Positions 1-39,186 of a stretch of DNA of 39,186 nucleotides are shown here, in pieces; position 1 is the stretch's first letter, and the number at the start of each line of letters is the position of its first letter. The notes beneath the pieces were generated by a model. It was given only the letters and a program-made list of their open reading frames with translations. It was not told the DNA's origin and ran no database searches. The position numbers and the translations under genes are program-made. The stretch comes from an uncultured Selenomonadales bacterium (GTDB lineage: Bacteria > Bacillota > Negativicutes > Selenomonadales > Selenomonadaceae), in the NCBI GenBank assembly GCA_946408355.1, contig CAMJRX010000022.1, forward strand, positions 1-39,186, given 5' to 3'.

Positions 1-88
1 GATTTTCGCATATAACCATAACGCGCCCTTTGCGCTTGATGATTTTGCATTTGTCACACAACTTTTTAACTGACGGTCTAACTTTCAT
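1..88 (-). CDS. rpmJ: 50S ribosomal protein L36, 3' end outside window
   Basis: Smallest protein of the large ribosomal subunit, normally 37-38 residues. The first 29 are visible, beginning [14 protein letters not shown]; the rest lies beyond the left edge. Cys11, Cys14 and Cys27 are three of the four usual zinc ligands; the fourth, a His, would fall outside. The ATG at 86-88 is preceded by an AGGAGG ribosome binding site. It is the last visible gene of the leftward spc operon, directly after infA as in other Firmicutes. Confidence 0.95.
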
Positions 89-114
89 AATGCCCGCCTC
101 CTAAACGATTCGAT

Positions 115-143
115 AATGTACCACGTTTTCTAATTATTGTCTA
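115..143 (-). promoter_or_regulatory. Possible internal sigma-A promoter before rpmJ
   Basis: On the minus strand a TAGACA -35 box (138-143) is followed after 17 bases by TACATT (115-120). The site lies in the 58-base gap between infA and rpmJ, which is longer than most gaps in this operon. It could give extra transcription of rpmJ and the genes beyond the edge (rpsM, rpsK and rpoA are expected there). The -10 box matches only four of six consensus bases, so this is tentative. Confidence 0.35.
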
Positions 144-146
144 TAG

Positions 147-365
147 TTATTTAAAACGATAAGTAATTCTGCCGCGTGTCAAGTCGTAAGGCGTAAGCTC
201 AATCGTAACTTTGTCGCCAGGAAGAATTCGGATAAAGTTCATGCGGATTTTCCCCGACACGTGAGCTAAGACTTTATGTCCATTAGACAACTCGACTTGA
301 AACATTGCATTTGGCAGAGCCTCCAAAACTTTGCCCTCGACTTCGATAACGTCTTGTTTTGACAT
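147..365 (-). CDS. infA: Translation initiation factor IF-1
   Basis: 72 residues, the family's usual length. IF-1 is a single OB-fold protein that binds the A site of the 30S subunit during initiation and assists IF-2 and IF-3. The typical features are visible: the N-terminal [20 protein letters not shown], the central [20 protein letters not shown] and the C-terminal RITYRFK. An ATG start follows a GGAGG-type site. It lies 16 bases after adk with no map gene between them, unlike the common secY-adk-map-infA order. Confidence 0.97.
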
Positions 366-381
366 GATTGTCTCCTCCGGA

Positions 382-1050
<669 letters not shown>

Positions 1051-2307
1051 TTATTTCATGAAGCCTTCATAGTGCCGCATAACGACCATCGCTTCGATTT
1101 GTTTCATTGTGTGGAGCGCGACGCTTACGACAATCAATAACGCCGTCCCTCCGAAATATACGCCTTGAATGTGAGTTGCTCCGCCTATCAAATTCGGCAA
1201 CACCGCAATAAACGCCAAATACAACGAACCCGCCGTTACCAATCTTGTCAGCACATAGTCCACATAATCCGCCGTCGGTTGTCCGGGTCTTATTCCCGGT
1301 ATGAACGCGCCGTATTTTTTGAGGTTGTCCGCCATATCCGGTATCTTCACCGTGACCGCCGTATAAAAATACGTAAAGAAAATTATTAACACGACGTAGA
1401 TTGAAGTTTGAAGCGGCGTCCCCCATTGCAGATAAGCCGCCAATTTTTGTATCGTCGGATTGTCAATGAACTGCACAACCGTTATCGGGAACATTAGCAC
1501 TGACGACGCAAAAATTATCGGAATGACACCTGCGGGATTTACTTTCAACGGCAAGTGGCTCTGATGTCCGCCATAAGCCCTAGCTCCGACAACTCTTTTT
1601 GCGTAGGTTATCGGAATTCGACGTAAAGCCGCCTCGACGTAGATAACGAACACAATCATTGCCAGCGCGATTATCGCGAACAATACGACGCTGAAATAAT
1701 TTATTGTGCCCGCTTGAACGTATTGATAAATCGTCGCCAAATTCTTAGGTAATGCCGCCACAATTCCCGCGAAGATTATTAACGATATGCCGTTGCCAAC
1801 GCCCTGCGCGGTTATCTGTTCGCCTATCCACATTAAAAGCGTTGTCCCTGCCGTCAACGTTATCGCGATTATCAAAATATTTACGGGGTTTGGATTAAGA
1901 ATTGCCGCTTTCAAGCCGATTGACATACCGATTGCTTGCGCAAATGCTAATACGACTGTCAACTTTCTGGTAACTCGCGTAGTTTTCTTGTGACCTTCCG
2001 CGCCTTCCTTTGACCATTGCTCCAAAGTCGGGATAACGACCGTCAAAAGTTGCATGATAATCGCCGCGTTGATATATGGCGTTATACTCATTGCGAAGAT
2101 AGAAAATTTGCTGAACGCGCCGCCGGAGAATAAATCCAACAGCCCGAACAAACTCCCGTTATTAAAGAGCTGTTCGATAGCCGTCGGATCTACTCCAGGT
2201 ACGGGAATGTGCGTGCCCATGCGGAACACTGCAAACATTATCAGCGTAAAAATTATTCGCTGCCTTAGCTCAGGAATCTTAAAGATATTTGACAGAGCCG
2301 ACAGCAC
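1051..2307 (-). CDS. secY: Protein translocase subunit SecY
   Basis: The channel-forming subunit of the SecYEG translocon, 418 residues with about ten hydrophobic segments, as expected. The N-terminus (IPELRQRIIFTLIMFAVFR), the plug-proximal HIPVPGVD and the loop ending IPGIRPGQPT near residue 320 are characteristic SecY features. It starts with GTG at 2305-2307, and only one base separates it from the rplO stop, so translation is probably coupled. The C-terminus ends in the typical basic tail EAMVVMRHYEGFMK. Confidence 0.97.
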   Translation of the reverse strand: MLSALSNIFKIPELRQRIIFTLIMFAVFRMGTHIPVPGVDPTAIEQLFNNGSLFGLLDLFSGGAFSKFSIFAMSITPYINAAIIMQLLTVVIPTLEQWSKEGAEGHKKTTRVTRKLTVVLAFAQAIGMSIGLKAAILNPNPVNILIIAITLTAGTTLLMWIGEQITAQGVGNGISLIIFAGIVAALPKNLATIYQYVQAGTINYFSVVLFAIIALAMIVFVIYVEAALRRIPITYAKRVVGARAYGGHQSHLPLKVNPAGVIPIIFASSVLMFPITVVQFIDNPTIQKLAAYLQWGTPLQTSIYVVLIIFFTYFYTAVTVKIPDMADNLKKYGAFIPGIRPGQPTADYVDYVLTRLVTAGSLYLAFIAVLPNLIGGATHIQGVYFGGTALLIVVSVALHTMKQIEAMVVMRHYEGFMK

Positions 2308-2308
2308 T

Positions 2309-2749
2309 TTAAATCACCTCAGCCGTCCCGCCGACAGCCTCAATCTTTTTAATAGCCGTCTTCGTGAACCCCTGCGCTTTAACGTTCAATTTTTTAGTCA
2401 ATTCGCCGTCGCCGAGAATCCTCACGCCGTCAAGGACATTTTTAAGGATACCAATTTCGACAAGCGCGACCGCGTCAACTGTCGTATCGTCGTCAAAAAT
2501 GTTGAGCGTCGCGACGTTGACTTCAGCATATTCATTGCGCCAAATATTTTTGAAACCGCGTTTGGGCAAGCGACGATAAATCGGCATCTGCCCGCCTTCA
2601 AAGCCCGGACGAACGCCGCCGCCGCTACGAGACTTCTGGCCTTTGTGGCCGCGCCCCGACGTTTTACCGCAACCGGAACCCGTGCCACGTCCCAAACGTG
2701 TTTTATCTTTGCGAGCACCTTCCGCAGGTTTAAGTTCGTGCAATTTCAT
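2309..2749 (-). CDS. rplO: 50S ribosomal protein L15
   Basis: 146 residues, normal for L15, a late-assembling 23S rRNA-binding protein of the large subunit. The glycine- and arginine-rich N-terminal extension ([20 protein letters not shown], residues 19-38) is the part that threads into rRNA. The globular part follows ([11 protein letters not shown], then the C-terminal [12 protein letters not shown]). ATG start with a good ribosome binding site. It lies between rpmD and secY in the standard spc order. Confidence 0.97.
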
Positions 2750-2769
2750 CAGCTAAACCCCCTTTCGAT

Positions 2770-2979
2770 TTATTTTTCAAGTGCAACCTTAGCCTCTTCT
2801 GCGACTTCCTCGACCTTCACGAGATGTTCAACTTTGTGAATTTGTCCGCGGATCGTCGGGGAATCGGGCAGTATCGAAAAGGAATTTAATTTGCGCAAAC
2901 CGAGCGAACGGACTGTTCTGCGTTGAGTTTCGGGACGACCGATTACGCTTCTGACCAATGTGATTTTCAATTTAGCCAC
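2770..2979 (-). CDS. rpmD: 50S ribosomal protein L30
   Basis: Begins at GTG (2977-2979), eight bases after GGAGG, giving [20 protein letters not shown], the canonical L30 start. The open frame extends further upstream, but that part overlaps the rpsE stop region and lacks homology. The protein has 69 residues; bacterial L30 is usually about 58-60. The extra residues form an acidic and alanine-rich tail ([14 protein letters not shown]). L30 is a small peripheral protein of the 50S subunit, missing in some bacterial groups. Confidence 0.95.
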
Positions 2980-2992
2980 GTGTCGACCCTCC

Positions 2993-3493
2993 TTAGTTAA
3001 AAAGCTCCGCAACAGTTTTGCCGCGCAATTCGGCGACAACTTCCGCACGCTTTAACATTTTCAAACCCTCAAGCGTCGCACGCACCATATTATTGGGATT
3101 GGACGAGCCGAGAGATTTAGTCAATATGTCGTGGACGCCGGCGAGTTCAAGCACCGCACGAGCAGGACCGCCCGCGATAACGCCGGTACCTTTGGACGCA
3201 GGACGCAACATAACTCTACCTGCGCCGAATACGCCAACTACGCCGTGAGGTATTGAACGCTCTTTAAGAGCAACCTCGATTAAATTTTTCTTAGCATCGT
3301 CGACGCCCTTGCGAATCGCTTCGGGAACTTCAGCCGCTTTACCGAGTCCGACGCCGACTTTGCCGTTTTTGTTGCCGACGACGACCAACGCGCTGAATGA
3401 AAATCTGCGACCGCCTTTAACAACTTTAGCGACACGATTTATAAAAACAACCTTCTCCTCGAATTCGGGAGTTTCAGTTTCATTTCGGGGCAT
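2993..3493 (-). CDS. rpsE: 30S ribosomal protein S5
   Basis: 166 residues, the normal length. S5 lies at the back of the 30S subunit near the mRNA entry and decoding region and affects translational accuracy. The N-terminal double-stranded-RNA-binding fold ([20 protein letters not shown]) and the C-terminal domain ([20 protein letters not shown]) are both clear. ATG start preceded by GGGAGG. It follows rplR and precedes rpmD, as in the usual spc order. Confidence 0.97.
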
Positions 3494-3511
3494 TAGTTCA
3501 ACCTCCCTCTT

Positions 3512-3871
3512 TTAAAATTTAAGTCCGCCCTCACGAGCCGCCTGAGCCAATGCCGCAACGCGCCCATGATAGATATATCCGCCGCGATCAAAGACGACCT
3601 CGCTGATACCTTTTTCGAGAGCCTTTTTGGCAATCGCCGCGCCGACAGCTTTAGCCGCCGCAATGTTGCCGCCAGTGCCCTCGAAGTCCTTATCAAGGGA
3701 GCTTGCTGCCGCGAGTGTCATGCCTTTATCGTCGTCGATGACTTGCGCGTAAATATGCTTGAGAGAGCGGAACACATTCAAGCGCGGACGCTCAGCCGTG
3801 CCCGCCACGCGATTGCGAACGCGCAAATGTCTCTTTTGGCGAGTTTCGTTTTTATCTGCCTTAAGAAGCAC
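3512..3871 (-). CDS. rplR: 50S ribosomal protein L18
   Basis: 119 residues. L18 binds 5S rRNA in the central protuberance together with L5 and L25. The hallmark residues are visible: the basic N-terminal [20 protein letters not shown], the [14 protein letters not shown] strand and the C-terminal [23 protein letters not shown]. It starts with GTG at 3869-3871 after GGAGGAG. The gap to the upstream gene is 42 bases, and that gene is a VOC-fold protein rather than rplF, which is unusual. Confidence 0.97.
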
Positions 3872-3913
3872 TCCGTACTCCTCCTTCGCCGTAAAAATCT
3901 TAAATCGAATTAA

Positions 3914-4318
3914 TCAATCACGGAAATCGTCATGCTCCGCGATAACTTCAATCTCGTTGCCTTCGGGGTCGACGACAACAGCCTCATAATAGCCGTCTCC
4001 AGTCGTGCGTGCGCCGCTAACAACGATAACGCCGTCTGCGTCGAATTTCTTCATCATGTCGTCAACGTCCTTGCGGTCGCCAACGCAAATTGCAAGGTGA
4101 TGATAACCCGTGCGATAGCGGTCTTTCTTCGGGTCAGCCGAGCTGGTGCGCGTCATAATTTCGAGGCGTGAGCCATCGGCAAAACTAAGAAAGTAATTGC
4201 TGAAGTCATTGCGGAAGTTGCTGTATTTGGAACCTGCTTTTGCGTTGAAGTATTTGACGAAGAAATCTTTCTCCGCCTCCAAGTCATTAACGTACATGGC
4301 AACGTGGTCGATTCTCAT
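3914..4318 (-). CDS. VOC-fold (glyoxalase/bleomycin-resistance family) protein 1
   Basis: 134 residues, a complete single-chain VOC protein with two beta-alpha-beta-beta-beta modules. All four metal-ligand positions of glyoxalase I-type enzymes appear present: His5 (IDHVAMYV), Glu53 (SRLEIM), His74 (GYHHLAICV) and Glu124 (DPEGNEIEV). The family includes lactoylglutathione lyases, dioxygenases, epimerases and thiol transferases, so the substrate cannot be assigned. ATG start with GGAGG upstream. It is about 60 percent identical by eye to the next gene, which implies tandem duplication. Its place inside the spc operon means it is probably transcribed with ribosomal genes. Confidence 0.85.
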   Translation of the reverse strand: MRIDHVAMYVNDLEAEKDFFVKYFNAKAGSKYSNFRNDFSNYFLSFADGSRLEIMTRTSSADPKKDRYRTGYHHLAICVGDRKDVDDMMKKFDADGVIVVSGARTTGDGYYEAVVVDPEGNEIEVIAEHDDFRD

Positions 4319-4348
4319 GATTATACCTCCGTTTTGTCAAAAAGAAAT

Positions 4349-4747
4349 TCAGTTGCCGAAGTTGCCCGCGAGAAGTTCAATCTCGTTGCCTTCGGGGTCG
4401 GTCACGATACTTGCATAGTAGCCGTCACCTGTTTTGCGCGGAGCAACCATGATAACCATTCCGTCATCTTCCAATTTACTTGTAATCGCGTCGACATCTT
4501 TTTTATCGCCAACGTTAATTGCAATGTGATGATAACCGGAACGATATTTTTCTTTCTTGGGGTCAAACATACCGGTGCGATGCATAATTTCAAAACGCGA
4601 GCCGTTGTCAAAAGTAAGGAAATAACTGGTGAAGTCGCCTTGAAAGTTGGTATATTTCTCGGTAGCCTTCGCGCCGAAATATTTCACGAAGAATTCTTTT
4701 TCGACTTCCAAATTGTTTACGTATATGGCAACGTGTTCAATGTTCAT
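4349..4747 (-). CDS. VOC-fold (glyoxalase/bleomycin-resistance family) protein 2
   Basis: 132 residues, paralogue of the adjacent VOC gene. The same putative metal ligands are kept: His5 (IEHVAIYV), Glu53 (SRFEIM), His74 (GYHHIAINV) and a Glu in DPEGNEIELL. Differences cluster in the mid region (RTGMFDPKKEKY against RTSSADPKKDRY) and at the C-terminus, so the two may differ in substrate or form a heterodimer; that is inference. ATG start with GGAGG, 15 bases after rplF, so it is embedded in the ribosomal operon. Its reaction is unknown. Confidence 0.85.
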   Translation of the reverse strand: MNIEHVAIYVNNLEVEKEFFVKYFGAKATEKYTNFQGDFTSYFLTFDNGSRFEIMHRTGMFDPKKEKYRSGYHHIAINVGDKKDVDAITSKLEDDGMVIMVAPRKTGDGYYASIVTDPEGNEIELLAGNFGN

Positions 4748-4762
4748 GATTATGCCTCCGAA

Positions 4763-5314
4763 TTACTTCTTGCCCTTCGCGCCAGCTTTACCTTCCTTGC
4801 GGCGGATATGTTCGCCCGCGTATTTAATGCCCTTGCCCTTGTAGGGTTCAGGTTCACGCCAGCCGCGAATATTTGCCGCAACCGCGCCGACGAGTTCCTT
4901 ATCTATGCCGTGAACAGTTATCGTTGTAGCCGTTGGAGCGTCAAGCGTAATGCCTGCAGGCGGCTCAATAATCACGGGGTGGGAGTAGCCGAGCGACAAG
5001 TTCAAATTCTTGCCCTGCTTAGCCGCACGATAGCCGACGCCGGCAATCTCAAGATTTTTGGTAAAGCCTTGAGTTACGCCGACGACCATATTGTTAATCA
5101 GCGTGCGACTTAAGCCATGCAAACTTCTATGCGTTTTATCGTCCGAGGGGCGTGCCACCGTCAAGACGCCGTCCTCAATGCTTATTTTCATTTCCGTGGA
5201 GATCTTGCGGGACAATTCGCCCTTGGGACCTTTGACATGCACCAGATTATCTTCGCCGACACTTACGGTGACGCCGGCGGGAATATGTATCGGTGCTCTT
5301 CCAATTCGAGACAT
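4763..5314 (-). CDS. rplF: 50S ribosomal protein L6
   Basis: 183 residues, normal for L6, which lies near the factor-binding centre and sarcin-ricin loop of the 50S subunit. The N-terminus [15 protein letters not shown] and the C-terminal signature [20 protein letters not shown] are diagnostic. It ends in a basic [11 protein letters not shown] tail. ATG start with GGAGGTGCTGAC upstream. The gene after it is a VOC-fold protein instead of rplR. Confidence 0.97.
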
Positions 5315-5335
5315 GTCAGCACCTCCAAAAATTTT

Positions 5336-5734
5336 TTACCAGACGTAAGCGATAACCTCGCCGCCAAGTCCTGCCTTACGAGCTTGTTTATCGCTCATAA
5401 TGCCCTGCGAAGTTGAGATAATCGCGATACCAAGCCCGCCGAGTACGCGAGGAAGGTCTTTCCTCTTGGTGTATTGACGAAGTCCTGGTCTGGAGATGCG
5501 CTTAATGCCCGTGATAACTTTTTCGCGTTCGGGACCGTATTTAAGCTTGACAGTCAAAATGCCCTGCTTGTTGTCCTCTGCGAAACTGTAATCTTTAATG
5601 TAGCCTTCCCGCTTGAGAACGTCCGCGATAGCGATTTTAATTTTCGAGCCGGGAATTTCCACTTTCTCGTGGTAGACAGAATTAGCATTGCGAATGCGCG
5701 TGAGCATATCCGCAATAGGATCAGTCATTGCCAT
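5336..5734 (-). CDS. rpsH: 30S ribosomal protein S8
   Basis: 132 residues starting [19 protein letters not shown]8 binds helix 21 of 16S rRNA and in E. coli represses the spc operon. The chosen ATG (5732-5734) gives the family's standard N-terminus; upstream frame codons fall on the AAGGAGG ribosome binding site. The spacing from GGAGG is about 13 bases; the ATG two codons further in is an alternative. The C-terminus [20 protein letters not shown] is a clear S8 signature. Confidence 0.96.
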
Positions 5735-5770
5735 AGGAAACCGATATCCTCCTTTCAAGTTTAAAAAATT

Positions 5771-5956
5771 TTACCAACTGGATTTTGTAATACCGGGAAT
5801 TGCTCCGGCGTAGCTTTGAACGCGGAAACAGATACGGCACATTTCAAACTTACGAATATAGCCGTGCGGTCTACCGCAGATTTTGCAACGGTTGTACTTA
5901 CGGGTTGAGAATTTCGGTTCCTTGCTCCACTTTTCGATTAAAGCTTTCTTCGCCAT
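5771..5956 (-). CDS. rpsN: 30S ribosomal protein S14, type Z (zinc-binding)
   Basis: 61 residues, the short zinc-containing form. Four cysteines form the zinc ribbon (Cys24, Cys27, Cys40, Cys43) inside [22 protein letters not shown]. Many Firmicutes carry this form in the spc operon and may hold a longer zinc-free paralogue elsewhere. S14 is a late-assembling protein of the 30S head. ATG start, 15 bases after rplE. Confidence 0.97.
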
Positions 5957-5971
5957 TTGATAATCACTTCC

Positions 5972-6514
5972 TTAAGCGTTAGCGAACGGCATACCCATAA
6001 GCGAGAGAAATTCTCTAGCCTCTTCGTCGGTTTTAGCCGTCGTTACAATAATAATGTCCATGCCGCGAATCTTATCAATCTTGTCGTATTCGATTTCAGG
6101 AAAGATGAGCTGTTCTTTAACGCCGACCGCGTAATTGCCGCGCCCGTCGAAAGATTTTCTGCTTACACCGCGGAAGTCACGGACACGCGGCAGGGCGATA
6201 TTCATAAACTTATCGAGGAATTCATACATGCGACGACCGCGCAGAGTGACTTTGCAACCGATAGCCATACCGGTACGAAGTTTCCAAGCGGCAAGGGATT
6301 TTCTTGCGCGAGTGATAACGGGTTTTTGTCCGGCAATAGTAGTCAAATCAGCGATAGCCGATTCGAGAGCCTTAGCATTGCCGACAGCGTCGCCGCATGC
6401 CATATTGATTACGATTTTTTCAAGTTTCGGTACTTGCATGACGTTCTTGTAGGAAAATTTTTTCGTCATTGCGCCGACAACTTCATCTTTGTACTTATCC
6501 AAAAGTCTGCTCAT
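5972..6514 (-). CDS. rplE: 50S ribosomal protein L5
   Basis: 180 residues, normal length. L5 binds 5S rRNA in the central protuberance and touches the P-site tRNA. Signatures visible are the N-terminal [18 protein letters not shown], the [16 protein letters not shown] segment and the C-terminal [23 protein letters not shown] start with a GGAGGTG site. It sits between rplX and rpsN in standard order. Confidence 0.97.
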
Positions 6515-6533
6515 ATTTCCACCTCCTTACAAA

Positions 6534-6857
6534 TTATTCGATAACCTCGCCGCATTTTTTGCAGACGCGGGAATTTTTGCCGTTAACGTCTTTATGTCCA
6601 ATGCGCGTAGGTTTATTGCAAGCGGGACAAACGAGCTGAACTTTGCAAGCGTGAAGGGGCATTTCCTTAGTAATAATGCCACCCTGCGGAACTTTCAAGC
6701 TGGGTTTGCTGTGACGTTTAACTTTGTTGACGCCCTCGACGACAACTTTACCGGCTTTAGGCATTGCGCTAATAACTTTGCCCTGCTTGCCCTTGTCTTT
6801 GCCCGAAAGGACGACGACCGTGTCGCCCTTCTTGACGTGAAGTTTAATCAGTGACAA
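6534..6857 (-). CDS. rplX: 50S ribosomal protein L24
   Basis: 107 residues. L24 is an assembly initiator that binds near the 5' end of 23S rRNA. A KOW motif lies in the N-terminal third ([20 protein letters not shown]). The C-terminal part has a zinc-ribbon-like Cys4 set (Cys77, Cys80, Cys99, Cys102) seen in many but not all bacterial L24 proteins. It starts with TTG (6855-6857), seven bases after AGGAGG. Confidence 0.97.
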
Positions 6858-6875
6858 CTCGGCACCTCCTTTCTT

Positions 6876-7244
6876 TTACAAAACTTCCGGCGCGAGTGAA
6901 ATAATTTTCATGAAATCTTTTTCGCGGAGTTCGCGGGCGACGGGTCCGAAAATACGAGTGCCGCGAGGGGTTTTATCCTCTTTGATGATGACTGCGGCAT
7001 TTTCGTCGAAACGAATATACGAACCATCAGGGCGGCGCAAACCTTTTTTGCTACGAACGACAACGGCTTTAACAACGTCGCCTTTCTTGACTTGACCGCC
7101 AGGCGTAGCCGATTTAACCGACGCAACGATAATGTCGCCGATATTGGCATAACGTCTGAACGAGCCGCCGAGCACGCGAATACACATGATTTCTTTTGCG
7201 CCGGTATTGTCGCCGACGTTCAATCTGCTCTGTTGCTGAATCAC
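6876..7244 (-). CDS. rplN: 50S ribosomal protein L14
   Basis: 122 residues, the typical length. L14 binds 23S rRNA and forms an intersubunit bridge to 16S rRNA. The protein begins [20 protein letters not shown] and contains [19 protein letters not shown] and [20 protein letters not shown], all diagnostic. GTG start preceded by GGAGG. It lies between rpsQ and rplX. Confidence 0.97.
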
Positions 7245-7268
7245 GTTTTAACCTCCTTCCCGAAAAAA

Positions 7269-7532
7269 TTACTTAGCCTTCTCGACGATTTTGACGAGCC
7301 GCCAACGTTTTTCCTTAGACAGCGGGCGCGTCTCCATAATGGAAACTTTATCGCCGACTTTAGCCTCGTTGTTTTTGTCGTGCGCTTTGAATTTTACCGT
7401 GCGCTTAACGGATTTTTTATAGAGTTTATGTTGAACGAGTTCTTCAATCGCGACGACAATCGTTTTTTCCATTTTATCGCTAACGACTTTGCCGACACGA
7501 ACTTTGCGTTCATTGCGTTTTTCTTCGCTCAC
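7269..7532 (-). CDS. rpsQ: 30S ribosomal protein S17
   Basis: 87 residues from the GTG at 7530-7532, seven bases after GGAGG; a longer frame upstream begins inside the Shine-Dalgarno region and is rejected. S17 is an OB-fold primary binder of 16S r[22 protein letters not shown] and [20 protein letters not shown] are the family's signature segments. It precedes rplN and follows rpmC. Confidence 0.96.
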
Positions 7533-7546
7533 GTTATCGCCTCCGT

Positions 7547-7747
7547 TCACTGTCTGATATTGAGTTCGCGTTCGCGCTGAATGGTTTTAACTTGCGCGAT
7601 TGAGCGTTTTACTTCGCGGAGGCGCATGGGATTTTCGAGTTGTCCCGTAGCGTGTTGAAAGCGGAGGTTAAAAAGTTCTTCCTTGAGTGATTTGATTTTT
7701 TCCGCCTGTTCGTCGGGCGTCATATCACGAATTTCATTAACCTTCAT
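7547..7747 (-). CDS. rpmC: 50S ribosomal protein L29
   Basis: 66 residues, [20 protein letters not shown] onward, ending in the usual helix [15 protein letters not shown]29 is a two-helix protein close to the peptide exit tunnel, next to L23. The ATG (7745-7747) lies inside the 3' end of rplP, an 11-base overlap, so the two are probably translationally coupled. A modest AAGGCGG site precedes it. Confidence 0.96.
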
Positions 7748-8285
7748 GAGATTCACCGCCTTCTTTAGCTTCAGCAGTTGCCGCCTCTTGAGCGTGTTCT
7801 TGTTCGTAAGCCGCATGAGCCGCCTTTTTAGCATCGGCGAGAGTTTCATTTACGACGGGAACATATACGTCGCCTTGATGATCGCTGACGATAAATTTAG
7901 TTTTAATCGGGAGCTTGTGACCTGCGAGACGCATAGCCTCTGCGGCAATTTCTTTGGGAACGCCAGCCATTTCAAACAGCACGCGACCCGGCTTAACGAC
8001 TGCAACCCAGTATTCAGGCGAGCCTTTACCGGAACCCATACGAGTTTCAGCAGGTTTTGCCGTAACGGGCTTGTCGGGGAAAATTTTAATCCAGACTTGA
8101 CCTCCGCGACGGATATAACGTGTCATTGCGATACGAGCCGCCTCAATCTGACGATTAGTTATCCAGGCCGGCTCCAATGCTACTAAGCCGTATTGACCGT
8201 GCGCGATTGTGTTGCCGCGATTAGCTTTACCCTTCATGCGACCGCGAAATTGTTTGCGGTATTTTGTCCTCTTCGGAATCAACAT
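7737..8285 (-). CDS. rplP: 50S ribosomal protein L16 with C-terminal extension
   Basis: 182 residues, whereas bacterial L16 is usually about 136-145. Residues 1-133 are a standard L16 ([20 protein letters not shown], then [13 protein letters not shown]), which helps position tRNA at the A site. Residues 134-182 are an extra tail, [20 protein letters not shown] followed by a Glu/Ala/His-rich end. The start overlaps the rpsC stop by one base (TAATG). The frame of the tail is uninterrupted and its stop lies within rpmC, so this is not an obvious frameshift. Confidence 0.96.
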
Positions 8286-8962
8286 TATGCGTCACTCCCT
8301 TCCGCTTGACGGACGCCCTTGTCCTTTTTGTCGGGGAGAATTTCGCCTTTGAAAATCCAAACTTTAATTCCGATGCGCCCGTAAGTCGTATTAGCCTCCG
8401 CAAAACCGTAATCAATATCTGCGCGGAGCGTATGCAGAGGAATGGAGCCTTCGCGATAAGATTCACTGCGGGCAATTTCTGCGCCACCCAAACGACCACT
8501 GCAAGCGATTTTAATTCCCTTAGCACCCAGACGCATTGTTCTGCCGACGGATTGTTTCATTGCGCGACGGAAAGCAATTCTGCGTTCCAACTGCGACGCA
8601 ATATTTTCTGCGACAAGTAAAGCGTCCAAATCGGGCTGACGAATCTCCATAATGTTAATATCGACGCGCTTATCGGTGAGCTTCTTGAGTTTATTTTTTA
8701 TGTCCTCAATGCCTGCGCCGCCGCGCCCGATAACCATACCAGGTTTAGCAGTGTGAATTGTAAGTTTAAGGCGTTTTTCCGAGCGTTCAATCTCTATGCG
8801 CGAGACGCCCGCCGACGCCAATTGCTTATCGGTTTTGATCGCTTTGCGGATTTTAATATCTTCGTGAAGATTTGTCGCGAAGTCTTTATCTGCGTACCAT
8901 TTCGCGTCCCACGTCTTGACTATGCCGAGGCGTATTCCATGCGGATGTACCTTCTGACCCAA
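8285..8962 (-). CDS. rpsC: 30S ribosomal protein S3
   Basis: 225 residues, normal. S3 lies at the mRNA entry tunnel and contributes to helicase activity. It begins [20 protein letters not shown], with a type II KH domain whose GXXG loop is GRGG at 79-82. The C-terminal domain contains [20 protein letters not shown]. It starts with TTG at 8960-8962 after GGAGGG. Its stop overlaps the rplP ATG by one base. Confidence 0.97.
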
Positions 8963-8983
8963 ACCGTTTCCCTCCTTTGTAAA

Positions 8984-9340
8984 TTATTCTTCGGCTGCCT
9001 TTTCGCTAACGACAACCGTAATATGTGAGGTGCGTTTTAAAATGCTGAACGCCTGCCCACGCGAGCGCGGGTGATACCTCTTGATTGTCGGTCCGCCGTC
9101 GACAAAACATTTCGAGATGAAAAGTTTATCGGAATCCATATCGAAATTATTTTCCGCGTTTGCAACAGCACTCTTGAGAACTTTTTCAATCAGCGTTGCA
9201 CCGCGTTTAGGCGTGAACTTCAAAATCGCGAAGGCGTCCGCAACTTCTTTGCCGCGAATCAAATCCATGACGATACGAACTTTGCGCGGCGCAATTCTTA
9301 CATACTTGGCGATTGCTTTGGCTTCCTTGACTTCTGCCAC
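8984..9340 (-). CDS. rplV: 50S ribosomal protein L22
   Basis: 118 residues. L22 lines the peptide exit tunnel, and its beta hairpin is where macrolide-resistance changes occur. Visible signatures are [19 protein letters not shown] and the hairpin and C-terminal segment [20 protein letters not shown]. No deletion is evident in the hairpin. GTG start after GGAGGAG. A short acidic EKAAEE tail ends the protein. Confidence 0.97.
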
Positions 9341-9370
9341 TTCAACTCCTCCTTTCTTCAGACGGTAAAT

Positions 9371-9652
9371 TTATTTGAGCGAAGTTTTGCGTTCTTCGCC
9401 CGCGTGCCCTTTGAAAGTACGAGTAGGAGCGAATTCGCCGAGCTTGTGCCCGACCATATCTTCCGTAACGTAAACCGGAACATGTTTCCTGCCGTCGTGA
9501 ACGGCGATTGTATGTCCGACGAATGCAGGAAGAATTGTTGAACTGCGCGACCACGTACGGATAACTTTTTTATCATTGGCGGCGTTGAGTGCCTCAATTT
9601 TAGCCAAAAGTTTTTCCTGCACGAACGGTCCTTTCTTAACAGACCTTGACAA
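9371..9652 (-). CDS. rpsS: 30S ribosomal protein S19
   Basis: 93 residues, normal. S19 lies in the 30S head in complex with S13. [40 protein letters not shown] and [18 protein letters not shown] are classic S19 motifs. It starts with TTG (9650-9652) after GGGAGG. It lies between rplB and rplV. Confidence 0.97.
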
Positions 9653-9676
9653 ATTATTTTCCTCCCTTCGCCGAGA

Positions 9677-10501
9677 TTATTTGCGTCGACGAACGATAAG
9701 TTTATCGGACGCTTTTTTCTTGCGAGTCTTAGCACCCATAGCGCATTTGCCCCACTTAGTAACGGGGTGTTTACGACCGACGGGCGAGCGACCTTCACCG
9801 CCGCCATGCGGATGGTCTACAGGGTTCATGGCTACGCCGCGATTGGCAGGGCGAATTCCCAACCAGCGCGAACGTCCAGCCTTACCGATTGTAATATTTT
9901 CGTGATCAAGATTGCCGACTTGCCCGATAGTTGCACGGCAGTTAATGTGAACTTTGCGAACTTCGCCGGACGGCATACGAATTGTTGCGTAATTGCCCTC
10001 TTTAGCCATGAGTTGAGCCGCCGCGCCTGCACTGCGAACGAGTTGCCCGCCCTTGCCGATTTTCATTTCGATATTGTGAATCAGTGTGCCGACGGGGATA
10101 TTTTTAAGCGGCAGAGCGTTGCCAGTCTTAATGTCGGCTTCCGCGCCGGATTCAACTTTATCACCGACTTTTAAACCGTTCGGCGCGATAATGTAACGTT
10201 TTTCGCCGTCAACGTAATGGAGCAAAGCAATACGCGCACTGCGATTAGGATCGTATTCAATCGTAGCAACTTTTGCCGGAATGCCGTCTTTGTTGCGCTT
10301 AAAATCAATAATACGATAGCGACGCTTATGACCGCCGCCTTGATGACGAACCGTCAAACGTCCCTGCTGATTTCTGCCGCCGTGTTTTTTAAGCGGAGCA
10401 AGCAACGATTTTTCGGGCTTATCTGTCGTAATTTCCTCGAACGTCGAAACTGTCATGTGACGGCGTCCGGGTGTGTACGGCTTGAAAGATTTAATTCCCA
10501 C
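9677..10501 (-). CDS. rplB: 50S ribosomal protein L2
   Basis: 274 residues, the usual size. L2 is one of the largest 23S rRNA-binding proteins, is needed for subunit association and lies near the peptidyl transferase centre. The conserved [20 protein letters not shown] segment near residues 220-240, with its functionally important His, is intact. It starts with GTG at 10499-10501 after GGAGG. It follows rplW in the standard S10 order. Confidence 0.97.
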
Positions 10502-10528
10502 TTACGTTTTACCTCCTTTATCTAAAAT

Positions 10529-10810
10529 TTATGCGCTGAAGTATTCTATAGTTTCGCCTGCACGGAGCTTGACGATAGCCTTTTTGTAGCTGTTAGTTTT
10601 GCCGACCGTGCGCCCGCGACGTTTAGTCTTGCCCTTAACGTTCATGGTGTTGACGTCTTCAACAGTCACGTTAAAAATCTCTTTGACAGCTTGCGCAATT
10701 TGAATTTTGTTAGCGCTTTTGTCGACGACGAAAACAAATTTACCTTCCTGCATGAGGTCAGTCGAACGTTCGCTGATAAGCGGTCTAATCAAAATATCCC
10801 TAGCGTCCAT
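10529..10810 (-). CDS. rplW: 50S ribosomal protein L23
   Basis: 93 residues. L23 sits at the tunnel exit and is the docking site for trigger factor and signal recognition particle. It begins [20 protein letters not shown] and contains the basic loop [20 protein letters not shown]. The ATG (10808-10810) overlaps the rplD stop by one base, a sign of coupled translation. Confidence 0.97.
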
Positions 10811-11436
10811 TATACGTACACCTCCTCAATCTTTGCAACCGCGTCTTTGGTGAGGAAGAGTTTATCGCTGTTGAGAATGTCATAGACGTTGAGTTGAAGT
10901 GCGGCGATTGCCTTAGCGTTCTGCAAATTATTAGAGGAACGCGACACATTATCGATAAATTCACGAGTTATGAACAGCGACTTGCAACCGTCAACGCCGA
11001 AAGTTTTTTGGAGTTCGACAAATTTTTTCGTCTTGGGTTCGTCGAAGTTGAGATTGTCCAAAACGATTAAATTGCCTTCCTTAACTTTGTCAGTAAGGAC
11101 GCATTTTAACGCGAGGCGACGTTGTTTTCTAGGCATGCTGAAAGAATAATCGCGTGGGTGCGGTCCAAAAATCGTGCCGCCGCCGCGCCAAAGGGGACTT
11201 CTGCGAGAACCTGCGCGAGCGCGACCAGTGCCTTTTTGACGCCAGGGCTTTTTGCCGCCGCCGCGAACATCTGCGCGGGTTTTGGTGTTATGCGTGCCCA
11301 AACGCCACGATGCCATTTGCATGACAACCGCTTGGTGTACAAGTCCTTCATTAACCTCAACGCCGAAAATTTCTTCGCTAAGTTCAATGTCGCCGACTTT
11401 ATTATTAGTCATATCGTAAACTGCTACAGTTGGCAT
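10810..11436 (-). CDS. rplD: 50S ribosomal protein L4
   Basis: 208 residues, normal. L4 reaches into the exit tunnel and in E. coli also represses its own S10 operon by binding the leader. The extended loop [20 protein letters not shown] and following [20 protein letters not shown] is clear. ATG start after GGAGG. A foldable leader at 12437-12560 upstream of rpsJ makes autogenous control by L4 a possibility here, not shown. Confidence 0.97.
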
Positions 11437-11460
11437 TATCTCATTTCCTCCTTTCGATTA

Positions 11461-12111
11461 TTATTTATGTTTCTTAGTAGGCTTGACGGTTTCGCGAACG
11501 ATGACAAGTCCTTTTTTCGGACCAGGAATCGCGCCTTTGATGAGGAGCAAATTTCTATCCGCGTCGACTTTAACAACTGTCAAACGCTGAATCGTCGTGC
11601 GAGTGCCGCCCATGCGACCAGGAAGTTTTTTACCTTTGATAACGCGACCGCCAGGACCGGAGAGCATTGCGCCTGTCGAGCCTGGTTCACGATGAGACTT
11701 TGAGCCGTGCCCCATAGGACCGCGTGCGAAATTATGACGCTTAATCGAACCTGCAAAACCTTTACCCTTTGAAGTTCCGACAACGTCAACGAGTTCACCC
11801 GCCGCGAAAATATCTACGCCGATAACGTCGCCGATTTTATATTCCGACTCCGCCGCCAAACGCACTTCGCGGATAAATTTCACGGGCTTAATTCCAGCTT
11901 TTTTGAATTGTCCCATGTCGGGTTTGTTAACTTTGTTTTCTTTAACTTCGCCGAAACCGAGCTGAACCGCGCAGTAGCCGTCAGTGTCGACAGTTTTGTT
12001 GCGAATAACAACGTTCTTTCCAGTTTCAACGACAGTTACGGGAATGACGCGCCCCTCTTCTGTGAAAATTTGCGTCATGCCGAGTTTAATTCCTAAAAGT
12101 GTTTTTGCCAA
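11461..12111 (-). CDS. rplC: 50S ribosomal protein L3
   Basis: 216 residues from the TTG at 12109-12111, which gives the canonical MAKTLLGIKLGMTQIF after AAGGAGG. A longer reading frame upstream overlaps rpsJ and lacks homology. L3 binds near the peptidyl transferase centre and nucleates 50S assembly. The region FARGPMGHGSKSHREPGSTG reaching toward the catalytic centre is present, as is GGRVIKGKKLPGRMGG. Confidence 0.96.
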   Translation of the reverse strand: MAKTLLGIKLGMTQIFTEEGRVIPVTVVETGKNVVIRNKTVDTDGYCAVQLGFGEVKENKVNKPDMGQFKKAGIKPVKFIREVRLAAESEYKIGDVIGVDIFAAGELVDVVGTSKGKGFAGSIKRHNFARGPMGHGSKSHREPGSTGAMLSGPGGRVIKGKKLPGRMGGTRTTIQRLTVVKVDADRNLLLIKGAIPGPKKGLVIVRETVKPTKKHK

Positions 12112-12124
12112 TGTTGCCACCTCC

Positions 12125-12436
12125 TTAGACCTTAATCTCGATGTCAACACCGGCGGGCAAATCCAAGCGCATAAGCGCATCAACTGTTTTGTGCGTCGGC
12201 TGAAGAATGTCAATCAAGCGTTTATGCGTGCGCATCTCGAATTGTTCACGCGAATCCTTGTTGACGTGCGGCGAGCGCAAGATTGTGTAGATATTTTTTT
12301 CCGTCGGCAACGGGATTGGTCCCGAAACGGCCGCGCCAGTTTTCTTGGCGGTCTCCACAATCTTCGCCGCGCTCTGGTCTAACGACTTGTGATCGTAGGC
12401 CTTGAGGCGAATCCGGATTTTCTGTTGCTTTGCCAA
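12125..12436 (-). CDS. rpsJ: 30S ribosomal protein S10
   Basis: 103 residues, the normal length. S10 is a 30S head protein and, with NusB, part of antitermination complexes. [20 protein letters not shown] and the loop [20 protein letters not shown] are diagnostic. It starts with TTG (12434-12436) after AGGAGG. It is the first gene after the promoter at 12567-12595, which leaves a leader of about 124 bases. Confidence 0.97.
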
Positions 12437-12472
12437 AATAATTCCTCCTTAGTCGAAAGTCAAAGCTTCCAA

Positions 12473-12551
12473 CGTTGCTCCGTAGCAGTTCCCTTGACAA
12501 GGCGGAATTTCCCCTGCCTAGCAATCTGCTATGTCACAGCTTTTAACAACG
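12473..12551 (-). promoter_or_regulatory. Foldable 5' leader of the S10 operon, possible autogenous control
   Basis: Transcript from the promoter just upstream can form nested long-range pairings: CGTTG (12547-12551) with CAACG (12473-12477), and inside it TAGCAG (12526-12531) with CTGCTA (12483-12488). A GGC/GCC hairpin lies inside the second stem. The structure ends shortly before the rpsJ ribosome binding site. E. coli controls this operon through L4 binding to a structured leader, but I see no specific sequence match to that leader, so the function is inferred from position and fold. Confidence 0.4.
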
Positions 12552-12566
12552 TGTTGCCAAATAAAA

Positions 12567-12595
12567 ATTATAGCAAGCGTCGCTATTAGTTTCAA
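12567..12595 (-). promoter_or_regulatory. Sigma-A promoter of the S10 operon
   Basis: TTGAAA (-35, 12590-12595) and TATAAT (-10, 12567-12572) are separated by exactly 17 bases on the minus strand. The -10 is a perfect consensus and the -35 matches five of six. It points at rpsJ, with the start of transcription near 12560. It lies just downstream of the tuf hairpin, so the S10-spc genes can be expressed independently of the str genes. Confidence 0.8.
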
Positions 12596-12621
12596 GAAAA
12601 ATTTTTTATTTAATCAGCAAC

Positions 12622-12661
12622 GACGGCCGATAATCAGTTTTTAGGCTGACTACCGACCGCC
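12622..12661 (-). terminator. Long hairpin after tuf, terminator-like
   Basis: A stem of about 16 pairs (12646-12661 with 12622-12637, including several G-U pairs) closes an eight-base loop on the minus strand, 33 bases after the tuf stop. No T-run follows directly; the nearest T-rich stretch is 12596-12607. It may terminate str transcripts partially or act as an RNA stabiliser. Its place between tuf and the S10 promoter fits partial separation of the two units. Confidence 0.5.
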
Positions 12662-12694
12662 TCACCGATTTATTGTCCGAGCGTCAAAAACTTT

Positions 12695-13900
12695 TTACGC
12701 TTCAAGAATTTCGATAACACGACCCGAACCGACAGTGTGACCGCCCTCGCGGATAGCGAAGAGCAAACCTTTTTCGATAGCAATCGGGGTAATAAGTTCG
12801 ACCGTCATTTCAATGTGGTCGCCAGGCATGCACATTTCAGCCGCATTGCCGTTGGTGTCTTTCAAGTCGCTGACTACGCCCGTAACGTCGGTTGTGCGGA
12901 AGTAGAATTGCGGACGATAGTTTGCAAAGAACGGAGTATGACGACCGCCTTCATCTTTAGTAAGAACGTAAACTTGAGCCTTAAATTTCGTGTGCGGATG
13001 AATCGTGCCAGGTTTAGCAATAACTTGACCGCGCTCAATTTCTTTACGGTCAACGCCGCGCAGAAGAACACCAACGTTGTCGCCGGCAACCGCGCTGTCG
13101 AGGAGCTTACGGAACATTTCAATACCAGTGGCAACAGTCTTGCGAGGTTCGTCACGAAGACCGACGATTTCAACCGGCTCATTGAGTTTCAACATACCGC
13201 GTTCAACACGACCGGTGGCAACGGTGCCGCGTCCGGTAATCGTGAAGACGTCCTCAACAGGCATAAGGAACGGTTTATCGGTGTCGCGTGTAGGCGTCGG
13301 GATATATTCGTCAACAGCGTCGAGGAGCTTAAGAATATTTTTCTTTTGTTCTTCGTTGCCTTCAAGAGCCAACAAAGCGGAACCCGCGATAACAGGAATG
13401 TCGTCGCCGGGGAATTCGTATTTGCTCAAAAGTTCGCGGACTTCCATCTCAACGAGTTCGAGGAGTTCTTCGTCGTCGACTTGGTCAACTTTGTTAAGGA
13501 AAACAACGATAGCCGGAACGCCAACCTGACGAGCAAGCAAGATATGCTCACGAGTCTGGGGCATAGGACCATCAGAAGCTGCAACAACGAGAATCGCGCC
13601 GTCCATTTGCGCCGCGCCGGTGATCATGTTTTTAATATAGTCGGCGTGACCTGGGCAGTCGACGTGTGCATAGTGGCGTTTTTCGGTCTCGTATTCGACG
13701 TGTGCAGTGTTAATTGTGATACCGCGCTCGCGTTCTTCCGGAGCCTTATCGATGTTCTCGTAGGATTCGTATTTAGCGAAACCTTTTTCCGAGAGGATTT
13801 TGGTAATAGCCGCCGTCAAGGTTGTCTTGCCGTGGTCAATGTGTCCGATAGTACCAATATTTACGTGGGGTTTACTACGGTCAAACTTCTGCTTTGCCAT
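12695..13900 (-). CDS. tuf: Elongation factor Tu
   Basis: 401 residues. EF-Tu is a GTPase that delivers aminoacyl-tRNA to the ribosome. The G1 motif GHIDHGKT lies at 19-26, G3 DCPGH at 81-85 and G4 NKVD at 136-139. Domains II and III follow, with [13 protein letters not shown] near 230 and [20 protein letters not shown] near 320. It has Ile where many EF-Tu proteins have Val in G1 (GHIDHGKT), a mild change. ATG start with GGAG upstream. Last gene of the str part, 42 bases after fusA. Confidence 0.98.
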
Positions 13901-13942
13901 TAATTTAACACTCCTTAATTTATAGAAAAATTTTTCAAGCCG

Positions 13943-16027
13943 TTAACTAATCGGCTCGCCTCTGTATCTCGCAACAATAACGTCCGAAATATTTTTCGGA
14001 ACTTCGTCGTAATAGGCAACTTCCATTGAGTAAGAGCCGCGCCCTTGAGTTTTGGAACGCAAGTCAGTTGCATAACCGAACATTTCGCTAAGCGGAACGA
14101 ATCCATGAATTATTTGCAAATTATTGCGCGGTTCCATACCGTCAATTTTCCCGCGTCGCGAATTCAAATCGCCGATAACGTCGCCCATATAATCTTCGGG
14201 AACGGTGACTTCAACTTTGACGTAAGGTTCAAGCAGAACGGGTTTAGCTTTTTCAGCTGCCGCCTTAAACGCCATAGAGCCTGCGATTTTGAACGCAGCC
14301 TCGCTACTGTCGACTTCATGAAAACTGCCGTCATAAACTGTAGCTTTAACATCAACCATCGGGAAACCGGCAAGTATACCATTTTCCATAGCCTGCTTAA
14401 CGCCCGCCTCAATCGGATTGATATACTCTTTTGGAATGACGCCGCCGACAATTTTGTTTTCAAAGACGAATCCGCCGCCTGTTTCATTGGGCGAAATTTC
14501 AAGCCAGCAATGTCCGTATTGTCCATGCCCGCCCGTTTGACGAATAAATTTGCCTTCGCCCCTTTGCGTCTTGCGAATTGTCTCACGATAGGCAACTTGC
14601 GGTTCGCCAACTTTGCAGTCAACTTTGAATTCGTCTAACATGCGGTCAACGATAATTTGCAAATGCAATTCGCCCATGCCCGAAATTATAACTTGTCCGG
14701 TTTCTGGGTCGGTGCGCACTTTGAAAGTCGGATCTTCCTCTGCAAGTTTTTGGAGCGCAATTCCCATTTTGTCTTGGTCATTTTTAGTTGCAGGTTCAAC
14801 GGCAACTGATATGACGGGATCTGGGAATTCCATTGACTCAAGAATAATCGGATGATTTTCGTCACAAAGCGTATCTCCCGTCGTCGTGTCTTTTAAACCG
14901 ACAACTGCCGCAATGTCGCCGCTGTAAAGAAAATTGATTTCCTTACGATTGTTAGCGTGCATTTGGAGAATTCGCCCGATACGTTCTTTGCGCCCCTTAG
15001 TTGAGTTGTAAACGTAAGAACCGCTTTTAAGTACGCCGCTGTAAACTCTAACGAATGCAAGCCTGCCGACAAATGGATCCGTCATAATCTTAAATGCCAA
15101 CGCGGCAAAAGGTTCCTCGTCGCTTGCAGGGCGTGAATCTTCCGTTCCGTCGGGCTGAACGCCTTCAATCGGCGGAATATCCGTTGGCGCGGGCATGTAG
15201 TCAACTATTGCGTCTAAAAGCGGTTGAACTCCACGATTTCTGTAAGACGTGCCGCAAGTGACGGGCGTCATTTTGCAGTTGATAACCGCCTTACGAATCA
15301 CGGCTTTTACCTCGTCGATTGTAACTTCCTCGCCGCCGAGATATTTTTCCATGAAGTCATCATCTTGTTCCGCGCAGGCTTCAAGAAGTTTATCGCGATA
15401 ATCTTCTGCCATGTCAATCATATCGTCGGGAATTTCGACTTCTCTTGAAACTTTGCCCAAGTCGTCGTCGTAAACAATCGCTTCCATTTTAACGAGGTCG
15501 ACAATCCCTTTAAAATTATCTTCCGCGCCAATCGGCAACTGAATTGCAACGGCGTTGGTGTGAAGTCTATCACGCATCATTTGAATAACATGATAAAAAT
15601 CCGCGCCGGTGATGTCCATTTTGTTGACGTAAGCCATACGCGGAACGTTGTATCTTTCCGCTTGCCGCCAAACAGTTTCCGTTTGAGGCTCAACGCCGCC
15701 GCGAGCTGTTAAAATCGCGAGTGCACCGTCCAAAACTCTCAAAGATCTTTCAACTTCAACTGTAAAATCAACGTGTCCGGGTGTGTCGATAATGTTGATT
15801 CGATGATCTTTCCAATAGCAAGTTGTAGCCGCAGAAGTTATCGTAATGCCGCGTTCTTGCTCTTGTTTCATCCAATCCATAGTCGCCGCGCCCTCGTGGA
15901 CTTCGCCGAGCTTGTGATTGACACCCGTATAGAAAAGAATTCGTTCGGTTGTGGTCGTCTTGCCGGCGTCTATGTGCGCCATGATACCAATGTTGCGAGT
16001 TTTTTCTAATGAAAACTCTCTTGACAC
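13943..16027 (-). CDS. fusA: Elongation factor G
   Basis: 694 residues, full-length EF-G. It drives GTP-dependent translocation and, with RRF, recycles ribosomes. The G domain contains AHIDAGKT at 17-24, DTPGHVDF near 81 and NKMD near 136. Domain IV has the GGHGQYGHC segment, and the domain V region includes [20 protein letters not shown]. It starts with GTG (16025-16027) after GGAGC. It lies between rpsG and tuf, the standard str order. Confidence 0.98.
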
Positions 16028-16039
16028 GAAACTTGCTCC

Positions 16040-16522
<483 letters not shown>

Positions 16523-16529
16523 TTAGAAA

Positions 16530-16913
16530 TTATTTCTTCTTAGCCTTAGCCTTCTTTGCGCCGTATTTGGAACGCGCTTGTTTGCGGTCTTGAACGCCGG
16601 CGGTATCGAGGGAGCCGCGAATAATATGATAGCGAACACCCGGCAAATCTTTAACACGCCCGCCGCGAATGAGAACAACGCTATGTTCCTGCAGATTGTG
16701 CCCGATGCCGGGGATATATGCAGTGACTTCAATGGCGTTGGTCAAGCGAACACGCGCAACCTTGCGAAGTGCCGAATTCGGTTTTTTGGGCGTCGTCGTA
16801 TAAACACGAGTGCACACGCCGCGTTTTTGCGGGCACTCTTTCAGAGCCGGAGCCGTTGATTTTTCGTCCAACATCTGACGACCTTTTCTAACTAATTGAT
16901 TTATGGTTGGCAT
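16530..16913 (-). CDS. rpsL: 30S ribosomal protein S12
   Basis: 127 residues from the ATG at 16911-16913, which follows AAGGAGG and gives the standard [13 protein letters not shown] start. S12 is a decoding-centre protein. The segments where streptomycin resistance arises, [12 protein letters not shown] and [12 protein letters not shown], look wild type, and the Asp of the second is the usual methylthiolation site. First gene of the str operon. No rpoBC is seen upstream; instead a flagellin gene diverges. Confidence 0.97.
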
Positions 16914-16960
16914 GCGCCCACCTCCTTCCAAAATTTTCATGCCTGTTTAAAAGCGGCGTA

Positions 16961-16989
16961 ATATTATCATTGCCAAAAATGCTTGTCAA
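16961..16989 (-). promoter_or_regulatory. Sigma-A promoter of the str operon
   Basis: TTGACA (-35, 16984-16989, perfect consensus) is followed after 17 bases by TAATAT (16961-16966); GATAAT two bases closer is an alternative -10. It drives rpsL leftward with a leader of roughly 40 bases. Confidence 0.7.
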
Positions 16990-17184
16990 GCCTTTAATGG
17001 CGCGACCTTTTAAAAAAACTTATCTCTTGATAAAAAAATATTTCTCAAAATCAAGAATGGCGTCATCATCGGAATAATTTAAGCTTGAAAAAATTTTTAT
17101 AAATTGCAGGAAAATTTTTTATCAGCTCGAAAGAAGAAAAATAAATTTTATTCGTGGAACAATTTTACAAGGAGGTAATTTTAT

Positions 17185-19350
17185 ATGGCAATGACGGTCA
17201 TGTACAATGCGGGTGCTCAGCTCTCTTTGGGGCAACTCAATAAAAATATTAGTAAAGCTGGAAAAGCTCTGGCAAAAGTCTCGTCGGGTCAAAGGATTGT
17301 CAGTGCACAAGACGATTCAGCGAGCTTTTCCATAAGCGAAAAAATGCGGGGGCAAATTCGCGCTCTCTTGCAGGACAATCAGAACGTGCAGAACGGTTCG
17401 TCAATGGTTAGAACTGCTGAACGCGGTATCGACCAGATTATTCAAAACATACGCACGCTTAAGGAAAAAGCAATCGACGCCGCTAACGACTCAAACACCG
17501 ACGAAGATCGCGCAACGATTCAAAAAGAATTTAATCAGCTTGTGTCGACGATTGACGACATCACTATCGGCACCGAGTTTAACGGCAAACGACTTATCGA
17601 CGGCACCTATTCTGGAGAATTAAAAACTACTACCGAGAATGTTGTTACCGAAGAAAAAGTCATAGAATTGAAAAGAACTGACAATGCGCCTGTTACGCTT
17701 AAGGAAGGCGATAAAATCACTCAAGATGGCGTTTATATGTTGCCAAAAGATTTTACCGGTGAACTACCGATAGAAGCAAAAAACGTTAAGCTTATTCAAC
17801 AAGACCCGTCAACCGCTCTCAAGGATGTTTATATCACGACACGCGAAGGTGGCGAGACCAACCTTTGGCTTGAGAACTTTAACGTAACCAACACCGAAGA
17901 TAAAAATTTCATCAAGTTCCAAGGTCCAGATAACACGCTTAATATCGTAGGCGAAAACAACTTCAACGATAATTATAATAAAGAAGCGAGAAAATCAGCT
18001 GTTATAAACGTTGGCGGCGGACTGACGGTTGAAGGTGGATCTGCAGGAAATGGGAAAATTAATTTTACCAACACGACCGACAATAGTTACAACGGAGCAG
18101 TTATAGGAGCTGATTATGAGGAACTTTTAAATTCGGATATCACGATAAACGGCGGAACGTTCACTGCAAATTTCACTCGAGGCGGTGGGGCATTTATCGG
18201 TAGCGGCGGTACGAAAAATTCCAGTATTGGAAACATAACAATAAACGGCGGAACCTTTATCGATAATAGTGGAGAACGCAGTAGTAAGTATGGTTATAGA
18301 ACATGGCAAGATGCTATAATAGGTGGTGGCGATAGAGTAGGAAACATCACCATACAAAACGCTGTAATAGACATGAAATCGACGCCGCGAACAAATGAAC
18401 CGGCTATTGGAGCCAGTAATAACGGAAGAGTCGGTAATATTTATGTAAAAAATTCCCAAATAACTTATAGGGGATCAGCCGGAGCGGCTATAGGAACAAG
18501 CGGCTACAGCTCCTATTCAACAGCAGGGAATATTACAATAGAAAATTGCCTCTTAGACATACAAACGCAAAGAGGCACGGGAATTGGTAGCGGTTATTGT
18601 GGACGTGTTGGAAACATAACGATTATTCATACCGATTTGAGCAATGTAACCTCGACAAGTGGCGAACAGGTAGGCAAAGGCGTAAGCGGTACTTGCGGCA
18701 CGGTAGATTTAAGTCAAGCTGATGGGTATACTCCTATTGTCTGGCAAACCGTCCACTCTGGAATTTCCGAACCGGAAAACACGGAATGGACGCCCACAGA
18801 AATTACAAGGCGAACTATAGAATCTGTCACAAAGGTGCTAAAACATACCGAAGAATTGTGGATTCAGCATGGAACACAGGCAAATCAGCGAATTAATCTT
18901 AAAATAAACAGTATGCAGACTAAAGATTTAAAAGGCACGATCCCTAACGAAGCTGACAATGCTCAATTAAATGCATGGTCAAATTCGCCCGAAAAGCAAG
19001 CCGAACTTCAAGCGTTGCTCGATAAGGCAAAAGATATGACACTCAACGACGCAAGAGTTACGACTGTTGATAACGCTAAAGTTGCAATTCGTGTTGTTGA
19101 AGGCGCATTGGAATATGCCCTCAACGAGGCGACGACTATGGGCGCGTATCTTCAAAGGCTTGAAGCTATTGACGCGAATGTCACAACAATGGGTGAAAAT
19201 GTTCAAAATTCCGAATCGACAATTCGCGACGCTGACATGGCAAAAGAAATGTCCGAATACACTAGGGCAAATATTCTTTCGCAAGCCGCGCAATCCATGC
19301 TCGCTCAAGCTAATCAAAATTCTTCGTCGGTCTTAAATTTATTGAGTTAA
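17185..19350 (+). CDS. Flagellin with large beta-helix-like insertion
   Basis: 721 residues, much longer than typical flagellins (about 270-500). The N-terminal D0/D1 region (1-140; LGQLNKNISKAGKALAKVSS, QDDSASFSISEKMRGQIRAL) and the C-terminal D1/D0 region (about 545-721, ending LAQANQNSSSVLNLLS) are orthodox filament-forming parts. Between them, about 315-490, lie repeats of roughly 30 residues, each a G-N-I-T-I strand (319, 349, 387, 418, 448, 476) preceded by an (A/G)-I-G-x-G turn. This suggests a parallel beta-helix exposed on the filament. Three cysteines (455, 472, 504) are unusual for flagellin. AAGGAGG precedes the ATG. No catalytic motif was recognised, and no convincing sigma-D promoter. 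Confidence 0.93.
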   Translation: MAMTVMYNAGAQLSLGQLNKNISKAGKALAKVSSGQRIVSAQDDSASFSISEKMRGQIRALLQDNQNVQNGSSMVRTAERGIDQIIQNIRTLKEKAIDAANDSNTDEDRATIQKEFNQLVSTIDDITIGTEFNGKRLIDGTYSGELKTTTENVVTEEKVIELKRTDNAPVTLKEGDKITQDGVYMLPKDFTGELPIEAKNVKLIQQDPSTALKDVYITTREGGETNLWLENFNVTNTEDKNFIKFQGPDNTLNIVGENNFNDNYNKEARKSAVINVGGGLTVEGGSAGNGKINFTNTTDNSYNGAVIGADYEELLNSDITINGGTFTANFTRGGGAFIGSGGTKNSSIGNITINGGTFIDNSGERSSKYGYRTWQDAIIGGGDRVGNITIQNAVIDMKSTPRTNEPAIGASNNGRVGNIYVKNSQITYRGSAGAAIGTSGYSSYSTAGNITIENCLLDIQTQRGTGIGSGYCGRVGNITIIHTDLSNVTSTSGEQVGKGVSGTCGTVDLSQADGYTPIVWQTVHSGISEPENTEWTPTEITRRTIESVTKVLKHTEELWIQHGTQANQRINLKINSMQTKDLKGTIPNEADNAQLNAWSNSPEKQAELQALLDKAKDMTLNDARVTTVDNAKVAIRVVEGALEYALNEATTMGAYLQRLEAIDANVTTMGENVQNSESTIRDADMAKEMSEYTRANILSQAAQSMLAQANQNSSSVLNLLS

Positions 19351-19351
19351 A

Positions 19352-20644
19352 ATGATTGAACTTTTGGATAACGAATTAGAAAATATGATTGGCGATAATG
19401 GCGTTAAAGTTCCAGGACTTGGCGTGATTGTTTACAAAGACGGCGAAGAAATTTATTCTAAGTTTCTCGGCAAGCGCATTATTGAAACGCCAAAACCTGT
19501 CACTCGTCACACACGTTTTAGGGCGGCGTCCGTTTCTAAAATGTTCACGATTTTTTCTATTATGCAACTCGTTGAGCAAGGTAAAATAACTCTCGACGAC
19601 GACATAAGCAATTATCTTGGCTTTGAGTTGCGCAATCCTAATTTCCCGCAAAAAAAAATTACCACGCGAATGTTGGCAAGTCACACTTCCTCTTTGCGCG
19701 ACGGAAAAATTTACAGCATACCACCTAAAGATAGCGTAAAAGAATTTTTTTCTCCCGACGGAAAATATTGGGAGAACGGCGCACATTTTGATAAAAATCC
19801 GCCCGAAAAATTTTTCAGCTATTGCAACTTAAACTACGGACTTTTAGGTACGATTATTGAAACCGTGACGGGCGAACGATTCGATATTTATCAACGGAAA
19901 AATATTTTGAACCAACTGGAAACTAAAGCCGATTATTTACCTGGAAATTTTGACAGCACGGAATTTGAAATGCTCGGTTCGATTTATCGAAAAAAAAATC
20001 CCAATGGTATTTGGGACGAATTCGGCAAGTGGTATGCTCAAATTGACGACTATAAAATTCAGCCTGCCAAAGATATTTTATCACTACAAAATCCCTACGA
20101 CGAAAATTTTCAGCAAGAATATAGCTTGAAAGATTATCATGTTGGAACAAACGCTACGATTTTTTCTCCACAAGGCGGACTAAGAATTTCTTTTGAGGAA
20201 CTTGCGTACGCTTTAGAAATGCTCATGAACGACGGAGTTTATCGCGGCAAGAAAATTTTAAGCAAGAAATCATTGGATACGATGTTCACGCCTCATTGGA
20301 TTTACGACGGTAAAAACGGTGACACTTGCGGCGGGGTAATGTTGTCATATGGCTTGGGAGTTTATTTTATCGACGGCAAAAGTACAGCGCGTGTCTGCAG
20401 AGATTATGAGATAAATTTAATCGGGCACACGGGCGCGGCTTTTGGTATGCTCTCCGGCTTATTTTTTATTCCGAATACAAAGACGGGATTTATCTACATG
20501 ATGAACGGAGAGGCCATAGCAGAAGAAACCGACCCGCGCAGTTTTGGCGAGTTCAGCAATAATTATATTTGGGAAGAAAAAATCATGAATGCCATTTGTA
20601 AGTTTATAACTGCAACTCGTCGGCGCGTTCAGTCATGCCCTTAA
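19352..20644 (+). CDS. Serine hydrolase of the class C beta-lactamase/PBP family
   Basis: 430 residues. The three active-site elements of the serine beta-lactamase-like fold are present: SxxK (Ser60-Val-Ser-Lys63), Tyr-x-Asn (Tyr157-Cys-Asn159) and His-Thr-Gly (359-361) in the KTG position. The family includes esterases, D-aminopeptidases and peptidoglycan-related enzymes, so the substrate is unassigned. There is no signal peptide, suggesting a cytoplasmic or non-classically exported protein. The ATG is one base after the flagellin stop, without a clear ribosome binding site, suggesting read-through and coupling. The last 41 bases overlap the 3' end of the convergent HD gene. Confidence 0.88.
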   Translation: MIELLDNELENMIGDNGVKVPGLGVIVYKDGEEIYSKFLGKRIIETPKPVTRHTRFRAASVSKMFTIFSIMQLVEQGKITLDDDISNYLGFELRNPNFPQKKITTRMLASHTSSLRDGKIYSIPPKDSVKEFFSPDGKYWENGAHFDKNPPEKFFSYCNLNYGLLGTIIETVTGERFDIYQRKNILNQLETKADYLPGNFDSTEFEMLGSIYRKKNPNGIWDEFGKWYAQIDDYKIQPAKDILSLQNPYDENFQQEYSLKDYHVGTNATIFSPQGGLRISFEELAYALEMLMNDGVYRGKKILSKKSLDTMFTPHWIYDGKNGDTCGGVMLSYGLGVYFIDGKSTARVCRDYEINLIGHTGAAFGMLSGLFFIPNTKTGFIYMMNGEAIAEETDPRSFGEFSNNYIWEEKIMNAICKFITATRRRVQSCP

Positions 20645-21164
20645 TACAAAGCTCCATAAGTTTGCCGAGTTCCATACCTAAATCATCTGCGCCGCGTTGA
20701 ATGACTTCGCGATTACACTTTGCGGCAAAACGTTTATCCTTGAATTTTTTTTTGAGACTCTTGACGGACATGCCCAACATTTTTTCTGGGCGCATTAGTG
20801 CATAAGCATGAACGATACCGGTTAGCTCGTCGACGGCGAACAGCGACTTTTGACAATCAGTTTCTGGTTTAATCGTCGCGCCGGTCAAGCCGTAGCCGTG
20901 AGAAATAATCGTTATAATATCGTCTTCGCTGATACCTTCAGGCTCCAAAAGTTCGCGAACGTGTTGGCAATGTTCATCGGGAAATTTTTCAAAGTCAACA
21001 TCGTGAAGATAACCAATAGCTGACCAATGCTCCTTATCTTTGCCGAAATGTTCAGCAAGTGCTCCCATTGCTCCGCTTACTGCCGCCGCGTGAACGAATA
21101 AATGCGGTTCTGTCGTGTGCTTATGTAAAATTTTCTTAGCGCGTTCCAAAGTCAAAGTGCTCAA
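20604..21164 (-). CDS. HD-superfamily hydrolase (COG2316-like)
   Basis: 186 residues from a TTG (21162-21164) after GAGGAGAGG, one base beyond the stop of the glycosyltransferase gene. HD-domain metal ligands are visible: His25, His54-Asp55 (GYLHDVDFEKFPDEH) and His89 (ISHGYG). The pattern with VDELTGIVHAYALMRPEK and VKSLKKKFKDKRFAAKCNRE matches a predicted HD hydrolase family common in clostridia, which may act on a phosphorylated or nucleotide substrate; the real substrate is unknown. Last gene of a three-gene leftward operon; its 3' end overlaps the serine hydrolase gene by 41 bases. Confidence 0.85.
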   Translation of the reverse strand: MSTLTLERAKKILHKHTTEPHLFVHAAAVSGAMGALAEHFGKDKEHWSAIGYLHDVDFEKFPDEHCQHVRELLEPEGISEDDIITIISHGYGLTGATIKPETDCQKSLFAVDELTGIVHAYALMRPEKMLGMSVKSLKKKFKDKRFAAKCNREVIQRGADDLGMELGKLMELCIKGMTERADELQL

Positions 21165-21165
21165 G

Positions 21166-22107
21166 TTAAATCCTCTCCTCAAGTTTTTTTAGTAAGTTCA
21201 TGTGCAGTTCAAAAGTTTTGCGGTTGTTTTTGGCTATCGTGTCTAAAATTAATCCGCAGGTGAACGATAACAGCGACGCTAGCATTAAAAATCCACTGAC
21301 GATTAACGTTGGGAAACGCGGCACGAGTGAAGTTTCCAGATATTGAAAGAAAACGGGCAAAAAAAGTATAAGCGCAACGAGTGCCAGAATCAACGCAATC
21401 ATGCCAAAAAATTGCAACGGCTTGTAATCGCGGTATAAATTAAAAATCGTCATTATGACTTTTGCGCCGTCGACATAAGTATTTAATTTACTCTCTGAAC
21501 CGGAAGGGCGGTCGCGATAATTGACGGGTACGGACTTTAACAGAAAATTTTTATCGAGCGCGTGAATCGTCATTTCTGTTTCAATCTCAAAGCCTTTAGA
21601 CAGGACTGGAAAACTTTTAACGAATAGCGGACTGAAGGCTCGATAGCCCGTCATCACGTCGAGAATCGGATTTTTAGGACGCCAAAACATATTTATAAAC
21701 TTGCGAACCATGACATTGCCGAAGTTGTGGAAAGGACGCTTATTCTCGGTAAAATACGTCGAGGAAAGTCTATCGCCGATAACCATATCCGCCGCGCCGT
21801 TTAAAATTAAATCGCACATTTCGCGGGCATTTTCAGCGGGGTAAGTGTCATCGCCGTCAATCATCAAGTAACAATCGGCGTCAATGTCGCGAAACATCGT
21901 GCGAATCACGTTGCCTTTGCCTTGCCGATATTCATAGCGAACAATCGCGCCCGCTGCCCGCGCAATTTCGTCGGTGCCGTCTGTGGAATTGTTGTCGTAA
22001 ACGTAAATAGTTGCGTCGGGCAATGCCATCCGATAATCACGAACAACTTTTCCAATCGTTTGGCTCTCGTTGTAGCAGGGAATCAGTATAGCAATTTTCG
22101 GTATCAT
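21166..22107 (-). CDS. Family 2 membrane glycosyltransferase, polyprenyl-phosphate type
   Basis: 313 residues from the ATG at 22105-22107, which overlaps the preceding stop as ATGA. The GT-A domain begins IAILIPCYNESQTIGKVV, with DNNSTDGT near 38 and the metal-binding Asp85-Gly-Asp87. Two hydrophobic segments, about 240-260 and 275-298, anchor the C-terminus. The layout is that of dolichol- or undecaprenyl-phosphate sugar transferases, which load a sugar onto a lipid carrier at the inner membrane. Linked to an O-acetyltransferase, it suggests envelope glycan or flagellin glycan work; the sugar is not predictable. Confidence 0.88.
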   Translation of the reverse strand: MIPKIAILIPCYNESQTIGKVVRDYRMALPDATIYVYDNNSTDGTDEIARAAGAIVRYEYRQGKGNVIRTMFRDIDADCYLMIDGDDTYPAENAREMCDLILNGAADMVIGDRLSSTYFTENKRPFHNFGNVMVRKFINMFWRPKNPILDVMTGYRAFSPLFVKSFPVLSKGFEIETEMTIHALDKNFLLKSVPVNYRDRPSGSESKLNTYVDGAKVIMTIFNLYRDYKPLQFFGMIALILALVALILFLPVFFQYLETSLVPRFPTLIVSGFLMLASLLSFTCGLILDTIAKNNRKTFELHMNLLKKLEERI

Positions 22108-22682
22108 ACGATTAAAGTTTCCAAACCAATTTTTTTTACAACGCGGCAAGGATTGCCAAACGCCATAACATTTTCGGGAATATCTTTAGTGACTAATGAT
22201 TTAGCACCGATAACCGAACCGCTCCCGACTTTAACGCCAGGCAAAATTGTAACGTCGCCGCCAATCCAAACGTCGTCGCCAATGATAATCGGCTCTGCAC
22301 GCTCCAAACCTTCTGCGCGGCGAACGGCGTCAAGTGGATGAATCGCCGTATAAAAACCGCAATTAGGACCGACGAAAACTTTTTTACCGAGCCGGATTTG
22401 AGCGCAATCCATAAGATAACAGTTATGATTTAAAAAAGTGCCTGCGCCGAGAAAAATATTATAACCGTAATCAACCATGAACGGCGACAAAATTTCTACA
22501 GTATCGGCGTCGACATTAGGCAAAATCTCTCTCAAAATTTTTCTGCGCCGCGATAAGTCCTGCATACGAGTCAAATTAAATTTCAAACATAAATCTTTAA
22601 CAAATGCTCTCTCTTCAATCAATCTTGCGTCGAAATTGGCATCGTACCACTGCCCCGCAAGCATTTTTTCTTTTTCTGTCAA
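22104..22682 (-). CDS. Sugar O-acetyltransferase (maltose/galactoside acetyltransferase family)
   Basis: 192 residues from the TTG at 22680-22682 (AAGGAG ten bases upstream), giving the family's standard MTEKEKMLAGQWYDANFD. The left-handed beta-helix hexapeptide region is in the C-terminal half (GDDVWIGGDVTILPGVKVGS). The catalytic histidine of the LacA/Maa family is His115 (FYTAIHPLD). It transfers acetyl from acetyl-CoA to a sugar hydroxyl. First gene of the leftward operon, with the promoter at 22711-22739. Confidence 0.92.
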   Translation of the reverse strand: MTEKEKMLAGQWYDANFDARLIEERAFVKDLCLKFNLTRMQDLSRRRKILREILPNVDADTVEILSPFMVDYGYNIFLGAGTFLNHNCYLMDCAQIRLGKKVFVGPNCGFYTAIHPLDAVRRAEGLERAEPIIIGDDVWIGGDVTILPGVKVGSGSVIGAKSLVTKDIPENVMAFGNPCRVVKKIGLETLIV

Positions 22683-22710
22683 GATTGTCACACTCCTTAA
22701 AGTTTCTTTT

Positions 22711-22739
22711 ATTATAGCGAATTCGGCTTGACGAATCAA
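22711..22739 (-). promoter_or_regulatory. Sigma-A promoter of the acetyltransferase operon
   Basis: TTGATT (22734-22739) and a perfect TATAAT (22711-22716) are 17 bases apart on the minus strand. Its -35 box directly abuts that of the rightward promoter at 22728-22756, so the two promoters cannot be occupied independently. Confidence 0.7.
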
Positions 22740-22756
22740 AGGTCAGTGCTTAAAAT
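22728..22756 (+). promoter_or_regulatory. Sigma-A promoter of the DUF4422 gene
   Basis: TTGACG (22728-22733) and TAAAAT (22751-22756) are 17 bases apart on the plus strand. It lies 22 bases before the ATG at 22779, so the leader is very short, with AAAGGAGG within it. It shares DNA with the divergent leftward promoter. Confidence 0.65.
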
Positions 22757-22778
22757 TTTCCGCAAAGGAGGCATATTT

Positions 22779-24266
22779 ATGGCGAGCTACGTGCCGCGCG
22801 TGTTAATCTGCGGAAACATTGAAGCGTTTAAAGAAAAAATTGGCAACAAATCTGTCGAAATTATTGGGCATATAACTTTTAACAAGACAGGCGACGATGT
22901 GAAATTATTTTTTGGCGAGCATGCTTTAACAGAGAAGGATATAAAAAATTTGCTTGACGGTGTGGCAGAATATTTAATTTTCGTTGACGCTTTGGACTTT
23001 TATTATTATTTTAAAAATTTTCCTGCAAACGCTCAGGTTATTTCGGCAGAAACTTTTGCTCAAAAATTTCATAACGGTTTCTTTTCTATCGAAATGTTTT
23101 ACCTGCTGAAAGAATTGCTCAATCATAAAAAATTTAGACATGTACTTGATTTGGATTGTTTATTTGATAAAAGCGACTTTCGCACGCGAGGTGGCTCGAA
23201 TGTCGACCTTGACTGTATCGCAGAAAATATTTATCCGATTATGGAAAATGTTTACGGGAAAATTTATCGTTCGTTCGATGAGTACCGCTTTAAAATTTTC
23301 GACGTGATTATTTTAAGTAAAGAGCGTACGCCCGCTGGATTTGTTGATATACTGATTGAGACTGACGCTTTAACAGAAAATATTTTGGCATTCGTTAGAA
23401 AAAATTCCGAACTTGAAAGTTGGCTTAACAAGTCGCAAAATATTTTCGCAAGGATTGAATATTTTAATGTAGCAAGCGGCGCGTGGTGTCTTATCAAAAA
23501 AATTATGCCACTTGTCGATGTTGGCGTTTACGTCGTCACACACAAGGACGCTAAACTTTATACATTACCAGACGGCTATAAAATTATTCACGCGGGACAC
23601 GCACTCGCAAAAAAATATTTCGGCTACGCAGGCGACGACACTGGCGACAATATCAGCCAACTAAATCCTTTCCTCGATGAAGTTACGGTGCTTTATTGGA
23701 TTTGGAAAAATACTAAGCACACGCACGCCGGTATTGTTCACTACCGCAGATTCTTTACGAGCGACATTAAGCAGAAAACTTTCGATGCGGAGAAAATTTT
23801 AAGCGCGGCGGAGATTTTAAGCATTTTGAGCGATTATGATATTATTGTTCAAAACGAAGGTATATCCACCCGTTCGCAACGTGATATGATGATTTTTTCG
23901 ACAGGGCAACCCGATTTAGTAAAAGTGGCAGAAAAAATTATTCGCAATCATTTGGCACGCACGCAACCAGGTTATCTTGGCGCCTTCGACGACGTTTTAA
24001 GCAGTTTGACATTATTTTTTGGCGGAATGTATATTACGCGCCGAAATATTTTCAATGCTTACTGCGAGTGGCTATTTTCTTTTATAATCGACGCAACAAA
24101 AGAAATTCGCGACAAAATAGAGATTAACGGTAAAAGTCTTGAAGAAATGTCACACGATTATTCCCGAATCGCAGGATTTTTTGCTGAACGCATGTTGACT
24201 ATTTGGCTAATGAAAAATCATTTGCGAATTAAAACATTGCCGACGATGTTCCGCGAGGGCGTTTGA
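22779..24266 (+). CDS. DUF4422 glycosyltransferase-like protein
   Basis: 495 residues from the ATG after AAAGGAGG; the open frame runs 17 codons further upstream through the promoter. Residues from about 247 to 480 resemble the DUF4422 family, with DVGVYVVTHKD at the start, the GDDTGDNIS segment and HAGIVHYRRFF. DUF4422 proteins occur in polysaccharide and glycan loci and are thought to be glycosyltransferases. The N-terminal 240 residues are not recognised. The DxD-like DLDCLFD near 124 is noted but unproven. No signal peptide. Followed after three bases by ecfT. Confidence 0.75.
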   Translation: MASYVPRVLICGNIEAFKEKIGNKSVEIIGHITFNKTGDDVKLFFGEHALTEKDIKNLLDGVAEYLIFVDALDFYYYFKNFPANAQVISAETFAQKFHNGFFSIEMFYLLKELLNHKKFRHVLDLDCLFDKSDFRTRGGSNVDLDCIAENIYPIMENVYGKIYRSFDEYRFKIFDVIILSKERTPAGFVDILIETDALTENILAFVRKNSELESWLNKSQNIFARIEYFNVASGAWCLIKKIMPLVDVGVYVVTHKDAKLYTLPDGYKIIHAGHALAKKYFGYAGDDTGDNISQLNPFLDEVTVLYWIWKNTKHTHAGIVHYRRFFTSDIKQKTFDAEKILSAAEILSILSDYDIIVQNEGISTRSQRDMMIFSTGQPDLVKVAEKIIRNHLARTQPGYLGAFDDVLSSLTLFFGGMYITRRNIFNAYCEWLFSFIIDATKEIRDKIEINGKSLEEMSHDYSRIAGFFAERMLTIWLMKNHLRIKTLPTMFREGV

Positions 24267-24269
24267 TAA

Positions 24270-25070
24270 ATGTTACAGGACATAACGTTAGGACAATTTT
24301 TCCCTGGCAAATCAATATTGCATAGGCTCGACCCGCGCACGAAAATAATTTTGCTGTTCGTGTTGATGATTGTAATTTTTACGGCTAAAGGTTGGGCGGC
24401 GTATTCTGTGTTAACGATTTTGACGGCAGGATTAATTTTTTTATCGCAAGTGCCGCCGTTGACAGTTTTAAAGTCAATCAAGCCGCTAGCGTGGATAATT
24501 TTATTTACGTTGCTGATACATTTCGTGAGCCACGACGGAGAAGTTTTAGCAAAATTTTACGTGTTCAAAGTGACGACGGAGGGAATAATTTACGGCGTAC
24601 AAATAAGCTTGCGGTTGGTATTGTTGATTGTTTTGTCGAGTTTGCTGACGTTCACGACTTCGCCGCTAAAATTAACCGACGCGACGGAAAAACTTTTATC
24701 GCCGCTAAAAAAAATCGGAGTGCCCTCTCATGAATTGGCAATGATGATGACGATAGCAATTCGATTTGTGCCGACGTTGATTGAGGAGACGGACAAAATA
24801 ATCAAGGCGCAAAAATCTCGTGGACTGGACTTTGAATCAGGCGGACTAATAAAAAAATTGCGGGCAATGGTTCCAATTTTAGTTCCATTGTTCTTGTCGA
24901 GTTTTCGGCGGGCTGATGATTTGGCAATGGCAATGGAGGCGCGTTGCTATCGTGGCGGCGAGGGGCGCACTCATATGAAACAATTACGTTTAACAAATTT
25001 AGATTTCTGCGCGGCGGCGGTAGTGCTATTAATCTGCGCGGCTATCGGGGGAATAAGTTATGCGCTTTGA
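24270..25070 (+). CDS. ecfT: Energy-coupling factor transporter transmembrane protein EcfT
   Basis: 266 residues with several hydrophobic segments (about 26-60, 70-86, 110-130 and 240-262). EcfT couples ATPases EcfA and EcfA' to substrate-binding S components for vitamin uptake. The two coupling-helix motifs are present: Ser-Arg-Gly in KAQKSRGLDF and Ala-Arg-Cys in AMEARCYRGG. The second deviates from the usual ARG. In most Firmicutes ecfA1 and ecfA2 lie directly upstream; here they are absent and a DUF4422 gene takes that place. It overlaps truA by 11 bases. Confidence 0.9.
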   Translation: MLQDITLGQFFPGKSILHRLDPRTKIILLFVLMIVIFTAKGWAAYSVLTILTAGLIFLSQVPPLTVLKSIKPLAWIILFTLLIHFVSHDGEVLAKFYVFKVTTEGIIYGVQISLRLVLLIVLSSLLTFTTSPLKLTDATEKLLSPLKKIGVPSHELAMMMTIAIRFVPTLIEETDKIIKAQKSRGLDFESGGLIKKLRAMVPILVPLFLSSFRRADDLAMAMEARCYRGGEGRTHMKQLRLTNLDFCAAAVVLLICAAIGGISYAL

Positions 25071-25848
25071 ACATAAACAGGAAATGAAACTTCGACGACG
25101 GAACATTTCATTGACGGTCGCCTATGACGGCACGAAATACAACGGCTTTCAATGGCAAAGTCCGCCGCGAGTGGCAGTGCAAAATGTTTTAGAGGAACGG
25201 CTGGAAAAAATTTTCGGAGACAAAATAGAGTTGGCGGCGGCAGGGCGCACGGACGCGGGAGTTCACGCTTTGGGGCAAGTCGTCAATTTTTTTACAGACG
25301 GAAGAATTGACGTTGAGAAAATTCCGATTGCGGCAAGTAGCGTTTTGCCCGCCGATATTATCGTTCGTGAGGCGCGGGAAGTTGATAAAAATTTTAGTGC
25401 GTTGCACAGCGCGAAGAGCAAAATTTATCTCTACAGAATTTTGCGCGGCGCGGCGTCGAATCCTTTTGTAAATCGGTTCGCTTGGCATATTTTCAGACCG
25501 CTTGACGTAGACGCTATGCGCGAGGCTTTGAACATTTTAATTGGCACGCATGATTATTCGAGTTTCAAAGCGGCGGGCGGTGCACCAAATATGAATCCCG
25601 TCCGAACGATTTTTGCGTCGGAGCTATTTGAGGAAAATTTTTTCGGCGGCGATATTTTAACGATAAAAATTCACGCCAGCGGCTTTTTATACCACATGGC
25701 GCGAAATATTGTTGCGTTGACGGTTGCAGTTGGCAGAAAAAAAATAACCCTCGACGAGTTCCAAAAAATTTTCGACGCTCGCGACAGGAGTTTAGTCCCT
25801 GCTACTGCTCCCGCACAAGGTTTATGTCTTCAAGAAGTTTTTTACTAA
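25060..25848 (+). CDS. truA: tRNA pseudouridine(38-40) synthase TruA
   Basis: 262 residues. It isomerises uridines 38-40 in the anticodon arm of tRNAs. The catalytic aspartate is Asp65 in AAGRTDAGVHALGQVVNF. FQWQSPPRVAVQNVLE and GTHDYSSFKAAGG are family segments. The ATG at 25060 lies within the ecfT end and is preceded by GGGGGA; an ATG eight codons later is an alternative start. ecfT-truA adjacency is common in Firmicutes, although rplM-rpsI, often next, does not follow here. Confidence 0.95.
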   Translation: MRFEHKQEMKLRRRNISLTVAYDGTKYNGFQWQSPPRVAVQNVLEERLEKIFGDKIELAAAGRTDAGVHALGQVVNFFTDGRIDVEKIPIAASSVLPADIIVREAREVDKNFSALHSAKSKIYLYRILRGAASNPFVNRFAWHIFRPLDVDAMREALNILIGTHDYSSFKAAGGAPNMNPVRTIFASELFEENFFGGDILTIKIHASGFLYHMARNIVALTVAVGRKKITLDEFQKIFDARDRSLVPATAPAQGLCLQEVFY

Positions 25849-25881
25849 GACAATCGTAACAAAAATTTTTTAAAATGCAAA

Positions 25882-25917
25882 AGCGGCTCCGAAATTGGAA
25901 CCGCTGAAATTTTTTTA
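25882..25917. terminator. Bidirectional intrinsic terminator between truA and tRNA-Arg
   Basis: AGCGGCTCC (25882-25890) pairs with GGAACCGCT (25897-25905), one internal mismatch, with a six-base loop. On the plus strand it is followed by a run of seven T and terminates truA. On the minus strand the hairpin is followed by TTTTGCATTTT and can end the tRNA transcript. Confidence 0.85.
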
Positions 25918-25919
25918 TT

Positions 25920-25994
25920 TGGTGTGCTCGGCGGGAGTCGAACCCACGTTTCAAGCTCCGGAGGCTTACGTCCTATCCACTGGACTACGAGCAC
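25920..25994 (-). tRNA. tRNA-Arg, anticodon CCG
   Basis: Cloverleaf reads as acceptor GTGCTCG/CGAGCAC, D stem GTCC/GGAC, anticodon stem TAAGC/GCTTG with loop CTCCGGA (anticodon CCG, decoding CGG), T stem GTGGG/CCCGC with TTCGACT loop, discriminator A, and an encoded CCA at 25920-25922. The variable loop is short. The first base, G at 25994, is also the end of an inverted repeat at 25994-26010, so the 5' edge is abutted by a palindrome. Confidence 0.95.
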
Positions 25995-26161
25995 TACTTT
26001 TGAAAAGTAGCAAACAGCTGTCGCGCCGTGCTAATCAATAATTTTAACGTTATCGCCGCGCCGGTACGCAACGCATGCGCACAACTTTTAAAAAGTTGAC
26101 AAACAGCTGTCGCGATTTACCGTTTAAAAATTTTCAGTAAATCGCCGCGTTCGTACACAAC
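25994..26161. repeat. Two tandem copies of an about 88-bp palindrome-bearing element
   Basis: Copy A (25994-about 26072) and copy B (26082-about 26161) share a layout: a perfect 8+1+8 palindrome (CTACTTTT-G-AAAAGTAG at 25994-26010; CAACTTTT-A-AAAAGTTG at 26082-26098), then CAAACAGCTGTCGCG (26011-26025; 26100-26114), a divergent 28-base block, then CGCCGCG (26054-26060; 26143-26149) and a similar end. The palindrome arms differ between copies by matched changes. In B the 28-base block contains an ATTTAC/GTAAAT stem. With the terminator and tRNA-Arg, this accounts for the gene-free 25849-26173; nothing else was seen there. Confidence 0.7.
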
Positions 26162-26173
26162 AGATTGCTAGTT

Positions 26174-27409
26174 TCATAATTTAGCTAAAAGTTCGCGTGT
26201 ATGTTGAGCAACTTCTTCAGGCGTAATACTTTTATTTCTAGCAACGCCCGACTCTTGAGCCGCTTTAGCAACTGCCGCCGCAACTGTAGGAGCAACGCGC
26301 TCATCAAAGGGCGTCGTGATAACATGGTCTTCGTTGAGTTCTTCCGCGCTTACAAGTGAGGCAATCGCATAAGCCGCCGCGATTTTCATTTCCTCGTTAA
26401 CGTCGGTGGCACGAACATCAAGCGCACCTCTGAATATGCCGGGAAACGCCAGCAGATTATTAACTTGATTCGGGAAATCGCTACGTCCTGTGCAAATTAC
26501 GCGAGCACCTGCCGCCCTAGCTTTATCAGGCATAATTTCGGGAACGGGATTAGCCATTGCCAAAATAATCGCGTCTTTGTTCATTGACTTAACCATTTCT
26601 TCGGTCAGCAAATTCGCCTTCGACACGCCGATAAAAACGTCCGCGCCGTGAATAATGTCGACGAGTTGCCCAGCCTCTTTATCAAAATTTGTGACGGCTG
26701 CGATTTGGTCTTTGTAGGGATTCATGCCCTTGCCGCGTCCCTCGTAAATCGCGCCAGTCGAGTCGCACAACATAACGTTTTTTGCGCCCATTTTCTGAAT
26801 CAGATAAGTTATTGCCATGCCAGCCGCGCCCGCGCCATTGACGACAACTTTTATATCTTCAAACTTTTTGCCGACAAATCGCAACGCATTAATCAGAGCC
26901 GCCGCAACTACAATCGCCGTACCGTGTTGGTCGTCGTGGAAAACGGGAATGTCAACGGAATCTTTCAAAGCCTGTTCAATATCGAAACATTCGGGAGCTT
27001 TAATGTCCTCAAGATTTATGCCGCCGAAACTCGGAGCCATAAATTGAATCGTCTTGATAATTTCGGGAACACTTTTTGTATTGAGGCAAATGGGAATTGC
27101 GTCGACGCCCGCGAAACCTTTAAACAAAATCGCTTTGCCCTCCATGACAGGAAGACCTGCGCCCGCGCCAATGTCGCCTAAGCCGAGAACAGCCGTTCCG
27201 TTCGTGACAACTGCGACGAGATTGCCACGATTAGTATAGTCATAAATTTTATCGAAATCGTCTTTAATCTCCAGACAGGGAGCTGCGACGCCCGGCGTAT
27301 ATGCAAGCGTCAAATCTTTATTTGTTTTAAGCGGTACTTTGCTCCGTACTTCAATTTTGCCGCGATTATTTTTGTGCAAAGCTAATGCTTCCTTGTCGAC
27401 GTTTGCCAA
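26174..27409 (-). CDS. Malic enzyme, short NAD(P)-dependent type
   Basis: 411 residues. It decarboxylates L-malate oxidatively to pyruvate and CO2. Catalytic Tyr37 ([11 protein letters not shown]) and Lys92 (GKAILFKG) are present, as are metal ligands Glu134-Asp135 and Asp159-Asp160 (FHDDQHGTA). The Rossmann motif GAGAAG lies at 192-197. Length and motifs fit the short bacterial MaeB/YtsJ type without a phosphotransacetylase domain; NAD or NADP preference is not certain. It starts with TTG at 27407-27409, ten bases after AAAGGA. It diverges from the flagellar operon. The repeat element lies directly downstream. Confidence 0.94.
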
Positions 27410-27453
27410 TTCAAATTCATCCTTTCAATCGACTTGCTTTAATAACCGCCGCA

Positions 27454-27482
27454 ATTATATTCGTCGTATAAAATAATTTCAA
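27454..27482 (-). promoter_or_regulatory. Sigma-A promoter of malic enzyme gene
   Basis: TTGAAA (27477-27482) and a perfect TATAAT (27454-27459) with a 17-base spacer, on the minus strand, about 45 bases before the TTG start. Confidence 0.75.
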
Positions 27483-27529
27483 GCCCGCGCCGCTGTGAAT
27501 ACAATATTTTTTCCGCTTTAAACGGCGTA

Positions 27530-27557
27530 TTGACAAAGCGTCTTAGTGGTGTAGAAT
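27530..27557 (+). promoter_or_regulatory. Sigma-A promoter of the flagellar operon
   Basis: A perfect TTGACA (27530-27535) and TAGAAT (27552-27557) with a 16-base spacer, on the plus strand. It gives a leader of about 88 bases before flbD. No sigma-D or sigma-54 motif was seen. The rest of the 27410-27651 gap holds nothing else recognised. Confidence 0.65.
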
Positions 27558-27651
27558 ATTCTTGAAAATTTTTTGATTTGATATTAAAAGGGTTTTGAAA
27601 ATTTGCGGCGAAGTTTTTTAAATCAAAAGCACTTATACAGGAGGTCAATTC

Positions 27652-27852
27652 ATGATCAAGCTTACGAAATTTAATTCGGACGCAAAAAAGCGCGGCGAGT
27701 TTATTCTCAACGCTGAACTTATTCAGACAATCGAGACGACGCCCGACACCGTCATCACGTTGCTGAATGAAAAAAAGTTTATCGTAGAAGAACCCGCCGA
27801 AGAAGTAGTGCGCCGTGTGATGAAATATCGCCGCGCCTTGAGACAATTTTAA
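27652..27852 (+). CDS. flbD: Flagellar protein FlbD
   Basis: 66 residues. It is a small FlbD-family protein of Firmicutes and spirochaete flagellar operons, with a role not fully settled. The sequence fits: MIKLTKFNS at the start, LNAELIQTIETTPDTVITLL in the middle and EPAEEVVRRVMKYRR at the end. It is unrelated to the Caulobacter FlbD regulator. ATG after AGGAGG. It begins the operon that continues with fliL. Confidence 0.9.
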   Translation: MIKLTKFNSDAKKRGEFILNAELIQTIETTPDTVITLLNEKKFIVEEPAEEVVRRVMKYRRALRQF

Positions 27853-27870
27853 TCATGGAGGGGAAAAATT

Positions 27871-28416
27871 ATGCTAGATGAAGAAAAGGAAGTCGAGACA
27901 GCAACTGTACCGCCTCCTCCTGCCGCGCAATCAAAAAAGAAGACAATTATTTTAATCGTCGTCCTCGTGATAGTTGGCTTGGCATTGGCAGCGGGCATTT
28001 CGCTTTTCGTCGTGACAAAAGTTATGGGCGATATTCCTGGCGGCGATTCAGAGGAAGGAGATTCGGGACCGCGCTATCATGACGCAGGCGTTTTCGTCAA
28101 GTTGGGAGATCCTAAAGAAGGAATTCTCGTTAACGTCGGCGGTCCGCGCAGTGGAAAATATCTCAAGGCAAGTATTATCGTTGAGTTTAATCCCGGTAAA
28201 AAATCCGTCATCAACGAAGAGACAAATACTCTGCAGCCCGACGCTGAAGTTAAAATTAATGACGTTGCCACGCAATTTTTACGTGCGACTTCTATGGAAG
28301 ACTTCGACGCCGATAAGCAAGACGAATTTAAAAAGCAACTCAAAGACGCGCTCAATGCCGCACTCGGCGGAGGTTCCGTCTATGACGTTTATATTACGAG
28401 TTTCCTCTTGCAATGA
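27871..28416 (+). CDS. fliL: Flagellar basal body-associated protein FliL
   Basis: 181 residues. FliL is a single-pass membrane protein that surrounds or stabilises the stator around the motor. Residues about 25-48 (TIILIVVLVIVGLALAAGIS) form the membrane segment after a short acidic and proline-rich cytoplasmic N-terminus. The FliL domain follows (GILVNVGGPRSGKYLKASII). It ends VYDVYITSFLLQ, as usual. ATG after GGAGG; fliM begins 15 bases later. Confidence 0.93.
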   Translation: MLDEEKEVETATVPPPPAAQSKKKTIILIVVLVIVGLALAAGISLFVVTKVMGDIPGGDSEEGDSGPRYHDAGVFVKLGDPKEGILVNVGGPRSGKYLKASIIVEFNPGKKSVINEETNTLQPDAEVKINDVATQFLRATSMEDFDADKQDEFKKQLKDALNAALGGGSVYDVYITSFLLQ

Positions 28417-28431
28417 TAAGGGGGGAAAAAC

Positions 28432-29445
28432 TTGTCTGTTGATGTATTAACACAAGAGCAGATAGACGCCCTACTTGCCGCCGCCAATGACGATTCGACG
28501 GATTTAGAGGAACTCAAGCGCGAAGAAACTACGCGGAAAATTAAAGTTTACGACTTTAAACGCCCCGATAAATTTTCCAAAGATCAAATTCGTACTCTGT
28601 ACATGCTCCACGAAAGTTTTGCGCGTCTGCTGAATACTTATATGAGTTCGCATCTGCGGACGCTCGTCAATGTCGACGTTGCCTCCGTTGAACAGCTCAC
28701 GTATCAGGAATTCGTTCAATCATTGGCAAATCCAAGCGTGATAACAATCTTAGGCGTTCCGCCGCTCAAGGGCAATATAATTTTCGAGATAAGCACGGAG
28801 ATTGCTTTTGCTTATCTTGACCGCGTATTTGGCGGCGACGGCTCAACTAATATCAAAACTCGAGTCCTAACCGAAATTGAAGATGCGGTTATGCGCCGTT
28901 TCGTTAATTCGGCTATGGAGCGTTTCAAAGAATCTTGGTCGAACGTCACGCCCATGAACCCGATACTTGAGGCTACAGAATCAAATCCGCAGTTTACGCA
29001 GATTGTTCCGCCAAATGATATGGTTGTTATCATTACGATGAATACTAAGCTCGGCGAGGTCGAAGGTTTCATGAATATTTGTATACCTTACCTCGTGTTG
29101 GAGCCGATTATGTCGAAGTTGACGACAACTTTCTGGGTTGCGGCGTCTGCGGCTAAAGACGAGACAGCAGGACAAGCGGAAAGTATTCGCAAAAAACTTA
29201 ATAGGACAAAAGTGCCGTTCGTCGTGGAAGTCGGGCGCGTGCAAATTACAATTCGCGAATTCTTGACTTTGGGTTTCGGCGACGTGCTTCAGCTCAATAC
29301 TAAGGTTAAAGAAGATTTTCCTTGCATGATTGGCACGAATGCGAAATTTCTTTGCAGACCAGGTACTTTCGGCAAAAAGCTGGCGGTGCAGATAACGCAA
29401 GTTGTACAAAAAGGAGAGGATGCGGCTGATGACGATGATGGGTGA
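28432..29445 (+). CDS. fliM: Flagellar motor switch protein FliM
   Basis: 337 residues. FliM is the C-ring protein that binds phosphorylated CheY and sets rotation direction. The N-terminal CheY-binding peptide is LTQEQIDALLAA (residues 6-17), followed by the CheC-like middle domain and a C-terminal SpoA/FliN-like domain (VEVGRVQITIREFLTLGFGD). TTG start after GGGGGG. The 3' end overlaps the fliY start region by 17 bases. Confidence 0.96.
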   Translation: MSVDVLTQEQIDALLAAANDDSTDLEELKREETTRKIKVYDFKRPDKFSKDQIRTLYMLHESFARLLNTYMSSHLRTLVNVDVASVEQLTYQEFVQSLANPSVITILGVPPLKGNIIFEISTEIAFAYLDRVFGGDGSTNIKTRVLTEIEDAVMRRFVNSAMERFKESWSNVTPMNPILEATESNPQFTQIVPPNDMVVIITMNTKLGEVEGFMNICIPYLVLEPIMSKLTTTFWVAASAAKDETAGQAESIRKKLNRTKVPFVVEVGRVQITIREFLTLGFGDVLQLNTKVKEDFPCMIGTNAKFLCRPGTFGKKLAVQITQVVQKGEDAADDDDG

Positions 29446-30652
29446 TTTATCTCAAGCTGAAATTGATGCGTTGTTGGCGGGAGCCGGCGGAGATTCTAAT
29501 AGTGATTCTTCGGGCGGCGACGCATCTATTGACAGCGGCAATACTGACGAACTTTTATCGCCGATAGAGAAAGACGCGCTTGGCGAAATCGGAAATATTT
29601 CAATGGGCAGTGCGGCAACAACTTTATCTACGCTGTTAGGGCATAAAGTTTCTATAACGACGCCTTCGGTTACCGTCGCGCCGATGAATGTTATTCAACA
29701 GCATTATCCGTTGCCGTATCTTGTCGTTGAGGTCGCGTACACTGTTGGCATTGACGGAAATAACGTTTTTGCAATTCAGGCGACGGACGCGGCAGTTATC
29801 GCCGATTTGATGATGGGCGGTGACGGAACTAATCCCGACTCTGAACTCAACGAAATTCATTTGAGCGCGGTCGGCGAGGCTATGAATCAAATGATGGGCG
29901 CAGTCGCAACAAGTTTGTCGACTATGTTCAATAAAAAAATTGATATTTCCCCACCCAAAGTTAATCTTGTCGATTTCGGCAAAGAAGACCTTTCAGATAA
30001 AAATAATACTGAACCTGTAGTTCGTGCCGCTTTTCGCATGGAAGTTGACGGCTTGATTGATAGCGAGATAATGCAGATTATCACGCTCAAAGTTGCTAAA
30101 GAAATGGTTGATTCTCTAATGGGCGGCAATGATGAGCCTGAACCCGAACCTGCGCCCGCACCAACTCCGCCGACTCCAAAACAAGTTGCACCGAGTCCGC
30201 CTCCGCAATCTGCCCCCGTAACTTCTGCGCCTCAACAAAATTATTCGCCGCCTCCGCAGTCGCAAGGATATGCGCAACCGCAACAGAGCTATGGATATGG
30301 GGGAAATCAAATGCAGCCAAATGTTGTAACAAATATGCCCGTGTCGCCCGCGCAGTTCACGCCCCTTTCCACAGAGCCGGTACAAATCAACGAGGCGAAT
30401 ATCGGATTAATTTTAGATGTACCGTTGCAAGTGACAGTTGAGCTTGGACGTACAAAAAAGACAATCAAAGAAATTCTCGACTTGGCAACGGGTTCGATTG
30501 TGGAATTGGACAAATTAGCGGGCGAGCCTGTCGAAGTGCAGGTAAACGGTCACTTTTTGGCAAAGGGCGAAGTCGTCGTTATCGATGAAAATTTCGGTGT
30601 AAGAATAACTGAAATTGCCACGCCTGCCGAACGCGCCGCCCACCTGAAATGA
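29429..30652 (+). CDS. fliY: Flagellar motor switch phosphatase FliY
   Basis: 407 residues from the ATG at 29429; ATGs at 29435 and 29438 are alternatives. It starts with a FliM-like CheY-binding peptide (LSQAEIDALLAG). Two CheC-type phosphatase motifs follow, in ALGEIGNISMGSAATTLSTL and AVGEAMNQMMGAVATSLSTM. A Pro/Gln-rich linker of about 90 residues leads to the C-terminal FliN-like domain (VPLQVTVELGRTKKTIKEIL). FliY dephosphorylates CheY-P at the switch in Firmicutes. Fewer conserved Asn in the second motif may reduce its activity. Confidence 0.95.
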   Translation: MTMMGDLSQAEIDALLAGAGGDSNSDSSGGDASIDSGNTDELLSPIEKDALGEIGNISMGSAATTLSTLLGHKVSITTPSVTVAPMNVIQQHYPLPYLVVEVAYTVGIDGNNVFAIQATDAAVIADLMMGGDGTNPDSELNEIHLSAVGEAMNQMMGAVATSLSTMFNKKIDISPPKVNLVDFGKEDLSDKNNTEPVVRAAFRMEVDGLIDSEIMQIITLKVAKEMVDSLMGGNDEPEPEPAPAPTPPTPKQVAPSPPPQSAPVTSAPQQNYSPPPQSQGYAQPQQSYGYGGNQMQPNVVTNMPVSPAQFTPLSTEPVQINEANIGLILDVPLQVTVELGRTKKTIKEILDLATGSIVELDKLAGEPVEVQVNGHFLAKGEVVVIDENFGVRITEIATPAERAAHLK

Positions 30653-30670
30653 TAAACTTGCTTGTAAGTC

Positions 30671-30699
30671 TTGCCGATTAGTAAATTATCGGCTATAAT
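30671..30699 (+). promoter_or_regulatory. Possible promoter before cheY with a palindrome in the spacer
   Basis: TTGCCG (30671-30676) and a perfect TATAAT (30694-30699) with a 17-base spacer. The box and spacer contain an inverted repeat GCCGAT/ATCGGC (30672-30677 and 30687-30692). It lies in the 103-base fliY-cheY gap and could allow separate expression of cheY and the export genes. The -35 is poor. Confidence 0.45.
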
Positions 30700-30755
30700 T
30701 AATAGCCTAAAAGTGTTGACATTGAAAAAAATCTTTTAAACGGGAGAGATGTATT

Positions 30756-31118
30756 ATGGCAGTACGAGTTTTAGTCGTCGACGACGCGGCGTTCATGCGA
30801 ATGATGGTCAAAGATATTCTTTCCAAGAACGGCTATGAAGTCGTCGGCGAGGCCGAAAACGGCATGAAGGCAGTCGAAAAATTCGCCGAACTGCGCCCCG
30901 ATTTGGTGACAATGGACATCACAATGCCCGAAATGGACGGAATCTCGGCAGTTAAGGCGATTAGAAAAATCGACCCGAAAGCTAAAATCGTCATGTGTAG
31001 CGCAATGGGACAACAGGCGATGGTTATAGAGGCAATTCAAGCGGGCGCACGCGACTTTATCGTAAAGCCCTTCCAAGCGGATCGCGTGCTCGAAGCAGTG
31101 CGCAAAGCCGTCGGCTGA
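30756..31118 (+). CDS. cheY: Chemotaxis response regulator CheY
   Basis: 120 residues, a single receiver domain. The phosphoacceptor is Asp54 (LVTMDITMPEMDG), with the acidic pocket Asp9-Asp10, the switch Ser82 in place of the usual Thr/Ser, and Lys104 (FIVKPF). CheY-P binds FliM and FliY from the genes before it. ATG after GGGAG. Its stop overlaps the fliO ATG by one base. Confidence 0.95.
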   Translation: MAVRVLVVDDAAFMRMMVKDILSKNGYEVVGEAENGMKAVEKFAELRPDLVTMDITMPEMDGISAVKAIRKIDPKAKIVMCSAMGQQAMVIEAIQAGARDFIVKPFQADRVLEAVRKAVG

Positions 31119-31636
31119 TGACTGACAAAATAAAGTTTTATCTCCCGGTTGCGCTGGTGCTTGTTAGTTTGATTTATTTTGGCAACTCTGCTGCGGAGGC
31201 TGCTGGTGGGTATTTGGAAGGCTACGAAGATGTTGACCCAAGACCCACCGGAGTCTCGTGGTGGTCGACGCTTGCTTATCTTGTAAGTTTATTTGCTGTG
31301 TTCGCTGTCGTGTTGGTTATGGCGTATTTCGCCGCACGATTTATTGGTGGTCGTTTTAATGCGGCGCGTATGGCGGCAAGCGGCGGAAGAATTCTGGAAA
31401 ATTTACCACTCGGACCTAATCGCTCTGTCTGCACAGTTGAAATGGCTGGCAGGGTATTTTTGTTAGGTGTGACTGACCACAACATAAATCTTTTAGGCGA
31501 GATAACCGACAAAAATTTAATCGAACACCTGCACGCGCAAGCTATAAATTCGGGCGATATGTTTTCTCAAGAATTCGGTACGTTGTCGAGTCTGGTAAAG
31601 AAAATCCCACTCTTTAAAAGAGGTAGCGGAAAGTGA
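31118..31636 (+). CDS. fliO: Flagellar biosynthetic protein FliO
   Basis: 172 residues. FliO assists FliP ring assembly in the export gate. There is an N-terminal hydrophobic segment or signal (about 8-28), then a second membrane segment (about 51-75, LAYLVSLFAVFAVVLVMAYF) and a basic cytoplasmic domain with ILENLPLGPNRSVCTVEMAG and VFLLGVTDHNINLLGEI, typical of FliO. It overlaps cheY by one base and fliP by four, so translation is coupled. Confidence 0.9.
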   Translation: MTDKIKFYLPVALVLVSLIYFGNSAAEAAGGYLEGYEDVDPRPTGVSWWSTLAYLVSLFAVFAVVLVMAYFAARFIGGRFNAARMAASGGRILENLPLGPNRSVCTVEMAGRVFLLGVTDHNINLLGEITDKNLIEHLHAQAINSGDMFSQEFGTLSSLVKKIPLFKRGSGK

Positions 31637-32373
31637 TAAGATTTCTTTTAATCTGCGCGGCGGGCGTGCTTATAACGAATTTTGCGGAGGCGGCACCGCT
31701 TATCCCAAGCGTCAACGTCGAAGTGGGCACTGCAGAAAATCCCGAACAAGTCGCCTCAACTTTGCAAGTCATAGCGATTTTAACGTTAGCAACAATCGCG
31801 CCGGGAATTTTAATGATGACAACTTCCTTTGTGCGAATCGTCGTTATAATCGGCTTTCTAAGAAACGCGCTTGCTACTCAAAACGTCCCGCCCAATCAAG
31901 TTATCGTCTCGTTGGCAATGTTCTTGACGTTTTACATAATGGCACCGTATTGGTCACAGGCGAACGATAACGGCTTGCAACCTTACTTAGCGGGACAAAT
32001 TTCGCAAGAAGAAGCGATAACCAACGTCCTCGAACCAATGCGCGAATTTATGTTTCGACAAACGCGAGAGGCTGACTTAGCACTTTTCGTTAACTTGTCC
32101 GAAGCTGAACGTCCAAATTCGCAAGAGGACGTTTCAACCTTCGTGCTAATCCCCGCGTTCATAATCAGCGAACTAAAAACGGCGTTCCAAATCGGCTTTA
32201 TGCTGTACGTGCCGTTTATAGTCATAGATATGATTGTCGCAACGACGCTTATGTCAATGGGTATGATGATGTTGCCGCCGGTCATGATTTCCTTGCCGTT
32301 TAAAATTTTGCTGTTCGTTATGATTGACGGCTGGCATTTGCTGATTCAGTCGATAATTGTAAGTTTCCGATAG
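31633..32373 (+). CDS. fliP: Flagellar biosynthetic protein FliP
   Basis: 246 residues. FliP forms the core of the flagellar type III export gate. A cleavable-type hydrophobic N-terminus (residues 1-20) is followed by TTSFVRIVVIIGFLRNALAT, IPAFIISELKTAFQIGFMLY and MGMMMLPPVMISLPFKILLF, the last three being FliP signatures. GTG start at 31633 overlapping the fliO stop as GTGA. Confidence 0.96.
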   Translation: MIRFLLICAAGVLITNFAEAAPLIPSVNVEVGTAENPEQVASTLQVIAILTLATIAPGILMMTTSFVRIVVIIGFLRNALATQNVPPNQVIVSLAMFLTFYIMAPYWSQANDNGLQPYLAGQISQEEAITNVLEPMREFMFRQTREADLALFVNLSEAERPNSQEDVSTFVLIPAFIISELKTAFQIGFMLYVPFIVIDMIVATTLMSMGMMMLPPVMISLPFKILLFVMIDGWHLLIQSIIVSFR

Positions 32374-32385
32374 CGGAGGTGCGAT

Positions 32386-32655
32386 ATGTCGGGAGATTTA
32401 GTAATTCAGATGGGGCAAGAGGCGTTAATGGTTGTCCTGCTCGTCTCCGCGCCTATGCTGGGCTTAGGTTTGACGGTCGGTTTAATGGTTAGCGTTTTTC
32501 AGGCGACAACTTCAATTCAAGAACAGACGCTGGCATTTATCCCGAAGATTATCGCGGTCTTCGTGGCAATTTTGATTTTCGGTCCGTGGATGCTTAGAAT
32601 TATGGTTGAATTTTTTTCGGGAATATTTATTGGCTTGCCGTCGCGTATCGGCTAA
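32386..32655 (+). CDS. fliQ: Flagellar biosynthetic protein FliQ
   Basis: 89 residues, the normal length, with two membrane helices (about 15-37 and 50-72). FliQ assembles with FliP and FliR in the export gate. The conserved GLTVGLMVSVFQATTSIQEQ and TLAFIPKIIAVF segments are present. ATG after GGAGG, 12 bases after fliP. Confidence 0.96.
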   Translation: MSGDLVIQMGQEALMVVLLVSAPMLGLGLTVGLMVSVFQATTSIQEQTLAFIPKIIAVFVAILIFGPWMLRIMVEFFSGIFIGLPSRIG

Positions 32656-32679
32656 ATTCCTTGCTGGGAGGTCGAACAT

Positions 32680-33474
32680 TTGACTGAAATTGATTTCTTC
32701 GACATTCTTCAAGGACAAGTGGCGTGCTTTTTGCTTGTGCTGACGCGGACGAGCGGCATTTTTTTTATTTCGCCATTCTTCGGTAGCTTAAATATTTCTT
32801 ATCGCTTGAGAGCCTGTGCGGCGATTTTGTTAGCAGTATTATTATTCCCCGTCGTCGTGAAAATGTACGTCATAGAGGCTCCTGCAACAATTTTGCTGTT
32901 CGCGTTCACAGTTATCAAAGAACTTTTCGTCGGTTGGCTTATCGGGCTTGTCGGTTATATCGTACTTTCCGCAGTAAACATGGCGGGTAAAATTATGGAT
33001 ATGCAAGTCGGTTTCGCCGTCGTTAGCATGATGGATCCGACAACTCAACAACAAACCGGTCTTATCGGCACATTTCTTTACAACTTGACGATAATTTACT
33101 TTGTTATAACGAACGGGCACCACGTAATTATTTCCGCGCTGGCTGAAAGTTTCCGAATTATCCCGATTGATTCTATGGTTTGGAACACGTCGTTACCACA
33201 ACTTATAAATGATTTGACGGCGGGAATTTTTATGAACGGCATGAAAATTGCTATGCCCGTAACTTTTGCAATCCTGCTAACGAACGTCGGAATGGGTATC
33301 CTCGCTCGTACAATGCCGCAGATGAATATTTTCGTCGTCGGTATACCCTTACAGCTGACGATTGGCACGAGTATGATTTCAATGGTTCTGCCGTTTTATA
33401 TCCTCTTTTTGGACGTGATTTTTAATGAAATGTACGCAAATATTTCCATTGCCCTCAAAGCCCTTGCCCCCTGA
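32680..33474 (+). CDS. fliR: Flagellar biosynthetic protein FliR
   Basis: 264 residues with about six hydrophobic segments. FliR completes the FliPQR gate. Characteristic regions are LTRTSGIFFISPFFGSLNIS, ELFVGWLIGLVGYIVLSAVN and GILARTMPQMNIFVVGIPLQ. TTG start at 32680 after GGGAGG. The 3' end is overlapped by the flhB start by 50 bases. Confidence 0.95.
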   Translation: MTEIDFFDILQGQVACFLLVLTRTSGIFFISPFFGSLNISYRLRACAAILLAVLLFPVVVKMYVIEAPATILLFAFTVIKELFVGWLIGLVGYIVLSAVNMAGKIMDMQVGFAVVSMMDPTTQQQTGLIGTFLYNLTIIYFVITNGHHVIISALAESFRIIPIDSMVWNTSLPQLINDLTAGIFMNGMKIAMPVTFAILLTNVGMGILARTMPQMNIFVVGIPLQLTIGTSMISMVLPFYILFLDVIFNEMYANISIALKALAP

Positions 33475-34552
33475 AGATTTTATCTTTGACCTGCAACGCT
33501 TTGACGGCGAAAAAACAGAAGAGCCGACTTCCAAAAAGCGCGAAGACGCTCGCAAAAAAGGTCAAGTCGCACGAAGTCAAGAACTTAATACGGCATTCGT
33601 TTTGCTAATCGGCTTTTTGATTTTGCGTATCTTGTGGGAATTCATTTACGGAAATATCGCGGAGTACACGGTTTATCTTTACTCGCACCTTTCGAGCAGT
33701 GCTTCAACTGAGGCAATTTCTGAACTCTTTATAGGAATTATGATTCTTTTGGCGAAAGCAGTTATGCCGGTGATGTTCGCAATTTTAATCGTTGGACTCG
33801 GAATAAACTGCTTTCAAGTCGGATTAATGCTTTCAACGGAAAAATTGGAGCCAAAACTTGACAACCTTAACCCGATTAACGGCTTTGGACGAATTTTTTC
33901 TAAGCGTTCAATCGTCGAGCTGTTTAAATCGCTGTTCAAAATAGTTGTTATCGGATATTTCCTCTTCCTGTATCTTAAAGACCAAATTCCGCTCCTGCCG
34001 CAATTTATTTTCTTCGACTTGCCTCACTCATTGGCGACAGCGGCGGACGTAATTTTTACAATGGCGTTTCAAGTTATCGGCGTGATAATGATAATGGCTG
34101 TGGCTGACTACGCCTATCAATGTTGGCAGACAACGCAAGATTTAAAAATGTCTAAGCAGGAAGTTAAAGACGAGTACAAACAAATGGAAGGTGACCCGCA
34201 AATCAAAGGTAAAATCAAGCAAAAGCAAAGACAAATGGCAATGCAACGCATGATGCAGGAAGTTCCGAAGGCAGACGTTATTGTCACGAACCCGACGCAT
34301 TTAGCGGTTGCACTTCAATATAAAAAAGGAATGATTGCGCCGCTTGTCGTGGCTAAAGGTCAAGACCTCGTCGCCGAAAGAATCAAACAGATTGCGCGAG
34401 AAAATCATATATTGATTGTCGAAAATAAACCTGTAGCTCGTGCACTATTCGAGGCGGTTGAAGTCGGCGGCACCGTTCCTGCTGAACTTTATCAAGCCGT
34501 CGCAGAAATTCTTGCTTACGTCTACAAAATTAAACACCGCAAAGTTGCATAA
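33425..34552 (+). CDS. flhB: Flagellar export switch protein FlhB
   Basis: 375 residues. FlhB sets export specificity: four membrane helices, then a cytoplasmic domain cleaved at NPTH, here Asn289-Pro-Thr-His292 (VIVTNPTHLAVALQYKKGM). The usual N-terminus (EKTEEPTSKKREDARKKGQV) is preceded by about 29 extra residues containing FIFDLQRFDG. The ATG lies inside fliR with a weak ribosome binding site; in-frame TTG codons at 33449 and 33464 are alternatives. No other in-frame ATG precedes the conserved part. Confidence 0.95.
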   Translation: MKCTQIFPLPSKPLPPEDFIFDLQRFDGEKTEEPTSKKREDARKKGQVARSQELNTAFVLLIGFLILRILWEFIYGNIAEYTVYLYSHLSSSASTEAISELFIGIMILLAKAVMPVMFAILIVGLGINCFQVGLMLSTEKLEPKLDNLNPINGFGRIFSKRSIVELFKSLFKIVVIGYFLFLYLKDQIPLLPQFIFFDLPHSLATAADVIFTMAFQVIGVIMIMAVADYAYQCWQTTQDLKMSKQEVKDEYKQMEGDPQIKGKIKQKQRQMAMQRMMQEVPKADVIVTNPTHLAVALQYKKGMIAPLVVAKGQDLVAERIKQIARENHILIVENKPVARALFEAVEVGGTVPAELYQAVAEILAYVYKIKHRKVA

Positions 34553-34565
34553 AATTTTTAAATGA

Positions 34566-34961
34566 ATGGTAAAGGTTATGAACATTAAAGATTTTGCTTT
34601 TTGGCGGAAGAAGAAAGAATCAAAGACAAAAAATTTAAATACTGACGATACGATTAGAATTCTTATCGAAAAGGCTTGCAAAATTTTAATTGAAGATAAA
34701 AATTTCCCCGCTCACATTTGTTTTGACGTGCCGAATAGCTCGTATCTGGCTCATATTTTTATTATAAAAGATTTGATTCACGAGGGCGAATGGCGTTTAC
34801 AGGTCGGTGTTATGGAAGAAGGCTACGATAAAATGTTTTCTTGCTTTTTAAATCACCTTCCTAAGGAACAACTTCTTGAAGAATTGAATTCCGAGCAAAC
34901 AAAGACTGAAATCTTCGACACTGTTAAAAATTTGTATATCCGCGCTAAACAAGATGATTAG
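34566..34961 (+). CDS. Unrecognised small protein between flhB and flhA
   Basis: 131 residues, no family recognised. A Lys-rich stretch (residues 9-22, FAFWRKKKESKTKN) is followed by an alpha/beta-looking region and a charged C-terminal helix (EELNSEQTKTEIFDTVKNLY). No signal peptide or membrane segment. It lies on the same strand 13 bases after flhB and 25 bases before flhA, so it is in the operon. No good ribosome binding site precedes either ATG (34566 or 34578). A role in flagellar export or FlhA function is guessed only from position. Confidence 0.65.
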   Translation: MVKVMNIKDFAFWRKKKESKTKNLNTDDTIRILIEKACKILIEDKNFPAHICFDVPNSSYLAHIFIIKDLIHEGEWRLQVGVMEEGYDKMFSCFLNHLPKEQLLEELNSEQTKTEIFDTVKNLYIRAKQDD

Positions 34962-34986
34962 ACAAAATTTGAATTGAGGTATGCTT

Positions 34987-37077
34987 ATGCCCGCACCCGC
35001 AGATATTTTAGAAAGCGAACCGCGAACATTAGGTTCAATTATCCAAAAGTACAGCGACGTTATTATCGCCGTGACGCTCGTTATGATCGTTATTATGATG
35101 ATTATTCCGTTGCCAACGCCGCTTTTGGACTTGCTAATTTGTTTGAATATCACAATCGCCCTTGTCGTCATTATGAGCGTGATTTACAACGAGGAGGCTC
35201 TCGATTTATCCGTTTTTCCCTCGTTACTTTTGGTGACGACGCTTTTCCGATTGGCTTTGAACATTTCCTCGACGCGCTTGATTTTAATTAACGGCTACGC
35301 GGGCGAAGTTATTACCGCTTTTGGTAATTTCGTCGTCGGTGGTAATCCCGTCGTCGGTTTTATCATGTTTATTATCTTGGTTATCATCAATTTTATCGTC
35401 ATAACCAAAGGCTCTGAACGTGTCGCTGAAGTTTCTGCGCGTTTTACTTTGGACGCAATGCCTGGTAAACAAATGTCAATCGACGCTGACTTGAATCAGG
35501 GCGCGATAACCGACGAAGAGGCTAAAGTTCGCCGCTCCAAAATTCAACGCGAGGCAGATTTCTTCGGAGCTATGGACGGTGCCTCGAAATTCGTTAAAGG
35601 CGATGCCATTGCCGCAATTATTATCATGTTAATCAATATCGGCGGCGGTTTCGTTATCGGTATGGCGCAAAAAGATATGGACGCCGTAACTGCACTGCAA
35701 ACTTACACACTTTTAACCGTCGGCGAAGGTTTGGTTAGCCAAATTCCCGCGCTTTTAATCTCAACTGCAACCGGTATTATCGTTACTCGCGCCGCCTCCG
35801 AAGGAAATCTCGGTAATGACATTGTCGCACAACTTTTTAACAACGAAAGAATTTTTTTCATCAATGCGGGCGTTCTGCTTATGCTGTCATTAGTTCCTGG
35901 TCTGCCCGGTATCCCGTTTGCGTCCCTTGCATTAATTTGCGCGTTTATCGGCTACAGTTTACACAAGAAAAATATCGTTCCTGAAGAAGTTAAAGAGGAA
36001 CAACAGCAAGCTAAGGAAAAAACAGAGGCTACTCGCCCCGAAAATATTATTTCGCTGTTGCAAGTCGACCCAATGGAGTTGGAAATCGGTTATTCGCTAA
36101 TTCCACTCGTCGACACGGGGCAGGGCGGCGATTTACTCGACCGTATTGTTATGATTCGACGACAATGCGCCCTCGAACTCGGTTTAGTCGTCCCTACAAT
36201 CCGTATCCGCGATAATATTCAGATTAAACCGAACGCTTATATCATTAAATTAAAAGGTATGGAGATTGCTCGCGGTGAACTTATGCTCGACCACTTCTTA
36301 GCTATGAACTCCGGCACCGTTTTTGAAGAAATTCCCGGTATCGAAACCGTTGAGCCGGCTTTCGGACTGCCTGCGCTGTGGATTCCAGAAGGTCAACGCG
36401 AACAAGCTGAACTTAGCGGCTATACCGTCGTCGACGCCGTATCTGTTTTGGCAACACATTTAACCGAAATTATTAAACAACACGCCGCAGAAATTCTCGG
36501 TCGTCAAGAAACTCAAAATCTCGTCGATAATCTCGCAAAATCTAATCGCGGACTCGTCGACGAAGTTGTTCCTGAACTCTTGGGTATCGGCGAAATTCAA
36601 AAAGTCTTGGCAAATTTGCTCACCGAACGAATTTCTATCCGCGATATGGCAACTATTATGGAAGTTCTCGCAGATTACGCCCGCGCAACCAAAGATCCAG
36701 AAATTTTAACCGAATATGTGCGCCACGCTATGGCAAGACAAATTACTCATCAAGTCGTGCAGGGCGGAACTACTTTACCTTGCGTCACTCTCGACCCAGC
36801 GTTGGAAAATCGCATCGTCGGCGGCGTTCAAAGAACAGATCATGGCTCTTACGTCAGCCTCGACCCAGATTCTATGCGCCGTATGATTGCCTCCCTTAAT
36901 AACGAAGTCGAAAAACTCGCAAATCAAGGTTATCCCGCCGTTATTCTTACAAGTCCCGCCGTTCGTCTTTATTTCCGCAAACTCGTCGAACGTTCCGTGC
37001 AAGGTCTTACTATCGTCTCGCACGCTGAAATCGACCAGTCCGTTGAAATTCAAATTATCGGCGTCATCAGAATCTAA
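34987..37077 (+). CDS. flhA: Flagellar biosynthesis protein FlhA
   Basis: 696 residues. FlhA is the large export-gate protein, with about eight membrane helices in the first 330 residues and a cytoplasmic substrate-docking domain after. The FHIPEP-family signature region is LLLVTTLFRLALNISSTRLI, followed by GNFVVGGNPVVGFIMFIILV and the conserved charged loop KGSERVAEVSARFTLDAMPGKQMSIDADLNQG. The ATG at 34987 is six bases after GAGGT; the ATG at 34981 is too close to that site. Last gene of the operon, followed by a terminator. Confidence 0.96.
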   Translation: MPAPADILESEPRTLGSIIQKYSDVIIAVTLVMIVIMMIIPLPTPLLDLLICLNITIALVVIMSVIYNEEALDLSVFPSLLLVTTLFRLALNISSTRLILINGYAGEVITAFGNFVVGGNPVVGFIMFIILVIINFIVITKGSERVAEVSARFTLDAMPGKQMSIDADLNQGAITDEEAKVRRSKIQREADFFGAMDGASKFVKGDAIAAIIIMLINIGGGFVIGMAQKDMDAVTALQTYTLLTVGEGLVSQIPALLISTATGIIVTRAASEGNLGNDIVAQLFNNERIFFINAGVLLMLSLVPGLPGIPFASLALICAFIGYSLHKKNIVPEEVKEEQQQAKEKTEATRPENIISLLQVDPMELEIGYSLIPLVDTGQGGDLLDRIVMIRRQCALELGLVVPTIRIRDNIQIKPNAYIIKLKGMEIARGELMLDHFLAMNSGTVFEEIPGIETVEPAFGLPALWIPEGQREQAELSGYTVVDAVSVLATHLTEIIKQHAAEILGRQETQNLVDNLAKSNRGLVDEVVPELLGIGEIQKVLANLLTERISIRDMATIMEVLADYARATKDPEILTEYVRHAMARQITHQVVQGGTTLPCVTLDPALENRIVGGVQRTDHGSYVSLDPDSMRRMIASLNNEVEKLANQGYPAVILTSPAVRLYFRKLVERSVQGLTIVSHAEIDQSVEIQIIGVIRI

Positions 37078-37090
37078 AATTAAAAAATTA

Positions 37091-37120
37091 GCCTCCGCGC
37101 AGGTTTGCGGAGGTTTTTTT
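37091..37120 (+). terminator. Intrinsic terminator of flhA
   Basis: CCTCCGC (37092-37098) pairs perfectly with GCGGAGG (37107-37113) and seven T follow (37114-37120). It is the first of three tandem units and the best on the plus strand. Confidence 0.9.
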
Positions 37121-37150
37121 GTTGCACGAACAGATTTTTATTTATAAACA

Positions 37151-37184
37151 TAAAAAAATTAGCCCCCGCGAAAGTTTACGGAGG
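37151..37184 (-). terminator. Terminator for the RTX gene, distal copy
   Basis: On the minus strand CCTCCG (37179-37184) pairs with CGGGGG (37163-37168), one G-U pair, then a TAATTTTTTTA run. On the plus strand the same stem has a C-A mismatch, so it favours leftward transcripts. Confidence 0.65.
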
Positions 37185-37221
37185 TTTTTTTGTTGCACGA
37201 ACAGATTTTTATTTATAAACA

Positions 37222-37256
37222 TAAAAAAATTAGCCCCCGCGAAAGTTTACGGAGGC
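37222..37256 (-). terminator. Terminator for the RTX gene, proximal copy
   Basis: On the minus strand GCCTCCG (37250-37256) pairs with CGGGGGC (37233-37239), including one G-U pair, followed by TAATTTTTTT. It starts 24 bases after the RTX stop codon and is the nearest terminator for that gene. Confidence 0.75.
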
Positions 37257-37279
37257 TTTTTTGTTACACGAACAGATTT

Positions 37280-39186
37280 TTAACTTTTAACCAGCTGTGA
37301 ACCGCTAATTTTGTACGTGGCGTTGTTTACGCTGAAGGTTGTAGCAGTGAAATCTTTCAAAGTAACCGAACCGCCGCTGACATTGAATGTAATCGCGTCA
37401 CTTGACTTGTCGTAAGACGCCGTAAACTTCAGATTGTCAAGCGTGAGCGTGTCGCCGTCTTCAAAGCCGTAAATTATATCCTTGCCGTCGCCTTTCGCGT
37501 AGTAGAAAATATCTTTGCCGTCGTCGCCCCAAAGTTTATCGTCGCCTTTGCCGCCAATAAGTGAATCTCTGCCGGTGCCGCCTTTTATGCAGTCATTTCC
37601 TGCGCCGCCTATTAATGTATCTCCATCCGCGCCGCCGTCAATCGTGTCATTGCCTTTTCCGCCAACTAAACTGTCATTTCCAGCCTCTCCAAGCAAATTA
37701 TCATTGCCATCGCTGCCGTCAATCGTATCATTGCCCGCGCCTCCAAGCAAATTATCATTGCCTTTGCCGCCCGACAATGTATCTTTGCCGTCGCCGCCGC
37801 TCAAGCTGTCATTTCCTGCTACACCGAGCAATTTATCATTGCCGATGCCGCCGATAATATAATTCGCGTTGGTGTTGCCCGTGATATTTAGCGAGGAGGT
37901 CGCCGCCGAGCCGTCAATCGTCACTAGGTCGGCATAATTCGTTGCCTTGAATGTCTTCAGCGCGGCGGGCAAGGTTACTGAGGTATTATCTTTGTTGAAA
38001 ATGCCATTTTTGGTGTAGGTTCCTGTCACAGCATTTGTTATCGTTAATTCTTTGTCCAATCCGTTCGTGACAGTCAAAGTATTGCTATCGTAGGTCAGGA
38101 TAATGTTCTTGCCGCTGACTTTATAACTGCCGTCGCCTAAACTGCTACTAATGCTGATTGTATCTTCGCCCGCAGTGTAATCGGTTATCGTGTCTTTGCC
38201 GCCGCTGAAGATGAATAAATCATTTCCTTTGCCGCCGATAAGTTTATCGTTTCCAGAACCGCCAGAGAGTGTATCTTTGCCGTCGCCGCCGCTCAAGCTG
38301 TCATTTCCTGCTACACCGAGCAATTTATCATTGCCGATGCCGCCGATAATATAATTCGCGTTGGTGTTGCCCGTGATATTTAGCGAGGAGGTCGCCGCCG
38401 AGCCGTCAATCGTCACTAGGTCGGCATAATTCGTTGCCTTGAATGTCTTCAGCGCGGCGGGCAAGGTTACTGAGGTATTATCTTTGTTGAAAATGCCATT
38501 TTTGGTGTAGGTTCCTGTCACAGCATTTGTTATCGTTAATTCTTTGTCCAATCCGTTCGTGACAGTCAAAGTATTGCTATCGTAGGTCAGGATAATGTTC
38601 TTGCCGCTGACTTTATAACTGCCGTCGCCTAAACTGCTACTAATGCTGATTGTATCTTCGCCCGCAGTGTAATCGGTTATCGTGTCTTTGCCGCCGCTGA
38701 AGATGAATAAATCATTTCCTTTGCCGCCGATAAGTTTATCGTTTCCAGCACCGCCAGAGAGCGTATCTTTGCCGTCTCCGCCAGATAAACTGTCATTTCC
38801 AGCCCCGCCAAGCAATTTATCATCGTCAGCACCGCCAGAGAGCGTATCAGCCCCGTCGCCGCCAGATAAACTGTCATTTCCTGCGCCACCGAGCAATTTA
38901 TCGTCGCCGTCATCGCCGGATAACGTATCATTTCCGTCGCCGCCGCTTAAACTATCATTTCCAGCCCCGCCGAGCAATTTATCATTGTCAGCACCGCCAG
39001 AGAGCGTATCCTCGCCGTCGCCGCCGCTTAAACTGTCGTTGCCAGCTCCGCCGAGCAATTTATCGTCGCCGTCACTGCCAGAAAGCGTATCTTTGCCATT
39101 TCCGCCGCTTAAGCTGTCATTTCCTGCGCCACCGAGCAATTTATCGTCGCCGTCACTGCCAGAGAGCGTATCATCGCCGTCGCCGC
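37280..39186 (-). CDS. RTX-type calcium-binding repeat protein, N-terminus outside window
   Basis: At least 635 residues are visible; the open frame continues past the right edge, so the start is missing. Most of it is GGxGxDxLx nonapeptide repeats that form calcium-binding beta-rolls in proteins exported by type I secretion. Two 164-residue modules repeat nearly exactly: a run of RTX repeats, a segment with DLFIFSGGKDTITDYTAGED, and a non-repeat segment around KDNTSVTLPAALKTFKATNY. The C-terminal part after the repeats (about the last 55 residues) is the probable secretion signal, with VTLKDFTATTFSVNNATYKI. No enzymatic domain is visible here. Adhesin, protease or S-layer roles are possible. 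It converges on flhA. Confidence 0.9.
   Translation of the reverse strand, partial: GDGDDTLSGSDGDDKLLGGAGNDSLSGGNGKDTLSGSDGDDKLLGGAGNDSLSGGDGEDTLSGGADNDKLLGGAGNDSLSGGDGNDTLSGDDGDDKLLGGAGNDSLSGGDGADTLSGGADDDKLLGGAGNDSLSGGDGKDTLSGGAGNDKLIGGKGNDLFIFSGGKDTITDYTAGEDTISISSSLGDGSYKVSGKNIILTYDSNTLTVTNGLDKELTITNAVTGTYTKNGIFNKDNTSVTLPAALKTFKATNYADLVTIDGSAATSSLNITGNTNANYIIGGIGNDKLLGVAGNDSLSGGDGKDTLSGGSGNDKLIGGKGNDLFIFSGGKDTITDYTAGEDTISISSSLGDGSYKVSGKNIILTYDSNTLTVTNGLDKELTITNAVTGTYTKNGIFNKDNTSVTLPAALKTFKATNYADLVTIDGSAATSSLNITGNTNANYIIGGIGNDKLLGVAGNDSLSGGDGKDTLSGGKGNDNLLGGAGNDTIDGSDGNDNLLGEAGNDSLVGGKGNDTIDGGADGDTLIGGAGNDCIKGGTGRDSLIGGKGDDKLWGDDGKDIFYYAKGDGKDIIYGFEDGDTLTLDNLKFTASYDKSSDAITFNVSGGSVTLKDFTATTFSVNNATYKISGSQLVKS
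37778..38748. repeat. Exact 479-bp direct repeat inside the RTX gene
   Basis: Bases 37778-38256 and 38270-38748 read identical line by line, offset 492 bases (164 codons), so the reading frame is kept. The flanking bases differ on each side. It is a recent duplication, or one kept uniform by gene conversion. Confidence 0.9.

Follow-up and report, generated by a model that had tools for sequence, protein, structure and literature searches.

Flagellins are known to carry functional domains in the middle of the chain: for the variable region, 61 types of domain have been reported, along with flagella that are proteolytically active (PMC5595980). In flagellinolysin (NF033876), a collagenase-like metallopeptidase (gluzincin) is inserted in the central variable region and displayed on the filament, with reports of both insertion and lateral transfer of domains (PMC5595980). 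The D2-D4 domains of the Salmonella, E. coli and Achromobacter flagellins occupy the same position in the chain, and flagellin genes there have been described to recombine with one another in the variable region (PMC12445082, PMC7018530); in one survey, outer domains are reported to be nearly absent from Bacillota flagellins (PMC12445082). Outside of flagella, members of the Cthe_2159 family are reported to be beta-helix proteins that bind celluloses and polygalacturonic acid (PMC6712302), the solenoid of the L. reuteri SRRP is reported to bind polygalacturonic acid, rhamnogalacturonan I and mucin (PMC6973325), and a survey of fibrillar adhesins ties solenoid adhesive domains to SRRP and Cthe_2159 (PMC9210967).

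Here we describe a flagellin gene in a stretch of 39,186 nucleotides from an uncultured Selenomonadaceae bacterium (contig CAMJRX010000022.1), which was analyzed as a whole and is hereafter called the window. The segment between the filament-forming ends of this flagellin is predicted to be a right-handed parallel beta-helix. Like the peptidase of flagellinolysin, it lies in the central variable region and would be displayed on the filament; unlike flagellinolysin, it is predicted to be a beta-helix, and the translation of the window flagellin contains no HExxH zinc motif. It shares its chain position with D2-D4 domains, from which it differs in its predicted fold and in having relatives in non-flagellin proteins. 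The binding region of the L. reuteri SRRP (PDB 5ny0) is part of a serine-rich repeat adhesin rather than a filament, is 12% identical to the insert and gave no sequence match. The initial annotation had suggested a new kind of decorated flagellum, which is too strong since flagellins with functional inserts are already reported (PMC5595980). The beta-helix variant is apparently new within the literature titles and abstract openings covered, where no report of a beta-helix in a flagellin was found; the outer-domain survey of Fields et al. 2024 and the 61-domain list (PMC5595980) are beyond that scope, and the variant may already be in print.

The flagellin gene and its filament core

The coordinates of the gene and its parts are collected in Table 1. 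Both ends of the protein are readily assigned by Pfam, with Flagellin_N scoring 102.7 bits against a cut-off of 26.6 (E 2.2e-29) and Flagellin_C 70.5 bits against 23 (E 1.5e-19), and the WIQHGTQANQ stretch that opens the C-terminal core is common to related flagellins (alignment A1). Among 25 of 27 NCBIfam matches listed for the whole protein, only flagellin and FlgL/hook-associated models appear. In the predicted structure the two ends superpose on solved filament flagellins, and a modeled strand at residues 147-159 may pair with residues 540-552 as a beta-ribbon stalk, a guess at low confidence.

Table 1. Positions in the window of the flagellin gene and of its parts, with the basis for each
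Feature	Position	Strand	Residues	Basis
Flagellin gene	17185..19350	+	721 aa + stop	Intact ORF, ATG start
AGGAGG, likely ribosome-binding site	17170..17175	+		Read in the sequence; 9 bases before the ATG
N-terminal D0/D1 filament core	17185..17607	+	1-141	PF00669 over 8-141; helices in the model
Linker	17608..17676	+	142-164	Model pLDDT <50 at 146-161
Predicted right-handed parallel beta-helix outer domain	17677..18729	+	about 165-515	Models and structural matches
Most regular coils	18097..18714	+	305-510	Strands similar to GNITI and IG turns, at intervals of 27-41 residues
C-terminal linker	18730..18852	+	516-556	pLDDT <50 at 512-555
C-terminal D1/D0 filament core	18853..19347	+	557-721	PF00700 over 636-720; alignment A1; model

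A sigma-28-type consensus matched five times in the window compared with 2.7 expected, and none of these matches lies upstream of the flagellin gene; a looser form matched 12 of 91 distinct flagellin upstream regions. Sigma-70-like sites numbered 10, against 6.0 (sd 2.7) in shuffles, and terminator-like sites two, against 3.6.

The insert is predicted to be a beta-helix

When modeled alone, the insert was predicted as an all-beta coil (pLDDT 88.7, pTM 0.89), and in the whole-protein model its strands run from about residue 182 to 510. These coiled parallel strands superpose, as modeled, on solved members of the beta-helix fold. VIA-align 2, which re-aligns Foldseek's own candidates only, listed 50 matches for the insert alone, including Vag8, PL6 alginate lyases, the L. 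reuteri SRRP, PfbA, polygalacturonases and tailspikes; judged by their titles, all 50 are right-handed parallel beta-helix proteins or beta-helix phage tail proteins. No flagellin is among them, although in a list drawn from these candidates this absence does not argue against a standard D2/D3 fold. Foldseek by itself found nothing for the insert at or below E 0.001, its top match being an alginate lyase at 1.4e-2, and the strong structural scores thus come only from the second aligner. By sequence, no credible Pfam family was found for the insert up to E 10 and nothing passed a cut-off between the flagellin ends, while searches of solved chains returned chance-level matches (SMC4 at E 0.32 and, with profile A3, cytochrome c at E 1). 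The solved structure 9au6, named as a Geovibrio thiophilus flagellum, which the whole protein matches by phmmer over residues 9-414, is absent from the insert matches, both by sequence search and among the 50 structural matches listed. The initial annotation had weighed a beta-helix against a segment with no coiled strands or with a standard D2/D3 fold, and the predicted coil and its beta-helix neighbors agree with the former. On the basis of these models, we regard the presence of an insert domain with a beta-helix fold as nearly certain. The stretch first assigned to the helix, residues 315-490, lies within the predicted domain, whose strands extend further on both sides.

Strand motifs begin at residues 290, 317, 349, 386, 417, 448 and 476 (spacings of 27, 32, 37, 31, 31 and 28), and hydrophobic residues show an autocorrelation peak at 31. 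Within residues 145-560, the strict form GNI[TY][IV] occurs five times, at spacings of 37, 31, 31 and 28 (shuffled mean 0.01; a count of five was reached in none of 20,000 shuffles), a looser strand motif seven times (shuffled mean 0.28; 0 of 20,000 reach seven), and IG[SATG] turns six times compared with a shuffled mean of 1.8 (128 of 20,000 reach six). The repetition of G-N-I-T-I strands described at the outset therefore lies far above that of shuffles, but the IGxG form proposed for the turns is kept only in part (IGSG at 338, IGGG at 379 and IGSG at 467), the remaining turns being IGA or IGT.

Three cysteines had also been singled out as unusual within residues 315-490. Two of them, at 455 and 472, fall inside this zone and the third, at 504, slightly outside. 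Cysteine is found at the corresponding columns of alignment A2 in only 2 of 21, 1 of 19 and 2 of 22 rows, with the window counted, and so the three are not a family feature. Nor is the residue unusual in this group, as each of the 21 relatives in the alignment table has one to nine cysteines somewhere in its row. A disulfide role for 455, 472 and 504 was dropped because the positions are not conserved.

Distribution of the domain in flagellins and other proteins

Of 577 stretches of genome contigs confirmed as matches to the whole protein, the 80 listed carry titles of Selenomonadaceae and their kin, and many of these come from the rumen or reticulum. The insert alone found matches in 23 of 60 genomes, namely this one, 22 of the 36 other genomes of the genus and none of the 23 from elsewhere in the class. 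Profile A4 (E 1e-10) found the domain in 62 of 189 genomes of the family, this one included, and in 11 of 30 genera. Among 30 loci sampled from these family matches, 24 (including that of the window) have at least one flagellin end on the domain-bearing ORF, and 19 of the 24 have both; these 24 loci represent eight genus codes (g1, g33, g34, g35, g42, g43, g44 and g48), and no flagellin end was detected at the remaining six. In one genome (G003), each of five domain matches adjoins a Flagellin_N match. A sample of the phylum contained the domain in 9 of 299 genomes, comprising this one, another of the same family (G182, with flagellin L148) and seven of other families. These seven carry it in large ORFs without detected flagellin ends, although some of the ORFs run off the locus and an end lying beyond it would be missed. 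Within the sample, then, domain-bearing flagellins were confined to this family.

Flagellin-borne and other inserts were strongly separated on a tree of 66 domains (41 flagellin, 25 other; incomplete and near-identical sequences were dropped), with two label changes compared with 20 in shuffles. A single clade for all flagellin inserts, as expected from one entry of the domain into flagellins, was not rejected (p-AU 0.127), though the tree needs these two changes.

Eight carriers without flagellin ends were scanned with Pfam. CAP passed its cut-off in two of them and RTX (HemolysinCabind) in two; L017 passes Cthe_2159 at 35.4 bits, L020 and L022 pass Beta_helix_3 at 39.3 and 33.4 bits, and two had no Pfam match. 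One carrier, an 815-aa protein with CAP and RTX repeats (L156), is encoded in this genome. Another, L023:487-3357, joins the same beta-helix to a flagellinolysin-type peptidase region in which HELTH is present (NF033876, E 5e-52; 177.5 bits, below the cut-off of 205) and has repeats that are RTX-like by eye. Since it joins both without detected flagellin ends, peptidase and helix modules occur in flagellins and elsewhere.

Flagellin middle regions range from 37 to 840 residues across 97 flagellin-like ORFs. Of these regions, 82 were scanned with Pfam, leaving out 15 that were near-copies, short or repeated; at E 0.01, Cthe_2159 matched in two, Beta_helix_3 in one, VWA in two and Peptidase_M9 in five. 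The insert of L045:5377-6393, which is 42.7% identical to that of the window, passes Cthe_2159 (PF14262) with 28.8 bits against a cut-off of 25.8, while the match in L048 (18 bits) falls below it. This sister flagellin and L017 link the domain to Cthe_2159; the window's own insert, in contrast, lies below the family by sequence (no match to E 10) and is carried inside a flagellin. We also observed a VWA insert between normal flagellin ends in a Selenomonadaceae MAG (L069:4001-5662; VWA_4 E 2.3e-10, VWA E 1.3e-8). In this genome, a Cthe_2159 match of 38.6 bits, over the cut-off, lies at G000:C11:48054-48866 (L160) within an open frame of 5640 residues, possibly a giant surface or secreted protein.

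Probable exchange of the insert between flagellin genes

The window flagellin and L038:509-2701 are 88.6% and 86.1% identical in their N- and C-terminal ends and 35.8% identical in the insert. The nearest insert by identity is that of L042:6106-7374 (47.1% over 208 positions), whose ends are 65.7% and 69.0% identical to those of the window, followed by that of L039 (45.3% over 329), with ends of 47.5% and 60.4%. In a core tree built by joining the two ends of each of 35 flagellins, of which 30 have an N part of at least 100 residues, the window flagellin groups (97/90) with L009, which is the same gene as L038:509-2701, and with L031 and L042:4230, which have the C end only. In the insert tree it groups with L039, L051 and L142 (99/97). 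The core-tree clade is rejected on the insert data (p-AU 2.5e-5), and holding the window flagellin, L039 and L051 together is rejected on the core data (p-AU 8e-65), p-values that are optimistic because the groups were picked after seeing the trees, with likelihood gaps that are large (82 and 110 units). Given this conflict between the two trees, the helix resembles a cassette that has been exchanged, and these sequence comparisons indicate that it has very probably moved between flagellin genes. At L038, L044, L047, L050, L112 and L116, at least two flagellin ORFs with middle regions of unlike length lie close together, and such clusters are a likely substrate for cassette exchange.

An insert so much more divergent than the core, exchanged between flagellins and present in genomes with many flagellin genes (seven Flagellin_N matches here and 12 in G003), could be chiefly a variable shield, a rigid, swappable face toward antibodies or phages (antigen or phage receptor) that has no specific ligand, and antigen variation would account just as well for the low conservation between cassettes. 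We nevertheless think this less likely, as CAP/RTX-type proteins that are not flagellins, including one encoded in this genome, carry the same domain, a setting in which a filament shield would be senseless, and its N-terminal part keeps a conserved signature (W228, N250, N258, G277, L280, A305, I307 and G308). A tight lattice, in turn, would presumably resist both the exchange of cassettes and the range of middle-region lengths given above, which makes it improbable that contact between neighboring helices serves to stiffen the filament for motility in viscous digesta, even though dimerization of outer domains is reported to modulate motility in bacteria of viscous environments (PMC8931119).

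Possible functions of the predicted helix

Insert columns conserved in at least 80% of rows are mostly glycine and isoleucine, and the others are N, A, L, V, Y, F, W228, D310 and a few more. None of these columns is K, R, H or E, D310 is the sole aspartate, and no binding-site residue was identified among them. This predominance of glycine and isoleucine points to structure and argues against one shared ligand. A beta-helix fold by itself shows no function. Lyases, epimerases and polygalacturonases account for many structural neighbors of the insert, and flagellins with enzymatic activity are known (PMC5595980), which would suit a polysaccharide lyase or hydrolase on an enzymatic filament; the near absence of charged residues from the conserved columns and the adhesins and passengers among the fold neighbors (SRRP, PfbA, Vag8) make this very improbable.

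Binding of glycans by the insert is plausible, as judged from the sister flagellin whose insert passes the Cthe_2159 cut-off, and carbohydrate binding may be the main role of the domain, although we rate this at somewhat short of even; antigen or phage escape is its main rival. Flagellin would be exported unfolded through the flagellar channel, its D0/D1 ends would polymerize, and thousands of beta-helices would stand out from the filament. These helices may bind polysaccharides weakly and with high multivalency, including pectin-like plant cell-wall sugars, mucin and the glycans of other cells, which would help the cell hold on to or sense gut surfaces, and specificity could be altered by recombining the helix cassette between the cell's own flagellin genes and those of related genera. 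A displayed, exchangeable, sugar-binding beta-helix flagellin, for which we infer both the display and the binding, is the best explanation overall and a reasonably probable one. It is more speculative that Selenomonadaceae of the gut hold a pool of exchangeable lectin-like cassettes sharing ancestry with CAP/RTX-type domains, in which several flagellins per filament, differing in sugar specificity, would form a tunable, thousand-fold multivalent organelle.

If the helix binds sugars, the flagellum would be a massively multivalent adhesin, which would help account for the attachment of motile rumen and gut bacteria to plant fiber or mucus. Cassette exchange would provide a natural experiment on the surface tolerance of the filament, as well as a natural display scaffold. 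The role of flagellin outer domains also becomes directly testable, as this one is open to expression in isolation and has non-flagellin relatives, including the one in this genome.

Genomic surroundings

Just upstream of the flagellin gene, on the minus strand, are elongation factor G and a candidate for ribosomal protein S12 (rpsL), which we recognized by eye from the sequence. Genes for fliL, fliM, a CheC/FliN-type switch protein, a response regulator, fliO, fliP, fliR, flhB and flhA occupy about 27.9-37.1 kb, placing a flagellar export operon a few kb from the flagellin. Six further Flagellin_N matches are found in this genome, among them FlgL (L007), which scores above the NCBIfam cut-off. 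Downstream of the flagellin are a beta-lactamase-family protein, a family 2 glycosyltransferase and an acetyltransferase; the glycosyltransferase, the acetyltransferase (of hexapeptide type) and a DUF4422 protein lie at 21169-22739 (-) and 22728-24263 (+), and this group could concern glycosylation of flagellin or of the surface. Just after flhA, at 37283-39139 (-), the window encodes a protein of 619 residues in which nine stretches match RTX calcium-binding repeats.
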